Both the position numbers and the translations under genes were made by a program. 64,000 nucleotides of DNA from assembly GCA_027485645.1 (NCBI GenBank), contig JAIXQR010000007.1, positions 372,001 to 436,000 on the forward strand, written 5' to 3'. Source of the stretch: a bacterium. Its GTDB lineage: Bacteria; Armatimonadota; Fimbriimonadia; Fimbriimonadales; Fimbriimonadaceae. The notes under the pieces are model-generated. The model worked only from the letters and a program-made list of their open reading frames with translations. It ran no database searches and was not told the DNA's origin. Numbering within the stretch: the first letter of the stretch is position 1; every line of letters starts with the position of its first letter. Shown here in pieces: positions 1 through 64,000 of this stretch.

Positions 1-173
1 CATATCTTAAGAACTCGAAAATGATGGAGGGTTTCGTGCTGTCGTTCAAGGGCGGGAACCTGCTTAAGGTTGAAGACCCCGCAAACACCATTCTGGGCTA
101 CATTCCCGGCAAAGGTGGTCGAGCCGTGGCATATGTAGATGGTCATGTGAAGTGGATTAAGAATGGTCCGTAG
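1..173 (+). CDS. C-terminal fragment of a prepilin-tail (H-X9-DG-like) protein
   Basis: An open frame enters from the left edge (codons begin at base 3) and stops at TAG 171-173. Its last residues read GRAVAYVDGHVKWIKNGP, the tail that closes many DUF1559/prepilin-like proteins. The next gene ends in a closely matching stretch (GRVAAYVDGTVRWIPNGK), and the preceding 30 residues also align, so these two are tandem paralogues. The function is unknown; relatives are exported or pseudopilin-like. The downstream ATG at 163 lies inside this gene, so the two are translationally coupled. Confidence 0.7.
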   Translation, partial: YLKNSKMMEGFVLSFKGGNLLKVEDPANTILGYIPGKGGRAVAYVDGHVKWIKNGP

Positions 174-1491
174 GATTCTTGTCCTCGGAGCGCTGCTCCT
201 TGCTCCCTTGGCGACAGCGCAACAACGCTCACAAAGTTCCACCAACTGGATTCTTCCGTTCAAAGAGACCGCGCTATTCTTCCTTCCGGCCAAGTATGTG
301 TCGGAAGGGGATATCAAAGAGATGCTCTGGTCGCAGGACGGCAAGTTTCTGTTGGTGAACCGGACATCAAGACCGATTACGCGCGAAGTTCTAGAGGCTC
401 AGTTCAATCCAAGTCCGCAACCCACGGGGATTCCGAAGCTCGAAGGAGAAATCCTGGTTTGGAACCTCGCGAGTTCCAAAACGTGGAGCATCAAGAAGTA
501 CGATGCGACCACGACCCAGGCAACCGCACAGTGGTTGGGAAACAGCAACACGCTTACGTTTTGCCTTTCCCGGCAAAAGGAAGCCGTATCGCAACTATTC
601 ACGAGCACGGCCGATGGCTCCGTTCGTGAGTTACCGCCCTTCACGCAGTGTGCCGAAACTTCGATTCACCCTTTGAAGAACTCCGCTGACGCGGTGCTCG
701 CAATGAAAAGTATTGAAGGGACCTACTCCGTCCGCCGCTTCAACGCGTCGCTACAGTTCGGTCCGGAATTGAGTCAGCCGCGAGAAGCGTTTGTGCGATT
801 CATTCATGACCGTGACGAAGCGGTTCTTTCCCCGCTCGTACCCATGGACGAGCAAGGCAAGCCCCAAACGGAAGTCGCGAGTTATAGAGGAGTCAACGTT
901 CTAACCGGCAAAAGTCGCGCGCTCACGATCGATCAGACTGAACCGCCGATCGCTCCACCAGACGCTGATCCAGCCCCGAAAATCATCAGCCGAGAGATGT
1001 CCGTCAACATGACCGGCGGCGCCACGCGCATTGTGATGATGCAGTCTGAGAAGGAGTCGGTACTCATTAGCGGCGATGCCACCCTCGCCCTGGCGAACGA
1101 CCAACTGACGGCCGTCGCTTTCCAGACCCAAGGCGTTATTCTCGTTCGCCCGATCGCCCGCGTGCCGCTGATTCTATTCGAGCGCGCAAAAGAAGAGGCC
1201 GAGAAGACGCTTCTCATGGAACGTGCAAAGGAAGTGGCGAAGGGCTTTGCGATCTACGCACAAGACCACCACGACACGATGCTTGGGGCGGGCAGCAACT
1301 GGAAAGCAGAAATGCAGCCGTACATGAGGACGGCATCGTTGCTGGATGATTTCGTTCTGGCCTTTCCGGGTGGGGTCGTCAGTTCGCTCGAGAAGCCATC
1401 CGAAACTGTGCTGGGCTATTTCTATGGAAAGTCGGGCCGAGTCGCCGCGTACGTGGACGGCACCGTGCGCTGGATTCCGAACGGCAAGTAA
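163..1491 (+). CDS. Secreted propeller-like protein with prepilin-like C-terminal tail
   Basis: A 442-residue protein. Residues 1-19 form a signal peptide (basic MVRR, hydrophobic LVLGALLLAPLA, then ATA-Q). The middle (about 45-330) has repeated short beta-type segments such as MLWSQDGKFLLV and GEILVWNLA, as in TolB/WD-like propellers. From about 345 it changes to a prepilin-like module: a helix followed by FAIYAQDHHDTML, then a tail ending YVDGTVRW. The N-terminal pilin helix is absent, so this is probably an exported protein that borrowed the prepilin tail. Its start overlaps the preceding paralogue by 11 bases. I infer an extracytoplasmic location and cannot assign a function. Confidence 0.75.
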   Translation: MVRRILVLGALLLAPLATAQQRSQSSTNWILPFKETALFFLPAKYVSEGDIKEMLWSQDGKFLLVNRTSRPITREVLEAQFNPSPQPTGIPKLEGEILVWNLASSKTWSIKKYDATTTQATAQWLGNSNTLTFCLSRQKEAVSQLFTSTADGSVRELPPFTQCAETSIHPLKNSADAVLAMKSIEGTYSVRRFNASLQFGPELSQPREAFVRFIHDRDEAVLSPLVPMDEQGKPQTEVASYRGVNVLTGKSRALTIDQTEPPIAPPDADPAPKIISREMSVNMTGGATRIVMMQSEKESVLISGDATLALANDQLTAVAFQTQGVILVRPIARVPLILFERAKEEAEKTLLMERAKEVAKGFAIYAQDHHDTMLGAGSNWKAEMQPYMRTASLLDDFVLAFPGGVVSSLEKPSETVLGYFYGKSGRVAAYVDGTVRWIPNGK

Positions 1492-1500
1492 CCTAACAAC

Positions 1501-2343
1501 ATGGTTGAAGGCCGCTGGGACTTAACGATTCATGATGTCAATGGGGACTATCCGAGTTGGGTAGAACTCTCCGCCCAAGAGGGCTGGTTTGTCGGCCGGT
1601 TTGGAAGCGCAAGACCCATTCCGACGATCTCACTCACCGAAAGCACGGTTGAATGGGCACTGCCAAAGCAGTACGAAGGTCGCGAAACTGACTTGCAGTT
1701 CACTGGAGAACTCACGGAAGACGGCATCGCCGGGACAACGACCAACGACAGCGGCGAGATCGTAAAGTGGTCCGGTCGAAAAGCTCCGGCACTAGAATCG
1801 ACCGAGAACCCGGTCTGGGGTGAAGTAATCTCCCTGGTTCAAACGGACCTGAGCAACTGGCACCCACGAAGTCCAGAATGGGCCAATCAGTGGAGCATCA
1901 CGGAGAACGGCCTCGAGAATGCCGGCGTTGGAACCGACCTCATCACCCGTGATCTGTTTAGCGATTTCCGGCTCGTTGCCGAGTACCGCTATCCGAAAGG
2001 TAGCAATTCTGGGATCTACCTGCGAGGACGGTACGAATTCCAAATCCTCGATGACCACGGACACGGTTCTACCGTCGGAAGTAGCGCGGCAATCTACGGA
2101 TTCTTGACCCCAAGTGAGAACGCAGTGCATCCGCACGATGAGTGGAACACCGCCGAGATCACCCTTCTTGGGCGATTTGTCACGGTTGTTCTGAACGGAA
2201 AGACCGTGATCGAAAATGCCGAAATTCCTGGCATCACCGGTGGTGCGCTAGATTCGAGAGAAGACCTGCCTGGACCGCTGTTCGTTCAGGGAGACCACGG
2301 CCCCGTCACCTTCCGCAAGCTCGACCTGTACCCACGCGTTTGA
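1501..2343 (+). CDS. DUF1080 (3-keto-disaccharide hydrolase-like) protein
   Basis: A 280-residue protein whose second half (about 110-278) is a DUF1080 beta-sandwich. The diagnostic stretch NSGIYLRGRYEFQILDDHG is followed by a conserved DEWNTAEITLLG and a strand carrying VTVVLNGK. DUF1080 domains occur widely in sugar-degrading secreted proteins, and some are 3-keto-disaccharide hydrolases. The first 100 residues look like a small beta domain and show no signal peptide. It starts nine bases after the previous stop, so it is probably co-transcribed with it. It converges on the glycosyltransferase gene with only two bases between stops. The substrate cannot be read from sequence. Confidence 0.75.
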   Translation: MVEGRWDLTIHDVNGDYPSWVELSAQEGWFVGRFGSARPIPTISLTESTVEWALPKQYEGRETDLQFTGELTEDGIAGTTTNDSGEIVKWSGRKAPALESTENPVWGEVISLVQTDLSNWHPRSPEWANQWSITENGLENAGVGTDLITRDLFSDFRLVAEYRYPKGSNSGIYLRGRYEFQILDDHGHGSTVGSSAAIYGFLTPSENAVHPHDEWNTAEITLLGRFVTVVLNGKTVIENAEIPGITGGALDSREDLPGPLFVQGDHGPVTFRKLDLYPRV

Positions 2344-2345
2344 GA

Positions 2346-3731
2346 CTAGAACGCGGGCGACCAAATGTCGTCCGCGTCATCTTCATCTTCAGATAGCAAC
2401 AGCCCGGGAGCAGCGCTGACCGGAGCGGATGGTCGTTCGATCGGAACGCCAGTGGTGGCTTTTTCTTCGAGGTGAAGTTCCTTTGCGCGATCCTCGGCCC
2501 CCGGAGAAACCGGCCAAACCGTTCCGGCGGCCCAGTAGCTGTCCAAAAATTCGCTCCACACCCGCTCGTAAACGGCGATGGTTTGAGTGGCCAGATTTGC
2601 CCAGGAGAAGTCGGTCGATAGGCGCGCCTTTGCTTGCTCGCGGATTCTTGCTGCTCTTTCTGGGTCTTGTAGCACCCGCAGAACACCCCAAGCCAGGGAA
2701 GCGGTGTCACCCGCGAAGGTCGTCGTGCCGGTGACGTCGTGCGTGACAACCTCAGGCAACCCGCCCGCATCGGAGCAGACGACGGAAGTGCCGGCGGCCA
2801 TTGCCTCAAGGGCTACGATGCCAAACGGCTCGTAAAGTGAAGGGAACACAGCAACGTCGGCACACCGATAAAGCTCAAGCAGCTTTCGGCCGGAGATGAA
2901 TCCGGTGAAGTGGATGCGTGACCGCAGTCCCGACCAATCGACAAAGCCTTCAAACTTCTCGCGATTTCCTCCGCCCGCAATCACAAACCGTGTGTTCGGC
3001 TCGGCTGCGAGGATGGCGTGAGCCGAGTTCAGCAGGACCTGAATGCCCTTTTCCCGGACAAATCGTCCGACGTACAGAACGATCTTCTCGTGCGGCGCGG
3101 CATATTGCTCGCGGGCAGCTAGCCGCTCTTCTTCGGTCCAATCAAACTTGAACTTGTCCGCGTTGACCCCGTTGAAGATGACGTCCGTCTTTTCCCAAGG
3201 ACAGTTGAAGGTTCGATGGACCTCGCCGCGCATGAACTCCGAACAGATGATCACGCGCCAGGCCTCGTAGGTGAGCCAGTACTCCTGATCGTGGATGTAG
3301 CGCGAAACGTTGTTGTGGATGCCGCCGTGCCGACCTGTCTCGGTTGCGTGAACCGTGGCGACCATCGGAAGCTTGTATTCGTACTTCAGCTCGCGAGCGG
3401 AGTCCAGCGAGAGCCAATCGTGGGCGTGAAAGATCGTTGGCTGCCCACCCGGACGCCAGTCTTCGAGAAGTTGCCGCACCCGTAGGTCCGTCGCTTGGTT
3501 GAGAAGCTGAATCTCGTGCAGAAAGTCGTTGGGCGTATCGGCAAGCTCAACGCGATGCACGCGCACGCCAGAAGCCTCGACTTCTTCATTCGGTGCGTTC
3601 GGCGTGGCCTTGGTCACAACGTGAACCTCAACCCCTTGCTTGACGAGTTCTTGCGATAGCTCGTAGACGTGCGGGCTGATGCCTCCCACAATTCGAGGCG
3701 GATATTCCCAAGACAGCATCATCACGCGCAT
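2346..3731 (-). CDS. GT4 glycosyltransferase, glycogen-synthase-like
   Basis: A 461-residue two-domain GT-B glycosyltransferase. The N-terminus MLSWEYPPRIVGGISPHV is the glycogen/starch synthase-type donor loop, and residues 1-190 form the first Rossmann domain. The C-terminal domain has YVGRFVREKGIQ and the donor-binding EPFGIVALEAMAAG. It probably transfers glucose or another hexose in the cytoplasm, for glycogen or for cell-surface sugar. A longer frame exists upstream, but ATG at 3731 begins exactly at the conserved motif, and a CATAAT box lies nine bases before it. The last 50 residues are acidic and low-complexity, beyond the usual domain end. Confidence 0.85.
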   Translation of the reverse strand: MRVMMLSWEYPPRIVGGISPHVYELSQELVKQGVEVHVVTKATPNAPNEEVEASGVRVHRVELADTPNDFLHEIQLLNQATDLRVRQLLEDWRPGGQPTIFHAHDWLSLDSARELKYEYKLPMVATVHATETGRHGGIHNNVSRYIHDQEYWLTYEAWRVIICSEFMRGEVHRTFNCPWEKTDVIFNGVNADKFKFDWTEEERLAAREQYAAPHEKIVLYVGRFVREKGIQVLLNSAHAILAAEPNTRFVIAGGGNREKFEGFVDWSGLRSRIHFTGFISGRKLLELYRCADVAVFPSLYEPFGIVALEAMAAGTSVVCSDAGGLPEVVTHDVTGTTTFAGDTASLAWGVLRVLQDPERAARIREQAKARLSTDFSWANLATQTIAVYERVWSEFLDSYWAAGTVWPVSPGAEDRAKELHLEEKATTGVPIERPSAPVSAAPGLLLSEDEDDADDIWSPAF

Positions 3732-3741
3732 AGCTGTCTGA

Positions 3742-4584
3742 TTATGCGGCAGGTTGCTCCGATTCGAGAACGTAGATTTCGCGATACGCTCGGAAGAGCT
3801 CCAGGCCAAAGAAGAAAATCTGGGCGGTATAGAAAATCCAAAGCAGCAAAATGACCAACGCACCCGCTGAGCCATACGCCTTGGTCACCGGAATGAGCTC
3901 AAAGTAGTAGCCCATCAGGTTCCGGCAGAGCCAAATTCCGATGGCGGTCACCGCGGCGGCGGGCCAAACTTCTCGCCACTTCACCGCAATCGGCGCCAGG
4001 GTTCGGAACCAAATTCCCACCAGCCCGATCAACACCGACAGCAGGCTTACCATCGTAAACACTTTGCCTACAGGCCCCGCAAAACGCTGAGAGAGCCCAA
4101 CAAGAACCGAATCGGCAAAGATCCAGAGCAACGCCGTTCCACCGTAAACCACAACCCCAAGGAAAGCGCGCGCGCGCATGATGAGCCAGTTCTTCACCAC
4201 GTGCCCTTTCATCGTGTAGCCGAACACCGTGTTCACTCCGTCCTGCAGTGCGACGAAGAGGTTCGATGCGGAAAAGAAGGTGATGGCAAAGGAGAGCAGG
4301 GTAGCCAGAATTCCGTTCTCTGGCTTCTTGGCTCCAGCGATTACTTCGCCAACATAGTCGGCGGCTTCCTTTCCGACCGCATCGCGAATCTGGGCAAGGA
4401 TCGGTTCGTTGGCGCCTTGTTGGCCAAACCATTGCGCGGCGACGTAAACACCCACGACCAAAGTCGGCGCGATACTCAACGCGGCAAAGAAACTGAAGGC
4501 ACCGGCCAACCGAGCCAGGTTATGCGGACCGGAGTTTTCTATTGCTCGCCAGATCCACGCGCGGAATTTCTCAAACCAAGTCAT
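3742..4584 (-). CDS. YihY/BrkB family inner-membrane protein
   Basis: A 280-residue protein with about six hydrophobic helices and the YihY/BrkB signature: ARLAGAFSFFAALSIAPTL near the N-terminus and YGSAGALVILLLWIFYTAQIFFFG near the C-terminus. The family was once labelled ribonuclease BN, but the activity belongs to another protein; members are membrane proteins of uncertain function. ATG at 4584 is preferred over one 33 bases upstream because GGGGA lies at ribosome-binding distance and the longer form would almost touch the divergent exonuclease start. It lies just upstream of the glycosyltransferase on the same strand and may share its transcript. Confidence 0.85.
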   Translation of the reverse strand: MTWFEKFRAWIWRAIENSGPHNLARLAGAFSFFAALSIAPTLVVGVYVAAQWFGQQGANEPILAQIRDAVGKEAADYVGEVIAGAKKPENGILATLLSFAITFFSASNLFVALQDGVNTVFGYTMKGHVVKNWLIMRARAFLGVVVYGGTALLWIFADSVLVGLSQRFAGPVGKVFTMVSLLSVLIGLVGIWFRTLAPIAVKWREVWPAAAVTAIGIWLCRNLMGYYFELIPVTKAYGSAGALVILLLWIFYTAQIFFFGLELFRAYREIYVLESEQPAA

Positions 4585-4623
4585 ATTCGAATTCCCCGCG
4601 CTAACGTAGTATCCCAAGAAGTC

Positions 4624-5676
4624 ATGTCATTCGCCGTGTCCGAGAACCCGAAACTACTTTCCCTCACGGATCGCGGATTGTATTGCGAGGTCGGAGATTT
4701 TTACGTCGATCCTTGGCGATCGGTTGACCGCGCCATCATCACGCACGCGCACTCGGACCACGCGCGATGGGGCATGAAGCACTATCTTTGCTCACGAGAA
4801 GGCGAAGGCGTGCTCCGGAGGCGACTATCACCCGAGAGTCATATCACTTCTTACGCCTACGGGGAAGAGATCACACTAAACGGAGTTCGGGTCTCCCTAC
4901 ACCCAGCCGGACACATCCTGGGCTCCGCGCAGGTACGGATGGAACTGGACGGGGAAGTCGCCGTCGTTTCCGGGGACTACAAGACGGCCGCCGATGCCAC
5001 TTGCACCCCTTTCGAGCCAATTCGTTGCCACTCGTTCGTGACCGAATGTACGTTTGGCTTGCCAATCTACCGCTGGCAGCCGGATGAGGAAATCTTTGCG
5101 GACATCAACGGCTGGTGGCAAGAAAACCAGGCAAAGGGTCGGTGCTCGATCCTGATGGGATATGCGCTGGGCAAATCGCAACGCGCACTCTCGGGGCTTG
5201 ATCCGAAGCAGGGCCCGATCATTGTTCATGGCGCGGTTCATGCGATGAACGAGGCTTACCGAGAAGCCGGAATCACGCTTCCGGAAACGCGACGTCTGGG
5301 CGAGTTGCCCGCAGGGTTCGACTTTTCTCAGGCCATCGTCCTTGCTCCGCCAAGTGTTCAAGGTTCAACCTGGCTCCGGCGGTTTGGAGAAGTATCGTGT
5401 GCCTTCATGTCGGGCTGGATGGCGGTTCGCGGGGCAAAACGCCGCCGGGCAATGGACCGTGGATTCGTCCTGAGCGACCACGTCGACTGGCCATCCCTGC
5501 TTGGCGCAATCGAAGCGACCGGCGCCGAGCGCATCTGGGCAACCCACGGTTACACCAACATCCTTGTCCGACATCTGCGCGAGCAAGGCAAATGGGCCGA
5601 GGTGCTCTCGACGGAATGGGAAGGAGAGCAGGATGCGAGCGAGGCCGGTGCCGCCGAGCAGGAGGAGTCCGCTTGA
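4624..5676 (+). CDS. Ligase-associated DNA exonuclease (metallo-beta-lactamase fold)
   Basis: A 350-residue MBL-fold nuclease. The metal site THAHSDH is at residues 40-46, and further family blocks include HPAGHILGSAQV and VSGDYKT. The stop overlaps the start of an ATP-dependent DNA ligase, the usual partner of this family, which processes DNA ends. The set is completed by a helicase and a phosphoesterase 5-8 kb away. The open frame extends 400 bases further upstream, but that part is antisense to the BrkB gene and unlike the family. ATG 4624 gives the expected N-terminus and length. Confidence 0.9.
   Translation: MSFAVSENPKLLSLTDRGLYCEVGDFYVDPWRSVDRAIITHAHSDHARWGMKHYLCSREGEGVLRRRLSPESHITSYAYGEEITLNGVRVSLHPAGHILGSAQVRMELDGEVAVVSGDYKTAADATCTPFEPIRCHSFVTECTFGLPIYRWQPDEEIFADINGWWQENQAKGRCSILMGYALGKSQRALSGLDPKQGPIIVHGAVHAMNEAYREAGITLPETRRLGELPAGFDFSQAIVLAPPSVQGSTWLRRFGEVSCAFMSGWMAVRGAKRRRAMDRGFVLSDHVDWPSLLGAIEATGAERIWATHGYTNILVRHLREQGKWAEVLSTEWEGEQDASEAGAAEQEESA
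5661..5667 (+). promoter_or_regulatory. Strong ribosome binding site deciding the ligase start
   Basis: GGAGGAG lies inside the last codons of the exonuclease gene, five bases before a TTG at 5673. This supports TTG as the ligase initiation codon even though much longer open frames exist upstream. Confidence 0.7.
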
Positions 5677-7256
5677 GAGACTTTGCGACGCTCTACTTGG
5701 ACTTGGATTCGTCGAACCGAACCAATGACAAAGTCGCCTTTATGGTCGAGTACTTCCGTACCGCATCGGCCGAGGATGCCGGTTGGGCGGTGTACTTCCT
5801 CACCGGGCGCCGACCCAAGCGACCGTTCGCCAGCACCAAGTTCCAACTCTGGGCCGCCGAGACGGCCGGAATAAGCCCTTGGTTGTTCACGGAGTGCTAC
5901 GACGCCGTTGGGGATCTCGCCGAAACGATTGCGCTTGTCCTTCCACCCCCGATAGAAACCAATCAAGAAGGTCTCGCATGGTGGGTGCAGAACGTCCTGC
6001 TTGGACTCGCCAAGGAGCCAGAAGAAGACCAGCGTCGGATCGTGCAAGAATGCTGGCAACGTCTCACAACCCCAGAGCGGCTTGTGTTCAACAAGTTGAT
6101 CACGGGTGCATTTCGAGTAGGAGTTTCGCAAGAGCTTGTCGTGCGAGCGTTGTCCATGTCAAGCGGCGTGCCGCAAGCGACGTTGAGTCACCGCCTGATG
6201 GGCGACTGGACCGCCGGATCGCTATTCTTTGAAAGCCTTCTCTCGCTGGACCAAGATGCCAGCGAGGATCTGAGTCGGCCATATCCATTCTGCCTGGCCC
6301 ATCCTCTCGAAGCTGCAGCAAGTTCGTTGGGTGACCTTTCGGAATGGCACGTTGAGTGGAAATGGGACGGCATTCGAGCGCAGGTCATCCGGCGTGGTGG
6401 TAACACCTACGTTTGGTCGCGCGGGGAAGAGCTGATTACCTCGCGATTCCCGGAGATCGCCGCCATTGGCGACCGATTGCCCGAAGGCACCGTCATCGAC
6501 GGAGAGATATTGGCCTGGTCAGAAGGACGCCCACTTCCATTTGCCGAACTGCAGAAACGAATCGGCCGAAAGACGGTGGGCGCGAAGTTGTTGCAATCCG
6601 TTCCCGTCACCCTGATCGCCTTTGACGTTCTCGAGTTCGAGGGCGTGGATCTTCGTGCGAGGCCGCTGTCCGACAGGGTTCAGATTCTTGACCAACTCAA
6701 GACCACCGGACTCGTCGAAGTCCCGATGCCCAAGACGGTCAACGGTTGGTCGGAACTTGCGGCTATTCGCGATCAAGCCCGCGATCTTCGCGTCGAAGGG
6801 CTGATGCTGAAGCGGAAATCGAGCGTTTACGGGGTCGGTCGAAAGCGCGGTGACTGGTGGAAATGGAAGCTCGATCCGTTCACCATCGACGCCGTCCTCA
6901 TTTACGCGCAGCGGGGAAGCGGTAAGCGGGCCTCGCTCTACACCGACTACACCTTTGCCGTTTGGAACGACGAACGACAACTGGTCCCCGTCGCTAAAGC
7001 CTACTCTGGCCTGACCGATGCCGAAATCAAGGAAGTCGATGCCTTTGTCCGGAAGAACACTCAAGACAAGTTCGGCCCGGTGCGAACGGTGACGCCGATG
7101 CTCGTGATGGAATTGGCCTTTGAAGGAATTCAGAAATCCAGCCGGCACAAAAGCGGCATCGCGGTGAGATTTCCGCGGATTGCGAGGTGGAGGCACGACA
7201 AGTTGCCCGCAGACGCAAACACGTTGGAAGAAATCAAGCGCCTGATTCCGGACTAG
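5673..7256 (+). CDS. ATP-dependent DNA ligase (ligase-associated repair cluster type)
   Basis: A 527-residue ATP-dependent ligase. The N-terminal part (about 1-200) is the DNA-binding domain. The adenylation motif EWKWDGIR has its lysine near residue 230. Motif IV appears as EGLMLKRK and motif V as WWKWKLDP, followed by an OB-fold domain to the end. It seals nicks or breaks in duplex DNA after ATP-dependent self-adenylation. TTG 5673 overlaps the exonuclease stop and follows GGAGGAG. Pairing with the exonuclease places it in the bacterial ligase-associated repair system, separate from the replicative NAD ligase. Its 3' end overlaps the convergent rimM by four bases. Confidence 0.92.
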   Translation: MRDFATLYLDLDSSNRTNDKVAFMVEYFRTASAEDAGWAVYFLTGRRPKRPFASTKFQLWAAETAGISPWLFTECYDAVGDLAETIALVLPPPIETNQEGLAWWVQNVLLGLAKEPEEDQRRIVQECWQRLTTPERLVFNKLITGAFRVGVSQELVVRALSMSSGVPQATLSHRLMGDWTAGSLFFESLLSLDQDASEDLSRPYPFCLAHPLEAAASSLGDLSEWHVEWKWDGIRAQVIRRGGNTYVWSRGEELITSRFPEIAAIGDRLPEGTVIDGEILAWSEGRPLPFAELQKRIGRKTVGAKLLQSVPVTLIAFDVLEFEGVDLRARPLSDRVQILDQLKTTGLVEVPMPKTVNGWSELAAIRDQARDLRVEGLMLKRKSSVYGVGRKRGDWWKWKLDPFTIDAVLIYAQRGSGKRASLYTDYTFAVWNDERQLVPVAKAYSGLTDAEIKEVDAFVRKNTQDKFGPVRTVTPMLVMELAFEGIQKSSRHKSGIAVRFPRIARWRHDKLPADANTLEEIKRLIPD

Positions 7257-7738
7257 ACCGACTCTTCGTCGTCCAACATTCCAGGAATCAATTCGACGGT
7301 TATCGTTTCGGTGTCGAAGTTGACTTCTCTAACGAAGTTCTCGACGAACGGAATCATCAAATCACCGATCACAAGCGTCTCGTGCGCCGGAGTATTGAGC
7401 ACTTCGTCGACTTCACCCAGCTCGCGGCCATCGACCGTCACAACCTTAAGATTGATCAGGTCATTAAGGAGGAACTCATCGTCCTCAAGCTCTGGGCGTT
7501 CTGAGTCCTCAATATCGATGAACTCCCACTGGAGTGCTTGCGCAGCCGACATCGTCGTGATGCCATTGAGGGTGATCAGGGGGCGGCCTTTGTGGACCAC
7601 CGAGGTTTCAATCGTGTACCAGTGAGCACCGAGGAGAACCTTTGTGCCAACCGCAAACCGTTCGAGAAATTCGGTTTGCGGTTGTACTTTTAACTGTCCG
7701 CGAATGCCATGCGCACCGACGATCTGGCCTATTCGCAT
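7253..7738 (-). CDS. rimM: Ribosome maturation factor RimM
   Basis: A 161-residue protein opening with RIGQIVGAHGIRGQLKV, the RimM N-terminal barrel signature. The C-terminal PRC-barrel half includes GRELGEVDEVLNTPAHE and LMIPFVENFV. RimM binds S19 and assists maturation of the 30S head in the cytoplasm. It is the last gene of ffh-rpsP-khpA-rimM; the usual trmD and rplS do not follow, because the operon instead runs into the convergent ligase gene. Confidence 0.93.
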   Translation of the reverse strand: MRIGQIVGAHGIRGQLKVQPQTEFLERFAVGTKVLLGAHWYTIETSVVHKGRPLITLNGITTMSAAQALQWEFIDIEDSERPELEDDEFLLNDLINLKVVTVDGRELGEVDEVLNTPAHETLVIGDLMIPFVENFVREVNFDTETITVELIPGMLDDEESV

Positions 7739-7752
7739 GTTACGGAGCTGAT

Positions 7753-7992
7753 TTATTCGGTAACGACTTTGACGTATGCCTTTTCGCGAGACTTGCTGGC
7801 GACGGCGCTTACGACAAACCGGATTGCGTTGATAACGCGTCCGCTCTTTCCGATGACCTTACCAACGTCATCTGGTTCAACCGTGACGTGGAAAGTTCGC
7901 GTGCCCATCTCGAGTTCTTCTTCGATGGTCACCTTTTCTGGACTGTCAACGACGCCCTTCACCAGGGATTCGACGAGAGGTCCGTAGCTCAT
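7753..7992 (-). CDS. khpA: KH-domain RNA-binding protein KhpA
   Basis: A 79-residue single KH domain. The RNA-binding GKSG loop lies in DVGKVIGKSGRVINAI at about 42-57. KhpA-type proteins bind RNA, often with KhpB/Jag, and affect cell division and translation in Gram-positive bacteria. The start overlaps the rpsP stop (ATGA-type coupling), and rimM follows 14 bases on. Size, motif and position all match the family. Confidence 0.9.
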   Translation of the reverse strand: MSYGPLVESLVKGVVDSPEKVTIEEELEMGTRTFHVTVEPDDVGKVIGKSGRVINAIRFVVSAVASKSREKAYVKVVTE

Positions 7993-8387
7993 TCAGCGTC
8001 TCCGGCGGTTTCAGCGGCGGCAGCGGCTGCGATTTCAGCATCTTCCGCAACTGGCACAGCAACGTCGGTGGTAGCCGTGGTCGCTGGCGTTCGCTTGTCG
8101 AGGTAAGAGAACTGCTTCTTGTGTTGAGGTCGCTCTTCGAGATACTTCGGAAGAACGCCAAGTCGGTTCAAGATGTAGGCCGCGGTTTCGGTTGGCTGAG
8201 CACCATTTCGAAGCCAGAAGAGGGCTCGATCTTCCTTGACTTCTAGCCGCTTTGGCTGAGCAATCGGGTCATAAATGCCGAGGGTCTCAACAAACTTTCC
8301 GTTTCGTCCTGTGTTGCTTTCTGCAACCACAATTCGATAGAACGGGCGGTTCCGTTGTCCTAATCTTCGCAGTCGAATCTTTACCAT
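7989..8387 (-). CDS. rpsP: 30S ribosomal protein S16
   Basis: A 132-residue protein. The first 80 residues match S16: MVKIRLRRLGQRNRPFYRIVV, then an ETLGIYDP block and a conserved GAQPT turn. S16 binds 16S rRNA early in 30S assembly. The protein is longer than typical bacterial S16 (about 80-90 residues). The extra C-terminus is alanine- and glutamate-rich and ends in a run of alternating alanine and acidic residues, so it is probably disordered. It is the second gene of ffh-rpsP-khpA-rimM. Confidence 0.95.
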   Translation of the reverse strand: MVKIRLRRLGQRNRPFYRIVVAESNTGRNGKFVETLGIYDPIAQPKRLEVKEDRALFWLRNGAQPTETAAYILNRLGVLPKYLEERPQHKKQFSYLDKRTPATTATTDVAVPVAEDAEIAAAAAAETAGDAE

Positions 8388-8422
8388 GCTTTCTCGTTTT
8401 CGGTTCGGTGATCAGCTTCCGC

Positions 8423-9760
8423 TCATCGGCGTCTGCCGCCGCCCATCTTCTGGAATCGGCCTTGCATCTGCCCAAGCTGCTTCATGCTTCGACGACTCTG
8501 ATAAAACTGTTTCAACAGATGGTTGACTTCTTCCACCGTTGTGCCTGAGCCTCTTGCAATCCGCTTACGTCGCGAACCGTTAATTATATCCGGATTTGCT
8601 CGCTCTTGTGCCGTCATGCTGTAGATGATCGCTTCAATGCGCTTCGTATCGGCTCCGTTGATCTGATCTAGCGCCTCTTCCGGGATCTGCGCACCGAGTC
8701 CGGGGATCATCTTGAGGATGTTCTTCATCGGCCCCATCTTCTTCATCATCTTGAAGGTCTGGAGCATGTCGTTGAAGTCAAAGTTGCCCTTCGAGAGCTT
8801 GTTCTCGACGAACGACATGTCCTCACCGGCAAAGGCCGCCTCGGCCTTTTCGATGATTCCAAGCACGTCACCCATGCCGATGATGCGCTCGGCAACTCGC
8901 TCGGGGTGGAAAATGTCGAGCGCTTCAACTTGCTCGCCGACACCAATAAATCGCACCGGAACCCCGGTCGCCGCACGAACGCTCAGCACCGCACCACCGC
9001 GAGTGTCGCCGTCCATCTTCGTGAAAATCGCGCCGGTGATCGGAATCAGGTTGTGGAACGCCTCGGCAACATTGACGGCTTCTTGACCGGTCGTCGAGTC
9101 CAGAACCAAGAATGCCTCGTGTGGCTTCACCGTCTGGGAGACCTGTTTTAGCTCTTCCATCAGGTCCGCGTCGATGCTCAACCGACCGGCCGTGTCGACG
9201 ATCAGCACGTCGCGCATCAAATACTTCGCGCGCTCTAGGGCCTCTTTCGCAATCTGAACCGGGTTCGTGCCGTCGGTCTTGGCGTACACCGGAACCTCGA
9301 CCTGCTCGCCGAGAACCTGAAGTTGCTTGATTGCAGCCGGGCGCTGGATGTCACAAGCGGCCAGCATCGGCTTTTTGCCTTGCGCGATCAGATACTTGGC
9401 AAGCTTCGCGCAGGTGGTGGTCTTTCCGGACCCCTGAAGACCGCACATCAAGATCACCGTCGGAGGCTCCGAACCGTAGTTGAACTTGACGCCTTCTCCA
9501 CCTAGGGTTTCTAGCAACTCGTCCCGGACAATCTTGATGATCGTCTGGTCCGGCGTAAGGGAAGCGAAGACGGCCTCGCCAACCGCCTTTTCCTTCACCC
9601 GGGCAATGAACTCTTTCGCGACCTTAAAGTTAACGTCAGCTTCAAGAAGCGCAACCCGGATCTCGCGCATGACCTCGGTCACGTCAGCTTCGCTCAATCG
9701 CCCCTTGTTTCGAAGGCCATTGAGAATTCCGGCGACGCGACGGGTCAGGTTGTCCAGCAT
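8423..9760 (-). CDS. ffh: Signal recognition particle protein Ffh
   Basis: A 445-residue SRP GTPase. An N-terminal helical bundle is followed by the G domain with P-loop GLQGSGKTTT (about 107-116), VDTAGR and TKMDGD. The C-terminal methionine-rich M domain starts at about 325, includes SRRKRIARGSG for binding 4.5S RNA, and ends in a short Gly-Arg tail. It delivers ribosomes making membrane or secreted proteins to FtsY. It heads the ffh-rpsP-khpA-rimM unit. No 4.5S RNA gene was recognised in the window. Confidence 0.96.
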   Translation of the reverse strand: MLDNLTRRVAGILNGLRNKGRLSEADVTEVMREIRVALLEADVNFKVAKEFIARVKEKAVGEAVFASLTPDQTIIKIVRDELLETLGGEGVKFNYGSEPPTVILMCGLQGSGKTTTCAKLAKYLIAQGKKPMLAACDIQRPAAIKQLQVLGEQVEVPVYAKTDGTNPVQIAKEALERAKYLMRDVLIVDTAGRLSIDADLMEELKQVSQTVKPHEAFLVLDSTTGQEAVNVAEAFHNLIPITGAIFTKMDGDTRGGAVLSVRAATGVPVRFIGVGEQVEALDIFHPERVAERIIGMGDVLGIIEKAEAAFAGEDMSFVENKLSKGNFDFNDMLQTFKMMKKMGPMKNILKMIPGLGAQIPEEALDQINGADTKRIEAIIYSMTAQERANPDIINGSRRKRIARGSGTTVEEVNHLLKQFYQSRRSMKQLGQMQGRFQKMGGGRRR

Positions 9761-9777
9761 TTCGTTAAGGGTACCGG

Positions 9778-11046
9778 TTACTTCGGTTTGAGAATGGCGT
9801 ACACCACCGGCGCTAGGTTCTTTGCGTAAATCTCGTACCCCGGAGCGGCGAGGTGGAGGCCATCGGGCATCAGCGGTTTCGGAATCGACTTATCCGGTGC
9901 CAAGAACTTCAATCCGAAGTCAACGAACCGTACCTTCTGTCCATCCGCCGCCTTTCCGATCGCCTTGTTGAACTCCGGCACCACGTACCGAAACGCCGAT
10001 TCAGGATTCCGGTCCGTAGGGAAGATTCCAACGATCAAAATTTGTGTCTTCGGGCATCGTTGCTGAATCTTTTCAACGATCTGCTTCACCGCCTCACCGG
10101 TCCGCTCGGCACCAAACTGGTCCTTCCACAGGTTGTTTGCCCCAACCGCCACCACCACCAGCTCCGGCGTCAAGCCATCCAAAAGACCGTCCTGCAGCCG
10201 GTACAAAAGCTGATTTGTCCGATCTCCGCGGATCCCGAGATTCACCGCCCCCAGCTTTTCGAAGTACCGGGCCCACACGCGCTCGTCCCAAAGCTCGGTA
10301 ATCGAATCGCCGAGGAAAACCACCTTCGGATTGGTGGCTTGAATCAGGCGCTTCTGCCGCTCGTGAACGGAGAGCCAGACCTCCGTATCCCCCTGAAACC
10401 GGCCGAGATATGGCTCAACCGGGTCCTGCTCGGGCATCGGCGGCGGCGTCGCGAGTTCGGGAGAGAGCGACATTCCCGGCACGGGTTCAAAGCGAATCCG
10501 ATCCACCCAGATCGATCCCGGTCCGACGGTGTTGAAACCGACTTTTAGCTCCCGCGCGTCCTCCGGAATCGTCACGTCCTGCTCAAAGTTGATCCAATCG
10601 ACCGGCCCTTCGACCACCAGCAAGTTCATGGAGCCGACCGGCTGACCAGATTCGCCGAGGTACTGAACCCAAACCTGCGTCCACAAGTTGCCTTCAATGC
10701 GCACATGGCCACTGATCTTGAACGTCGTTCCGGGGTCAGCGGACATGCGTTGGGCGACCGAGCCTTCGCCGTATTCCGAAATCAGCCGAAGCGAAGCCTG
10801 CCCGTCAACCTTGACCTTTTCGTCTCGTCGCAACGACACGCCCTCGCTCGCACCTTTGACGAGCTTCCATTCTTCCGGCATCTTAATGCCCCACTCCATG
10901 CTCCCGTTCCGCAGGCGAGGGACGTAGGGAAGGGCTGAGCCTGATCCGTTCGGATTGGGTTGCGCCCAAGCACCCGCTGCGGCAAGTAAGACTAGGAGGC
11001 CGGCAAGGGATTTTCGGTGGGAGGAACGGGCGGTTTTCTTCTCCAC
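9778..11046 (-). CDS. Secreted SGNH/GDSL hydrolase with N-terminal carbohydrate-binding-like domain
   Basis: The protein has about 422 residues. A signal peptide (SLAGLLVLLAAAGAWA) opens it. Residues 35-180 look like a jelly-roll carbohydrate-binding domain. The rest is a PAF-acetylhydrolase-like SGNH domain: block I VVFLGDSITELW, block II LGIRGDRTNQ, block III VGANN, and the Asp-His pair DGLHLAAPGY. It likely removes acyl groups from an exported glycan. GTG 11046 is preferred over a TTG 57 bases upstream: a TATCCT box sits nine bases before it and the signal peptide fits better. It overlaps the end of the membrane acyltransferase gene by 55 bases, suggesting linked acetylation and deacetylation. 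Confidence 0.8.
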   Translation of the reverse strand: MEKKTARSSHRKSLAGLLVLLAAAGAWAQPNPNGSGSALPYVPRLRNGSMEWGIKMPEEWKLVKGASEGVSLRRDEKVKVDGQASLRLISEYGEGSVAQRMSADPGTTFKISGHVRIEGNLWTQVWVQYLGESGQPVGSMNLLVVEGPVDWINFEQDVTIPEDARELKVGFNTVGPGSIWVDRIRFEPVPGMSLSPELATPPPMPEQDPVEPYLGRFQGDTEVWLSVHERQKRLIQATNPKVVFLGDSITELWDERVWARYFEKLGAVNLGIRGDRTNQLLYRLQDGLLDGLTPELVVVAVGANNLWKDQFGAERTGEAVKQIVEKIQQRCPKTQILIVGIFPTDRNPESAFRYVVPEFNKAIGKAADGQKVRFVDFGLKFLAPDKSIPKPLMPDGLHLAAPGYEIYAKNLAPVVYAILKPK

Positions 11047-12161
11047 TGGCCAAAGAGGATACCGTTTAGCCCCAATTTTTCGACGGCAATTGCGAATCCG
11101 CAAGAGATCAGAACCGTGCCAAACCAGACAATTGGAACGTTGATGTAGCCCTTCGGGAGCACCCGTGAGACGCTCGGAGATGTCAGAACCACGAGGAAGG
11201 CGGGATGGGCTAGGTAGATCGCCAGGGAGTTTCTGCCAAGCCAGGCTAGGCCAGTTTCGACGGTGCGCTGAAACGGAAGTAAGAGCGATAGCACAACCAC
11301 CAGCCAGGCAAATCCTGATGTGTATGCGATGTTTGCGTATTGCACCAAAGAGCCGTCTAGTGTTCGCTTATCCAGAAGCATTGAGTGAACACGAAAATAC
11401 TGGCCGAAAGAAGAAATCGCCAAGAGTCCTAGGGGCATCAAACGCATAAATACTGCGTCTCTGTGGACGTCCTTTCCAAGCTTTGACTCGAGTACCTCTT
11501 TCTCCTGCGGATTCAAAAAGTTCAGGGGGTCAACAAGTGACTCGAGTCGCGCGGGATTGAGGCCGTACCAAATCGCCGGCAGTAGCACCGGCGCGTACCC
11601 CAGCGCAAAGCTCCCAAACGAAACAACCAGATGCGTTTGCTTCTGGATCGTCAACACAACGAACTCAAAGGCGACCGTAAAGGCCATCATTGCCCAAAAC
11701 CCAACTTTGAACCGCTTGAAAATCCAAGCGAACAGCGGCACGATCAGGATCAGCTGAGCAATCAGCACCATGAAATACAGGTGGTAGGCCGACTTGCCGA
11801 AACTCAGCTCAAAGCCGATCCGCGAAAGGCTCGGCCAGGGCTCCGACGTACCAGCCCGCGTCCGGAACGTGATGTAAATCAGGCTCCACAGCAAATACGG
11901 ATGGGCCAGGCTGACAAACCGCGTCTTGACGAACTCCCAAAGATCGGACTTGCGCTCAAGCGAAATTGTCCACAGCCACGCGCTGATCAGCAGAAAGCAC
12001 GGAACAGCAAAAGCCGCCGCCAGATTGATGTATCGTAGCCACCACCAAAACTGACTGCCTTCAACGGCGATCTGCCGCGACCGATTGCCGGTGACGTGGA
12101 TAGTGATGACCGCGAGAATCGCGATTCCTTTCGCCACATCAAACCGAACATTCCGCGACAT
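10992..12161 (-). CDS. Membrane acyltransferase, family 3 (OafA-like)
   Basis: A 389-residue polytopic membrane protein with about ten hydrophobic segments. It starts with RFDVAKGIAILAVITIHV, the acyltransferase-3 first helix with the conserved R/D and His. Such enzymes move acyl (usually acetyl) groups across the membrane onto sugars of the envelope. It overlaps the SGNH hydrolase gene downstream, a pairing that fits O-acylation of a surface glycan. A near-perfect Fur-type box lies about 65-80 bases upstream, so iron control of this pair is possible but untested. Confidence 0.85.
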   Translation of the reverse strand: MSRNVRFDVAKGIAILAVITIHVTGNRSRQIAVEGSQFWWWLRYINLAAAFAVPCFLLISAWLWTISLERKSDLWEFVKTRFVSLAHPYLLWSLIYITFRTRAGTSEPWPSLSRIGFELSFGKSAYHLYFMVLIAQLILIVPLFAWIFKRFKVGFWAMMAFTVAFEFVVLTIQKQTHLVVSFGSFALGYAPVLLPAIWYGLNPARLESLVDPLNFLNPQEKEVLESKLGKDVHRDAVFMRLMPLGLLAISSFGQYFRVHSMLLDKRTLDGSLVQYANIAYTSGFAWLVVVLSLLLPFQRTVETGLAWLGRNSLAIYLAHPAFLVVLTSPSVSRVLPKGYINVPIVWFGTVLISCGFAIAVEKLGLNGILFGQWRRKPPVPPTENPLPAS

Positions 12162-12224
12162 GCTCGAATGATTCTGACGCGCCAGCCTACAAAATGACCA
12201 TCGGTCCAGCTAGAGACTCTTTTC

Positions 12225-12239
12225 TGATAATCATTATTA
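12225..12239. promoter_or_regulatory. Fur-type operator (7-1-7 inverted repeat)
   Basis: The 15 bases read TGATAATCATTATTA, differing at one position from the Fur consensus TGATAATnATTATCA. It lies in the short gap between the pdeM stop and the acyltransferase start, 64-78 bases upstream of the latter. A CATAAT hexamer on the minus strand overlaps its distal edge, so a bound repressor could block transcription of the acyltransferase-SGNH pair. The match is seen directly; regulation is inferred. PerR or Zur use related boxes. Confidence 0.5.
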
Positions 12240-12244
12240 TGAAA

Positions 12245-12913
12245 TCAGCAGAATGAACTTTCGGCCAGACGCGAAATCGGCACTTCCCGGCACTCGCTTC
12301 CCGTCGTCACGATGACCCGGTCACTCTCGCTGGGCCGGATGCGGCTGCAGCCAGTAAACGTTCCAAAACTCGGCAGCACCGTCACGCCAGGCGTGATCCA
12401 AAAGCACGGGACGGTCATGCTCTGTCTGCCTCGGCCATCCAAGCCGTAACCCGGATGCAAATGGCCCGCCAGCACATGACCCTCATCCATCGGCTCTGGC
12501 TCGTGCCGCAATCGAAACGGCCCCACCGTGGCTCCGTCCGGAACCGTCAGGATGTCGCTTCCCACCGGAAGCTGCCCCGATTTGCGATCGTGGTTACCTT
12601 CGACCAGCAAAATCTCGACCGAAACCCGACTTCGCCATGACAGAAACTGCTCAACCGCTTCCGCCGTCTTGCCTTGCCGCGCATGCCACAGGTCGCCAAG
12701 AATAATCAGCCGCTGCACGCCGGAATCCAGAGACAAAGAAAGCTTCTCCAAAGTCGCCAGCGTCGACCCAGGCGGCACCGGCAATCCCTTCGATCGAAAG
12801 CTTGCCCCCTTTCCGAGGTGAATATCCGCCACGAACAACGTTGATTCGCTTGGCCAAAGCAGCGTGCCGTCGGGCCGAAACTCGACTTCCTCCCCGGCCA
12901 ACTGCGTGCGCAT
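12245..12913 (-). CDS. pdeM: Ligase-associated metallophosphoesterase PdeM
   Basis: A 222-residue calcineurin-fold phosphoesterase with all metal motifs: FVADIHLGKGASFR (D-x-H), LGDLWHA (GD), EGNHDRK (GNHD) and AGHLHPGYG (GHxH). PdeM proteins are encoded beside the Lhr-like helicase, DNA ligase and MBL exonuclease, and act as endonucleases or end-processing enzymes. The gene follows the helicase on the same strand, 31 bases after its stop. TATAAG lies five bases before the start, so it may also have its own leaderless promoter. Confidence 0.88.
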   Translation of the reverse strand: MRTQLAGEEVEFRPDGTLLWPSESTLFVADIHLGKGASFRSKGLPVPPGSTLATLEKLSLSLDSGVQRLIILGDLWHARQGKTAEAVEQFLSWRSRVSVEILLVEGNHDRKSGQLPVGSDILTVPDGATVGPFRLRHEPEPMDEGHVLAGHLHPGYGLDGRGRQSMTVPCFWITPGVTVLPSFGTFTGCSRIRPSESDRVIVTTGSECREVPISRLAESSFC

Positions 12914-12944
12914 GCCTTCTTATACCTCGTCAGGTGTCTACGTT

Positions 12945-15386
12945 TCAGGTCAAACTACTCGCGGCCAACTCAAGTTCATCGACCAGTCGATTGATCCGAT
13001 CTGCCGTGGTTTCGTTAGTAACAGTTTCCCGAAGTCGGTCTACCAAAATCGGAAACGACATCGGCGTCGGGCGTTCGGGCGCGGTCAAAATGAGTTCGCT
13101 TTCTGATAACCGAGTTAAGGCTGCCGCTAACCGGCTCTGTTCCAACTGCCGCTCCAGCACTTCCCGCTGGGCCTGCTGAAGCAGCATGTTCTCCGGATCG
13201 AAGCGGTTGAAGACATCGAAGAGCAATCCGGTCGATACTTGCAACTGCCGGGCCGATTTATTCATTCCCGGATAGCCCTGAAACACCAAGCCCGCGATGC
13301 GCGCGATCTCTCGGAATTGCCGCTTTGCCATCTCGACCGAGTTGAGCGATTCCAAAATGTCCGGCCCAAGATTTCGTGAACTAAAAAGCCCGCGCTCGAT
13401 CTCCGATTCAATATCAATCGGCGTCACGCTAAGCAGCTCGAACCCGTAATCGTTGCAAGCAATCGTGAAGGTGACCTTTTGGTGCTGTGAAATCCGGTGA
13501 GCGCAAAGCGCGGCAAGCCCTTCGTGTACGAGCCGCCCCTCGAAGGGATAGAAGAACAGGTGATGCCCTTCCCGGCTCTCCACCCTCTCGATCAGAAATT
13601 CGTTCTCGGCCGGCACCGCCGACCAGCGCGCTTGGAGTTCGAGAATCGGCGCCAAAAGCTGCATTTCCGGAGACCGAAGCTCCCCGTTTCGCGCATGGTC
13701 CAACTCTTCCCGAATCGCCTGCGAAAGCTCACTGGATAGCGGCAACCGCCCGCCGCTCCACCTTGGCACGGCACCCTGGACGCTCGAAACCTTCTTCACA
13801 TAGGCCGTCATGTCCTTGATGTGGGCAAACTGCACGGGCCGACCGGCGAAGATGAACTTGTCCCCTGGCTTCAGCCGAGAAAGGAACGATTCCTCGACCG
13901 TCCCCAGCACCGACCCGCCAAGATACCGAACCGTCATCGCGGCATCGCTGACTATGGTGCCGATGCTCATCCGGTGTCGATGTGCGATGTCCTTGTCTTC
14001 CACCCGGTACCGGCCATCCTCCCCGCGGACCACGCGCCGATACTCCGGATAGGCCCGCAGACTCTCGCCTCCGCGAACCACAAAGTCCAGCGTCCAGTCC
14101 CAGTCGCTCAAAGTCAGGTCTCGGTAAGAGCGCGTGGTTTTCACCTCGCGGTAGAGCTCTTCGGCATCAAATCCCGGCCCAACCGCGATGGTGACGAGAT
14201 GCTGAGCAAGCACGTCCAGCGGGCGCATCACCCCTTCCCGTGCCTCCACCTTCCCCGCCATCGCCGATTCCCGCGCGGCGGCGATATCCACCATCTCAAA
14301 AGCGTGGGTCGGCACGCAGGTCACTCGCGAGGCCGCTCCCGGCCGGTGTCCGCTTCGCCCCGCACGTTGAAGTAATCGAGCTACCCCCTTCGGCGAGCCA
14401 ACTTGAATCACCCGATCCACCGGCGAGAAATCGACGCCAAGGTCAAGCGATGACGTGCAAACGACCGCCCGCAGCTTTCCGAGCTTAATCCCCATCTCCA
14501 CCGCCTCCCGAACCTCTCGGTCAAGCGATCCGTGGTGCAAGCCCAGCACGCCTTTCCATTCCGGCTTCTCGTCGAGAATCTGCTGGAACCAAATCTCCGC
14601 CATCGCCCGGGTGTTCGTGAACACAAGGCAACTCTCGCTTTCCTCGATCGCCTTGATCACGCCGGGGATCATCTGCGTGCCAAAGTGCCCGGCCCAGGGG
14701 AACCGCCGCATCGACTCGGGAAGAACGGAATCGATGATGATCTCCTTTCCGGAGAACCCTTTGACGATGGATGCCGTGCCACCAGTCCCGACCAGCGTCT
14801 CCGCCGCGGCGCTCAGATTGCCGAGGGTCGCGCTGACCCCCCAGGTTCGGAGATTCGGTACATATGCCCGGAGCCTAGCCAAGGCGAGCTCGGTCTGAAC
14901 ACCGCGCTTGCTCGACATTAGCTCGTGCCACTCGTCCACCACCACGCATCGCAAGTTCCCGAAGACCGCCTGCGGGTCCTTTTGGCTCAGCATGAGACAC
15001 AGGCTTTCGGGCGTTGTCACGAGAGCAAACGGTTGATGTTTGGCCTGCTTTGCGCGCTGGGCCGTGGTGGTGTCCCCGGTTCTCAACTGAACATCTAACG
15101 GCAAGCCCAATTCCCGCAATGGCCGGAGGAGCGACTCCGTCGTATCTGCCGCCAGCGCGCGCAACGGGGTGATCCAGAGGACATTCAGGCCGTCTTGCGG
15201 ATGATCGATGGCGTCAATCACCGGCCCGAGCCACGCGGCGAGAGTTTTACCGGTACCGGTCGCGCTGTGAACTAGCCCAGACTCTCCGTCTCGGTACCGC
15301 TGCCAGATTTCTCGCTGGAAGTCGAACGGTTCCCAACCGCCCTTGGCGAACCAGGATTCGATCACCTGCTCGCCCGGAGTTTTCAT
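12945..15386 (-). CDS. Ligase-associated DEXH-box DNA helicase (Lhr-like)
   Basis: An 813-residue superfamily 2 helicase. Motif I is SATGTGKTLAAWLG, motif II is VVDEWHEL (DEWH instead of DEAH, usual for this family), motif III is VSATLG and motif VI is QRAGRSGHR. A winged-helix and Lhr-specific C-terminal region follows. It unwinds or remodels DNA for the ligase-associated repair set, with PdeM next to it and the exonuclease-ligase pair about 5 kb downstream. The start is divergent from the phosphodiesterase gene, with TATAAC five bases before the ATG. Confidence 0.92.
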   Translation of the reverse strand: MKTPGEQVIESWFAKGGWEPFDFQREIWQRYRDGESGLVHSATGTGKTLAAWLGPVIDAIDHPQDGLNVLWITPLRALAADTTESLLRPLRELGLPLDVQLRTGDTTTAQRAKQAKHQPFALVTTPESLCLMLSQKDPQAVFGNLRCVVVDEWHELMSSKRGVQTELALARLRAYVPNLRTWGVSATLGNLSAAAETLVGTGGTASIVKGFSGKEIIIDSVLPESMRRFPWAGHFGTQMIPGVIKAIEESESCLVFTNTRAMAEIWFQQILDEKPEWKGVLGLHHGSLDREVREAVEMGIKLGKLRAVVCTSSLDLGVDFSPVDRVIQVGSPKGVARLLQRAGRSGHRPGAASRVTCVPTHAFEMVDIAAARESAMAGKVEAREGVMRPLDVLAQHLVTIAVGPGFDAEELYREVKTTRSYRDLTLSDWDWTLDFVVRGGESLRAYPEYRRVVRGEDGRYRVEDKDIAHRHRMSIGTIVSDAAMTVRYLGGSVLGTVEESFLSRLKPGDKFIFAGRPVQFAHIKDMTAYVKKVSSVQGAVPRWSGGRLPLSSELSQAIREELDHARNGELRSPEMQLLAPILELQARWSAVPAENEFLIERVESREGHHLFFYPFEGRLVHEGLAALCAHRISQHQKVTFTIACNDYGFELLSVTPIDIESEIERGLFSSRNLGPDILESLNSVEMAKRQFREIARIAGLVFQGYPGMNKSARQLQVSTGLLFDVFNRFDPENMLLQQAQREVLERQLEQSRLAAALTRLSESELILTAPERPTPMSFPILVDRLRETVTNETTADRINRLVDELELAASSLT

Positions 15387-15391
15387 AGGTA

Positions 15392-15419
15392 GTTATACGG
15401 TGGCAGAACTCGCTAGAAT
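15392..15419. promoter_or_regulatory. Divergent pair of start-proximal -10 boxes
   Basis: On the minus strand TATAAC (15392-15397) ends five bases before the helicase ATG. On the plus strand TAGAAT (15414-15419) ends six bases before the GTG of the phosphodiesterase. Neither has room for a ribosome binding site, so both transcripts would be leaderless. No convincing -35 boxes are visible. Confidence 0.5.
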
Positions 15420-15425
15420 TTTGTT

Positions 15426-17234
15426 GTGATCACTTCCCTCATCGGAGCCGTGCTGGCCGGACCATCGCTTGTCATTGTCAGTTGGGACGGAGGCGCCGAT
15501 TGGGTGGTGGATCGCCTGCTCGCCGAAGGTCGCCTGCCGCATCTGGCCGAGATCGCGAAAACCGGTGCGGTGGCGGAGGGAGTCATCCCGCCTTTCCCTA
15601 GCAAGACCGCCGTCGGCCATGTAGCCCTCTTCACCGGCACCGATCCGAGCCGAAACGGCGTCACCGGCAACGTCGTGCCCTTGCTGCCCCGCTCGGCCCA
15701 CACTTTACTGGAGTCTCAACGCGGATTCGCTGGCGAAGCGCACACCGCCGATCCCCTCTGGGTGACCATGGCCGTCGCGGGCAAGAAGGCAGTCGCGCTC
15801 AGCGCCGCCGGTTCCTATCCGCCCGGACCAGATCAGGCCCGACTCAAAGCGGGCGGCGGAAAAGCATCGAATTTCGTCGAGTTCAGCGGGTTCGAAACCA
15901 CCCTCGCACCGGCGAAGCTATTGAACGTAGCCTCGCAAACGGATCAGACCTTGAAGCTAGGCGACGTCACGTTCCGTTTCCGCGCGTTTGACGACCCGAA
16001 GGATATGGTGGAGGGCTTCGATTCGGTCGAAATCACGACAGGCGACAAGACATCAGTTGTTAAGCCCGAGCCAGCTTCGAGTGACATCGGAACCTGGAGC
16101 CAGCCGTTTGAAATCCGGGTGAAGGGCACGCTCGGCCTCGTGTATTTCCGCCTGTTCTCCCTCGACCCGAAAACCGGAAAATCAGAACTCCTACAGCGCG
16201 AAACTGCGGGAATCGAAGGGACCGAGACGAGGGAAAACATCGACGATTACGTTCGCGCCTACGGCGGTTTCCACGACTCGCCTTTCTCCCTCTACGAGCG
16301 TGGCCAGCTGGGCAAGACCTTGTACGAAGGTGGTTCCGGGGAAGCCGAAGCGCGGGCAGTCGAGCTTGTCAAGTTGGACTGCTCCTTCCTCAAACGCAGC
16401 TTCGACTACGGCTGGAAGAAGTACCGACCCGAGGTTCTGTTCCATTACACCCCCATGAGCGACTCCGCGGGACACACCTGGATGGGAGTCCTTGATCCGA
16501 AGTCGCCCGCCTACGACCGCGAACTGGCCGAGAAGATTTGGCCCTACTACGCCGAAGTCTTCGAAGCCCAAGATGACTGGCTCGGACACATTCGCCGCAC
16601 TGCCGGAAAATCCGCGACCATCGCCGTCGTCAGCGATCACGGCATGACGGGAATCAATAAGTACGTTGCCGTGAACGACGTGCTGCAGCGGGCAAACCTG
16701 ATGACCTGGACCACAAATGGTCAGATCGATCTCACCAAAACTCAAGCCGTCTGCCCCGGCTGGTCCGACTTTGCCGTCGTGATCAACGGAGCCGACCGGA
16801 AAGGCGGCATTGTCTCCGCCTCCGAGCGTGAGGCGGTTCTCGCCCGTGCGGAAGCGGCGCTGTTGGCGGCGGTTGATCCAAAAACGGGCGTGCATCTCTT
16901 CCCTCGCGTTTGGCGAGCAACAGACTTTGTGGATCAAGGATTCGGCGGCGAGGCAGGCGGAGACCTGTACTTTGACGTCGCGCCGGGCTACTACCCTTCG
17001 ACCCGCAAAGCGGCGTTAGTCACCGAGGCCGACACAGTCATCGGCGACGGCGTACACGGCTTTTGGCCGTACCGCCGCGAGATGCAGTCAATCTTCTATG
17101 CCGCCGGGCCGACGATCCGCGCCCAACGCTTGCCGAACATCAAGATGATTGATATCGTGCCGAGCCTTTGCCGCACACTTGGCTTCCCGATTCCGAAGAA
17201 CTCAACTGGCGCGGTGCTCGATCTCAAGCGATGA
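15426..17234 (+). CDS. Secreted type I phosphodiesterase / alkaline-phosphatase-superfamily protein
   Basis: A 602-residue alkaline-phosphatase-fold enzyme. Metal and nucleophile motifs are visible: VSWDGGADW near the N-terminus, the nucleophile region PFPSKTAVGH at about 59-68, DSAGHTW in the middle, VVSDHGMTG, and a late GVHGFWPY. The short hydrophobic N-terminus (ITSLIGAVLAGPS) may be a signal peptide. The family hydrolyses nucleotide or lipid phosphodiesters; the substrate is unknown. It starts at GTG 15426, six bases after TAGAAT, with no ribosome binding site. It stands alone between the divergent helicase and the men operon. Confidence 0.85.
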   Translation: MITSLIGAVLAGPSLVIVSWDGGADWVVDRLLAEGRLPHLAEIAKTGAVAEGVIPPFPSKTAVGHVALFTGTDPSRNGVTGNVVPLLPRSAHTLLESQRGFAGEAHTADPLWVTMAVAGKKAVALSAAGSYPPGPDQARLKAGGGKASNFVEFSGFETTLAPAKLLNVASQTDQTLKLGDVTFRFRAFDDPKDMVEGFDSVEITTGDKTSVVKPEPASSDIGTWSQPFEIRVKGTLGLVYFRLFSLDPKTGKSELLQRETAGIEGTETRENIDDYVRAYGGFHDSPFSLYERGQLGKTLYEGGSGEAEARAVELVKLDCSFLKRSFDYGWKKYRPEVLFHYTPMSDSAGHTWMGVLDPKSPAYDRELAEKIWPYYAEVFEAQDDWLGHIRRTAGKSATIAVVSDHGMTGINKYVAVNDVLQRANLMTWTTNGQIDLTKTQAVCPGWSDFAVVINGADRKGGIVSASEREAVLARAEAALLAAVDPKTGVHLFPRVWRATDFVDQGFGGEAGGDLYFDVAPGYYPSTRKAALVTEADTVIGDGVHGFWPYRREMQSIFYAAGPTIRAQRLPNIKMIDIVPSLCRTLGFPIPKNSTGAVLDLKR

Positions 17235-17322
17235 GTCCTAGTGCGTTGAAACGTCGCCGAAAAGAATCTTGTAGAATGATTGGAACTTTCGAGGATTATT
17301 GAAAGTTCAAGCAGGTAATTTG

Positions 17323-17754
17323 ATGGAAACTTCCGAATCGGATTGGAGCTTAGAACGGGTGGCAAAGGCCGTCGAGTCTGGCCTGACCGGTTCGCTCGGA
17401 ATTATCCTTCGCAGCATCGGTCCGGATGAAGTCACCGGCGAGATGGCCGTGACCGACCGCACTTGCCAGCCCTTCGGAATGCTTCATGGCGGTGGCTACT
17501 CTAGCCTTGCCGAGACCCTTGCCTCTGTCGGAGCTCTCGCCCGAATCGACTTTCCCCGGCAGCACGCGGTTGGCCAAAACGTCTCCGTCCAGATCGTCCG
17601 CCCTGCTCCCCTCGGCACCGTGGTCACCGGAATCGCGACCTGCGAGTTTTCTGGCCGAACTTCCCAACTTTGGAATGTCCGCATGTTCAATGAATCCGCC
17701 CCAGACCGCGTCTTGGCCCTGGCCCGAATTCAGATGGCGGTAATCACACCATGA
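17323..17754 (+). CDS. menI: DHNA-CoA thioesterase MenI (hotdog fold)
   Basis: A 143-residue PaaI/YdiI-type hotdog thioesterase. The catalytic loop MLHGGGYSSLAET has the glycine-rich signature with an acidic residue on the following helix. As first gene of a complete men operon it most likely releases CoA from 1,4-dihydroxy-2-naphthoyl-CoA. A TTG 24 bases upstream is possible, but ATG 17323 has CAGGT nearby and gives the family N-terminus. Its stop overlaps the menF start (ATGA). A TAGAAT at 17272-17277 is a possible -10 for the operon. Confidence 0.82.
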   Translation: METSESDWSLERVAKAVESGLTGSLGIILRSIGPDEVTGEMAVTDRTCQPFGMLHGGGYSSLAETLASVGALARIDFPRQHAVGQNVSVQIVRPAPLGTVVTGIATCEFSGRTSQLWNVRMFNESAPDRVLALARIQMAVITP

Positions 17755-18872
17755 CGACAACCGGAACTCGAACATCCGTGGACGCTTTTCTCGATCAGAT
17801 TCAGAAAGCTCATTGGTCGTTTGCCTTGTTCCGCGAGCCAAGTTCGAAGGTGATTCACCTCATGGCGGCTCCGCAGCCCGTCCGCGCGGAACCCAGAATC
17901 ATCGGTGCCCGAACCGGATTTGCCATCCGTCCCTTTGACGAGGAACCAGGATATGTCCTCCCGGCAGTCTTCCATGCCGAATGGCGCGACGGAGGACTCG
18001 TCCGCGCCGAAGGTGAAATCGTTGCCCGCGAAGAAGCCTCGACTCCGCCCGACCTCGCTCCGCAGAAGCAAGATGGCGCAACCTACGCCGATCGCGTGTA
18101 CCGAACGCTCCGCAACTTGCACGAAGGGATCGCTGATAAGGTCGTGATGAGCGACACCGTCCGACTTACGGTTCCCGAAGAAGACCCACTCACCATTTGG
18201 AAGCGACTTGAGTCCGCATACCCTGCTGCCTTCGTGAGCATGGTCAAAACTCCCGAGTACGGTCTTTGGCTCGGCGCCACCCCGGAGCTGCTTGTAGGCT
18301 GGGAGGCCAGTCGGTACGTTCGAACAATGGCCCTCGCTGGAACAAAGCCGATGCCAAGTTCTGGCGACCCGGACGACTCCTCTTGGAGCCAAAAGGAGAT
18401 CGAAGAGCACGCGTTCGTCGTGCGCCACATCATCGAGCGGTTCAAACAAATTCGCCTTCGCGAGTATGAAGAGACCGGGCCGAGAGCGGTTGCGGCGGGT
18501 CCCGTGGTTCACCTTCGAACGGATTTCGTCATCGACGCTCACGCTACGGAAAGAACCACCCTTCCTGACGATCTGAGAACGAGATTGCACCCCACGAGCG
18601 CCGTTTGCGGTTCGCCGACGAAAGATGCGTTGAATCTCATTCGGCAGATAGAGCCGCACGATCGACAGCTTTATGCCGGTTACTGGGGCCCGTTGGCTTT
18701 GAATGGCGAGAGTCACTTGTACGTCAACTTGCGATGCCTGCGCTGGTACGACGATGCCGTCGATCTCTTCGTGGGTGGAGGCATCACTCGCTCGAGCGAT
18801 CCGGAGCGAGAAGCTCAGGAAATCCAACTGAAAGCCGACACCTTGCGGGCGGTGATTGTTGGCCAGCGTTGA
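17751..18872 (+). CDS. menF: Isochorismate synthase MenF
   Basis: A 373-residue chorismate-binding enzyme. The C-terminal core carries HPTSAVCGSPT, an ERxxYAGYWG-like stretch (DRQLYAGYWG) and the metal-site GGGITRSSDPEREAQE. It converts chorismate to isochorismate, the first step of menaquinone synthesis. Context (menI before, menD after, both overlapping) favours MenF over anthranilate or salicylate synthases. The short N-terminal half is typical of compact MenF forms. Confidence 0.9.
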   Translation: MTTTGTRTSVDAFLDQIQKAHWSFALFREPSSKVIHLMAAPQPVRAEPRIIGARTGFAIRPFDEEPGYVLPAVFHAEWRDGGLVRAEGEIVAREEASTPPDLAPQKQDGATYADRVYRTLRNLHEGIADKVVMSDTVRLTVPEEDPLTIWKRLESAYPAAFVSMVKTPEYGLWLGATPELLVGWEASRYVRTMALAGTKPMPSSGDPDDSSWSQKEIEEHAFVVRHIIERFKQIRLREYEETGPRAVAAGPVVHLRTDFVIDAHATERTTLPDDLRTRLHPTSAVCGSPTKDALNLIRQIEPHDRQLYAGYWGPLALNGESHLYVNLRCLRWYDDAVDLFVGGGITRSSDPEREAQEIQLKADTLRAVIVGQR

Positions 18873-20442
18873 CCTTAGCTTCTGGCTAAAGTGGGTCTCC
18901 GCCTGGAAGGCAGAAGGGGTGAGCCGAGCCGTCGTTTGTCCCGGGTCGCGGTCCTCACCCCTCTTGCAAGCCCTGATTACCGCCGATTGGGACTTGTATT
19001 CCTGCGTCGACGAGCGAAGCGCCGGCTATCAAGCGCTTGGCATGGCGCAGGCGTTTCGCGCTCCGGTCGTTGTGTTGACTACAAGCGGTACTGCCGCCGC
19101 AAACCTCGCACCCGCCATGGCCGAGGCCTTTTTCAGCCGCGTCCCGTTGGTCGCATGGACCGCAGATCGGCCACCAGAGTGGATTGGGCAAGAAGACAAT
19201 CAGGCCATTCACCAGGTTGGCCTTTTCGGCCAACACACCCTCGGCGCTTGGAACTTGCCGCTGGCCGATGGAGACGAGCTTCGGAATTGGCACGTCGACC
19301 GATGCGCCCGTGAAGCTCGGGCGATGCTACGGGAATGCCCGTCGGGACCGATTCATTTGAATATCCCGTTCCGTGAGCCCCTTTACGGAACCCCGACGAA
19401 TTGGGACCGCGTGCCCGCCGGCAACTGGTCCTTCACTTCGCTAGCTTCGGAAGACTCCATCGACTTTTCCTCGTTCAAGCGTCCACTGCTACTTCACGGC
19501 CAACCAAGGCTCGGCGAAGAGCACCTTCCGACGACCGGAATCGGCGAAGTCCTGAGCCACGCGCAGTGTCGCCTTCCCGCCGAGGCATGGCTGCCCGCGC
19601 TGGCGCAGAACGAGAACCTGCGACCGGACCTGATCGTAACTACCGGCGGACCGTTCGTAAGCAAATCTCTCCGTCACGAACTCCGAAAATGGTCATTCAC
19701 CCATGCTCACCTCGGCTCGACGAACGCGGAAGTGTTCTGTCGACCCGTTGAATCAATCTCGGCCCACACGCTCAAGGCGCTGGATAACGAGGCGTGGAGC
19801 GAACCGATTCACAGCGCTGGACAACGGATTCGAGCCGCGTGGGACATGGAACTTTCGCTTGAGTTCACTGCCGTTCGTCGAATTGTCGACTCTCTTCCCG
19901 AAGGATCAAACGTTCACTTAGGCAACAGCCTTCCGGTCCGAGTCGCTTCCCTGCTTCCCGACATTCCGACCGGTCTCAAGTTCCGCTGCAACCGAGGCAC
20001 CAGCGGCATCGATGGTTGTATGAGCGCCGCCGTCGGACACGCCCTTGCCACCCCGAACGAGCGACATTTGCTGATCATCGGCGACCAATCCTTCTTTTAT
20101 GACCGCAACGCCTTGTGGCGAGAAATCTTGCCTTCGAACCTCAAGATTGTCCTGCTGAACAACCACGAAGGAGCCATTTTCCGTGCCCTTGATGGTCCCA
20201 CCGAGTGGAAAGACGACCTGCGATTCTGGACGACCCCCCACAAACGATCGGCGGAGTTCACCGCCCGAGATCACGGACTACAATACGAATCGGCGCACAG
20301 TCTGGCCGAGCTAGATCATGCTTGGAACGTTGTCAGAAACGAATCGAAGTGTGCCCTGCTAGAAGTCTTTACCGATGCCGCCGAAACCGCCATCGACTTC
20401 CGACGCATCCTAACCTTCCTCCGAGAAACAGAAACCGCATGA
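18856..20442 (+). CDS. menD: SEPHCHC synthase MenD
   Basis: A 528-residue ThDP-dependent enzyme joining 2-oxoglutarate to isochorismate. Motifs are CPGSRSSPL at the N-terminus, [14 protein letters not shown] with TADRPPE, the late NRGTSGIDG, and the ThDP/Mg motif [12 protein letters not shown]. The start must be TTG (18856 or the adjacent 18859), overlapping menF by 14-17 bases. Its stop overlaps the menB ATG. Confidence 0.94.
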
Positions 20443-21281
20443 GCATCGAAACCATCGAACTTTGGCATCAGCCCTGGGAAACCATCAAGTCGTACAAAGA
20501 GATCACCTTTGAACTGTTCGAAGGGGTCGCGAAGATCGCAATCAATCGTCCAGAAAAGCACAACGCGTTCACGCCGAACACGGTTCAAGAAATGATCGAT
20601 GCGATGTTCATTTGCCGCGAACGCGCGGACATCGATGTGATCATCCTCACCGGCGAGGGCGGCCGGGCCTTCTGTAGCGGCGGCGACCAAAGCGTCCGCG
20701 GGCACGGTGGCTACATTGGCGAAGACCAAGTGCCACGGCTCAACGTTCTCGACCTGCAACGCATGATCCGAAGCATGCCGAAAGCGGTCATCGCATCGGT
20801 CGCTGGTTGGGCGATTGGCGGCGGACACGTTCTTCACGTCATCTGCGACCTCAGCATCGCGGCAGAAAATGCGCGCTTCGGTCAGACAGGACCGAAGGTC
20901 GGCTCGTTCGATGGCGGCTTCGGCGCCAGCTACCTCGCTCGAATCGTCGGCCAAAAGAAAGCGCGCGAAATTTGGTTCCTCTGCGACCAGTACGACGCGG
21001 CGGAAGCACTCGACATGGGCCTTGTGAACTGCGTCGTACCGCTCGATCAGCTTGAGGCCAAAACCCTTGAGTGGTGCCGAAAGATTCAGAAGAAGTCGCC
21101 GCTTGCGATCCGAATGCTGAAACGTGCCTTCAATGCCGAACTCGACGGCCAGGCCGGACTGCAGGAACTCGCCGGTGACGCGACCTTGCTGTACTACCTG
21201 TCGGACGAAGCTAAGGAAGGGAAAAACGCATTCCTCGAAAAGCGAGACCCGGACTTTGATCAGTTCACAAAGTTCCCCTAA
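20439..21281 (+). CDS. menB: 1,4-dihydroxy-2-naphthoyl-CoA synthase MenB
   Basis: A 280-residue crotonase-fold enzyme that closes o-succinylbenzoyl-CoA into the naphthoyl ring. The family signature is nearly intact: [23 protein letters not shown]-like [28 protein letters not shown] and [13 protein letters not shown] 20439 overlaps the menD stop. A longer frame upstream is internal to menD and is rejected. Confidence 0.96.
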
Positions 21282-22313
21282 ATGACCGCCTCAAACTCGA
21301 ATGCGAGAGACCGAAGGCTTTTTGAACTGGATCTACAGTTCAAAAAGCCCGCTGGAACCAGCAAAGGAGTGCTCCACTCCCGACCGACGTGGATTCTAGC
21401 GGAGCAGAAACCGGCCGGAATCGCCCTCGGCGAGGCCGGTCCTCTGCACTGGTTGAGCCGAGAAACTGCGGACGAAGTTCGAGCGGCTGGCAGCGCGTGG
21501 ACCGATGGCAAAGATGAGCCTTCTGAAGTTGCATCCGTGCGCTTTGCCCAAGAAATGATCGACCGAGACGCAGGGGACCACATCCTCTTCCCCAGCGCTT
21601 TCACCGAAGGCAAGTCCGAACTCGCCATCAATGGCCTCATCTGGATGGGACCTCGCGACGAGATTGAGCGCCAAGTTTCAAACTTGCTGGATCGCGGCTT
21701 CCAGTGCCTAAAAATGAAAGTTGGCGCGGCAGATTGGGCCCAGGAACAAGAAATCCTGCGCTGGATCAAGCAGAGCGCCCCGGATGCCGAGCTCCGCGTC
21801 GACGCGAACGGCGCCTGGACGCCTACCGAATCGACCGTCAAGCTCCAGCAGTTGGCTGACTGCGGCGTAAAAAGCATCGAACAACCCATCGACCCTGGTC
21901 AACCTCACGAACTCGCCGCCCTTTGTGAGTCATCTCCCGTCGATATCGCGCTCGACGAAGAGCTTATTCGCTGTTCAAACCCCGCCGAGCTGCTTGATCT
22001 CGTTCGTCCTGCCGGCATCGTCCTCAAGCCCAGCCTCATCGGAGGCTTCGCTGTCTCCGAAACCTGGATCAAGCTGGCCGAGGAGCGCGGGATCTACTGG
22101 TGGGCAACCTCTTCGCTAGAAAGCGGAGTCGGCCTAAATGCCCTCGCCCAATGGCTCGCCGTTCGCGCCGGAGACCGCATTCACGGCCTCGGGACTGGAA
22201 GTCTGTACGTGGAAAACATCGAGTCCCCCCTCGTCCTCAAGGGGCAAAGCCTCACCTTCGATCCCGAAAAGCCATGGAACTTGAACCTGCTACCTGGATT
22301 TACTGGCCATTAA
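21282..22313 (+). CDS. menC: o-succinylbenzoate synthase MenC
   Basis: A 343-residue enolase-superfamily enzyme that dehydrates SHCHC to o-succinylbenzoate. The catalytic lysine lies in LKMKVGA, metal ligands in RVDANGAW, IEQP and ALDEEL, and the second lysine in IVLKPSLIGG. The ATG directly follows the menB stop. The upstream substrate normally comes from MenH, for which no gene is visible here. Confidence 0.93.
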   Translation: MTASNSNARDRRLFELDLQFKKPAGTSKGVLHSRPTWILAEQKPAGIALGEAGPLHWLSRETADEVRAAGSAWTDGKDEPSEVASVRFAQEMIDRDAGDHILFPSAFTEGKSELAINGLIWMGPRDEIERQVSNLLDRGFQCLKMKVGAADWAQEQEILRWIKQSAPDAELRVDANGAWTPTESTVKLQQLADCGVKSIEQPIDPGQPHELAALCESSPVDIALDEELIRCSNPAELLDLVRPAGIVLKPSLIGGFAVSETWIKLAEERGIYWWATSSLESGVGLNALAQWLAVRAGDRIHGLGTGSLYVENIESPLVLKGQSLTFDPEKPWNLNLLPGFTGH

Positions 22314-23368
22314 CGCTCGAAGGTCGGTCGTTTCAAGACCGCGCGGAGCTCCTTGCCGGACTCGCCGAGGTAGGTCAAAACTGGCCGTCACGCGCAGTTC
22401 AAGAAGTCGAGTATCTCGTCGGAACCGCTTCTCCCGTCCTGAAAGTGCGCAGTAGCGGAAGCACTGGAACCCCGAAGGAGATGGAGTTCTCCATCGATCA
22501 GGCAATGCTCTCCGCTCGAGCCACGGCCGCTGCTCTTCAACTCCAGCCCGGTCACCGCGCGTTACTCGCCCTCGACGCCGAACCCATCGGTGGACGCATG
22601 ATGATCGTCCGTGCCCTCGGATTGGGACTAAATCTGAGCGTCTGTGCGCCAAGTTCCATCCCCGTCCGACCCACCTCGCAAGAACAATTCGACTTCACTG
22701 CCCTTGTCCCGCGCCAACTGCACGAGATTCAAAAACGTGCACCGGACCGATTGAAAGACTTCGGAACCATCCTCATCGGTGGAGGACCGATTGATCCCGA
22801 ATTGGAAGCCCGTCTCTCAGGCCACCCCGGAGCCATCTATCACTCCTTCGCTATGACGGAGACCCTTTCCCACTTCGCCCTGCGCCAACTGAACGGCGGC
22901 CCGGCATACACCGCCCTGCCAAGCGTCGAAATCAAAGTCGATGACCAAAGTCGCCTGATCGTGAACTGTCCTTGGGCAAACGAGATGCCACTCATGACTC
23001 AGGATGTCGTCGAGCTCACTGGCCCGAACGAGTTCATTTGGCGCGGACGGGCAGACCTCGTCATCAACTCCGGCGGCCTGAAGATCCATCCTGAGCAAGT
23101 CGAAACCTGGCTCAACTCTGAATTTCCGAACCGAACCTTCGCCATATCCTCCGAGCCCGATACTTCTTGGGGAGAACGATTGGTTCTCGTTCTAGAAGGC
23201 GACGCCCCATTGAATCTCGAAAAGTTGGTCCCACCCCACCCGGCATGGGTCCCCAAACGCCAAGTCCTCGTGACTGAAATCCCGAAGACCCGCACCGGAA
23301 AACCGGCCCGTGCCGAACTCAAAGCGCTTCTGTCCCGAATGAAAGAGGGTCCAAGCACGATACACTGA
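22274..23368 (+). CDS. menE: o-succinylbenzoate-CoA ligase MenE (short form)
   Basis: A 364-residue adenylate-forming ligase, shorter than common MenE (about 450-490) because the N-terminal region is reduced. The AMP-binding loop is RSSGSTGTPKE, followed by the A5-like MTETLS, WRGRADLVINSGGLKIHPE, and the C-terminal catalytic lysine in KTRTGKPAR. It activates o-succinylbenzoate to its CoA ester for MenB. The start ATG 22274 lies 40 bases inside menC in another frame; a longer upstream frame lacks any family similarity. Confidence 0.9.
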   Translation: MELEPATWIYWPLTLEGRSFQDRAELLAGLAEVGQNWPSRAVQEVEYLVGTASPVLKVRSSGSTGTPKEMEFSIDQAMLSARATAAALQLQPGHRALLALDAEPIGGRMMIVRALGLGLNLSVCAPSSIPVRPTSQEQFDFTALVPRQLHEIQKRAPDRLKDFGTILIGGGPIDPELEARLSGHPGAIYHSFAMTETLSHFALRQLNGGPAYTALPSVEIKVDDQSRLIVNCPWANEMPLMTQDVVELTGPNEFIWRGRADLVINSGGLKIHPEQVETWLNSEFPNRTFAISSEPDTSWGERLVLVLEGDAPLNLEKLVPPHPAWVPKRQVLVTEIPKTRTGKPARAELKALLSRMKEGPSTIH

Positions 23369-23372
23369 AGAA

Positions 23373-24641
23373 ATGTTTCTCGATGAAGCCATCGTAGAGT
23401 TCATCTCCGGGCGTGGCGGATCGGGAGCCGTGAGTTTCCACCGCGAAAAGCACGTTCCCCGAGGCGGACCAAACGGTGCCGACGGCGGACGGGGCGGAAG
23501 TATTATTCTGGTTTCCGAACGCGGCAAGCGAACCCTTTACGACCTACAACTTGCCCAGAAAATTGTTGCCCAATCTGCCGATCACGGCATGGGTAACAAG
23601 CGCGGGCGAGATGCCAAAGATATTGAAGTCAAAGTGCCCGTCGGTACCGTAATCGTGGACCACGAAACTGGCGATCCACTTATCGACATGGCGACGCACG
23701 GCATGCGCTATGTCATCTGCAAGGGTGGAAAAGGTGGCAAGGGCAACATGCACTACACCTCCTCGGTGCGACAAGCCCCGAACTTCGCTCAGAAAGGCGC
23801 TCCCGGCGAGCGAATCCTCGCGAAGCTTGAGCTTAAGATGCTTGCGGACGTGGCTCTCGTTGGGCTTCCGAACGCCGGCAAAAGCACGCTGATCTCACGA
23901 CTCTCCGCCGCAAGACCGAAGATCGCTGACTACCCATTCACCACCATCATTCCGAACCTCGGCGTCGTCCGGTTCCGAGACGAAAGCTTTGTCATCGCCG
24001 ACATGCCCGGTCTCATCGAAGGTGCCAGCGACGGAATCGGCCTCGGTCACCAATTCCTCCGCCACGTCGAACGATGCCGAGTCTTGGTGCACGTGGTTGA
24101 CACGTTCCCGGTCGATGGCTCAAACCCGCGAAAGAACTTTGACCTCATTGAGACCGAACTGCGCCGGTACAGCGAAGACATCTGGTCACGCCCCCGCATC
24201 ATCGCGATGAACAAGCTCGACATCGTGCCGGCGGGCGAGTTCAACGAGATGCGCCAGCAGTTCGAAGACCTAGATATCCCGCTCATCGCGATTTCCGGTG
24301 CCACCGGCGAAGGCACCGAACGGCTACTCGACGCCATGCTAGAAGCCCTCAAGGCGGCGGAACCGATGGACACCCCGGTGATCTTGACGCCAGACCTCCA
24401 GGCTGCAACCGACCAATTCTGGGATGTCGTTCCAGAAGAAGGCGGCGGATTCAAGATCGTTGGCAAGCGCATCGCCCGCATGGTCGAAATGACCGAACTG
24501 ACCAACGACGAAGCGGTCCGCTATCTCCACCGCCGACTCGAGCGCGTCGGCGTCATCGACAAATTGCGCGAACTCGGAGCCGAGGAAGGCGACGAGGTGA
24601 CCATCGGCGAACTCACCTTCGCCTTCACGGATGAATCATGA
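23373..24641 (+). CDS. obg: GTPase Obg
   Basis: A 422-residue GTPase. The glycine-rich Obg fold (about 1-158) contains FISGRGGSGAVSFHREK. The G domain follows with GLPNAGKSTL, the TTIIPNLG switch, DMPGLIEGA and NKLD. A C-terminal OCT domain ends the protein. Obg acts in late 50S assembly and stress signalling. It starts five bases after menE, and TACACT (23361-23366) stands six bases before the ATG, so an additional leaderless promoter is possible. nadD and rsfS follow, a common neighbourhood. Confidence 0.96.
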   Translation: MFLDEAIVEFISGRGGSGAVSFHREKHVPRGGPNGADGGRGGSIILVSERGKRTLYDLQLAQKIVAQSADHGMGNKRGRDAKDIEVKVPVGTVIVDHETGDPLIDMATHGMRYVICKGGKGGKGNMHYTSSVRQAPNFAQKGAPGERILAKLELKMLADVALVGLPNAGKSTLISRLSAARPKIADYPFTTIIPNLGVVRFRDESFVIADMPGLIEGASDGIGLGHQFLRHVERCRVLVHVVDTFPVDGSNPRKNFDLIETELRRYSEDIWSRPRIIAMNKLDIVPAGEFNEMRQQFEDLDIPLIAISGATGEGTERLLDAMLEALKAAEPMDTPVILTPDLQAATDQFWDVVPEEGGGFKIVGKRIARMVEMTELTNDEAVRYLHRRLERVGVIDKLRELGAEEGDEVTIGELTFAFTDES

Positions 24642-25231
24642 AGATCGGAATTCTTGGCGGAACCTTCGACCCTCCGCACATTGGGCACCTCAAAATTGCC
24701 CTCACCGTACAGTCGGCGCTTGAACTTGACGAAGTTCTGCTCCTCCCGGCAAACCAGAACCCGCTCAAACAGAGACGAAGTTCGGCAAGCACGGAGCACC
24801 GCCTCGCTATGGTGAAAACCATGATTTCCAAATACGAGGGCCTGAGCCTCAGCGATATGGAAATCACGCGCGGCGGCATGAGCTACACCGTGGACACCCT
24901 TGGTGAACTCAGCATGATCCGCCAAGCCGAGTTTTGGTTCATCATGGGAGCCGATGGCCTCGGCACCATTGCCGAATGGAAGGGCGTCCCCCGGCTAGCC
25001 AAAATGTGCCGACTCGCCATCGTCCTCCGCCCACCCATCACCGAGGAAAACGCCCTCACCATGGTCCCGGAAGTCTTCCGAGACCGATGCGACTTCGTCC
25101 AAATGGACCCTATGGATGTCTCCTCAACCGAGATCCGAGACCGGATTGCCCGCCGAAAACCCGTGACCGATTTGGTCACGCCGGAAGTTCTGCGGTATAT
25201 CCAAGAAAAGCGGCTTTACACCGACTCCTGA
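24638..25231 (+). CDS. nadD: Nicotinate-nucleotide adenylyltransferase NadD
   Basis: A 197-residue nucleotidyltransferase making deamido-NAD from NaMN and ATP. It begins KIGILGGTFDPPHIGHL, with the HxGH motif, and ends with the SSTEIRDRI motif. The start overlaps the obg stop by four bases. Confidence 0.95.
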   Translation: MKIGILGGTFDPPHIGHLKIALTVQSALELDEVLLLPANQNPLKQRRSSASTEHRLAMVKTMISKYEGLSLSDMEITRGGMSYTVDTLGELSMIRQAEFWFIMGADGLGTIAEWKGVPRLAKMCRLAIVLRPPITEENALTMVPEVFRDRCDFVQMDPMDVSSTEIRDRIARRKPVTDLVTPEVLRYIQEKRLYTDS

Positions 25232-25236
25232 ACTGC

Positions 25237-25578
25237 ATGACCATTGAAGAAAAACTGAACCTAATTGCCGACGCGGCTGATGACCTGAAAGCGGAAAACA
25301 TCGAACAACTCGACGTGCGCCTGAAAACCTCAATTGCGGACTACTTTGTTGTCTGCACTGGAACCAGCGACCGCCACGTACAAAGCATCGCCGAACGAGT
25401 GGAAGAAAAGATGGCGCTCAAGGGCGTAAAACCTCTCCGCATCGAAGGCGAGCGCTCCGGCTGGATCCTCCATGATTACGGCGACATCGTCCTCCATATC
25501 ATGCGAGAAGAGCAGCGCCAGTTCTACGATCTGGAAACCCTCTGGAAGAACACCCAGACCGATCCAAACCTCAGCTAA
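25237..25578 (+). CDS. rsfS: Ribosomal silencing factor RsfS
   Basis: A 113-residue RsfS/Iojap protein. The signature IADYFVVCTGTSDRHVQSIA is followed by EGERSGWILHDYGDIVLHIM. It binds L14 and blocks joining of ribosomal subunits under nutrient stress. ATG 25237 follows nadD by five bases; the longer upstream frame overlaps nadD and is not used. It is the last gene of the men-obg-nadD-rsfS run and meets a convergent gene at a hairpin. Confidence 0.95.
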   Translation: MTIEEKLNLIADAADDLKAENIEQLDVRLKTSIADYFVVCTGTSDRHVQSIAERVEEKMALKGVKPLRIEGERSGWILHDYGDIVLHIMREEQRQFYDLETLWKNTQTDPNLS

Positions 25579-25584
25579 AACCCG

Positions 25585-25619
25585 CTTCTGCGCCTTCGTT
25601 AACTCGCTTGGCGCAGAAG
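25585..25619. terminator. Bidirectional hairpin between rsfS and the anti-sigma gene
   Basis: A perfect 10-bp inverted repeat (CTTCTGCGCC with GGCGCAGAAG) surrounds a 15-base loop between two convergent genes. Read on the minus strand it is followed closely by TTTT. It overlaps the last codons of the anti-sigma gene. Factor-independent termination is likely on the minus strand and less clear on the plus strand. Confidence 0.5.
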
Positions 25620-26279
25620 ATTTAACAGCTTCTCGTTCGACGTACCTTGCATCGCAAAAACGAAACCACCGGTCCGCCAACCAATGCCGTTTCCGATGTA
25701 GAGGTAGCGATTCCCAACGCTCTGGAACGCAACATTTCGAAGCGCAGTCTCATCCTTCTTCATGTACAGGCGTACCGTGTCGCCGTCTAGGATGTAATCC
25801 ATACAAGCCCAGTCCTCGCCTTTCCTCACCAAAGAGAACTTAAGGCCTGGAGTTTTAAACTGCACGGGCGTCACATCGGAGTACCCCGCTTCCTTTCGCA
25901 ACCATCGCCAAGCGTCGTCCTCCGTACGCGGAGCAAGTTGCTCGACTTCTGGAGACTTTGCAAACCGCAGCGGATCGTTATCAAACTGCTGCCTCGCCAC
26001 CATTGCGACAAGGAGCGCCGCACCCGCAACGAAGACCACGCCCCACCTTCGAATCTGGTGAGGATCTGCCGAAGGCCGAGCAACCGTTTGCAACTCGTAA
26101 CGCAGACGCTCCATCGGCACGGGTTCCGTCTTCACACTCGCCCGCACATCGTTCTTAAAACTTTGAAAGGCCCGGTACTCGGCGCGAAGGTCAGGGTCAG
26201 CCTTCAACGCTGCCTTCACTTCGGCCATTTCGGCCGGCGGCAGTTGATTTCTCTCGTAAGCATCCCAATCGATTCTCAT
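25599..26279 (-). CDS. Probable membrane anti-sigma factor
   Basis: A 226-residue protein encoded directly after an ECF sigma factor, with ATGA overlap. The first 70 residues are helical and polar (DWDAYERNQLPPAEMAEV), one membrane helix is at about 78-97 (VVFVAGAALLVAMVA), and the rest is extracytoplasmic. This is the layout of single-pass anti-sigma factors. No zinc HxxxCxxC motif is seen, so the assignment rests on position and topology. ATG 26279 is preferred to an upstream start that would lie deeper in the sigma gene. Confidence 0.65.
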   Translation of the reverse strand: MRIDWDAYERNQLPPAEMAEVKAALKADPDLRAEYRAFQSFKNDVRASVKTEPVPMERLRYELQTVARPSADPHQIRRWGVVFVAGAALLVAMVARQQFDNDPLRFAKSPEVEQLAPRTEDDAWRWLRKEAGYSDVTPVQFKTPGLKFSLVRKGEDWACMDYILDGDTVRLYMKKDETALRNVAFQSVGNRYLYIGNGIGWRTGGFVFAMQGTSNEKLLNLLRQAS

Positions 26280-26791
26280 GGCCGAACCTCCTCTCGCGTC
26301 CATTGACTCAGCTTTCGCTTCAACTGATTTCTCCCTCTGTTCAAACGCGACCGCACCGTTCCGATCGGAATTTCAAGCGCTTGGCTGGCTTCTTCATAGC
26401 TCATCTGCTCAACATCACACAGCAAGACCGGCATCTTGAAATGGAACGGAAGCTGGTCGATCTCCCTGCGAATGTCTTCAAGTTCGAATTTGGTCGCAAC
26501 CACTTCCCAAGTCGGTTTATCGTCTGGGTGCTCTGCTAAGTCTTCAATCTCTGCCATCAAATTCTTCTCGCCAACCAAGGCACCGCGCTCATTTCTTAAG
26601 ATCTTGACTAGCCAGCTTCGAAGGTACTTTCCATCAAAGGTGTGCCAACCCCGAAACGCCGAGACCAAGGTTTGACTGACTAGATCCTCCGCATCTTCGC
26701 TGCAAGAGGTCAATCGGCGCGCAACCCGGTAGAGCATAGGAAGCTCTCGACGGATCGAGCTTTCAAAATTTGGCCGAAGAAAGTTAAACAT
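26276..26791 (-). CDS. ECF-type RNA polymerase sigma factor
   Basis: A 171-residue sigma-70 family protein. Region 2 spans about 18-75 (YRVARRLTSCSEDAEDLVSQT and a tryptophan-rich SWLVKIL). Region 4 is a helix-turn-helix near the C-terminus (MSYEEASQALEIPIGTVRSRLNRG). No region 3 lies between them, as in ECF factors. ATG 26791 directly precedes the region 2 helix; the longer frame upstream runs through a hairpin. The next gene is a probable membrane anti-sigma factor. The hairpin over its ribosome binding site suggests additional translational control. Confidence 0.88.
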   Translation of the reverse strand: MFNFLRPNFESSIRRELPMLYRVARRLTSCSEDAEDLVSQTLVSAFRGWHTFDGKYLRSWLVKILRNERGALVGEKNLMAEIEDLAEHPDDKPTWEVVATKFELEDIRREIDQLPFHFKMPVLLCDVEQMSYEEASQALEIPIGTVRSRLNRGRNQLKRKLSQWTREEVRP

Positions 26792-26800
26792 AGGGTTTGT

Positions 26801-26820
26801 TCCCCGCCTTTCGGCGGGGA
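26801..26820 (-). promoter_or_regulatory. GNRA-loop hairpin masking the sigma factor ribosome binding site
   Basis: On the minus strand TCCCCGCC-GAAA-GGCGGGGA forms a perfect 8-bp stem with a GAAA tetraloop. Its 3' arm ends nine bases before the sigma ATG, and GGGGA in that arm is the only plausible Shine-Dalgarno sequence. It also lies eight bases past the stop of the upstream gene, but lacks a T-run, so it is a weak terminator candidate. Sequestration of the ribosome binding site is an inference. Confidence 0.5.
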
Positions 26821-26828
26821 AACTCACA

Positions 26829-27737
26829 TCAGATTCCGCTTGGCGTTCTTCGTGCTTCCAAGATTTCTCCAGACGCTGAGTTCGTCCAGAAGATTCGTCC
26901 GTCAATCGTCACCGCGACGTCCGTAGGCTCACTATCGCCGTAGCTCACAATGGTTCGCGTGCCCCGCGCCAGGTTGTACTCCCAGACAAAGTTCCCGCCA
27001 CCCATCCGGCTCGAAAGGCCAGGAGTCGGTACTTCCGTGAAGTAGATCGTGGAACCGGACTTGTTGATCGCGATTCCGGTTGGCTTGTTCAAACCGCGCA
27101 ACACAACTTCAACCATGCCGGCCGAATTGCGATGAAGGATGACTCCCGCCGATTTGCAAGTCCAATAAAGATCGCCACTTCGGCTGGCCACGATATCCGT
27201 TGGCTCAGGTTCGCCCATGGTCAAGTTCGTCACCATGCCGCCGGAGAACAGGTCAACCGTGTTCATTCCGCCGTTCATGCCATTCATGCCCGGTGTTGGA
27301 ACCTGGGTGAAGGCGATATCGCCGTTCGCCAGCGCCGTGATGCCTGTCGGCTTGGCAAGGCCCGTAAGTAATGGCGCAATCGCCCCTGCGCGGTTCCGCT
27401 TGAGAATCACGCCCGCAGACCGGCAAGTCCAATAAATCGAACCGTCGGAAGTAGCCGTCAGGTTCAACGGTTCAGGCTCTCCCATGTTCAGGGTCCACTT
27501 TCGGTTGTTCCAAAGGTCCAACTTAAAGATGCCGTTGGTGCCACCCGCCGCGCCAGAAACGCCCGGAGTCGGGACCTGAGAATAAACGAGCGAAGTGAAA
27601 GTCCCGTAGCCCATAACCGTAAGGCCGGTAGGTCGATTTAGCCCCTTGGCAACGACTCGGGTTTCAAACTGTGCGTTAGAAGCAGCGCTAAGGGCCGCAA
27701 ATGCGAGGACGAACATCCAAGTAGATGAATTCTTCAT
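26829..27737 (-). CDS. Secreted ScyD/ScyE-like repeat propeller protein
   Basis: A 302-residue protein with signal peptide 1-22 (VLAFAALSAASNAQ). It contains three repeats of about 85 residues, each running from a KPTGI/RPTGL strand through VPTPG and a glycine-methionine loop to a GEPEP/SEPTD block, then a YWTC-SAGVIL or FWTNSASGEIL block. This resembles ScyD/ScyE-like and NHL-type beta-propellers. The ligand or enzyme activity is unknown. GGAAAG supplies a ribosome binding site. It lies just upstream of the sigma factor on the same strand, but whether they are co-regulated is unclear. Confidence 0.75.
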   Translation of the reverse strand: MKNSSTWMFVLAFAALSAASNAQFETRVVAKGLNRPTGLTVMGYGTFTSLVYSQVPTPGVSGAAGGTNGIFKLDLWNNRKWTLNMGEPEPLNLTATSDGSIYWTCRSAGVILKRNRAGAIAPLLTGLAKPTGITALANGDIAFTQVPTPGMNGMNGGMNTVDLFSGGMVTNLTMGEPEPTDIVASRSGDLYWTCKSAGVILHRNSAGMVEVVLRGLNKPTGIAINKSGSTIYFTEVPTPGLSSRMGGGNFVWEYNLARGTRTIVSYGDSEPTDVAVTIDGRIFWTNSASGEILEARRTPSGI

Positions 27738-27810
27738 TGTCTTTCCATTTGGTGTTCCGGCCGGAGCATCCGAAAACGGTAAGGGAAAGCAATCAAGAAT
27801 CGTTCCAAGA

Positions 27811-27841
27811 AAATTGGCGATCTAGAAAAGATCGCCAATTT
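27811..27841 (-). terminator. Terminator after nuoB-nuoI
   Basis: A 13-bp perfect stem (AAATTGGCGATCT with its complement) and five-base loop sit 10 bases after the nuoI stop. On the minus strand the stem ends in a T-rich run (TTTCTT). It could also stop plus-strand transcription. Confidence 0.75.
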
Positions 27842-27850
27842 CTCTTTGCG

Positions 27851-28300
27851 TTACTTCTGGATCGGCATCGGTTCCAAGAGCATTTCTTTCGTATAAACGA
27901 ACTGCTCCCGGTGATAATTTGCGAGCTCAAAGTCCTTTCGCAGCACAATCGCGCCGGTCGGACAAGCCTCTTGGCAGTAGCCGCAGAAGATGCAGCGGAG
28001 CATGTTGATCTCGTACCGAACCGCGTACCGCTCGCCCGGAGAGAATCGCGCATCGTCCGTATTCTCATCTGCCTGAACGTAGATGCATCGTGCCGGGCAG
28101 GCGCCAGCGCAAAGCGAACAGCCAATGCATCGCTCCAAGCCGCTCTCGTACCGCGTCAAAACGTGTCGCCAACGCGTGCGTGGATGCTGCTCCCGAACTT
28201 CCTCGGGATACATAAACGTGATCTTGTCCCGCTTAAGCCGCTCTCGCGTAATGCCAAGCCCCGCAAGCATCGGCTTAACAACCGACTTCAGCAGGTCCAT
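27851..28300 (-). CDS. nuoI: NADH-quinone oxidoreductase subunit I
   Basis: A 149-residue ferredoxin-like subunit with two 4Fe-4S motifs, CIGCSLCAGACPARC and CIFCGYCQEACPTGA. These carry clusters N6a and N6b of the complex I peripheral arm. Its start overlaps the nuoB stop. Only nuoB and nuoI are present here; the subunits normally between them (nuoC, D, E, F, G, H) are not in this window. Confidence 0.94.
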   Translation of the reverse strand: MDLLKSVVKPMLAGLGITRERLKRDKITFMYPEEVREQHPRTRWRHVLTRYESGLERCIGCSLCAGACPARCIYVQADENTDDARFSPGERYAVRYEINMLRCIFCGYCQEACPTGAIVLRKDFELANYHREQFVYTKEMLLEPMPIQK

Positions 28301-28878
28301 TAAGCTTCCACCGTTTCCAGCGTTCGCGCGTTGACCTCAATCAGCTTGAGGTCCTTAAACGACTTCGACCGTCCGCGCTTGATCTTTTCCTGAAGCTTCA
28401 AAATTCCGTAGATCAACGCATCTGGCGATGGCGGGCATCCCGGAACGTAAACATCAACCGGCACAACCTGGTCCGCGCCCTGAACAATCGCGTAGTTGTT
28501 ATAAACGCCTCCCGAAGAAGCGCAAGCGCCCATAGAAATCACCCATTTCGGCTCGGGCATTTGGTCATAAATCTGTCGCAAAACCGGGGCCATCTTCTTC
28601 GAGACGCGACCGGCGATGATCATCACGTCCGCCTGTCGCGGCGTGGCGCGGAAAGCTTCACTGCCGAATCGAGACAAATCGAATCGCGAACCCGCGCTCG
28701 ACATCATTTCGATCGCGCAGCAAGCGAGACCAAAAGTCAGCGGCCACAGAGAGTTGGCTCGCGCTTGGTTAATCAGCGTCTCTGCCGAAGTGAGAACAAT
28801 GTTGCCGCCCTTCTGGGTATCGCCCAAAACAGGAGTGCTTGTATCGTGAAGAACGATGGTTTCGACGCGCTTTGGCAT
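28300..28878 (-). CDS. nuoB: NADH-quinone oxidoreductase subunit B
   Basis: A 192-residue subunit. The tandem-cysteine motif [10 protein letters not shown] and the later cysteines in GACASSGG and [11 protein letters not shown] hold cluster N2, which passes electrons to quinone. With menaquinone genes nearby, its acceptor is probably menaquinone. It starts at ATG 28878. TATACT at 28899-28904 is a candidate -10, giving a short leader, and lies in the 45-base gap shared with divergent mfd. Confidence 0.94.
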
Positions 28879-28910
28879 AGGGTTTTGAACCTGATAGGAG
28901 TATAGCCCGG

Positions 28911-28916
28911 TATCCT
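28911..28916 (+). promoter_or_regulatory. Start-proximal -10 box of mfd
   Basis: TATCCT ends seven bases before the mfd GTG, with TTGAAC 20 bases further upstream. The 12-mer CGGTATCCTCTT recurs on the minus strand just before the SGNH hydrolase GTG (11046), and CGGGTATCCT recurs in the rpsB leader. A leaderless mfd transcript is implied. Confidence 0.5.
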
Positions 28917-28923
28917 CTTACAA

Positions 28924-31900
28924 GTGCGTACGGCTGAATGGGCGAAGAGATTTGCCGAACTGCCCGCGGTTAGCGAGCTTTTTCGTTCCAGCACTGCGTC
29001 TGCGGTTTGGCAAAGCATCGCCCCCGAGGCTCGACCCTTCTACATTGCGGCCCGGTATCTGGAGCAGCCGCAGAAAACGCTGATCGTCACCGGTAGCTAC
29101 GATCGCGCCCTCGCGTGGCAAGCCAAGCTCCAAATGTGCGGGATCAGCCCCGGCGTGATCCACCAGCTCCCGAGCGGAACCAGCGCCCTCTTCGAAGACT
29201 CCGCCCCCGAGCACATCTCCCTTTCCGACCGTCTCGGCAGCCTCCGCGCCCTCGTCGAAGATCATCCGAACATCGTCATCACTTCCCCGCAGGCGGCCCT
29301 CGAACGCACCTTGCCGCGCGATGTCCTGATGGCGGCGTTTGTCGAAGTCAAAACCGGCCAGACCCTCGACCGCGACCAGTTCCTCTCACAGCTTTCCTCC
29401 CTCGGCTACGAAGCCAGCGACCCCGTTCGCATTCCCGGCCAGTTCTCGCATCGCGGCGGAATCATCGACGTCTTCCCGACCGGACGCGACTACCCCGTCC
29501 GAATCGAGCTCTTCGGAGACGAAGTCGAATCCATCCGCCAGTTCGATTCGAACAGCCAAAGATCGGTCGGAAACATCCCCGCCATTTCCCTGGCCCCATC
29601 GCGCGAAACCCTGTACTTCGGCCACGTGGAAGACATGACCGAGTGGCTCAGCACCTCTGCGGAGCGGGAAGCCACCCTGCTCGACGATGATGCCGCGGAA
29701 CTCCTGAAGACCCGCATCGCTGCCGACATCGCCGCCCTGGCCCAGCGCAGCTACTTCGACCGCATCGATCTCTACCGCCCCATCCTCCACCCCGATTCCG
29801 GCTGCGCGGTTGATTTGCTCAGCGACGAAGACTGCCTGATCCTCGATGAGCCGGTAGAAATCGACGCCATCGCAACCCGCGCCGAGGACGAACTCGACCA
29901 GGGCCTCAAAGCCCGCGCTAAGCGCGGCGAAATCCTGCACAGCCCGATGAGTGACTTCGGCCTTCCGCCCGAGAAGCTCGCCGGCCACGCAAACACCCTC
30001 AGCCTCACCAGCATGAACGACCTGCCCGAGTGGGTCAGCGCCGCCGCAACCATCGACGTTGGCGCCGTCTCGCTGGACAGCTATCGCGGCCGACCCGATG
30101 CCCTCGCTGCCACCCTCCGCAACTACGGCACCCAAGGCTTCACCGTCCTCTTCACCACCGATCAGCCGATGCGCGCGAAAGCCGTGCTTGGCCAAGCCGA
30201 TATTCACCCCTTCGAAGTCGCCGAGAAGGGCGTCCCTGGCACCTACCTTTCCCACGGCAACCTCGGCGGAGGCTTCGTCCTTCCGAACGACAAATTCGCC
30301 CTCGTCTCCGATGCCGAACTCTTCGGCGTCGCCCGCCTGAAACTGCCGCAGAAGCGGTTCATGGAAGGCTCACCCATCGCCACTGTGCTCGACCTGAAGC
30401 CGGGCGATTATGTGGTCCACATCAACTTCGGGATCGGCGTTTTCCGCGGCCTCGTCAAGCGGACCGTCGAAGGCGTCGAAAAGGAGTTCCTGTTTGTCGA
30501 ATACCAAGCCCCCGACAAGCTCTTTGTCCCCACCGATCAGCTCGACCGCATCCAAAAATATCTCAATCCGTCGGATACCGAGCCAAAGCTCAACCGACTG
30601 AGCGGAGGTGAATGGCAGCGGACCCTGGGAAAAGCGAAGGAGGAGGCCAAGGCCTTCGCCCGGGACCTCGTTAAGCTCTACGCCCAACGAACCCGCGTTC
30701 AGCGAAGATCGTACGGACCCGACACGCCGTTCCAGTACGAAATGGAATCGACCTTCCCTTGGGTCGAAACCCCAAGCCAGCTTAAGGCGATCAAAGAAGC
30801 CAAAGAAGACATGGAAAAAGGCCATCCCATGGACCGCCTGGTCTGTGGAGACGTCGGCTTTGGCAAAACTGAAGTCGCCATCCGTGCTGCCTTTAAGGCC
30901 GTGCAAGGCAACCGCCAAGTCGCCGTCCTTTGCCCAACCACCATCCTCTCCGAACAGCATTTCCGCAACTTCCAAGAGCGGCTCGGCTCCTTCGGAACCC
31001 GCCTCGCCCTCATCAATCGCTTCACCACCACGACCGAGAAGAAGGACATCTGCAAGCGACTCGAGGCGGGAGAAGTCGAGATCATCGTCGGAACCCACTC
31101 CCTCCTCGGCACCGGAATCGGGTTCAAAGACCTCGGCCTCACCATCATCGACGAAGAGCAGAAGTTCGGTGTGAAGCAAAAGGAGATGCTGAAGCAACTT
31201 CGGAGCGAAGTCGACGTGCTCACCCTCTCGGCCACGCCCATCCCCCGAACCCTCAGCATGGCCCTCATGGACATCCGGTCGATGTCCCTCATCAACGACC
31301 CACCGCCGGGCCGATTGCCCATCCGCACCTACGTTCGAAGCTACGCCGGCGAAGTCATTCGAGAAGCCATCCTCCGCGAACTCGCCCGTGGCGGGCAGGT
31401 CTTCTATGTCTACAACCGCGTGGAGTCGATCATGCACGTGTACGAGAAGCTCCGCAAGCTCGTCCCCACCGCGCGCATCGGCGTGGGCCACGGGCAGATG
31501 AACGAGAAAGAGCTCGAACCGATCATGGTCGGGTTCATTCGCGGCGAAATCGACATTCTCCTCTCCACGACCATCGTCGAAAACGGCATCGACATCAGCA
31601 ACGCCAACACCCTCATTGTCGAAGGTGCCGATAAGCTCGGCCTGTCGCAGTTGTATCAGCTACGAGGCCGCGTCGGACGTTCCGACCGTCAGGCCTATGC
31701 CTACTTCCTCTACAGCGGAACGATGGACCTTTCCTTCATCGACCAAGGTCCGCGCCAAGACAGCGCCACCGACCTGAAGCGGAAGCACAAAACCGTCAGC
31801 GAAGGCGCGATGGCGCGGTTGCAGGCCCTGCAAGAGTTCTCCAGCCTCGGCTCTGGCTATTCCCTCGCCTTCCGCGACCTCCAAATCCGCGGCGCGGGCG

Positions 31901-32517
31901 AGCTCCTTGGCGCAAAGCAAAGCGGAACGATGGTCACGGTCGGCTATGAGCTCTACACCCAGCTTATCAACGAAGCCGTGACGCAGTTGAAGAACTCGGT
32001 CGACGGAACGCGGACCGGGGATTCCGACGAAGTCCGTGACCCGCTCGCGAACCTCGAGCCGTTGCCGATGTTCGAAGTACCCGTGGTGGCGATGCTGCCC
32101 GAGTCGTACATCCGCGACCAGGCGCAACGGCTGTACTACTACCAGCGCATCATGTCGGTGCGAGACTCGCTCACCCTCGGCGCGGTCCAGGCCGAAGTCG
32201 AAGACCGCTACGGTCGCCCGCTGCCCGAGGTTCGAAATGCCTTCCGCGTCATGGAACTGCGCCTCCGCGCGCGAGACCTCAGCATCGAAAAGCTGGACGC
32301 CCGACAGGCGAAGCTAACCATCAAGTTCGCGGCCGACGTCTCCCACGGCCCCCGCGTCTTCAGCCTCGCCCAAAAGAAAAACCGCGACTGCCACACCGGC
32401 GCCGGCGGCCTCGTCTGGCCGTATCAGGGCAACCCGCTGACCGCGATTGAGAACTTCATGAACATCCTCACGGAAAGCATCGCCGCGGTCGATGCGGCGC
32501 GGATGTCGCTGAGCTAG
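28924..32517 (+). CDS. mfd: Transcription-repair coupling factor Mfd
   Basis: A 1197-residue protein with the full Mfd order: a UvrB-like N-terminal part (PGQFSHRGGIIDVFP), the RNA polymerase-interacting domain at about 480-560, RecG-type translocase motors with GDVGFGKTEVA near 642, the DEEQ box near 742, LSATPIPRTL and QLRGRVGRSD, and the TRCF C-terminal domain. It displaces stalled RNA polymerase and recruits UvrA. The start is GTG 28924. Confidence 0.97.
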   Translation: MRTAEWAKRFAELPAVSELFRSSTASAVWQSIAPEARPFYIAARYLEQPQKTLIVTGSYDRALAWQAKLQMCGISPGVIHQLPSGTSALFEDSAPEHISLSDRLGSLRALVEDHPNIVITSPQAALERTLPRDVLMAAFVEVKTGQTLDRDQFLSQLSSLGYEASDPVRIPGQFSHRGGIIDVFPTGRDYPVRIELFGDEVESIRQFDSNSQRSVGNIPAISLAPSRETLYFGHVEDMTEWLSTSAEREATLLDDDAAELLKTRIAADIAALAQRSYFDRIDLYRPILHPDSGCAVDLLSDEDCLILDEPVEIDAIATRAEDELDQGLKARAKRGEILHSPMSDFGLPPEKLAGHANTLSLTSMNDLPEWVSAAATIDVGAVSLDSYRGRPDALAATLRNYGTQGFTVLFTTDQPMRAKAVLGQADIHPFEVAEKGVPGTYLSHGNLGGGFVLPNDKFALVSDAELFGVARLKLPQKRFMEGSPIATVLDLKPGDYVVHINFGIGVFRGLVKRTVEGVEKEFLFVEYQAPDKLFVPTDQLDRIQKYLNPSDTEPKLNRLSGGEWQRTLGKAKEEAKAFARDLVKLYAQRTRVQRRSYGPDTPFQYEMESTFPWVETPSQLKAIKEAKEDMEKGHPMDRLVCGDVGFGKTEVAIRAAFKAVQGNRQVAVLCPTTILSEQHFRNFQERLGSFGTRLALINRFTTTTEKKDICKRLEAGEVEIIVGTHSLLGTGIGFKDLGLTIIDEEQKFGVKQKEMLKQLRSEVDVLTLSATPIPRTLSMALMDIRSMSLINDPPPGRLPIRTYVRSYAGEVIREAILRELARGGQVFYVYNRVESIMHVYEKLRKLVPTARIGVGHGQMNEKELEPIMVGFIRGEIDILLSTTIVENGIDISNANTLIVEGADKLGLSQLYQLRGRVGRSDRQAYAYFLYSGTMDLSFIDQGPRQDSATDLKRKHKTVSEGAMARLQALQEFSSLGSGYSLAFRDLQIRGAGELLGAKQSGTMVTVGYELYTQLINEAVTQLKNSVDGTRTGDSDEVRDPLANLEPLPMFEVPVVAMLPESYIRDQAQRLYYYQRIMSVRDSLTLGAVQAEVEDRYGRPLPEVRNAFRVMELRLRARDLSIEKLDARQAKLTIKFAADVSHGPRVFSLAQKKNRDCHTGAGGLVWPYQGNPLTAIENFMNILTESIAAVDAARMSLS

Positions 32518-32552
32518 TTTTCTTCCATCAGGCAGAGAGACCTCAGGGTGTA

Positions 32553-33119
32553 ATGATGGAACGACTACCACTGCCCGCAACCGTTGCCGAAGTTCAAGCC
32601 ATCCATGGCCCCACCGGGGAGCGAATCGTTCATCAGGCGCTGGCATACGTCGCCATGAGAAATCTGCAGTTTGTCGTTCAAAACGCGGCAACCCCGCTGG
32701 TGGATCAAATAGGAGAATCACTGCCTGAATGGGTTCAATCGGGAAAATTCGAAGACTTTGCGCAGGACTATCCGTTTGGTAGTGTCTTGCGATTTGCTGT
32801 CCAGTTCGAAGTCGCCTCCGAGTACAAGAACGAGCAGATCAAGACCCTGCTGGAGTCCCTCGATCCTGATCACGCGATGATTCTCGGCAGCATATCGGTC
32901 CCCAAATCCGAGATTGTCTCGGTATCCGACCTTTTATCGTCCCGGCATTACACCTATGTTGAAATGTTTTGCATTTATCCGCAGTACGGCGGATGGGTGT
33001 TTTGGCGAACCCGAGAATATGAGTACTACGGGGCGGGATTCATGCCGCTCCCCGATAAGGTCCTGGCGTCTAGCGTCTATGACTTGGCCGACATGAAATA
33101 CAGGGAGTATTTCGGTTGA
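32553..33119 (+). CDS. Hypothetical protein
   Basis: A 188-residue protein I do not recognise. No signal peptide or membrane helix is evident. The C-terminal third is unusually rich in aromatic residues (YGGWVFWRTREYEYYGAGF). It begins with two ATG codons 36 bases after mfd and has weak ribosome binding signals. It opens a stretch of unrecognised genes to 38.9 kb. The coding call rests on length, position and a non-overlapped frame. Confidence 0.6.
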   Translation: MMERLPLPATVAEVQAIHGPTGERIVHQALAYVAMRNLQFVVQNAATPLVDQIGESLPEWVQSGKFEDFAQDYPFGSVLRFAVQFEVASEYKNEQIKTLLESLDPDHAMILGSISVPKSEIVSVSDLLSSRHYTYVEMFCIYPQYGGWVFWRTREYEYYGAGFMPLPDKVLASSVYDLADMKYREYFG

Positions 33120-33259
33120 GCCATTTCTTTTAAACGCTTCCAGAAGGCAAGACTATGGATGTAGCTGGTCGTAGTTGCTTCACGAACCCAACTTGCAGTC
33201 CCAATGAGAACTAAGTCGTGGTATATGCCGCCCGCGTCTCGCTGAGCTGAAGCCAGTCC

Positions 33260-33814
33260 TTAGCCAAAGTGCCGGATAACGTCGATGCGGACCGAGTCCA
33301 ACTCGTTTCGAACGTAGGTGAGGCGCAATTGGATGGACTCGACCTTCTTGTCAAATCCAAAGTGCTCGGCGATGATCCAGTGCTCCGCACCCTTGATCTT
33401 CTGGTTAACGATGATGCGTCTGGCGTCAAAGTTCCCGACCGCGCCCAACTTCGAATCGCCGAAGACTTTTGCCCAGCCCAGTTTCCTGGAACACCAGTCG
33501 CTCAGGGAAAACTTGGCGCTCCTTCGTTTATCGGCCATTTTCATGAACGCAATAGATTCCAAGAGATACGAACCGTTCTGAACAACCCATCCATTCGCTT
33601 GAATCGCGACCTGTTCCGTCCTCCAAAATCTTCCGCTGTTTGGATGACCGCCGATCGTCGTCGTCCCTTTGCCGAAGAGCTTGTCAAAATGATGAATCGT
33701 AAGCGATTCGATCTTCCTTGTCCCGATGTAGCAAAAGAACGGTGCTTCCGTCGGAACCTGAACTCTGCTCTCCCCCAGCGCAAGGAGCATCGCTGCAGCG
33801 GACAGGATGACCAT
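33260..33814 (-). CDS. Hypothetical secreted protein
   Basis: A 184-residue protein with a short hydrophobic N-terminus (VILSAAAMLLALGES) likely to be a signal peptide. The body has alternating strands such as TYVRNELDSVRIDV. No family is recognised. ATG 33814 is chosen over a TTG six bases upstream. It is the only minus-strand gene in the 32.5-38.9 kb region; 140 bases without a gene separate it from the preceding plus-strand gene. Confidence 0.5.
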   Translation of the reverse strand: MVILSAAAMLLALGESRVQVPTEAPFFCYIGTRKIESLTIHHFDKLFGKGTTTIGGHPNSGRFWRTEQVAIQANGWVVQNGSYLLESIAFMKMADKRRSAKFSLSDWCSRKLGWAKVFGDSKLGAVGNFDARRIIVNQKIKGAEHWIIAEHFGFDKKVESIQLRLTYVRNELDSVRIDVIRHFG

Positions 33815-34109
33815 GTCCAAATCTTAACCCAAAGGAAATTCTGCAAAAGATCCATTTGGTTCCAAATGGTCAAGGCTTTCAAACAGCTGGTGAAGTATCT
33901 GAAAATTCGGTTGGCGTTTAGCGTGAGAACCGATAGAATGAAATCTGATCGTGACAAGGCTTCCTCACCTTGATTCGCAAGCCGTAGATGCAGGGACGAA
34001 CGTTCGCTATATCGAGGGCACGGTCCGTTGATCATCGTTTGCGCACGAAAGCTCCACCACCTGAAGTTAGCCTGATGAAGACCGAATTGAACCCGCACCC
34101 AAAGGCCCC
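33815..34109 (+). promoter_or_regulatory. Intergenic region with promoter and short leader ORF
   Basis: TTGGCG at 33911-33916 and TAGAAT at 33934-33939 have a 17-base spacer, the best classical promoter in this region, pointing at the aspartyl-protease genes. A GTG at 33951 opens a 26-codon frame ending at 34031 whose last residues (NVRYIEGTVR) resemble the prepilin-tail proteins at the left edge. It could be a relic or a leader peptide. No ribosome binding site is clear. Confidence 0.4.
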
Positions 34110-34979
34110 ATGATCCAACAAACACTGATGGCAATTGGCACTTTGACAAGTGTAGTCGTCCCTGGACAAAGTACCGGCGAGTTGACTGAATTGTCAGCGT
34201 CGTTCCATACTCGCATTCCCATCATTACGGTTTACACTCTGCAGAACGGTTCTACTAAAGCGGTCCGTTTCGTCTTAGATTCAGGCGCCATGAACTCCAG
34301 GCATCTGCGCATGAAGTCCGAAGGTTCGCGAACCTTCTTCGCCGACCCAGCTCGCAAGGTAAAGATCAATAAGGTGAACTTTCTTCCCTTGACCGAAGCA
34401 TCTGTCCCTCTTTCGCTTCAACTGGAGCTCAAAAAGATCAGAGTTGACGGTATGTTCGGCTTCGATTTCTTTGATGAGCACGATATCGTCATTGACTATG
34501 AGAGGAGCAAAGTGTTCATTTCAAAGAATTCGCTCTCGCCCGAGTGGGTCGCGCGTAATGTTGAATGGTTCAAGAAACTCAAGCTCACTGACTACTATCT
34601 CTGGAAAACGGTCTTAACAAAGAATCCTAAAAATGAACGTGCCTTTAATTTACTTGTATTTGATACTGGCGCATCAATCACTTGCTTACCCACAACTGGG
34701 TACGAACACGAGATAAACTCGGATGTTGAGCCATACCATTTATATACGATCGATGGCACCATCGTCGGCAAGCGTTTAGAGCGCGAGTTAACCGTCGACG
34801 GATATAACGCGATTCTGCGGGCGAAAGTCTTTGTCGGGCCTGCAACCCCCCTCTTTTCTCCTTCCGATTTTGGCAGCCGGCTCCTGATACAGTTCCGCCA
34901 AAACACGGTTTGGAAGCTGAAGCCTGAGTTTCGAACTTCTTCCATCCAACAACTTAAGGCGGCCAAGGCGACGAGATGA
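34110..34979 (+). CDS. Bilobal retropepsin-like aspartyl protease (first of pair)
   Basis: A 289-residue protein with two aspartyl-protease motifs: VLDSGAMNSR at about 51-60 and VFDTGASITCLP at about 184-195. Two D-(S/T)-G lobes in one chain suggest a self-contained bilobal active site rather than a homodimer. The N-terminus is mildly hydrophobic and may be an export signal. In the first lobe DSGA replaces the commoner DTG. Its stop overlaps the next gene, a second protein of the same design. Target and maturation are unknown. Confidence 0.7.
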   Translation: MIQQTLMAIGTLTSVVVPGQSTGELTELSASFHTRIPIITVYTLQNGSTKAVRFVLDSGAMNSRHLRMKSEGSRTFFADPARKVKINKVNFLPLTEASVPLSLQLELKKIRVDGMFGFDFFDEHDIVIDYERSKVFISKNSLSPEWVARNVEWFKKLKLTDYYLWKTVLTKNPKNERAFNLLVFDTGASITCLPTTGYEHEINSDVEPYHLYTIDGTIVGKRLERELTVDGYNAILRAKVFVGPATPLFSPSDFGSRLLIQFRQNTVWKLKPEFRTSSIQQLKAAKATR

Positions 34980-36328
34980 CAATCGTATCCGCGCTCGTCG
35001 CGATGATTTCCACCGTCAGTTCTGGCGGACATCCACCTCAAATCCCCATAACGGACACGGGATACTTCTCTGCCGTGACGGTTCCGATCCGCGTGGGAGA
35101 CAAGATCTATCGCGCATTGGTAGATACGGGCTCCCCGGATAGCTTCATTTCTTCTCACCTGACCAAAGAAGCTTCGGTGGTTGGCCGGATATCGACCCAA
35201 GATGGCGAGCTTGCGATTAAGTTGTCATCTTGGGATATGTCGGAGTCTGGAGACGAAAGTAGCGAGGTCGAAGTTGTAATCGGGATGGATGTTCTTGCAA
35301 GCCAAATCGTGGAGATTGACCTCAAAGAACGCAACCTCCGCTTCCTGTGTGAGTCAAAGAACGGCAATTCACAACCAGTAGATCAGTCGGTGAGATCGTA
35401 TAGAACCAAAAGACTCAAATTTAGGCGTGATGAAAGCCTTCGACCAGTTGCGGACTTTGAAATCGAAGGCAAGATTCGCGAATTTGCGATCGATACTGGG
35501 TCAAATCAAACGGCCATCACCCGCGGGGACGTGCCGGCAAGCTTCTGTATCCGCGTAAGTACCTTTTATGGTAGAGATTTGGAAGGACACTCTTTAGTAG
35601 CTTTACGATTGCAAGATGAATCTACCTTTGCGATCGTCGGATCGTGGGATTCGGCCAATGTTCTTGGCCTTAATCAGCTCACAAACACGTATGCTCGCTT
35701 TGATTTCAGGGCCGGTACCTTGGATTACGTTCCGTACAAGAGGAATGAGCGTTCTGCCTTTATCATGAGCCAAATTTTGGGTGTCCCGTCGCTTGATGGC
35801 ATCACTTTCGGATCATCCTCAGCGCCTACTTTCACTTGGCAAGGAACAAAACGTGAAAGCAAGCAAAAGATTCTTCAGCAAATCCAAGGGCTAACAACGA
35901 AGTCCGTTGAAAGCGTTCGAGAAAAGATTCCGGAATGGAGAGCCACCGCCATGTTCACTCTTCTGAACGAAAAGTCGGTCATCCCGCGCGACGACGAGTC
36001 TCTCGAACCGACATCACCACCGCCACCTTTCGCGGCAATCAAGGGCTACTGCTGGACGTGGTTACCAGGGAACGGATGGTCCGAGCATCTTCGGGATTCC
36101 GAATGTAAAGAGCGAAGCCGCTGTTGGCCCTATACTGCTGCCGATCTTGAATCTGGCAAATGGCCCCGATACGGACTAGCCATTCTCTCACCAAGCGGGC
36201 AAGAACTTGCATTGCGGCCAGGCAGGAATATCTTTCCACCAGGAACTACCCTTAAGTATATTCATCCGAAAATGATCAAAACAGACGCTGCCAGCGGCCA
36301 TCACACCGTCCTTATCCCCAAACAATGA
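34976..36328 (+). CDS. Bilobal retropepsin-like aspartyl protease (second of pair)
   Basis: A 450-residue protein. Motifs ALVDTGSPDSFISS (about 43-56) and FAIDTGSNQTAIT (about 169-181) give two DTG lobes. A further 200 residues follow, with a proline-rich linker near 340 and a cysteine- and tryptophan-rich segment, so it has an extra C-terminal domain lacking in its neighbour. The first 20 residues may be an export signal. ATGA overlap with the preceding protease implies co-translation. Confidence 0.7.
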   Translation: MTIVSALVAMISTVSSGGHPPQIPITDTGYFSAVTVPIRVGDKIYRALVDTGSPDSFISSHLTKEASVVGRISTQDGELAIKLSSWDMSESGDESSEVEVVIGMDVLASQIVEIDLKERNLRFLCESKNGNSQPVDQSVRSYRTKRLKFRRDESLRPVADFEIEGKIREFAIDTGSNQTAITRGDVPASFCIRVSTFYGRDLEGHSLVALRLQDESTFAIVGSWDSANVLGLNQLTNTYARFDFRAGTLDYVPYKRNERSAFIMSQILGVPSLDGITFGSSSAPTFTWQGTKRESKQKILQQIQGLTTKSVESVREKIPEWRATAMFTLLNEKSVIPRDDESLEPTSPPPPFAAIKGYCWTWLPGNGWSEHLRDSECKERSRCWPYTAADLESGKWPRYGLAILSPSGQELALRPGRNIFPPGTTLKYIHPKMIKTDAASGHHTVLIPKQ

Positions 36329-36452
36329 ATTGGATACGCTTGATGAAACAATTGTAGAAGTTCGACTAGCAACAGCTGCAACGCCGTAGTCGAGCCGACG
36401 CTAGAACCCTGTTACATGTGATCCGTAGTAAATCCCCACTAGGAGCGGCATT

Positions 36453-37250
36453 TTGATTGACGAAGACTTTGATCGCCTCTATGAACTGCAATGCTGGCCC
36501 GAGATATTGGTCCGGTTGCGGTGCTCGGCGCGAAACCTCAGCTCCCCGAACCTGCTCCGAGCGATTGGTCTCGCTTATTCCTTTCAACTCCGGCGATTGC
36601 ATCGGTCCCTTTGGAGCGTTTCCGAAGACCATGAAGATTTGACTGATCAAGTGATCGATGAATGGGTCGCGCGCATGATTGACCACGATCTTGATCGCAT
36701 CGATCCCACGTTGCCTCGAGAGTTCGTGAGCGCCATCCAAGATTCCATCCTGATCCAGGAGGAAGTGCAAGGGTTGTACCGATTCCATCCGATTCGCGGG
36801 ATACCGATAAGTAGCTGTGCCCGATTCCTTGTTTTTCATGAAACACGCAGGAACACCCACCCCGTCGGACCAAGCGAAAATGTCTATAAAAGCCTCCCAG
36901 AAGGATCACTATCGCAGAAACTGGCACGCCTTTATCTGGCCGGTCGCGAGCGCGACTACATTCTTTTTGAATCGCTCTGGGAGCAGTTTCGACCGGAAAT
37001 GGAGAACAGTCCGACTTTCTGGCAATTCGGCGCAGCGGCTGCATTTCGGCGCCGGAAGTTTTCTACTGCCCACACGAGGGCAAGCAAGTCGGTGCAGCTG
37101 TTTCGGCAAGCTCACGTCAACTATTTGACGTTAGGCAGAGCATCCTTCCTTTGCGGAAAGTGGCGAACACTCTATTGGGCCGCCGGAGAAGTGGTACTTA
37201 AGAAGGAGAGAATCGAACGGCGGGTCAGGAACTACGCCAACTTTCGATGA
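36453..37250 (+). CDS. Hypothetical protein
   Basis: A 265-residue, mostly helical protein rich in arginine, tryptophan and acidic residues, with no signal peptide. It starts at TTG 36453, eight bases after AGGAG. Helical pairs in the last 100 residues (LARLYLAGRERDYILFESLW, then AAAAFRRRKFSTAHTRA) resemble TPR-like repeats, but the match is not firm. The 124-base gap before it contains a 7-bp inverted repeat (36362-36368 with 36387-36393), which may be a weak terminator. Confidence 0.55.
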   Translation: MIDEDFDRLYELQCWPEILVRLRCSARNLSSPNLLRAIGLAYSFQLRRLHRSLWSVSEDHEDLTDQVIDEWVARMIDHDLDRIDPTLPREFVSAIQDSILIQEEVQGLYRFHPIRGIPISSCARFLVFHETRRNTHPVGPSENVYKSLPEGSLSQKLARLYLAGRERDYILFESLWEQFRPEMENSPTFWQFGAAAAFRRRKFSTAHTRASKSVQLFRQAHVNYLTLGRASFLCGKWRTLYWAAGEVVLKKERIERRVRNYANFR

Positions 37251-37356
37251 CCACCCCCAAGACCCTTCCGATGCGATTCTAGAAGTGTCGTAAGATTGAG
37301 TGTAATCAACCGCTGCCCACCTATGGGTCCAAGCCTCAACAAAAGATTCTCTGCCC

Positions 37357-38196
37357 ATGACCGTCTCCGCCATCCTATTCGCCGCTTCCCTCCTCCAAGC
37401 TTCCAGCTTAGAAAAGCTTCCCGAAATTTCCTTCAAAGGCGCGACGACGAATGCAAGATGTCGAAGTTTCGGATTAACAACTCTGTACCGAGTCTATGAA
37501 GGAGACATTCAGAATTCTTACAACATTACTAGCTTGGTTACCGATCTTTGGCGCAACGAGCTCGTTGCCTTCATAAACAAGAACGCACAGGCGACCAAAT
37601 GGCGAGAAATGAATGTGCGCTTTGCGTTGTACACCGACAAGAACGAAGCCCTTATTTTGGATGAACTGGGTTACTTCGAATTTCGGTTCAAGGAGCAAAG
37701 AGTCCGTGGGATACTTCCCATCCAAGAGCTTCGAACAGTCTTTGCTCGCCTGTTCCCTTTTCCAGACCTACAAGGACACGGCCTTGTGGACTGGCCCCAA
37801 GACATGCCGTCCCCGATGCTCAGTTCTGCGCATACTCAAACACCACAAGTCGAGGCTTACTACATCACCTTCGGTTATGAAACGTTATTCCCGCTCAACT
37901 CAACGAGCATAAAGAAGGACGGGTTTGACGTAACGTCGCTGGTGACCACTCGCGGCACGTGGATTTTGCCCTTCTTCAAACAGCCCACTGCTACCGGCAA
38001 ACTGAACAAGCAGGATATCAAGTTGTGGCTTAGAGCCGGCTCCGACACCCTCATCGTCGATTCGGCGGGGAATTACAGTCTGAACGGAGCCGAGCACTCG
38101 CTTTGCCGAGACAGGTTCAAGGAGTTCAAGCGGAAGTTCTTCTTCTGTATTCCAATTAACGACCCTGATGCTCTGCTGGAAAACGAAAAAACTTGA
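37357..38196 (+). CDS. Hypothetical secreted protein
   Basis: A 279-residue protein with signal-like N-terminus (TVSAILFAASLLQASS). It contains two cysteines near the N- and C-terminal ends. I see no known motif. The stop overlaps the next gene start (TGATG). Confidence 0.55.
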   Translation: MTVSAILFAASLLQASSLEKLPEISFKGATTNARCRSFGLTTLYRVYEGDIQNSYNITSLVTDLWRNELVAFINKNAQATKWREMNVRFALYTDKNEALILDELGYFEFRFKEQRVRGILPIQELRTVFARLFPFPDLQGHGLVDWPQDMPSPMLSSAHTQTPQVEAYYITFGYETLFPLNSTSIKKDGFDVTSLVTTRGTWILPFFKQPTATGKLNKQDIKLWLRAGSDTLIVDSAGNYSLNGAEHSLCRDRFKEFKRKFFFCIPINDPDALLENEKT

Positions 38197-38894
38197 TGGA
38201 TGAAACCAGTTTCGATTCAGAGTCGCCAGAGGCCGAACAGTCCTCTGAGGACTCCGTCATCGATGACCGACCGAGGGGTTGGTTTGAAGACACCGTTATC
38301 AAGAACTTCTCGGGTCTGCTCCGAGGTACCTCCAGCCGTGGCTTGCACTTCATAAACAGTCAGATTGAACAACAGAACTCACGCCGGTCACCGCTCTACA
38401 GCGGATGCCTCTACATAACCGACTGCAAATTCTCAAATCTGGATCGAATCGCGGACCTGAGACTGGAAGGTCTGGATGTTCGGAATCAAAAGTTCGAAAC
38501 AGGATTCACTCAGAACTTGAGCGTTCGGGGAATCATGACGCTCGAGGAGTGTGATCATCGCGCCTCGTGCATTGTCTCTGGCGTCACCAAGTCCACCTGG
38601 CTCACCTATAGGCACTGCCACGAGTCGGTGCTCGATTACTCGGTAGACCGCCGCATCGAAAGCGTTACCATCAAGTCGGTCCTCGCAAATCCCGTACGTC
38701 TGCCATCGAGCTACCGGCTCACCGCGGAGCGCGTCCGTCTCGAGCATGTGATCGTGCAATATCCCGTTTGTCCCATGATCGCTGAAGCCAGGGCGATCTT
38801 CATCATCGGCATGCCACTTCCCGAAGCCCATCGCCTGGCGGCGGAAACGAAGGGAAAGGTCTTCTGGGGCCGCAAGCGCAACCGGATCAAGTGA
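38196..38894 (+). CDS. Hypothetical cytoplasmic protein with beta-helix-like character
   Basis: A 232-residue protein overlapping the previous stop. No signal peptide is seen. The middle consists of short strands of alternating polar and hydrophobic residues (CLYITDCKFSNLDRI, LRLEGLDVRNQKF, LSVRGIMTLEECDHRA), loosely like pentapeptide or right-handed beta-helix proteins. The N-terminus is strongly acidic. Function unknown. Confidence 0.55.
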   Translation: MDETSFDSESPEAEQSSEDSVIDDRPRGWFEDTVIKNFSGLLRGTSSRGLHFINSQIEQQNSRRSPLYSGCLYITDCKFSNLDRIADLRLEGLDVRNQKFETGFTQNLSVRGIMTLEECDHRASCIVSGVTKSTWLTYRHCHESVLDYSVDRRIESVTIKSVLANPVRLPSSYRLTAERVRLEHVIVQYPVCPMIAEARAIFIIGMPLPEAHRLAAETKGKVFWGRKRNRIK

Positions 38895-39111
38895 TCAAAA
38901 GCCCACGGCCCGCCCAATCCCCAGAAAACTCGACAAAAACCAGGTTGACTTTCGTCCTCCCTACCGCCCTATAGGTGTGAACCTCTCCTCCCCGAAAATT
39001 CAAAAATTTATACTCTCGCGTAAGGCAGCAAACATAAATAATAAATTTCTGAGGCTCGCAAGGGCCATCTTTCGCCTACGACCAAAGGCCCGGTCACGTA
39101 AACTCTAGGGC
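38895..39111 (+). other. AT-rich intergenic region before menA
   Basis: 217 bases without a gene, locally much more AT-rich than the surroundings. TTGACT (38945-38950) and CTATAG (38969-38974) form a classical promoter with an 18-base spacer. TATACT (39009-39014) is a second -10-like box, and TAAACT (39099-39104) ends seven bases before the menA ATG. The first promoter would give a leader of over 120 bases or a small RNA. No known riboswitch was recognised. Confidence 0.4.
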
Positions 39112-40011
39112 ATGCAAGCCAGTCCAACAGCGGTTAACCCTTGGATTCTTGCCATGAGATTACGAACCTTGCCCGCCGCGGCGGTCCCGGTCGTGGTAGG
39201 CGGAGCGGTTGCCTATCGCGAGAATGTCCTGCAGCCCCTGCCGCTCCTCGCCGCCCTGATCGGAGCCCTGCTCATCCAGATCGGCGCGAACTTCGCCAAC
39301 GACCTCTTCGATTTCCAGAAAGGTGCCGACACCGCCGAAAGAGTCGGCCCCGTCCGGGTCACCCAAGCCGGACTCCTGACGCCCAAGCAGGTCGGCTTCG
39401 GAGCCGTCATGGCCTTCCTCTTGGCCTCCCTCTGCGGTCTGTACCTCATCTGGTTCAGCGGCTGGCCCGTCGCGGTCATCGGCGTCCTCTCCATCATCTC
39501 CGCCGTTCTGTACGTCGGCGGCCCGCTGCCCTACGGCTACCGCGGCCTCGGAGAGTTCTTCGTCATCCTCTTTTTCGGTGTCGTCGCGGTCTGCGGAACC
39601 TACTTCGTCCAAGCCCTTAAGGTCTCCCCCATGGCCGCGGTCGCCTCTATCCCCATCGGATTCCTCTGCGCCAACATCCTCGTGGTCAACAACGTCCGCG
39701 ACATCGAAACCGATCGCGTCGCCGACAAACGAACTCTCGCCGTCCAGTTCGGCCGAGACTTCGGCCTTCACGAATACGCCACCCTGCTGCTCCTCAGCCA
39801 CGCCATCGTCCTGGTAGCCGCGATCGCCAAAATCCTCCCCGTCGGCACCCTAATCGTGCTACTCTCTCTCCCCCTTGGCCTAAAGCTCTACAAGCGCCTC
39901 GAAACCCTAACCGGCCCCGCCCTAAACCCGGTCCTCGGCGCCTCCGCCCAGTACGAGCTCCTCTTCGGCGCTCTGCTCTCCGTCGGCATCCTCGTCCCGA
40001 TCCAGTTCTAA
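39112..40011 (+). CDS. menA: 1,4-dihydroxy-2-naphthoate prenyltransferase MenA
   Basis: A 299-residue UbiA-type membrane prenyltransferase with about eight membrane helices. The Mg-binding motifs are NDLFDFQKGAD (about 63-73) and DIETDRVADKRT (about 201-212); GPVRVTQAG is typical of MenA. It attaches the polyprenyl tail to DHNA at the membrane, making demethylmenaquinone. It is 16 kb from the men operon. TAAACT seven bases before the ATG suggests a leaderless transcript. Confidence 0.92.
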   Translation: MQASPTAVNPWILAMRLRTLPAAAVPVVVGGAVAYRENVLQPLPLLAALIGALLIQIGANFANDLFDFQKGADTAERVGPVRVTQAGLLTPKQVGFGAVMAFLLASLCGLYLIWFSGWPVAVIGVLSIISAVLYVGGPLPYGYRGLGEFFVILFFGVVAVCGTYFVQALKVSPMAAVASIPIGFLCANILVVNNVRDIETDRVADKRTLAVQFGRDFGLHEYATLLLLSHAIVLVAAIAKILPVGTLIVLLSLPLGLKLYKRLETLTGPALNPVLGASAQYELLFGALLSVGILVPIQF

Positions 40012-40038
40012 ACCGCATCTAACGTACAATCCGTACCG

Positions 40039-40809
40039 GTGGAGAAGTTCGACGTGATATTGCCCGCAGGAGGCACCTTCAAGGGCCCCCTAGCCGACCG
40101 AACCAAGGTCCCGCACAAAACCCTCCTCGCCCCGCACGGAAAAACTCTCCTCGAAGTCGGACTAAAAGCGATCGAAGAATCCGGCCTCGCCAACCGAATC
40201 GCCATCCCCGGCGAAGACTGCGTCCACGATGCCCTGAGGGAAACCGACTACCGCCTTGTCCCCGGCGGCACCACCGGCCCCGGCACCATCCTAAACGGCC
40301 TCCGCGCCCTCCGCCAAAACGCCCCCCTCACCGACCGCCTTCTCCTCATCACCACCGACCTCCCCTTCCTAGAAGCCCGCCACCTCACCGACTTCGTCAA
40401 CCGCGCCCCGAGAAACGCGGACCTCGTCGTCGCCGTCTGCGAAGAAGCCCAGTTCGAAGTCACCTTCCCCGGCTCAACCAACACCTATGTCAAGCTCAAC
40501 GACGGCCGCTGGACCGTCGGGGGAGTCTTCCTGGTCAAGGCCGAGCCCTTCGAACGCGCCATCAGCCACCTCGAAGCCGTCTTCATCAACCGCAAAAGCG
40601 TTCTCGGCATGGTCCGCTTACTCGGGCCGAAATTCCTGCTACAGTTTGCTTTGCGCCGAGTTGGCGTAGAAGACGTGATTCGGAAGGTAGAGGCGATCCT
40701 CGGCTGCTCCGGAGCCGCCGTCCACAAATCCGCGCCCGAACTCGCGTTCGACATCGATGACGTTGAGGACTACGAATATGCCATCGCCCACCGAAGAACT
40801 CGCGCCTAA
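40039..40809 (+). CDS. MobA-like nucleotidyltransferase
   Basis: A 256-residue NTP-transferase. The N-terminus FDVILPAGGTFKGPLAD is the variant nucleotide-binding loop, followed by KTLLAPHGKTLLE and the acidic metal motif ITTDLPFL. It probably couples a nucleotide to a sugar, alcohol or cofactor; the acceptor cannot be told. It begins at GTG 40039 with TACAAT eight bases before. It overlaps the MFS transporter start by 32 bases. Confidence 0.75.
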   Translation: MEKFDVILPAGGTFKGPLADRTKVPHKTLLAPHGKTLLEVGLKAIEESGLANRIAIPGEDCVHDALRETDYRLVPGGTTGPGTILNGLRALRQNAPLTDRLLLITTDLPFLEARHLTDFVNRAPRNADLVVAVCEEAQFEVTFPGSTNTYVKLNDGRWTVGGVFLVKAEPFERAISHLEAVFINRKSVLGMVRLLGPKFLLQFALRRVGVEDVIRKVEAILGCSGAAVHKSAPELAFDIDDVEDYEYAIAHRRTRA

Positions 40810-42175
40810 AGCCGACCCGAACGCGCTCCCAGAAGTGCCTTCGCCCTACGCCGGGCAAGTCCTAAAGCCGTGGCAGCACTTCATCCTCGCCGCCTACTGG
40901 TTCGCCTCCACCTTCCATTGGGGCGCCCTGCTGGTCACCATGCTCCCGGCGCAGATCGCCGCCTTGGATCCGAAGCATCGAGCCGAAACCCTCGGACTCG
41001 TTTCAGGCGCATCCGCAATCGTTGCGCTCATCGTGCCTCTCTTCTTCGCGGCCCTCACTGACCGCTGCGCCTCAAAGTGGGGTCGGCGGCGACCTTACAT
41101 GGCGATCGGAATCGCCATCAACATCCTCGGTCTCGCCGGAATGGCGGTCAGTTTCATGGCCGGGAAACCAGCTACCGCAGAAAGCTTTCCCGCCTCCCTA
41201 TTCACGAGTCCGTCATTGCTGCTGTTCTCGCTGGCGTACATGGTGGTTCAGTTCGGAAACAACGTCACCAGCACCGCTTACATGGGCGTTATTCCGGATC
41301 TAGTGCCAGAGAATCAGCGAGGTGCCGCGAGCGGCTGGATGGGCTTGCTGTCCCAGCTGGGCACACTGGCTGGGGCAATCGTCATCGGAAACGTGATCAA
41401 AGAGGACCAAATCGCGCTTCAATACACCGCGATCGTGGCGGCTCTCCTCGGGGTTGGAAGCATCACTCTCGTCGGCATGAAGGAAACGCCGCTTCCCATC
41501 AAGCCACCGAAGATCCATTGGCCAAGTTATCTCAAGAGTCTATGGATTAGTCCAAAGGAGTACCCCGACTTTGCGTGGGTCTGGATCACCCGCGCGCTTG
41601 TCATGCTCGGGTTTTACGCGGTACTTCCGTTCCTCAACTACTATCTTGTTGACGTCATCGGTGTCAATCAAGATGAAGTGGGTGTGGAAGTTGGGAAACT
41701 CATTGCCCTGATTCTTGTTTTCGCCAGCTTCAGCGGCATCTATGGCGGCCAACTGAGCGATAAGATCGGCCGAAAACGCGTCGTCTACGTGGCCAACGCC
41801 GGAATCGCCGTCGTCGCGATCTTCTTCATCTTCTGCCAAAACATGACCCAGGCGATGATCGTGGGCTCCTTCTTCGGCTTCTTCTACGGAGCCTACGGCA
41901 GCGTCGACTACGCCCTCGGCACCGACGTTCTACCAAACAAGGCCCACGCCGGAAAAGACATGGCGGTTTGGCACATTGCCATGACGCTGCCGCAGTCCTT
42001 CGCCAGCCCCATCGCCGGTGCGCTCATCGCCTCCTTCGGCACGACTACGCTGATGCACAAGGGCGAAGAGGTCATTCGCTACACCAGCGCGGGCTACTCG
42101 GCAGTGTTTATTCTTTGCTCGCTCACCTTTGCCGCCGGAGCGTTTTTGCTCAAGAACGTCAAGGGAGTTCGTTAG
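40778..42175 (+). CDS. MFS transporter
   Basis: A 465-residue protein with 12 probable membrane helices. The MFS loop-2/3 motif appears as [17 protein letters not shown] and the equivalent second-half loop as [15 protein letters not shown]. The general shape resembles the sugar-proton symporters of the SLC45/GPH groups, but the substrate is not determinable. ATG 40778 lies within the nucleotidyltransferase gene in another frame. The 3' end overlaps convergent yyaL by 17 bases. Confidence 0.85.
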
Positions 42176-44174
42176 TCCGATCGATCCAAAGAACGCGCCA
42201 AGGCAAGCATTCTTTGGCCGTGCAGAGTTGGTACCGAACTTGAATCTTGTAGGTCCCCAGCGGTAGCGCCACCTCAAGCTCGTCTTCGTTTTTGTAGATG
42301 ATCACCGGCAATTCGCCGTTCACAAATCTCGCGGTTTGCTCATACGCAATCAGAATGCCTTTCCCTTCCGCCTCGCGGTTGAGCTGATACCCCTTGGGCA
42401 TGAAGATTCGAAGCTTGTTTTCGGCGATCTTGTAGGTCACGTCAAAGGTGCGATTCACACCAAGCGCTTGGGCTTCCAGCATCGTGGTTGCGATCGCCTC
42501 ACACGCCCCCGGCGCTTTGTGGACCCAATCGCACAACCGAGAAAGATGAAACGCCGCGCGTTCGGTCTGACCTACCCGCAGGAGTAGCCGAATCGCCGTC
42601 GCATTCGCGCTCGGAATCGGCGTGTCAAAGACCGGCTTGCTCCGAGCAAAGAGGTCCATGCTGTCATTCCTCGCTAGCCAGAACCCACCAAAATCTGTGT
42701 CCTCAAACTCGCCAAGTTGCTCCACAAGAAGCCGAGCGGCCGCATGCCATTTGCTGTCATCGGTGGATTCAAATAGATCTAAGAACGCCATTCCCAAATG
42801 CGCAACGTCGTCCAGAAATGGCTTCCCTTCCGGCCCCACCGAAGTCAACTGGTGGCAATCAAGGTTCCGCCGCCAAACTTCCGCACATCGCTTAGCCAGC
42901 TCAATTTCGCCCGAAGCAACGAGCCCAGAGATAGCCAGCCCGTTCCACGCCGCGATGCGCTTATCATCGCGGTTCGGCCTTGGTCGCAGGTTGCGGACCG
43001 GCACTAATCTATCCAAGACGGCCGGGAGCTGTTCTGGCAACGGCTCGGGACTCGCAAACAGGTTCCGGCCAGAAATCTCCCGCGTTGCTTCTTCGTCGTA
43101 GTTCCCCTCCGGTCGAAGGTCGAAGTGAGACTGCATGAGTTCCATTTCTTCCGCGGTCAGCAGCCCACCGAGTTCATCAAAAGTCCAGGTGTAAAACATC
43201 CCTTCCTCGGCATGTCCACCCTCCACCTCGGGCGAATCCGCGTCCAGCGCGCTAGTGAAAGTGCCGTCTTCCATCTGCATTTCCGATACCAGCCATGCAA
43301 TGGTCTTGGTCCGGGCGCGGACGAGTTCGGGATCGGTTTCGTATCCAAGCTCCTTCAACAACAAAGCGTTGTCGTAGAGCATCTTCTCAAAGTGCGGCAA
43401 TCGCCATTCCGCATCGGTCGAGTAGCGATGGAACCCGCCACCGACTTGATCAAAGATTCCGCCACGAACCATCCGCTGCAAGGTGAAAGTCCGTAACGCC
43501 TGCACCTCCGGATCGCCGGTAAGTCGAAAGAACTCCAGCGCACTGTGGGGAGGAAACTTCGGGGCAGTCCCAAATCCGCCATGCGTCTCATCGAAATCCT
43601 CCCGCAATCGGTCGCTTACAAACTCACTTTTCCAATACTGTAGAAACCGTTCCACAACCTTCGGCATCCGCGAAAGGGCATCCTCCACGCCTTCGCTAAG
43701 TTGCTTTGCGGTTTCCAAGAGCGCCGGCCGGTTGTGCTGCCACGCCTCCGCAACCCGATCAATAATCGTGTGAAATCCCGGGTACCGGTCCCGATCCTCT
43801 TTCGGAAAGTAAGTCCCAGCAAAGAAAGGTTCGAGCGACGGGGTCAGAAAAACCGTCATCGGCCAACCACCCCGGCCAGACGTCAGTTGAACGGCCGTCA
43901 TGTAAAGGTCATCCACGTCTGGCCGCTCCTCTCGATCGAGCTTGATGCAGACAAACGCGGCATTTAGCTTTGCCGCGATCTCTGGATCATCAAACGACTC
44001 GTGCGCCATCACATGGCACCAATGGCATGCGGAGTAACCGACGCTCAGCAGAATCGGAACATTGCGCCGTTGCGCTTCGGCATGGGCTTCTGGCCCCCAA
44101 GGCCACCAATCGACCGGTTGGTCGGCATGCTGTCGCAAGTAGAGAGAGCCTGAATCTTGAAGTCGGTTTGGCAA
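42159..44174 (-). CDS. YyaL-type thioredoxin-domain protein (DUF255)
   Basis: A 671-residue protein. The N-terminal thioredoxin-like domain has the family hallmark [18 protein letters not shown] (CxxC near residues 48-51) and begins [15 protein letters not shown]. The remaining 500 residues form an alpha/alpha-barrel like six-hairpin glycosidases. The family (human SPATA20, Bacillus YyaL) is widespread but of uncertain function. The start is TTG, three bases after the stop of the deacetylase-like gene upstream. Confidence 0.9.
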
Positions 44175-44177
44175 AGG

Positions 44178-44930
44178 CTATTTCCTTGAAATGTCGCGCC
44201 AGGCTTCCCTGTACTTTGTATGGACGTAACGAGGAACCAGATAGATTGAGGGTGCCCGTTCGGCGGGTCGTTGGGCCTCCGTAAAGGCCATTTCGTACCC
44301 GACTTGCTTCGCCAGCTTCGCCGTCCGATCATCGTATTTACCGTTTGGATAGGCCAAGTACAACGGAGTCTTGGGCCCAAGTTCGCTTCGAAGCCGGAGC
44401 AAGGAAACCATGTACTCGGACTTCACTTGGTCGTCTGTGAGCTTAGTAATGTCTGCCGGGTGCGAAGATGTCTGGCTGGCGACCGTGACCCCGGCGCGCT
44501 GGCAATCTCGAAGCTGGTCCCAAGTCATCTTCGGCCGACCTATTTTCACGCCTACGTAGCCGGTGTGCACAAACATTGCTACCGGAATCTTCCGCTTTCG
44601 CAGTTCGGGCAAGGCGTAGTCGTAGAACCCGCGATAGCCGTCGGCAAAGGTAATCACGACGGTTCGCGGAGGGATCGGTTTGCTGGTGATGGACTCCTTG
44701 AGATCGGTGACGGAGCTAAACGTCGCGCCCTGTTTCGTCAGCCAATCCAACTGCTGCCGAAACTCATCCACCGTGCAGTCGAACCAAACCGAGGACTTTG
44801 TGCGCTGTGGAATGATGTCGTGGTAGGTCAAAACCACGGTGCGGCTTGGCTTTCCCGGCACGATTTTCGGGACCTCGTAAGCAACCGTTAGACCTAACAA
44901 CGCCGCCAGCATTGCCCTATCATGGCCCAT
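44178..44930 (-). CDS. Polysaccharide-deacetylase-like protein with altered active site
   Basis: A 250-residue NodB-fold protein with signal-like N-terminus (MLAALLGLTVAYE). The first catalytic motif, usually TFDDG, reads TFADG here, so the catalytic base is alanine while the metal-binding Asp remains. The metal motif usually SHTxSHP reads SQTSSHP, so one metal His is Gln. Late motifs (AYPNGKYDDRT) are preserved. It is closest to PgaB/IcaB-like NodB domains. Activity is doubtful; it may bind glycan instead. The gene starts five bases after TATACG. Confidence 0.8.
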   Translation of the reverse strand: MGHDRAMLAALLGLTVAYEVPKIVPGKPSRTVVLTYHDIIPQRTKSSVWFDCTVDEFRQQLDWLTKQGATFSSVTDLKESITSKPIPPRTVVITFADGYRGFYDYALPELRKRKIPVAMFVHTGYVGVKIGRPKMTWDQLRDCQRAGVTVASQTSSHPADITKLTDDQVKSEYMVSLLRLRSELGPKTPLYLAYPNGKYDDRTAKLAKQVGYEMAFTEAQRPAERAPSIYLVPRYVHTKYREAWRDISRK

Positions 44931-44935
44931 CCGTT

Positions 44936-44943
44936 CGTATACT
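44936..44943. promoter_or_regulatory. Shared palindromic -10 element for divergent leaderless genes
   Basis: The palindrome GTATAC (44937-44942) supplies TATACG to the minus-strand deacetylase-like gene (five bases to ATG 44930) and TATACT to the plus-strand DUF6941 gene (six bases to GTG 44950). The starts are only 20 bases apart, so simultaneous use seems impossible. Confidence 0.5.
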
Positions 44944-44949
44944 GCAACG

Positions 44950-45378
44950 GTGGATGTTTCCGTAGCCGCTCTATCAGATTACGCGCTCATCGATCAGCAG
45001 GAGAAGCTCAGCATTCTCGGAATTTTCGGAACTTTGGGTGCGATGGCCGAGCCCGTGACCCATCCGAAGATGTGCCTTGTCATGGTGTTCCAAGCCTCCC
45101 GAGGCGACTACGGCCGCGTGCGTGAGTGGATTGTTGAAGTGACCGATTCTGATGGTCGCCCCGTGAGTGGTCGCATCGGCGGGGAAATCCGCATAGATGG
45201 TTCGCCCGAATTTCCGCCGATCGCGAACATCATCGTCAACTTCGACAACTACACGTTCCCGAAGTTCGGAACCTACAGCTTTACGATTTTCATCGATGGC
45301 GATATCAAGAAAGAACTGAGGCTCGAAGTTCGACAGGTCGGAAACGAACCAACCCCGCAACCACCCGAAATCCAGTAG
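44950..45378 (+). CDS. DUF6941 family protein
   Basis: A 142-residue all-beta protein. Its start (VSVAALSDYALIDQQEKLSILGIF) fits DUF6941 proteins, which resemble small secondary-messenger or toxin-associated beta folds of unknown function. No signal peptide is visible. GTG 44950 follows TATACT by six bases. It ends where the convergent permease gene ends. Confidence 0.65.
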   Translation: MDVSVAALSDYALIDQQEKLSILGIFGTLGAMAEPVTHPKMCLVMVFQASRGDYGRVREWIVEVTDSDGRPVSGRIGGEIRIDGSPEFPPIANIIVNFDNYTFPKFGTYSFTIFIDGDIKKELRLEVRQVGNEPTPQPPEIQ

Positions 45379-46221
45379 CTACGACTTTCCGCCCGTCGTT
45401 GCAATGCCTTGGATAAAGGTCTTCTGTGCGAAGAAGAAGAGCACGATGATGGGGATCGTAAAGATCGTGCTCGCCGCCATCAGCTGGGCCCACTTTCCGC
45501 CGTGCAAGCTCAAGAACTGCTGCAAACCGTAGGCCAAGGTGTAGCTGTTCGGATCATTTAAGTACAGCAAGGGTCCGAAGAAGTCGTTCCACGTGCCGAG
45601 GAACTGGAACAACGCACAAGTTGCGAGTGCCGGCTTCGACAGCGGTAGAACGAGCTGCGTGAAAATCCGCCACTCCGAAGACCCGTCAACTCGGGCCGCT
45701 TCCGCCATTTCGGCCGGCAGAGTGCGAAAGAACTGGGTTAACAGAAAGATGAAGAACGCGGAGCCAGTGAACGCGGGCACGATGAGTGGCAGAGGAGTTC
45801 CGTACCAACCCAGGTTCCGGAAAATCGTAAAGACCGGAATCATCGTGACCTGCCCCGGCAGCGCCATCGTGGCCACCATCAAGGCAAACCACATCTCCTT
45901 GCCTTTGAAGTCGATCCGGGCAAACCCGTACGCGACAACCGCACTTGATCCAACCGCCCCAAGAACGGTCAACAGGCAGAGAATCAGCGTGTTCCGAAGA
46001 TAGATTCCAAAAGGCACGGTCTGCAGCGCTTCGGAGTAGTTCTGCGGGTGCATTGGGCTCGGCCAAAGGCTGCTGATCTGGAAGCTCTGCATCCCTGTGT
46101 TCGTGTAAATCTGGGTTTCGGCTTTAAACGAGGTGGAAATCATCCAGATCAGCGGCAGAATTGCCGGAATGGAAAGGCAAATCAGCACGATGTGGATAAG
46201 GAGTCGGTTGCCTTTTTCCAT
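45379..46221 (-). CDS. Carbohydrate ABC transporter permease (MalG type)
   Basis: A 280-residue permease with six membrane helices and the EAA loop EAARVDGSSEWRIFTQLVLPLSKPAL, which contacts the ATPase. It is third in the operon permease, binding protein, permease. No ATPase gene is present here; such transporters often share a common MsmX-like ATPase. Confidence 0.92.
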   Translation of the reverse strand: MEKGNRLLIHIVLICLSIPAILPLIWMISTSFKAETQIYTNTGMQSFQISSLWPSPMHPQNYSEALQTVPFGIYLRNTLILCLLTVLGAVGSSAVVAYGFARIDFKGKEMWFALMVATMALPGQVTMIPVFTIFRNLGWYGTPLPLIVPAFTGSAFFIFLLTQFFRTLPAEMAEAARVDGSSEWRIFTQLVLPLSKPALATCALFQFLGTWNDFFGPLLYLNDPNSYTLAYGLQQFLSLHGGKWAQLMAASTIFTIPIIVLFFFAQKTFIQGIATTGGKS

Positions 46222-46224
46222 CGC

Positions 46225-47568
46225 TTACTCCTCGTATCCCAGCGCTTTACGCTTACGCTGTTCTTCTGCTACCGTGTAGCTCAACTTTTCGAGCGCGGAC
46301 TTTGGTGACAATGTCCCGCGCACTGCTTGATCTTCCGCTCTGCCAATCTGGTCGTTCAAAAATTGCAGGTACGGAACCGGCGGCATTGGCAAGCAATTTT
46401 CGCTCGACAGAATATCGATGAAGCCCTGAAACTCTGGACCCTGCTTCAGCCATGCCTGGAATGTCTTCGTTTCAACAAGATCCGGAAAGAGTGGCAGCCA
46501 ACCTCCATCGTTGAAGCACTGGGCAGACGCTTCCTTATCCGCGAAACCTGACCAAAATCGAATGAAATCCCAAGCGCCTTCCTTTTGTTTTGCGGAAGTT
46601 GGAATGACCATGAAGTTCCCAGAAAGGGTGCCACCCATCGCCCGCCCGTTTTTTGCCGGCGGAGGGATGGGAATCACCCGATACTTCATGTCCGGTCGGT
46701 ACTTTCGAATCTCTTCGACCCGCCATTGACCATCGATCGTGATCGAAAGGTCGCCCGTGATGAAGGGCCAGCCGCCCGTATCGGAACCGGTGTTTAGCCC
46801 AGCCTGGAACCGAGTGACGCGTTCGAAGCCGATCTTCCGGCGTTCCTCTGTGATGAACTCAAGCGCTCGCAGGTTCTCAGCCGTATTCAGGCTGAGGGAT
46901 TCAGACACCGGATCATAGAACCCCGGTCCAAAGTTGTAGGCCACAAAGGAAAAGCTGTTGAGCAGGAACCCAAGTCTGGTCAGGTTCCCGTTTGCGTCAG
47001 TTTTGTTCAGCCGATTCCCGAGTTCACAGACCCCCTCAAGCGTCTCCGGGAAATCCTCGACGTTCAAGCCGAGCTCTTTCAAATGCTCTTCGTTCACATA
47101 CAGAGCATAAAGATCGCTGCCGATGGTGACGCCGAATGTCTTGCCATCGAACCGACCAGAGTCACGAATAACCGGATAGCTTTCATTCATGAACCGATTC
47201 TGGTCAGCGGGAGACATAACCTCCTCCAGCGGAGTAAGCAAACCGTTTGAGGCCAGCGAAGGGATCGCGCCGTTCCACATCGACATCACGTCTGGTGGGT
47301 TTCCACCGATGATGCCCAGGGTCAACTTTGCGTCGGCGCCAGATCCAGGCACGGAGAGCGGAACCACTTCGTACTTCGTCTGCGATTGGTTGTAGCGTTC
47401 CGCAATGTCGGCGACAACTTTGGCCCATTCGCCGCCCCAACGATGCCAAAACCGAACTTCGATCCGGTCCGGATACTTTCGCTGACTCGGCGGCTTTTGG
47501 CTAAAAACGAAAGCACCGAATCCGAGCGCCAAGAGCAAGAAGACGACCCACTTTAGGTTCTTAACCAT
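46225..47568 (-). CDS. Sugar ABC transporter substrate-binding protein
   Basis: A 447-residue extracellular solute-binding protein of the MalE/UgpB type. The N-terminus has a membrane signal (WVVFLLLALGFGAFVFS), followed by IEVRFWHRWGGE and the family stretch GGNPPDVMSMWNG. No lipobox cysteine is seen, so it may be anchored by its uncleaved helix. It overlaps the upstream permease by eight bases. Confidence 0.9.
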   Translation of the reverse strand: MVKNLKWVVFLLLALGFGAFVFSQKPPSQRKYPDRIEVRFWHRWGGEWAKVVADIAERYNQSQTKYEVVPLSVPGSGADAKLTLGIIGGNPPDVMSMWNGAIPSLASNGLLTPLEEVMSPADQNRFMNESYPVIRDSGRFDGKTFGVTIGSDLYALYVNEEHLKELGLNVEDFPETLEGVCELGNRLNKTDANGNLTRLGFLLNSFSFVAYNFGPGFYDPVSESLSLNTAENLRALEFITEERRKIGFERVTRFQAGLNTGSDTGGWPFITGDLSITIDGQWRVEEIRKYRPDMKYRVIPIPPPAKNGRAMGGTLSGNFMVIPTSAKQKEGAWDFIRFWSGFADKEASAQCFNDGGWLPLFPDLVETKTFQAWLKQGPEFQGFIDILSSENCLPMPPVPYLQFLNDQIGRAEDQAVRGTLSPKSALEKLSYTVAEEQRKRKALGYEE

Positions 47569-48439
47569 AGTGCACCCACTTCTTTTGCGATCGGAAAACG
47601 ATGGCCGTGAGCGTCACGACGATCAGGAAGAGGATCCACGCCATGGCGCTGGCGTAGCCCATGTCGTAGTACTTCCAAGCGCGATTGAACAGGTACAGGG
47701 AATAGAAGAGGGTGCTATCCTGCGGGCCGCCGTTCGGCGTCATGACGTAGGCCTGCGTGAAGTACTGGAATGCCCCGATCACGCCCATTACGAGGTTAAA
47801 GAAAATGACCGGGGACAGCATCGGCAGGGTCACGTGCCGCAACCGCTTGATCGGCGTTGCACCATCGATGATCGCCGCCTCATAGAGGTGCACCGGAATG
47901 TCCTTGAGTCCGGCAAGGTAAATCACCATCGAGCCACCAACGCCCCAGAGACTCATGATGACCAGCGCCCAAAAAGCCCAGAACGGGTCGTTCAGCCAAG
48001 CCGGACCTTGAATCCCAAAGTTTCTCAACAGGTTGTTAATCATCCCAGTGGTCGGATTAAGAATCCATAGGAAAACAACCGACGTCGCAACGGTAGGCAC
48101 AATCGATGGCAGGAAGAAAATCGTACGGTACGCGGCAATGCCCTTCACTTCTCGGTTCAAGAGCAGCGCCAGGCAAACTCCGACCACCACGGCAAGCGGT
48201 ACGTGAATGACTGCGAACTTGACCGTAACGAGAGCCGACTTCCAGAAGAGTTCGTCCTGGGTCAGAAGCATCTGGTAGTTCGCAAACCCAACCCACCTCG
48301 GTGGCGTGATGATGTTGTATCGGGTGAACGAGAGGTAGATGCTCTGCAGAAACGGAATGAACGTGAAAACAAAGAATCCGATGAGCCACGGAGCGATGAA
48401 AAGGTAGCCGGTGACGTTATTGGTTCGACCTGGCTTCAT
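47561..48439 (-). CDS. Carbohydrate ABC transporter permease (MalF type)
   Basis: A 292-residue permease with six membrane helices and the EAA loop EAAIIDGATPIKRLRHVTLPMLSP. ATG 48439 begins just before the first helix; a longer frame would run back through the tRNA gene. The gene starts 35 bases after the tRNA-Val 3' end on the same strand, so readthrough from the tRNA promoter may drive this operon. Confidence 0.92.
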   Translation of the reverse strand: MKPGRTNNVTGYLFIAPWLIGFFVFTFIPFLQSIYLSFTRYNIITPPRWVGFANYQMLLTQDELFWKSALVTVKFAVIHVPLAVVVGVCLALLLNREVKGIAAYRTIFFLPSIVPTVATSVVFLWILNPTTGMINNLLRNFGIQGPAWLNDPFWAFWALVIMSLWGVGGSMVIYLAGLKDIPVHLYEAAIIDGATPIKRLRHVTLPMLSPVIFFNLVMGVIGAFQYFTQAYVMTPNGGPQDSTLFYSLYLFNRAWKYYDMGYASAMAWILFLIVVTLTAIVFRSQKKWVHYG

Positions 48440-48474
48440 TGCGGAATCGACACTCGCGGAACTATGTTTTGGGG

Positions 48475-48550
48475 TGGTGGGCGGTGAGGGGCTCGAACCC
48501 CCGACATTCTCGGTGTAAGCGAGACGCTCTACCAACTGAGCTAACCGCCC
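48475..48550 (-). tRNA. tRNA-Val (TAC anticodon)
   Basis: On the minus strand the sequence folds into a full cloverleaf. The acceptor stem is GGGCGGT/ACCGCCC, the D arm has AGCTCAGTTGGTAGAGC, and the anticodon loop CTTACAC sits on a TCTCG/CGAGA stem, giving anticodon TAC (valine). The T arm has GGTTCGAGCCC. Discriminator A is followed by an encoded CCA. The mature body without CCA is 48478-48550. Confidence 0.97.
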
Positions 48551-48562
48551 CAGTGGAGAGAA

Positions 48563-48591
48563 ATTATAGCTTGGTTTTTTCCATTTGTCAC
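48563..48591 (-). promoter_or_regulatory. tRNA-Val promoter
   Basis: On the minus strand GTGACA (48586-48591), a 17-base spacer and a perfect TATAAT (48563-48568) lie 12 bases before the tRNA 5' end, the expected spacing for a short 5' leader removed by RNase P. Confidence 0.75.
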
Positions 48592-48599
48592 CGTATAAT
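48571..48599 (+). promoter_or_regulatory. Promoter of the amidase gene
   Basis: TTGGTT (48571-48576), a 17-base spacer and a perfect TATAAT (48594-48599) precede the amidase ATG with a short leader carrying GCAGGGA. It overlaps the divergent tRNA promoter almost completely. Confidence 0.75.
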
Positions 48600-48614
48600 T
48601 AAAACCGCAGGGAT

Positions 48615-50192
48615 ATGCGACTACTCGTCTGCTTTTCGCTAGGGATGGCGGTGGCGACGGCTGCAGCACAATTGCAGCCCGCAGAGGTTCAGTACATCGG
48701 CGCGGAAAAACCGCTTCGTGGATACCGTCTTGGCGACGAATGCTTCGTTCCCATCGAACTTCTCTCATCCATCGGTTGGGATGCAACCCTTCGAAGCGAC
48801 AAAGTCACCCTGACTGTTGCCGGTCGAAAAGTCGAGTTTCCCCATCGAACCTTTGCCGGAAGCCAATCTATTCCGTTTCGCAAGGCAATGGCGGAGTTCG
48901 GTGGAGAGACCGAATGGGACCGCATTGGGCGGGTTCTAAAAGCCGTCGCGGTCGGTAAGTTCACGGGCGGACAAATCAAGTTTGCGTTGCCGGTCTCCTC
49001 GGTTACTCTGGACGCCGGCAAGATCCTGGAGATTCGGGGAGCCAAAATCGTTGCCAGCCCGGTCCAAATTCCGAAGGGACTGAAGATTCAGCAAGGTCCC
49101 GACGGCGTCCGAATCATCTCCAGCCAATACGCCTGGGAAGTTCCGAACGGATCAGAGCAATTTAGCTTCAGCCTGCCTGCCGCTCCAATGACCAACCCAT
49201 TGCCGGTCGTCGAGAACTCCGGTAGCCCTGTTGGTACTCCGCCTCCGGTAACCACCGAGCCGATTCCGATTGTTCCCGTGGAGGCGCCGATTGCTCCTGG
49301 CTCGGATATTCCGCTGGACTTGATTGTTCAGTCAGACAACGCGACGTCAAGCATCATTCAGCTTCGAACCGTAGTTCCACTCGCTTCGGCTCCGCAACTC
49401 CGAATGATCGAACCGAACGTTTTCGAACTGGTTCTCCCAAGCGTGGCGATCTCCATCACCAACCCAGACGCCGCAAAGACGGCAGGTGTGACCAACGTGT
49501 CCGTTACCAAGGAAGGGACAAACTCGGTGATCCGGTTTATTCTCGATCGTCCGATGGGCTACGAAATTTGGACCGATGCCGCCGGTGTAAGCATTCAGCT
49601 CATCAAACCTGCGATCGGAAACGGCAAACTCGCGGGCAAGCTCATCGTTGTTGATCCTGGACACGGTGGAAAAGATGGAGGTGCCAAGTCCGGCGTCGCT
49701 CGAGAAAAGGAACTCACCCTTAAAGTGAGCCTTGCTCTGGCCGAACAACTTAAAGCAGCGGGAGCAACCGTCATCATGACCCGCCGCACTGATGTCTTTA
49801 TCGGCCTAGCAGAACGGGCTGAGGTTGCGAACCGAAACAAAGCAGACTTCTTCATCTCGGTTCACATAAACTCCACTGCCAAGGCTTCAACCAGCGGTTC
49901 CATCACGTTCTTCCATGGCCCGAGTGCGGTGAAGGAACTTTTGGCCCGGTGCCTTCAACAACAGCTTGCTAAAATCAACGGACTGCCCAGTATTGGCGTC
50001 TGGAGTGATAAGCGAATCTATAACAGTGGATTTGCGGTTTTGAGAATGTCAAAAATGCCCGGCGTGTTGCTGGAACTCGGATTTATCAATCATCCAAACG
50101 ACCGTGCTCGCATGCTGCAAGCCGACTTCCCTTCGTCGGTGGCCAGCGCGGTTGTGAAAGGACTCAAGGTGTACTTAGGCGATGGCAAATAA
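48615..50192 (+). CDS. N-acetylmuramoyl-L-alanine amidase (AmiC type, AMIN domain)
   Basis: A 525-residue exported cell-wall hydrolase. A signal peptide ends near AAAQ (about 18). Residues 25-110 resemble a copper-amine-oxidase N-terminal stalk domain (GDECFVPIELLSSIGW), an AMIN domain for wall targeting lies at about 235-325, and the zinc amidase domain at about 345-522. Zinc ligands are in VDPGHGGKDGG, EKELTL and SVHINS; the catalytic glutamate is in LLELGFINHP. It cleaves the peptide stem from muramic acid. The GerMN gene start overlaps its end by 11 bases. Confidence 0.93.
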   Translation: MRLLVCFSLGMAVATAAAQLQPAEVQYIGAEKPLRGYRLGDECFVPIELLSSIGWDATLRSDKVTLTVAGRKVEFPHRTFAGSQSIPFRKAMAEFGGETEWDRIGRVLKAVAVGKFTGGQIKFALPVSSVTLDAGKILEIRGAKIVASPVQIPKGLKIQQGPDGVRIISSQYAWEVPNGSEQFSFSLPAAPMTNPLPVVENSGSPVGTPPPVTTEPIPIVPVEAPIAPGSDIPLDLIVQSDNATSSIIQLRTVVPLASAPQLRMIEPNVFELVLPSVAISITNPDAAKTAGVTNVSVTKEGTNSVIRFILDRPMGYEIWTDAAGVSIQLIKPAIGNGKLAGKLIVVDPGHGGKDGGAKSGVAREKELTLKVSLALAEQLKAAGATVIMTRRTDVFIGLAERAEVANRNKADFFISVHINSTAKASTSGSITFFHGPSAVKELLARCLQQQLAKINGLPSIGVWSDKRIYNSGFAVLRMSKMPGVLLELGFINHPNDRARMLQADFPSSVASAVVKGLKVYLGDGK

Positions 50193-50775
50193 CTCTGGAG
50201 CAAATCGAGGCGCAATCATTGCGGCGTTCATGCTGTCAGCGGCTGGCCTAGCGGGAGTTGCTACCTATGTGATGCAAACTCCGCAAGCACAAAGAGTGCC
50301 GGATGACATGCGTCGTACGGAGGAATCACGCACGAATACCCAGCCCGACACTCCAGAAGTCGCGCGAATGCAGAAGGTTCGTTTCGTGAAGATGAACGGA
50401 GAGAAGCTCGAGCTCTCTGACCCGGTTGAAATTCCGGCGTCGAAGGGTCCTGCCCTCTACAGCACCAACGAAACGATTAAAGCCCTGGGGCTGAACGACA
50501 TTCGGTGCCTTGGCATTGACATCGACCACGGTGTTGCTGAGCTCAACATGAATCCTGCGGTCGAAAGCGGGTTCGGCAGCATGGCGGAGGCCGAGTTTAT
50601 CAACGCGCTCGCCATGAATCTAGGTCAGTTTAAGAACATCGATTCGTTCCGAATCACGGTCGAAGGAACCACCATCGAAAGCCTCGGGCACTTTGAGATT
50701 GAGAATCCAACCAAGGTCATCCGGGCTAGCGAGACGGTTTCGGAACCCGCTTTGCCGAAGACGACTTCCCCTTAG
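50182..50775 (+). CDS. Membrane-anchored GerMN-domain protein
   Basis: A 197-residue protein. One membrane helix is at about 11-30 (IIAAFMLSAAGLAGVATYVM), followed by a GerMN domain at about 65-180 with GSMAEAEFINALAMNLGQF and IDSFRITVEG. GerMN domains occur in spore germination and in peptidoglycan-related proteins. Overlap with the amidase gene points to an envelope role. Confidence 0.8.
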   Translation: MANNSGANRGAIIAAFMLSAAGLAGVATYVMQTPQAQRVPDDMRRTEESRTNTQPDTPEVARMQKVRFVKMNGEKLELSDPVEIPASKGPALYSTNETIKALGLNDIRCLGIDIDHGVAELNMNPAVESGFGSMAEAEFINALAMNLGQFKNIDSFRITVEGTTIESLGHFEIENPTKVIRASETVSEPALPKTTSP

Positions 50776-51445
50776 CTCCACCGAATGACTGGTGCAGTGA
50801 CCATCCGATGAGTCCCAAACTGATGGCAACCCACGAAAATGCCCATATCGGCGCCGGCAGACCCGTGACTTCCTGAAGGATCGTCGCATCCGACGTCCCA
50901 CCGGTCCAGCCGCTCATTTTGAAAACGGTCAGCACACTGGTGATGCTGTTTAGGCATTGCTGGACACCGATGAACTGGGCCGCATAGATCGGCAGATCGT
51001 TCTTCGTGTTTCCCAGCACCGCACAGATTCCCGCAATCACGACCCCGCTGATCATGCCAACTGGGTTACCGCGAACTAGCGCCAGTAGCGAGATAACGAG
51101 CAGAAAGCTGGTGCCTAGCAACGCATGCTGTGCTCGCTGTACGGTTGTGCTGTACAGGATCAGCGCCGCGCCGAAGATGCTCGCTCCGATGTAGCCGGCG
51201 CTGCCGATGACGAGGATATTCCCGCCTCGAACCGGCGTGGTCCCCGAGCCATCCGGAAACACCTGGATCATTTCGGGCACTCCTCCCGTACCGAGCGCCG
51301 CACAAGCATGAGCGAGCTCATGGATATGCGTGTTGAGATAGAGCAACGGAATCAACAGGGGCCGAAACGGTCCGAACGACATCAACACCAAGGTCAAAAT
51401 CGCGGCAACAATCAGCGCGCGTTGGGCGGTGGTTTTATTCGGCAT
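50726..51445 (-). CDS. M50-like membrane metalloprotease-type protein
   Basis: A 239-residue polytopic protein. The zinc motif HELAH is at about 42-46, within the first transmembrane region, and the fold resembles M50B-type site-2 protease relatives. A clear second metal motif was not found, so proteolytic activity is uncertain. The 3' end overlaps the convergent GerMN gene by 50 bases, and its start overlaps the stop of the PAP2 gene by 11 bases. Confidence 0.7.
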   Translation of the reverse strand: MPNKTTAQRALIVAAILTLVLMSFGPFRPLLIPLLYLNTHIHELAHACAALGTGGVPEMIQVFPDGSGTTPVRGGNILVIGSAGYIGASIFGAALILYSTTVQRAQHALLGTSFLLVISLLALVRGNPVGMISGVVIAGICAVLGNTKNDLPIYAAQFIGVQQCLNSITSVLTVFKMSGWTGGTSDATILQEVTGLPAPIWAFSWVAISLGLIGWSLHQSFGGAKGKSSSAKRVPKPSR

Positions 51446-52010
51446 GGTTCGCTCCGGCGTTCATCGAGTCCGTTTTTGGGTTGCCCCTTCTTTCAATCGC
51501 AACCCACAGTGAATGTACGGCAAATCCCACTGCAATCCCAACGCACCATCCCCAAAGGACCTGCCCAGGAAAATGTGCCCCGCAGTAGATTCGGCTGATT
51601 CCCGTTAGAAGCGCGATTGCGATCCATGGCGCCCCCCACCACTTCAGATTGAGCGTCATCGCCACTGCAACCGCGGCCATGTTCGCACTGTGGGCGCTCG
51701 CCGTACCCATGCTGTCCGTTCCTCCGACTCGCATGATCACGTCGGGCAAGACCTGAAACGGTCTCGGATCGGGAAACTGCTGCTTGAGAACGTCCGTGAT
51801 CTCGTTTGCAATCGGAAATGCCACAAGCGCCTGTATGGCGGCCAAGCGCGGTTCTCGAGCCCGAAACATCATTCCAAGCAGTAACGCAACCAGAAAGATC
51901 TTGACCGCAGGGTAGTTCGTGGCCTCACTTAGAAACCGAAAGAACGTTGCGAGCGCTTCCGGCCATCGATTCACCCAATAGAATAGGGGGAGATCGATGC
52001 GCTGCATCAT
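51435..52010 (-). CDS. PAP2-family membrane phosphatase
   Basis: A 191-residue membrane enzyme with motifs KQQFPDPRP (KX6RP), SAHS (C2 His) and SRIYCGAHFPGQVLWG (C3 nucleophile His). The Gln in the last motif matches glucose-6-phosphatase relatives rather than the usual Asp. Likely substrates are lipid or sugar phosphates. ATG 52010 is preferred over a TTG upstream. It overlaps the M50-like gene start. Confidence 0.85.
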   Translation of the reverse strand: MMQRIDLPLFYWVNRWPEALATFFRFLSEATNYPAVKIFLVALLLGMMFRAREPRLAAIQALVAFPIANEITDVLKQQFPDPRPFQVLPDVIMRVGGTDSMGTASAHSANMAAVAVAMTLNLKWWGAPWIAIALLTGISRIYCGAHFPGQVLWGWCVGIAVGFAVHSLWVAIERRGNPKTDSMNAGANHAE

Positions 52011-52040
52011 CGGATGGTATCTCAAACGTTATAGATAGCT

Positions 52041-52355
52041 ATGGGCCAGCTCAGTCGTTTCCTTGCAAGGCAAATATGGATTGCCCTTGTTTGGTACATG
52101 CGACGCCCACCGATCAAGCGGATGCGGAGGCAAGTTACCGGACTGATGCCGGGACAATTTGGCGAACGTGCCCGTCAATCCCTGAGTCGCCAAGATCGGT
52201 TTGCCCGAAAGTACGGCATTCTGATGCTCACGTGGTCGCTGAACCTTCTGTTCGCCAGCTTATTCGTCACCGGCACTTACATCCTAATAACGACGGCTTC
52301 CGAAAACGGATGGCTGACGGTCCCATCGGCAGAGGAACGCGCTAATTTGCGCTGA
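52041..52355 (+). CDS. Small hypothetical membrane protein
   Basis: A 104-residue protein with an arginine-rich N-terminal half and one membrane helix at about 62-82 (LTWSLNLLFASLFVTGTYIL). No family recognised. TATAGA lies five bases before the ATG. Its 3' end overlaps convergent murB by 14 bases. Confidence 0.55.
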   Translation: MGQLSRFLARQIWIALVWYMRRPPIKRMRRQVTGLMPGQFGERARQSLSRQDRFARKYGILMLTWSLNLLFASLFVTGTYILITTASENGWLTVPSAEERANLR

Positions 52356-53277
52356 ATCGGGACCAGTCACCGACGAAGAGCACTTCTTCTTCCAACTCGA
52401 CGCTATACCGATCTCGAATCGTTAGTTTCACATGCTCGGCAACCCGCCGGATTTCGGTCGCGGTTGCCCCGTTAACGTTTAGGATGAAGTTCGCGTGGCG
52501 ATTGCCGACCGCCGCGCCGCCGATCCGAAATCCTTTCAGTCCAACCCGCTCAATCAAGAACCCAGCGGGAATGATGCCTTTCTCCTTCAGCGGCGCAGGC
52601 AGATCAACTAGGGTCCCGGCGAGGGCGAAATCGGTGATGTTTTTGAAGAAGCTTCCGGCACTTGGCGAGGGAGGCTGCTTTGAGATTCGCTGCCGCTGGT
52701 ACTCCCGTGCCTCATCGTAAGAAGCCTTTCGAGGGCCGCGCGGGAGCTCGAGCCGAATCGCCAACACCACCGCATTCGTGACCTCGCCGGTTCGTAGCAC
52801 AGAGTCGCGGTACTTGAAGCCCATCCACTCAGCGCCAACCGTCTCGCGTTTGCCATTCCAAACCACGTCGAGTTCGCGGACGAACTCGCTGATATTGCTT
52901 CGGTACGCCCCGGCGTTACTCACCAGCGCGCCGCCGATGCTGCCCGGAATCCCGACCGCAAACTCCAGTCCTCGGTACCCAAGCTGAACCGTTTTCAGAA
53001 ACAGGTCCTGATAACCAAAGCCGGTTTCCACCCAAACGGATCCTGCTCCGTCATCGACGAATGACCGTGCGAGATTTCTGATAACAATGCCAGGCACCCC
53101 GTCGTCCGACGGCAACATATTGCTCCCCCACCCGAGCACCGAGATGGGCCATCCTTCGGCTTGAGCAATGAGCGCATGCATTGCAAGCCCATCCCGGGTT
53201 GCGGCCGAAACAAATCGTTCCGCACAACCGCCCGCCCGCAAGGTCACGTATGGCTTGAGAGAAACGTTACGAAGCAC
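52342..53277 (-). CDS. murB: UDP-N-acetylenolpyruvoylglucosamine reductase MurB
   Basis: A 311-residue FAD enzyme of peptidoglycan precursor synthesis. FAD-binding blocks are LGWGSNMLPSDDGVPG and GIPGSIGGALVSNAG. The catalytic serine region is PSAGSFFKN, and the C-terminal glutamate lies in NGATATEI. GTG 53277 follows GGGAG by six bases and begins at the family N-terminus. It overlaps the tsaB stop by 11 bases; the much longer frame upstream is antisense and in-frame within tsaB. Confidence 0.93.
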   Translation of the reverse strand: MLRNVSLKPYVTLRAGGCAERFVSAATRDGLAMHALIAQAEGWPISVLGWGSNMLPSDDGVPGIVIRNLARSFVDDGAGSVWVETGFGYQDLFLKTVQLGYRGLEFAVGIPGSIGGALVSNAGAYRSNISEFVRELDVVWNGKRETVGAEWMGFKYRDSVLRTGEVTNAVVLAIRLELPRGPRKASYDEAREYQRQRISKQPPSPSAGSFFKNITDFALAGTLVDLPAPLKEKGIIPAGFLIERVGLKGFRIGGAAVGNRHANFILNVNGATATEIRRVAEHVKLTIRDRYSVELEEEVLFVGDWSRFSAN

Positions 53278-53845
53278 CAGGAACTCCCGTTGCCGTCTTG
53301 TACGGCTTCTTCGGCGTCGAGATGTTCGGCTCTGCCATGTATTCCGGAAGCAGCTCCTCGGGAGCCAGCAGGGGCAACTCAGCCCAAAACGTGGCCAATC
53401 GTTCAGCGCGAGGGAAATCCGATGCTCGATCCTCCGCCCCGTATCCTCGACTTTCGGCTGGCAACTCGTGAGTCCGACGACTTTCCTGCCCCGGCTCACG
53501 GAGCCAAAACTCGCCCTTTCTCGTCGGGACAAAAGCCATTTCGCCCCGGGCAATCAGGTCAAACGAAGACGCACCAATACACGGCACACCTTGGGCAAAC
53601 GCGAAGCTTTTCGCTAACACGATACCGACGCGCACTCCCGTGAACGATCCAGGCCCCAGGTCAGCCGCAAATTGCTTTGCCGAGCCGAGCTCCGCGCCGG
53701 TCGCTTGCAATCCTTGCTGTAAAAGCCGCAGACAAACCGCTCCGGCATTTCGGTTCGCGGCTTCGCTCGCCGCAAACAGCACGTCTTGCCCCGAGATGAG
53801 GGCAACGCTCGCTTCGGGGCTAGACGTGCTAAAGGCGATGATCAC
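53267..53845 (-). CDS. tsaB: tRNA threonylcarbamoyladenosine synthesis protein TsaB
   Basis: A 192-residue ASKHA-fold protein. The start MIIAFSTSSPEASVAL and the signature DLGPGSFTGVRVG are typical. TsaB pairs with TsaD to make t6A37 in ANN-decoding tRNAs. It overlaps both neighbours, the lipid-like or secreted protein upstream and murB downstream. Confidence 0.93.
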   Translation of the reverse strand: MIIAFSTSSPEASVALISGQDVLFAASEAANRNAGAVCLRLLQQGLQATGAELGSAKQFAADLGPGSFTGVRVGIVLAKSFAFAQGVPCIGASSFDLIARGEMAFVPTRKGEFWLREPGQESRRTHELPAESRGYGAEDRASDFPRAERLATFWAELPLLAPEELLPEYMAEPNISTPKKPYKTATGVPGAS

Positions 53846-54900
53846 GGGTTCGAACTGAGCTTCAGCGAGTTCAGCAAACGCTTAATCTCCCGCTGTTGTC
53901 CTTTCCACTTGTTAAGATCCGAGCTCTCTGCCGAGATAAGCACATAGAAGTCAGAGCTCTTCAAGTAAGCGTCGTATGCCGCGATCTTCTGGTCCTCTTG
54001 GTTGATGCCAACCCGGAGCACCGAACCCACTGTCCCGCCGGCCGGAGTCGCTTCCGCTTCTACATCCTCTCGATAGCTCACCGTTTTGAACAGCGGAAGT
54101 CGGTCCGAGGCCTTGCCCATCAACGCTCGCGAAGGCTCAAGGCTGTCGGCGAGGAAGTTGAGCTCCACCGTAACCCTCAAGTTCTGCTTCTTGAAGAAGA
54201 ACTCAGCCTTCGAGCCGTTAACGTTCTCAAGCTCCCAGCCCGATTCGGCGAGGATATTCACCGTGCGCTCAGAAACCGACATAGTGGCAACCGGCTTCGC
54301 GTTCACTTCGGATGGCCGAGGAGCACCGTCATCCAGTACTCGTCGCGCGGGTCGAACTTGAACCTGCTTCTTCGTTGGCGGCGGCGCGGTCGGATCCTCA
54401 ACCGGCAATGGGTCGCCGTTAATCGTTTTGAACGTCTCCATCACCTTTTGCCACTGGAACCAAACGTTCTCAAACGAGGTCCCCGGTGCGCGCAGGTGGA
54501 AAAGGAGCTTTTGGGAAGTTCGGCTGTAGAACAGTCCCGACACCTGCGTGTAGGCAACGCCCTTCTCGCTGTATTCAAGTTGGGTCAGCAAGAGTGGAAC
54601 ACCCAAAACCTGCTGCTCCCACTGTCGGTTCACTACTCGCTTCTGCAGTTCGTTCGACGTCCGCTGCAAGCTCTGCCAAGCCTCCGTGTCGCCGCGGAAA
54701 TTGGCCCGGATCAGCTCAAGCTGGCCGCTTCGATCGGCAGTATCGGCCGGAATTCGAAGCACCGTTCGACGTTTGTCGCGCTTTTCGATCTTCCAACTAG
54801 CGGGATGTGAAAATCCCAAATTGAGGTCTTTGTCCGCGTAAGGGACAAGCTCTGGCTCCTGATAAAGCGCAAAGGTGAGGCCGAGGGCCAACAACTGCAT
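53842..54900 (-). CDS. Hypothetical exported protein
   Basis: A 352-residue protein with a short hydrophobic N-terminus (QLLALGLTFALY). Two similar-looking alpha/beta halves (about 20-150 and 215-345) are joined by a proline- and basic-rich linker. Strand patterns such as FSHPASWKIEKRD followed by late FKTI/LLNSLK helices recall PsbP/Mog1-like folds, but this is only a resemblance. CATAAT lies six bases before the ATG. Overlaps tsaB (ATGA). Confidence 0.6.
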   Translation of the reverse strand: MQLLALGLTFALYQEPELVPYADKDLNLGFSHPASWKIEKRDKRRTVLRIPADTADRSGQLELIRANFRGDTEAWQSLQRTSNELQKRVVNRQWEQQVLGVPLLLTQLEYSEKGVAYTQVSGLFYSRTSQKLLFHLRAPGTSFENVWFQWQKVMETFKTINGDPLPVEDPTAPPPTKKQVQVRPARRVLDDGAPRPSEVNAKPVATMSVSERTVNILAESGWELENVNGSKAEFFFKKQNLRVTVELNFLADSLEPSRALMGKASDRLPLFKTVSYREDVEAEATPAGGTVGSVLRVGINQEDQKIAAYDAYLKSSDFYVLISAESSDLNKWKGQQREIKRLLNSLKLSSNP

Positions 54901-54918
54901 AAAAACATTATGCGACCT

Positions 54919-56613
54919 TCAAGCCGGCAGTACCAGAACGAACCGGGCCCCTTGTCCCAGAACGCCCTCTTCCGTCGCGTTCCCGCCGTGCGCTTCCAAG
55001 ATCCCCTTCACAATGCTCAGGCCCAGGCCCATACCCTTCGCCCGCCCCGAGTAGAACGGCTGGAAGATCGTTTCTTTCCGCTCCGGCTCAATGCCCGGCC
55101 CGGTATCCGCAATCACAATCCGCACGTACTCGCCGTCCGGCGTGAGCTGCGTTGTGACCGAAAGCTGACCATCTGAAATGTGGTGCAGGCTGTTCTCAAT
55201 CAACTCCGAGATCGCCCGCCGCAACCGGCGATCATCCGCCAAAACTGGCGGCAACTCGTTCAAGGTCAGCACGAGCTGAATTGGACTGCGCTTCGGGAAA
55301 ACCTCTTCAACCGTTTCGCGAACCAGCGCGTTCATATCAATCGGCTGCTTCTGAATCTGCGTCGCCGATACGAAGTCCCGGAAGTCGTTCAGGATCTCTT
55401 CCACTCGCATCACGTTCACCGACAGGCTCTTCTGTAAGCTTCGAATGCTCTCAATGTCGAGCACGGGCTCGGAAGCCAAGAACCCAAGCTCATTGACATC
55501 GCCCTTAATGGCAAAAATCCGGTTGCCGATCATGTGTGAAGACTTCGCGCTGAGCTCGCCCCAAGCGATCATTCGCTCGCTACGAACGATCTTCGACATG
55601 ATCTGGATGTTCTCCAGGCCCGAGGCGACCTGCTCCGCAATCGCCTGAAGCAGCCGCTCATCCATGTTTGTAAACCGGTTGTCGACAAACGGGTTATCAC
55701 TCCGACGTCGCAGAGCCCGGATGACGCCGTGGATATGGTCCCGGAACATGATGGGCACCGCCAAAAAGCTCGCAATCTGCTCGCTCGGAATCTCGACGTA
55801 CTTCCCTCTCCAGCGAAGGTCCGTCTGCGGGTCGTCCAGCAAAATCGGCTTCCCATTCTGCGCCACCCAGCCCGTGAATCCCTCGCCTTTGTCGTAGGTC
55901 AGCTGCCCAATCTGATCCTTCAGGTGGCCAATCGTCCCGCGCAGGACGATCTGCCGATTGTTGGCATCGAATAAGAAGATGCTGCAAGAGTGCAGTCGAA
56001 GTGTCTGCTCGGCAATCTCGATGACCTGCTCGATCAGATCTGCCTCATCCATCACCGTGTCGAGCGAATTGCCGATTTGAATAAGTGCTTCTTCGCGTCG
56101 GTTCTGATCAATCCGGTCGATCAGCGATGCGCAGATGGTTGCCGCGCTTTCGATGATAGTCTGATCCGAGTCGGAGAAAGCGTGCTCATGGTCCGACTCC
56201 ACGTTCAAAACCGCGCGCAGCCGCCCACTGATATCGCGAACCGGAACCGCCATCTCACTCAAAGTCGAATCAAACAAGGCTCGGTACTTTGGATCTTCGC
56301 GCACGTTTCCGGCGACGACGCTGGTACCCGTCGCCGCAACCCAGCCGACAATTCCCTCTTTCAGCCCCATGTCCAGCGGCAGGTGTCGGTTGCGCGCGAC
56401 GCTTTCCCAGTCGCGTCCGCTGCCGTAACGCACCGTCAAGTCACCAACTTCCTCGTCCAACACCGCCAACAACGAATGACTCGCGCCGACAAGGCCGATG
56501 AGTCCGTCAAGCAGGCCCGCGATCGCCTTCTCGGCATCGGGTTCGCGCAAAGTCTCAGCTACAAGTCGGGCCAGGCGTTGTTCTGGGAGCACATTCGAAA
56601 GTATGTCTCCCAT
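54919..56613 (-). CDS. Soluble GAF-domain sensor histidine kinase
   Basis: A 564-residue kinase with no membrane helix. Two GAF domains (about 20-175 and 190-335) are followed by a short dimerisation region with the H-box KSSHMIGNRI and a HATPase domain with the N box ELIENSLHH, G1 DTGPGIEPE and G2 GMGLGLSIVKG. It likely senses an internal ligand or redox state. No response regulator is adjacent. ATG 56613 is chosen over an upstream start; divergent from the SIS gene. Confidence 0.9.
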   Translation of the reverse strand: MGDILSNVLPEQRLARLVAETLREPDAEKAIAGLLDGLIGLVGASHSLLAVLDEEVGDLTVRYGSGRDWESVARNRHLPLDMGLKEGIVGWVAATGTSVVAGNVREDPKYRALFDSTLSEMAVPVRDISGRLRAVLNVESDHEHAFSDSDQTIIESAATICASLIDRIDQNRREEALIQIGNSLDTVMDEADLIEQVIEIAEQTLRLHSCSIFLFDANNRQIVLRGTIGHLKDQIGQLTYDKGEGFTGWVAQNGKPILLDDPQTDLRWRGKYVEIPSEQIASFLAVPIMFRDHIHGVIRALRRRSDNPFVDNRFTNMDERLLQAIAEQVASGLENIQIMSKIVRSERMIAWGELSAKSSHMIGNRIFAIKGDVNELGFLASEPVLDIESIRSLQKSLSVNVMRVEEILNDFRDFVSATQIQKQPIDMNALVRETVEEVFPKRSPIQLVLTLNELPPVLADDRRLRRAISELIENSLHHISDGQLSVTTQLTPDGEYVRIVIADTGPGIEPERKETIFQPFYSGRAKGMGLGLSIVKGILEAHGGNATEEGVLGQGARFVLVLPA

Positions 56614-56624
56614 AATCAGAATCA

Positions 56625-57569
56625 ATGTACGGCCTTGCAATGGAGCGGGAGATCCGAGAACAACCGACGGTTCTACAAAATGGGCCCGCGACCTACGCGC
56701 CAGTCCTGAGCCAAATCCGAGAGCAAGGGCCGTTCGAAATGGTTCTTCTAGCAGCCCGCGGCTCCTCCGATAACGCCGCGCTCTACGCCCGCTATCTCTT
56801 CGAGGTCAAGCTCGGCATCCCAGTTTCCCTTGCCGCCCCAAGCGTTTGGACCCGCTTCAATGCAACCGTCCGCTACCCAAAGTGTCTGGCCATCGGAATC
56901 TCACAGAGTGGCGCCGCTCCCGATGTTTCCGAGGTCCTCGAACACCTGAAACAAGCCGGACACACCACCGTCGCCATCACCAACACCGCCGGCTCTCGAC
57001 TTACCACCGTCGCTGACCATACGATCCTCATCAACGCTGGCGAAGAGAAATCCATCGCAGCAACAAAGACCTACAGCGCAACCCTCCTTGCCCTGTACGA
57101 ACTCGTCCGAGAACTCAGCCAAGCCCTTCCGGCCCCGATACTTCCGGATGCAACCTGGGTCGAAAACTGCTTTGCCGAAGCTCAGATTGCCAGCGGACCG
57201 GTCGTTCGCAGTTCCCCAAACTTCTGCCTTGCTCGCGGATATGGGTTCAGCACCGCGATGGAAACCGCCCTCAAGCTGATGGAGTGCGCTCTCATTCCGG
57301 CCAAGGCCTATTCCTCTGCCGACTTCGAGCACGGCCCGAAAGCGCTCGCCGGTCCAAACAGCGTGGCCATCACCTTCGATGGCGCGAAACCGCACCTTAG
57401 CGAAAACGGCTGTGAAGTCATCCAAGCCCCGTCGAACTCCGCGCCGGATGAGATCAAGCCGATTTGGGACGTGATCTTCGGTCAGTGCTTAGCCCTACAA
57501 ACGGCCCGAGCTCGTGGCCTCGACCCGGACGATGCCCGGTTCCTCCGCAAAGTCACCCGAACCCTCTAA
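56625..57569 (+). CDS. SIS-domain aminosugar enzyme (AgaS / NagB-II like)
   Basis: A 314-residue protein with two SIS domains. The first has LLAARGSSDNAALYARYLFE and GISQSGAAPDV; the second has ARGYGFSTAMETALKLMECA and a HGP motif (EHGPKAL). It lacks the glutaminase domain of GlmS. Relatives act as glucosamine-6-phosphate or galactosamine-6-phosphate deaminases/isomerases. CATAAT lies eight bases before the ATG. It overlaps convergent aat by four bases. Confidence 0.85.
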   Translation: MYGLAMEREIREQPTVLQNGPATYAPVLSQIREQGPFEMVLLAARGSSDNAALYARYLFEVKLGIPVSLAAPSVWTRFNATVRYPKCLAIGISQSGAAPDVSEVLEHLKQAGHTTVAITNTAGSRLTTVADHTILINAGEEKSIAATKTYSATLLALYELVRELSQALPAPILPDATWVENCFAEAQIASGPVVRSSPNFCLARGYGFSTAMETALKLMECALIPAKAYSSADFEHGPKALAGPNSVAITFDGAKPHLSENGCEVIQAPSNSAPDEIKPIWDVIFGQCLALQTARARGLDPDDARFLRKVTRTL

Positions 57570-58180
57570 TCCTCGGGATCGGTGGTGACGAACGGACACT
57601 GATCCCAGACCGTTTTCACCTTCAGAGCCCTTTGAAGCAAGGTCAGATACCGTTGGTTCGTCACCGGAAACGCCCCGAGAGATACCAAATGGTCGTTCAT
57701 GATCTGCGCGTCAAACAGGACAAAACCAAGCTCCCGGCACTTATCCACCATGTGGTACAGCGCGACCTTGCTCGCATTCGTCTCGCGATGAAACATCGAC
57801 TCCGCACAAAACACGCCGCCCAGCGCAATTCCGTACACCCCGCCGACCAGCCGTTCCCCGCTCCAAACCTCGCAAGAGTGCCCCCAGCCTTGGCGATGGA
57901 TCTCCGTGTACACCTGAATGAACTCTGGCGTGATCCAGTTGCCGCTTGGCCGAAGACAATGCTCCATCACTTCGGTAAACGCGGTATCAAACGTCACTCG
58001 AAAGCGATCCTGCTTGAGCACCTTGGCCAGCGACTTGCTGACGTGGATCCCTTCGATCGGAAATAGGCATCGCGGATTCGACTGGTACCACTCCACGACG
58101 TTGTCGTCGTCGCTCATCGGAAACGCCCCTTGCTCGTATCCAAAACGGATCAGCCAGGGGGTCAGGGGTCGTTGCCGCAC
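57566..58180 (-). CDS. aat: Leucyl/phenylalanyl-tRNA-protein transferase Aat
   Basis: A 204-residue transferase adding Leu or Phe to N-terminal Arg/Lys for the N-end rule. Family blocks: FGYEQGAFPMSDDD, WYQSNPRCLFP, WITPEFIQVYTEIHRQGWGHSCE and LVGGVYGIALGGVFCAESMF. The start is uncertain. GTG 58180 is preferred because a perfect TATAAT (58187-58192) ends six bases upstream, while GTG 58240 would overlap the divergent DinB start. Confidence 0.9.
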   Translation of the reverse strand: MRQRPLTPWLIRFGYEQGAFPMSDDDNVVEWYQSNPRCLFPIEGIHVSKSLAKVLKQDRFRVTFDTAFTEVMEHCLRPSGNWITPEFIQVYTEIHRQGWGHSCEVWSGERLVGGVYGIALGGVFCAESMFHRETNASKVALYHMVDKCRELGFVLFDAQIMNDHLVSLGAFPVTNQRYLTLLQRALKVKTVWDQCPFVTTDPED

Positions 58181-58186
58181 CCAAGC

Positions 58187-58192
58187 ATTATA
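58187..58192 (-). promoter_or_regulatory. -10 box of aat
   Basis: Perfect TATAAT on the minus strand, six bases before GTG 58180, indicating a leaderless transcript. No good -35 box at the usual spacing. Confidence 0.5.
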
Positions 58193-58234
58193 GGGATTGG
58201 CGACAAATTTCTGCCTCGGTAATATGTTCCCGAA

Positions 58235-58654
58235 ATGCACGCACGAGAACTACTGATGAAGCAGATTGAGGAAACCGGCAACATGCTGTTCAAAGCAGTG
58301 GACGGAGTTGACGAGGCCCATTACGACTACCGCGTTCACGAATCCATGATGTCGATTCGAGATCACGTGCATCACCTGTGCGAAGCCTACGTAGCGTTCC
58401 TGGCCCACGCCGACGGAAAGGAGCACTCTTGGGGCTCTTACGACCTCCCAGACAAGTCGCGCGCAAACCTTCTCTCCGAATTCGTTCGACTCCGAAAAGA
58501 AGCAACCGATGCCATCCACGGCAACGCCGAAGTGCAGATTCTCTTCTCCGGTGCCGCCTACATCGCCAACCACGATGCCTATCACATTGGCCAAATTGCC
58601 GCAACGCGCCAAGCTTTTGATCCAGAGTGGACCAGCTATTCCCTTTACAGTTGA
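58235..58654 (+). CDS. DinB-like four-helix bundle protein
   Basis: A 139-residue protein. Histidines expected for a metal site occur in DHVHHLCEAY (about 40) and NHDAYHIGQIA (about 115), the DinB/YfiT pattern. The family includes thiol-dependent transferases and stress proteins; a specific role is unknown. TAATAT lies nine bases before ATG 58235. Confidence 0.75.
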   Translation: MHARELLMKQIEETGNMLFKAVDGVDEAHYDYRVHESMMSIRDHVHHLCEAYVAFLAHADGKEHSWGSYDLPDKSRANLLSEFVRLRKEATDAIHGNAEVQILFSGAAYIANHDAYHIGQIAATRQAFDPEWTSYSLYS

Positions 58655-58824
58655 ACCGATTTTGAACCTGTAGGGGTGTGATTTGGAGGTCGCTCGGGTA
58701 TCCTACGGCCTCCAATACACACGGACGCGGTTGCTGAGACCAGGTCCTGAGGTGCTTGCGCCCCAGGTAATTCGAAGCAAAAATCCACCGCTCCGGAGGA
58801 ATAACCTGGAGGTTACAAGAAAAT
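58655..58824 (+). promoter_or_regulatory. Leader region of rpsB-tsf
   Basis: A 170-base leader. TTGGAGG (58683-58689) can pair with CCTCCAA (58709-58715). A second hairpin at 58746-58767 has ten paired positions with one A-C mismatch. CGGGTATCCT, matching the mfd -10 region, lies at 58695-58704. GGAGGTT precedes the rpsB ATG by about ten bases. An autoregulatory S2-binding leader is possible, but no known family was recognised. Confidence 0.4.
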
Positions 58825-59631
58825 ATGGTCCAACTTAGCATGAAGGAACTGCTGGAATCCGGCGTTCACTTCGGTCACCAAACTCGTCGCTGGAACCCAA
58901 AGATGAAGCGATTCATCTATGGAGCTCGAAACGGCATCTACATCATCGATCTTCACCAGACGATCAAGCTCTTCGAAGACGCCCTCAACTACGTCCGAAA
59001 GCAGATTGAAGACGGCGGAACCGTCCTCTTCGTCGGTACTAAGAAGCAGGCTCAGGCCGCCATTAAGGAAGCCGCCGAGCGATCTGGCCAGTACTTCGTT
59101 TGCGAACGATGGCTGGGTGGCACCCTCACCAACTGGAAGACAATCCAAGGTCGCGTTAGCCGACTCAAGGAACTCGACCGAATGGATGCGGAAGGCTATC
59201 TCGATCGATTGCCGAAGAAAGAAGCCCTGAAGCGACGACAAGAGCGAGACGAGCTGCAGCGATACCTCGGCGGAATCCGAAACATGACTGCCATGCCGAC
59301 GGTGATGTTCGTGGTTGACCTCAACAAGGAGTCCATCGCAGTCAAGGAAGCCAAGAAGCTCAATATCCCCATCGTGGCGATCGTTGACACCAACTGCGAC
59401 CCTGACCTTGCCGATGTGATCATCCCTGGAAACGACGATGCAATCCGCGCGATCCGATTGGTTACCCAAAAGATCAGCGACGTGATTCTCGAAGCCCGAC
59501 CGCTAAGCGATGCGCTTACGGAAGGCATCTTCAGCGATTCCACCCCGCTCGACGAAACCGATCCGGCGTTCGACTACGTCCCGCCAATCGACGACGAGCT
59601 CCTTAAGGCCTTTGGCGCAGACACGGAATAA
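58825..59631 (+). CDS. rpsB: 30S ribosomal protein S2
   Basis: A 268-residue protein opening [26 protein letters not shown], with [17 protein letters not shown] and [13 protein letters not shown]2 joins the 30S subunit late and binds S1. tsf follows five bases on, the universal pairing. Its acidic C-terminus extends slightly beyond the common length. Confidence 0.97.
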
Positions 59632-59636
59632 AGAAC

Positions 59637-60473
59637 ATGGCGAACTACACGGCAGCAGACGTTAAGAAATTACGTGAAGAAACCGACGCACCCATGATGG
59701 AGTGCAAGTCGGCTCTCGACGAGGCAGATGGCGACCTCGCCCGAGCGAAGGAAATCCTTCGCGAAAAGGGTAAGTCCGCCGCCGGAAAGAAAACCGGCCG
59801 AGCAACCGGCGCAGGCGTAGTTGCCTTCGCCCTCAGCGAAGACAAAACCAAGATCGGAGCCGTCGTTTTGGAAAGCGAAACCGACTTCGTTTCGAACAAC
59901 GAGAACTTCCAGAAGAAGGCACAAGACATCGCGGATTACATCCTCGATAACGGTGCTCCAGAAGGAAATCCGATGGACGATCCGAAGTTCAAGGAACTTG
60001 CTGACGACGTGATCGCCCTCTTCCGAGAGAACGTTCAGATCTCGCGAGCCGTGAAAATCGAATCGACCGCACCGATCGCCTTCTATGTTCACCACAACAA
60101 GATGAAGGGCGCGCTGGTCGTGTCCGAAGGCGACAACGCCGGCAACGAAGCCGTCCGAAAGACCGCCGTCCACATCGTTTCGCTTCCTCCAGAAGTGATC
60201 ACGAAGGATCAGCTGTCCCAGGAACTCTTGGCCAAAGAACTTGAGCTAGAAACGAAGCGAGCCCTCGACGAAGGCAAGCCAGAAAACATCGCCAAGAACA
60301 TCGCCCAGGGTCGCGTGAACAAAGAGTTCGTGAACCGCGTGGTCCTCATGGAACAACCGTTCTATGCCGAGCCAAGTCTCACCGTGAGCCAGTACCTGGC
60401 CCAAGAAGCCAAGGGCACGAAGGTCACTCGATTCGAGTACTTCGCCGCCGGCGCTTCGGTTCCAACCGAATAA
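59637..60473 (+). CDS. tsf: Elongation factor Ts
   Basis: A 278-residue protein. The UBA-like N-terminus KKLREETDAPMMECKSALDEADGD and the core ESETDFVSNNENF (TDFV motif) promote GDP release from EF-Tu. It is followed by a clear terminator. Confidence 0.97.
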   Translation: MANYTAADVKKLREETDAPMMECKSALDEADGDLARAKEILREKGKSAAGKKTGRATGAGVVAFALSEDKTKIGAVVLESETDFVSNNENFQKKAQDIADYILDNGAPEGNPMDDPKFKELADDVIALFRENVQISRAVKIESTAPIAFYVHHNKMKGALVVSEGDNAGNEAVRKTAVHIVSLPPEVITKDQLSQELLAKELELETKRALDEGKPENIAKNIAQGRVNKEFVNRVVLMEQPFYAEPSLTVSQYLAQEAKGTKVTRFEYFAAGASVPTE

Positions 60474-60492
60474 GAGCCAACAAACAAAACGG

Positions 60493-60524
60493 GGGCCGGA
60501 TGGATATTTCATCCGGCCCTTTTT
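60493..60524 (+). terminator. Rho-independent terminator of rpsB-tsf
   Basis: A 10-bp perfect stem (GGGCCGGATG with CATCCGGCCC), a seven-base loop, then five T residues, 20 bases after the tsf stop. Confidence 0.92.
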
Positions 60525-60614
60525 GCGTATTCGCCTCACATCTTCAGAGAGTTGTCCAAAGGTACATCTCTGCGCAGCGAAACGAATCCCCAGCAGAAAC
60601 GTCCGTGCAACAAG

Positions 60615-61337
60615 GTGCTTTTTTCTCTGGTCGTATCTACTTTATTGACCGTACAGGGGCCATCATTATCGATCCCTTGCCTCGCAGTCGACCCGGCTTA
60701 TGAGAAACAGAGAGATCAGACGAATCCTGGTAAGTGGCATTCTTCGCGCTACCTCAATTCTTCGCAGAACATTGTCTTGACATTCGCGTGGAACAAACTT
60801 CCAGAACTGGAGGAAAAGCGAAAGTTCGATGATCCAGCGGCCCCCCTGAAAGGAGTTTCTGAGGTTTCGCCCGACGGTTTTCCTCTCGGCTCGCGATTCC
60901 GGCTCATATCCAACCCAGGCATGTTTACGATTGAGGCATTCTTGCCAGATGGCATCGCCTCACTTAAAGTCGCAAGAGCACCAACTCCAGAAGAGCCCAA
61001 TCCTGGAAGGGACAAATCGGACTTCGGTAAGGACTCCAAGAAGTGGCTACAAATTTTCCGGCAGTACAGTGCTCAAATCGCGGCTCGAAGAGCCTTATCC
61101 ACCTCGACCTTTACGGCAGAAGGAACTGGAGTTGAATTCAAGAAAGTGACAGACTTCGAAAGTCTTGACGCGGCATGGCCAAATACTTCAAAAGTGAAAC
61201 TGCGAAGAAACGGTAGCGAACTCATATTTGTATTCGGAGCCAGCGGGTACAAGAAAGACGGCGTCTGGAAAACCCTATCAGACGGACCGATGGTTCGTGG
61301 AACAGAGTTACTTGTGCCATCAAGTTCCCTAGAATAG
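60615..61337 (+). CDS. Tandem-family secreted protein, copy 1
   Basis: A 240-residue member of a four-copy tandem family. The N-terminus (LFSLVVSTLLTVQGPS) is signal-like. GTG 60615 is chosen because it aligns exactly with the ATG starts of the other three; the frame extends to TTG 60552. This is the most diverged copy, with the shared landmarks DGFPLG, EAFLPDGIAS, FESLDAAWPN and a final LLVPSSSLE. The last 60 residues resemble a truncated copper-amine-oxidase N-terminal stalk domain (inference). Function unknown. Confidence 0.65.
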   Translation: MLFSLVVSTLLTVQGPSLSIPCLAVDPAYEKQRDQTNPGKWHSSRYLNSSQNIVLTFAWNKLPELEEKRKFDDPAAPLKGVSEVSPDGFPLGSRFRLISNPGMFTIEAFLPDGIASLKVARAPTPEEPNPGRDKSDFGKDSKKWLQIFRQYSAQIAARRALSTSTFTAEGTGVEFKKVTDFESLDAAWPNTSKVKLRRNGSELIFVFGASGYKKDGVWKTLSDGPMVRGTELLVPSSSLE

Positions 61338-61383
61338 GAGATTGTTCACAGATCCGATAGAGAGACTCACCCCAAAGTAAGTA

Positions 61384-62115
61384 ATGAACTTAACCCTTCT
61401 GATTTGCCTTTCAGCCACCACCCAAGCTCCGGATTTTACGATTCCGCTGCTTAGTGCTGATTCTGATTACACAAACGACGTTACGCGAAACCAACCGGGG
61501 AAGTCAACTGATCTCGACTTTCGTTCAATTGATGGGAGTTCCCGGCTCTTTTTTTGGTTCGTGTCGCAGAACGAACACCCTGGCACCAACTTCACTGAAG
61601 CCGCAGGCGGGGAGGTTGGTAAGGAGCCACCTGAGATCTCTGAGAAGCTTGTGGATGGCTATTCACTCGGGTTACGCGCCCAGACGTTCTCGGTAGAGCG
61701 ATTGCACAGAATTGAAACCTTTCTGCCCGATGGCTTCGCTTCCTTTAGTTTCTATGGAACGAAAGGCCATCAAGGGGTCGCCTCCAGTAAACCGAACTCG
61801 GTTGCTGCCCGGTCGAAATGGCTGATTGCGTTCCGGCAGTTCTGTGCAAGGCTTGCTGCCTATCGTGCTGGAAACGGTGATTCGTTTCAGGCGAAAGTGA
61901 CGAAGGTCGAGTTTCAGAAAGTAACGAAGTTCGAAAGTCTCGATGGTGTCTGGCCGAACGCGTCGCAGGTGAGAATCAGGGCAAAGGATGGCGAACGCAT
62001 CTACGTGCTTGGCGCCAATGGTTATAAGAAGAATGGAATCTGGCAGGAGCTAAACGACGCACCGATCGTAAAGAACGATGAGCTATTCGTGCCATCAGAT
62101 TCCCTGAGAAATTGA
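61384..62115 (+). CDS. Tandem-family secreted protein, copy 2
   Basis: A 243-residue paralogue with signal-like start (LTLLICLSATTQA). Landmarks DGYSLGLRA, FLPDGFAS, RQFCARLAAYRAGNGDSF, FESLDGVWPNAS, VLGANGYKKNG and ELFVPSDSL. It is nearly identical to copies 3 and 4 over the C-terminal 90 residues, but divergent in the middle. Confidence 0.7.
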   Translation: MNLTLLICLSATTQAPDFTIPLLSADSDYTNDVTRNQPGKSTDLDFRSIDGSSRLFFWFVSQNEHPGTNFTEAAGGEVGKEPPEISEKLVDGYSLGLRAQTFSVERLHRIETFLPDGFASFSFYGTKGHQGVASSKPNSVAARSKWLIAFRQFCARLAAYRAGNGDSFQAKVTKVEFQKVTKFESLDGVWPNASQVRIRAKDGERIYVLGANGYKKNGIWQELNDAPIVKNDELFVPSDSLRN

Positions 62116-62156
62116 ACGGATCGTATGAGTAAAGCAATCGCCTTTGGAGAAGAGTT

Positions 62157-62873
62157 ATGAACTTGACCCTGTTACTGTGCCTATCGGTAGCAACTCAAAA
62201 TCAGGAGATTTTGGTCCCGCGAATAGGTGCTGATCCTGCCTACAAGCAAATCCGACTGAGACACGTTCCGGAACAAGACATCGAGCTCTCGTTCAGGTCA
62301 ACCGTTGAAAATGCTCGCTTGGACTTTTTTTGGATAGATTCTTCGCAAGTAACACAAAACTCATTTATGGATCCTGCCGCTGAAAACCTTGGGATTTCGG
62401 TTGGAACGCAAGATGGATATCCTCTTGGGCTAAGAGCTAGAACGATAACAGATGATCGTTACTACATCATTGAGGCTTACCTTCCAAATGGCTATGCCTC
62501 GTTCAGGTACACGCGTGCATTGGAAGCCACAACAAACCTGGACCCAGCAAGTCCAAACTTCATTGCTGCCCGATCGGATTGGTCAATCGCATTCCGGCAG
62601 TTTTGTGCCAGACTCGCAGGCTTTCGCGCTGGATCTGGAGATTCCTTCCGGTCCAAACTGACAGAAGTCGAGTTTCAGAAAGTGACCCAGTTCGAAAGTC
62701 TCGATGGCGTCTGGCCGAACGCGTCACAAGTGCGGATTGTGAAGGGCGGGAACGAACTCATTTTCGTACTGGGCGCTAACGGCTATAAAAAGAATGGAGT
62801 CTGGCAGGACCTGCAAGATGCACCAATCGTCAGGAACGATGAGCTTTTCGTGCCGTCTAGCGCCATAAAATAA
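62157..62873 (+). CDS. Tandem-family secreted protein, copy 3
   Basis: A 238-residue paralogue with signal-like start (LTLLLCLSVATQN). Shared landmarks are DGYPLGLRART, AYLPNGYASFR, RQFCARLAGFRAGSGDSF, FESLDGVWPNAS and ELFVPSSAIK. The start follows the preceding stop by 41 bases with GAGAAG nearby. Confidence 0.7.
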   Translation: MNLTLLLCLSVATQNQEILVPRIGADPAYKQIRLRHVPEQDIELSFRSTVENARLDFFWIDSSQVTQNSFMDPAAENLGISVGTQDGYPLGLRARTITDDRYYIIEAYLPNGYASFRYTRALEATTNLDPASPNFIAARSDWSIAFRQFCARLAGFRAGSGDSFRSKLTEVEFQKVTQFESLDGVWPNASQVRIVKGGNELIFVLGANGYKKNGVWQDLQDAPIVRNDELFVPSSAIK

Positions 62874-62905
62874 TGTAACCCCAGCCCTCAACTACGATAC
62901 TTGCC

Positions 62906-63616
62906 ATGAACTTAACTCTCATACTATGCCTTACCACTGCGCCTGACGTGCCGGACTTCATAATCCCAAGGCTTGGTGAAGATTCCGCATATCGGAGCCT
63001 GTACACACGAAACCAACCCGGGAAAGAAGTTGATCTTGGATTCCGGTCTACCACTGATAAATCTTCGTTGTATTTCAGCTGGGCGTCGAACATTGTGAGC
63101 CCTGCAAAAGACTTTGTTCAAACCGCCAGCACGACCGGTGTTGTCGGTGAACTTCCTGATGGCTATCCGCTCGGATTCCGAGCCCGGATGATCACTACTC
63201 CATATGATTACCGGATTGATACCTTCCTTCCGGACGGGATTGCTACGCTGAGATTTAGTCTTGGAACCATAGATCCAAAACTTGATCGCGGCTCTCGTAT
63301 CTTCAATGAAACTCATTCAAACGGGCTTATCGCGTTCCGTCAGTTTTGCGCAAAACTTTCGGCCTATCGTGCTGGAAATGGTGATTCGTTCCAGGCGAAA
63401 GTGACAAAGGTCGAGTTTCAGAAGGTGACGAAATTCGAAACGCTCGATGGTGTCTGGCCGAATGCGTCACGAGTGCGGATCAAGAAGAACGGTAACGAAT
63501 TGATCTTCGTCTTAGGCGCACTCGGATACATGAAAAATGGCTTTTGGCAAGACCTCAAGGACGCGCCAATCGTAAAAGACGATGAGTTGTTCGTACCGTC
63601 CAGTTCCCTAAATTAG
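62906..63616 (+). CDS. Tandem-family secreted protein, copy 4
   Basis: A 236-residue paralogue with signal-like start (LTLILCLTTAPD). Shared landmarks are DGYPLGFRARM, TFLPDGIATLR, RQFCAKLSAYRAGNGDSF, FETLDGVWPNAS and ELFVPSSSLN. It shares long DNA identity with copy 2 around 63370-63470. Confidence 0.7.
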   Translation: MNLTLILCLTTAPDVPDFIIPRLGEDSAYRSLYTRNQPGKEVDLGFRSTTDKSSLYFSWASNIVSPAKDFVQTASTTGVVGELPDGYPLGFRARMITTPYDYRIDTFLPDGIATLRFSLGTIDPKLDRGSRIFNETHSNGLIAFRQFCAKLSAYRAGNGDSFQAKVTKVEFQKVTKFETLDGVWPNASRVRIKKNGNELIFVLGALGYMKNGFWQDLKDAPIVKDDELFVPSSSLN

Positions 63617-63639
63617 CAAACTGGACGGCACGTTAGTCC

Positions 63640-64000
63640 TCAGTCCTTCGCCCAGAACATCGCGCCGGCGTCTTCGTGGATTACCGACTGATCGAGGATC
63701 GTTACGGCCTTTCGCAGACCCTCAAGCGAGTTCATCAGGCCATCTTCGTGCTCGATGCTGAGAACGTAGTCGTAGCCGACGGTTCGGAGGACGCTGCAGA
63801 AGTCCTTCCACCACTCCAGCCCGTGACCGTAGCCGACGGAGCGGAACACCCAAGATCGCTTGGCGATGTCGCCGTAGCTCTTGGTATCGAGGTTTCCGTT
63901 GAGCGCCGAGTTCTGCGGATCGACTCGCGTGTCCTTCGCATGAACGTGGAACAGCGCGCCCTCTTCGGCAAGCTGCTTCACTGCCGCAATCGGATCGATT
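63640..64000 (-). CDS. Sugar phosphate isomerase/epimerase-like protein, C-terminal part
   Basis: The frame runs off the right edge; about 119 C-terminal residues are visible. FHVHAKDTRVD, a conserved glycine-histidine pair (GYGHGLEWW) and LSIEHEDGLMN fit the xylose-isomerase-like TIM-barrel family, where these His, Glu and Asp residues bind metal. The substrate is unknown. It is convergent with the tandem family. Confidence 0.8.
   Translation of the reverse strand, partial: IDPIAAVKQLAEEGALFHVHAKDTRVDPQNSALNGNLDTKSYGDIAKRSWVFRSVGYGHGLEWWKDFCSVLRTVGYDYVLSIEHEDGLMNSLEGLRKAVTILDQSVIHEDAGAMFWAKD

What the first reader, a model, noticed from the sequence alone, without database searches (positions are those of the whole stretch)
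32553..38894. Cluster of unrecognised genes around paired aspartyl proteases
Seven successive genes lack recognisable families except for two aspartyl-protease-like proteins. Four of the plus-strand genes are coupled in overlapping pairs (34976 on 34110, 38196 on 37357). Several have export signals. Base composition and codon use look less GC-rich than the flanking mfd and menA genes. This is the best candidate for an undescribed secreted system.
Basis: inference. Interest (0 to 1): 0.5.

Follow-up and report, generated by a model that had tools for sequence, protein, structure and literature searches.

The report
Variable toxin-immunity gene island
A fast-changing stretch of low-GC genes between two housekeeping genes of a bacterium looks like a store of protection genes against rival bacteria's toxins, next to two pepsin-like secreted proteins, rather than one new secretion machine.

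Summary
Seven genes (g1-g7, 32553-38894; g2 on the minus strand) lie between mfd and menA with lower GC, two 4-nt overlaps and four export-like N-termini; only g3/g4 match a known family (retropepsin-like). A single "secreted system" is not supported. In the one relative sharing mfd-menA (G014), DNA homology stops at the mfd end and resumes inside g6; there the spot holds an RHS toxin gene, a candidate immunity gene, a g5 pseudogene and a two-lobed retropepsin without catalytic Asp, then g6C-g7-menA. The key is g6: two copies of an exported ~120-aa domain, without library model, found in 11 of 291 phylum genomes (16 genes). Five of 16 lie within 6 kb downstream of an RHS core (0.11 expected). 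In G129 the g6-type gene overlaps (ATGA) the stop of an RHS tip with a Peptidase_M91 domain; in G025 it follows a HELGH-containing remnant by 3 nt. Best reading: g6 is an envelope-acting immunity family for RHS toxins, and the window island an orphan-immunity/accessory island without its toxin. The roles of g3/g4 (catalytic motifs intact) and of g1, g2, g5, g7 are inferred only. New variant of a known kind.

The parts
28924..32517 (+). mfd, conserved upstream flank
   Evidence: 98.8% aa identity to G014 over the 591 C-terminal residues fetched; DNA homology to G014 ends at 32515
32553..33119 (+). g1, 188 aa, no export signal seen, no family; no convincing relative in 71 genomes
33260..33820 (-). 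g2, 186 aa, hydrophobic N-terminus; best codon score of three overlapping ORFs
34110..34979 (+). g3, 289 aa, export-like two-lobed retropepsin-like protein (DSG and DTG motifs)
34976..36328 (+). g4, 450 aa, export-like two-lobed retropepsin-like protein (DTG and DTG) with a C-terminal region of unknown type; overlaps g3 by 4 nt
36453..37250 (+). g5, 265 aa, no export signal seen; paralogue at G000:C6:298563-299357, pseudogene in G014
37357..38196 (+). g6, 279 aa, export-like protein with two copies of the RHS-linked domain
38193..38894 (+). g7, 233 aa, overlaps g6 by 4 nt; only convincing relative is in G014 (83%)
39112..40011 (+). menA, conserved downstream flank
   Evidence: 95% aa identity to G014

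Best explanation
The mfd-menA interval is a hypervariable spot that holds RHS polymorphic-toxin material in one species and orphan immunity/accessory genes in the other. The defining product is g6, an exported protein with two copies of a domain that acts as an envelope-side immunity (inhibitor) domain against RHS C-terminal toxins, at least one of which is an M91-type metalloprotease. In the window the toxin is absent, so the genes would protect against toxins of neighbours. Shown: the variability, the g6 domain family, its linkage to RHS genes and the ATGA overlap with an M91 RHS tip in G129. Inferred: that g6 binds and neutralises the toxin, that g1, g2, g5 and g7 are also immunity or accessory genes, and that g3/g4 are pepsin-like exported proteins carried along or recruited to cut or bind RHS material.
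For: Spot: DNA homology with G014 breaks at window 32515 and resumes at 37837, inside g6; G014 has an RHS gene there (17 RHS repeats, DUF6531), a 174-aa gene 65 nt behind it, a g5 pseudogene, a retropepsin-like gene, g6C and g7. Family: g6N, g6C and relatives form one profile; G042, left out of that profile, is hit at 3e-13; phylum scan 11 of 291 genomes, 16 genes (17 domain rows). RHS linkage: 5 of 16 genes have a same-strand RHS core within 6 kb upstream (G014, G042, G008, G024, G129), expected 0.11, Poisson P about 1e-7. Coupling: in G129 the RHS-tip stop TGA overlaps the ATG of the g6-type gene and the tip matches Peptidase_M91, 25.4 bits against a cut-off of 25. G025: an 82-codon frame that ends HELGHLMTGAEDDGNDYRGK stops 3 nt before the g6-type ATG. 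G024 has a second two-domain g6 protein behind an RHS gene, with a sub-threshold Imm26 neighbour. Precedent: VgrG2b-PA0261, a periplasmic metallopeptidase toxin with an immunity protein that needs its signal peptide (PMC6899460, passages read).
Against: 11 of 16 g6-type genes have no RHS core within 6 kb upstream, including all 3 in the window's own genome. No window gene matches an Imm family. RHS genes and orphan accessory genes could both simply collect in variable regions; the density test does not remove that. The M91 match is only just over its cut-off and the G025 remnant is no M91 match. g2 is on the other strand and g1 and g7 have no relatives in the RHS loci fetched, so the whole-island claim rests mostly on g6. 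Retropepsins elsewhere in the genus showed no clear RHS link (rows compared by eye; the RHS list is truncated). No expression or binding data.
Confidence: 0.55

Rival explanations
1. Plain variable region: lineage-specific genes of unrelated function collected downstream of mfd, with no shared role in toxin immunity.
For: Low GC and GC3, mixed strands, few relatives for g1 and g7, g6-type genes without RHS nearby at 11 of 16 places.
Against: The g6 family is found downstream of RHS genes far more often than density predicts, once with stop-start overlap to a toxin tip, and G014 has an RHS gene in this very spot.
Confidence: 0.27
2. A small secreted proteolytic module: g3 and g4 are a co-translated pair of exported single-chain aspartic peptidases (comparable to the Rlo peptidases of Pseudomonas, which matter in osmotic stress) with accessory proteins g5-g7.
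For: Intact DSG/DTG and DTG/DTG motifs, 4-nt overlap, export-like N-termini, pepsin-type fold of g4; in G025 a g3-like and a g4-like gene lie about 1.4 kb apart; secreted retropepsin-like enzymes have cell functions (PMC12239564, abstract and outline read).
Against: G014 lacks g3 and g4 there and has a relative without both catalytic Asp, while g6C and g7 persist; retropepsin-type genes occur in 19 of 20 genus genomes, so nothing ties this pair to g5-g7.
Confidence: 0.13
3. Phage-defence island: g3 and g4 resemble the PADLOC candidate family PDC-M08B.
For: E 9e-5 (g3) and 3e-4 (g4).
Against: The match is a 30-40-residue piece of the common retropepsin lobe; no other gene matches PADLOC or PHROGs.
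Confidence: 0.05

Closest known systems
Polyimmunity loci (Zhang et al. 2012, PMC3482391; section 39 read)
   Same: Several unrelated small genes together, no toxin gene inside, content differs between close relatives, tandem domains of one kind in one protein (g6)
   Different: No recognised immunity family; mixed strands and some gaps; contains retropepsin-like proteins; the 2012 survey reports extended loci only in proteobacteria, bacteroidetes, firmicutes and actinobacteria
Orphan immunity arrays of Vibrio cholerae T6SS clusters (PMC5361080, abstract and outline read)
   Same: Immunity-type genes left or gathered where effector genes are exchanged by recombination
   Different: Here RHS toxins, no T6SS gene recognised in the island, and the cognate toxin of the window g6 is unknown
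VgrG2b-PA0261 (Tpe-Tpi) metallopeptidase toxin and periplasmic immunity protein (PMC6899460, passages read)
   Same: Exported small immunity protein behind a HExxH metalloprotease toxin
   Different: No sequence comparison with PA0261 was made; the toxin here is an RHS tip of M91 type
Single-chain two-lobed protein of Bacteroides fragilis, putative endopeptidase (PDB 9iy9)
   Same: Best PDB match for the g3/g4 alignment A3 (E 5.4e-18) and for the g4 model (E 1.1e-7)
   Different: g4 carries a different C-terminal region; the function of 9iy9 was not found in print in one search

Membership tests
Polyimmunity locus | Immunity genes not interrupted by toxin genes or cassettes | tested here: met
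   No RHS core in or near the island (the four of this genome are at C1:872896, C1:911240, C4:62145, C4:480456); tblastn of the G014 RHS and the M91 tip against the window gives best E 0.86
Polyimmunity locus | Small intergenic distances, same orientation | tested here: not met
   g2 is on the minus strand; gaps between neighbouring genes reach 289 nt (33821-34109), though two pairs overlap
Polyimmunity locus | Content differs between close relatives | tested here: met
   Window against G014
Polyimmunity locus | Genes belong to immunity families | tested here: inconclusive
   No Pfam Imm family; g6 family RHS-linked in 5 of 16 cases
RHS toxin immunity protein (g6 domain family) | Gene directly behind the toxin tip | tested here: inconclusive
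   Met in G129 (ATGA overlap) and next to a toxin-like remnant in G025; not met in the window itself
RHS toxin immunity protein (g6 domain family) | Binds and neutralises the cognate toxin | not testable with these tools
   Needs co-expression and binding assays
Retropepsin-like / clan AA aspartic peptidase (g3, g4) | D-T/S-G motif in each lobe and the pepsin/retropepsin fold | tested here: met
   Motifs at g4 D50 and D173 and in both lobes of g3; g4 passes Pfam; g4 fold match to 9iy9 and pepsins from a model of modest confidence (mean pLDDT 56, first lobe mostly 60-91). The fold of g3 was not predicted
Retropepsin-like / clan AA aspartic peptidase (g3, g4) | Proteolytic activity | not testable with these tools
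   Assay needed
PDC-M08 phage-defence candidate | Full-length match to the PDC-M08B model | tested here: not met
   Only 30-40 residues at the end of the model match

The most novel reading that the evidence does not exclude
The g6 domain is a new class of exported immunity protein that blocks metalloprotease-type RHS toxins in the cell envelope, and two-lobed retropepsin-like proteins (active-looking in the window, without catalytic residues in the sister species) are recruited beside it as a second, enzyme-derived layer that cuts or caps incoming RHS toxins.
Probability: 0.15. Interest if true: 0.65.

Novelty: new variant of a known kind. Interest (0 to 1): 0.42.

Why it matters
It gives a testable function to a protein family without a model in the libraries searched, ties it to RHS toxins in a genus where all 20 genomes carry RHS cores, and suggests that envelope-side immunity against protease-type RHS toxins may be more widespread. 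The sister-species pair also shows how toxin and immunity material is exchanged at one fixed chromosomal spot.

Tried and rejected
Peptide deformylase: NCBIfam gave weak matches for g7 (E 7.5e-4, 19 bits against a cut-off of 125) and g5 (E 0.17); too weak and without the metal-site motifs as I recall them, so treated as chance. Viral origin: no relative of g4 in viral contigs, no PHROGs family for any of the seven genes. Relatives in genome contigs: none for g3, one for g7, which is the G014 contig. g6-type protein of G094 in plasmids: one insignificant match. Solved structures for the g6 domain: no convincing sequence match, no Foldseek match at E <= 0.001 in PDB or BFVD, VIA-align 2 best 4r7r, a putative lipoprotein, Z 5.1 over 86 residues, rmsd 3.3, below the level to trust. 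A second copy of the mfd 3' end at 33217-33248 as a scar of insertion: 75% over 32 nt with an in-register stop, but 8 of 442 other stretches of the window score as well, so not claimed. RHS remnants in the window: none. Synteny of mfd-menA beyond G014: menA matched in 4 of 20 genus genomes, mfd in 20 of 20; near each other only in G000 and G014. Literature searches were read as listings; they do not prove that the g6 family is unpublished.

Full report
WHAT IS THERE. Between mfd (28924-32517 +) and menA (39112-40011 +) lie seven genes, six on the plus strand and g2 (33260-33820) on the minus strand. g2 was chosen over two overlapping ORFs by codon score (0.235 bits per codon against 0.035 and -0.116). 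g3/g4 and g6/g7 overlap by 4 nt. GC falls to 0.49-0.54, and GC3 to 0.52-0.61 for five of the seven genes, while g2 and g7 (0.69, 0.68) are at the reference value of 0.68. Hydrophobic N-termini suggest export of g2, g3, g4 and g6. Pfam, NCBIfam, PHROGs and PADLOC recognise only the retropepsin-like nature of g3/g4 (g2 was not submitted to NCBIfam).

THE SPOT IS HYPERVARIABLE. The near relative G014 (its contig is CAMCWC010000009.1, a metagenome-assembled genome labelled Chthonomonas calidirosea) has mfd at 98.8% over the 591 residues fetched and menA at 95%. DNA homology stops at window 32515, two bases before the mfd end, and resumes at 37837, inside g6; only an 86-nt stretch of g5 is shared in between. 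In G014 the interval holds, in order, a 1240-aa RHS protein (17 RHS repeats and DUF6531), a 174-aa gene starting 65 nt behind it, a g5 pseudogene with two stops, a 356-aa two-lobed retropepsin-like protein, a 147-aa protein equal to the C half of g6 (84%), and g7 (83%). The retropepsin-like G014 protein aligns with the genus family but has GTN and TSG where the catalytic D-T-G motifs stand; support by profile alone is weak (E 7.6e-4 in a small set; alignment). menA is matched in 4 of 20 genus genomes and mfd in all 20; they are near each other only in G000 and G014, so the comparison rests on one pair of species.

THE g6 DOMAIN. g6 consists of two copies of one domain of about 120 residues. 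Its N half matches stand-alone proteins at G000:C1:288273 and G014:C9:102584 (33%), its C half the 147-aa G014 protein. A further copy lies downstream of a g5 paralogue at G000:C6, so the order g5-g6 occurs twice in this genome, with another small frame between them in the C6 case. A profile made without the G042 member finds it at 3e-13. In 291 genomes of the phylum the domain occurs in 11 genomes, 16 genes (17 domain rows). AlphaFold2 gives a fairly confident alpha+beta model (mean pLDDT 82.7, pTM 0.74, 12 rows) without a convincing solved relative.

THE RHS LINK. RHS cores (TIGR03696) are present in all 20 genus genomes and all 11 g6-positive genomes. Of the 16 g6-type genes, 5 have a same-strand RHS core within 6 kb upstream: G129 (0.6 kb), G042 (1.1 kb), G024 (2.8 kb to the domain), G008 (3.9 kb, g6-type copy with an internal stop) and G014 at the mfd spot (4.0 kb) (distances). 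The expectation from RHS density is 0.11 genes, Poisson P about 1e-7; it treats genes as placed at random, which accessory genes are not. The other 11, including the three of the window's genome, have none. The strongest single case is G129: an RHS tip whose C-terminal domain matches Peptidase_M91 (25.4 bits, cut-off 25) ends in TGA, and the ATG of the g6-type gene overlaps that stop. In G025 an 82-codon frame that ends in HELGHLMTGAEDDGNDYRGK stops three bases before a g6-type gene; Pfam does not call it M91. HExxH was sought around all 16 genes and lies in a frame ending just upstream only in these two, so the toxin partner may differ between members. In G024 a second two-domain g6 protein stands in an array behind a 1502-aa RHS gene, with a neighbour that resembles Imm26 below cut-off.

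HOW IT PROBABLY WORKS. Exported g6-type proteins would bind RHS toxin tips in the cell envelope, as PA0261 does for the periplasmic metallopeptidase VgrG2b, where the signal peptide of the immunity protein is required (PMC6899460, passages read). M91 domains are predicted in other secreted effectors (PMC9846239, passages read). The window island has no toxin gene, which fits orphan immunity, described as polyimmunity loci (PMC3482391, section 39 read) and as arrays left when effector genes are exchanged (PMC5361080, abstract and outline). The window does not meet all polyimmunity features (orientation, recognised families), so I say that it works like one, not that it is one. Neutralisation is inferred, not shown.

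THE PROTEASES. g3 and g4 each carry two lobes with D-S/T-G motifs, so each could form an active single-chain peptidase of pepsin type; the alignment A3 matches 9iy9 by profile and the g4 model by fold (mean pLDDT 56). Genus genomes carry such domains in 19 of 20 cases, in several of the rows aligned with a C-terminal PDZ-like part (PDZ matches). I found no general link of these genes to RHS loci by comparing the lists, the first of which is truncated. Their presence in both species at this spot, once active-looking and once without catalytic residues, is suggestive but is one case. G025 has a g3-like and a g4-like gene about 1.4 kb apart with other genes between them, so closeness of two such genes is not unique.

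VERDICT. Real, partly explained, more ordinary than a new secretion system, but with an RHS-linked family without a library model at its heart. My own estimates: hypervariable spot 0.95; g6 family as RHS immunity 0.75; whole island as orphan immunity/accessory island 0.55; a role of the proteases in it 0.3.

Noticed in passing
window 60552-63616: Four tandem paralogous proteins of 236-261 aa with hydrophobic N-termini; the related place in G014 (L026 8416-9910) shows two, next to what looks like the same epimerase-like gene: a tandem family that seems to have changed in copy number.
   Followed up: no
window 33217-33248: A 32-nt stretch 75% like the 3' end of mfd, with the stop in register; it could be a scar of recombination at mfd, but it is not significant by a scan of the window.
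   Followed up: partly
L025 5193-7549 (G000:C1) and L070 5549-7358 (G000:C6): Two more small islands of the same genome with g6-type genes beside HEAT-repeat or g5-type genes and no RHS nearby; the matching C6 place in G014 (L096) again has other neighbours.
   Followed up: partly
L033 186-4449 (G008): Three similar RHS-tip-like frames about 4-8 kb downstream of mfd in another species of the genus, on the opposite strand.
   Followed up: no
L106 (CAMCWC010000009.1): The record is labelled Chthonomonas calidirosea, which I recall as a thermophile of another class; the label of this metagenome-assembled genome may be wrong.
   Followed up: no
L003 1006-3171 (G005:C153): A 721-aa protein shares a 61-residue stretch (37%) with the region of g4 around and behind the end of the second lobe (248-308).
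   Followed up: no
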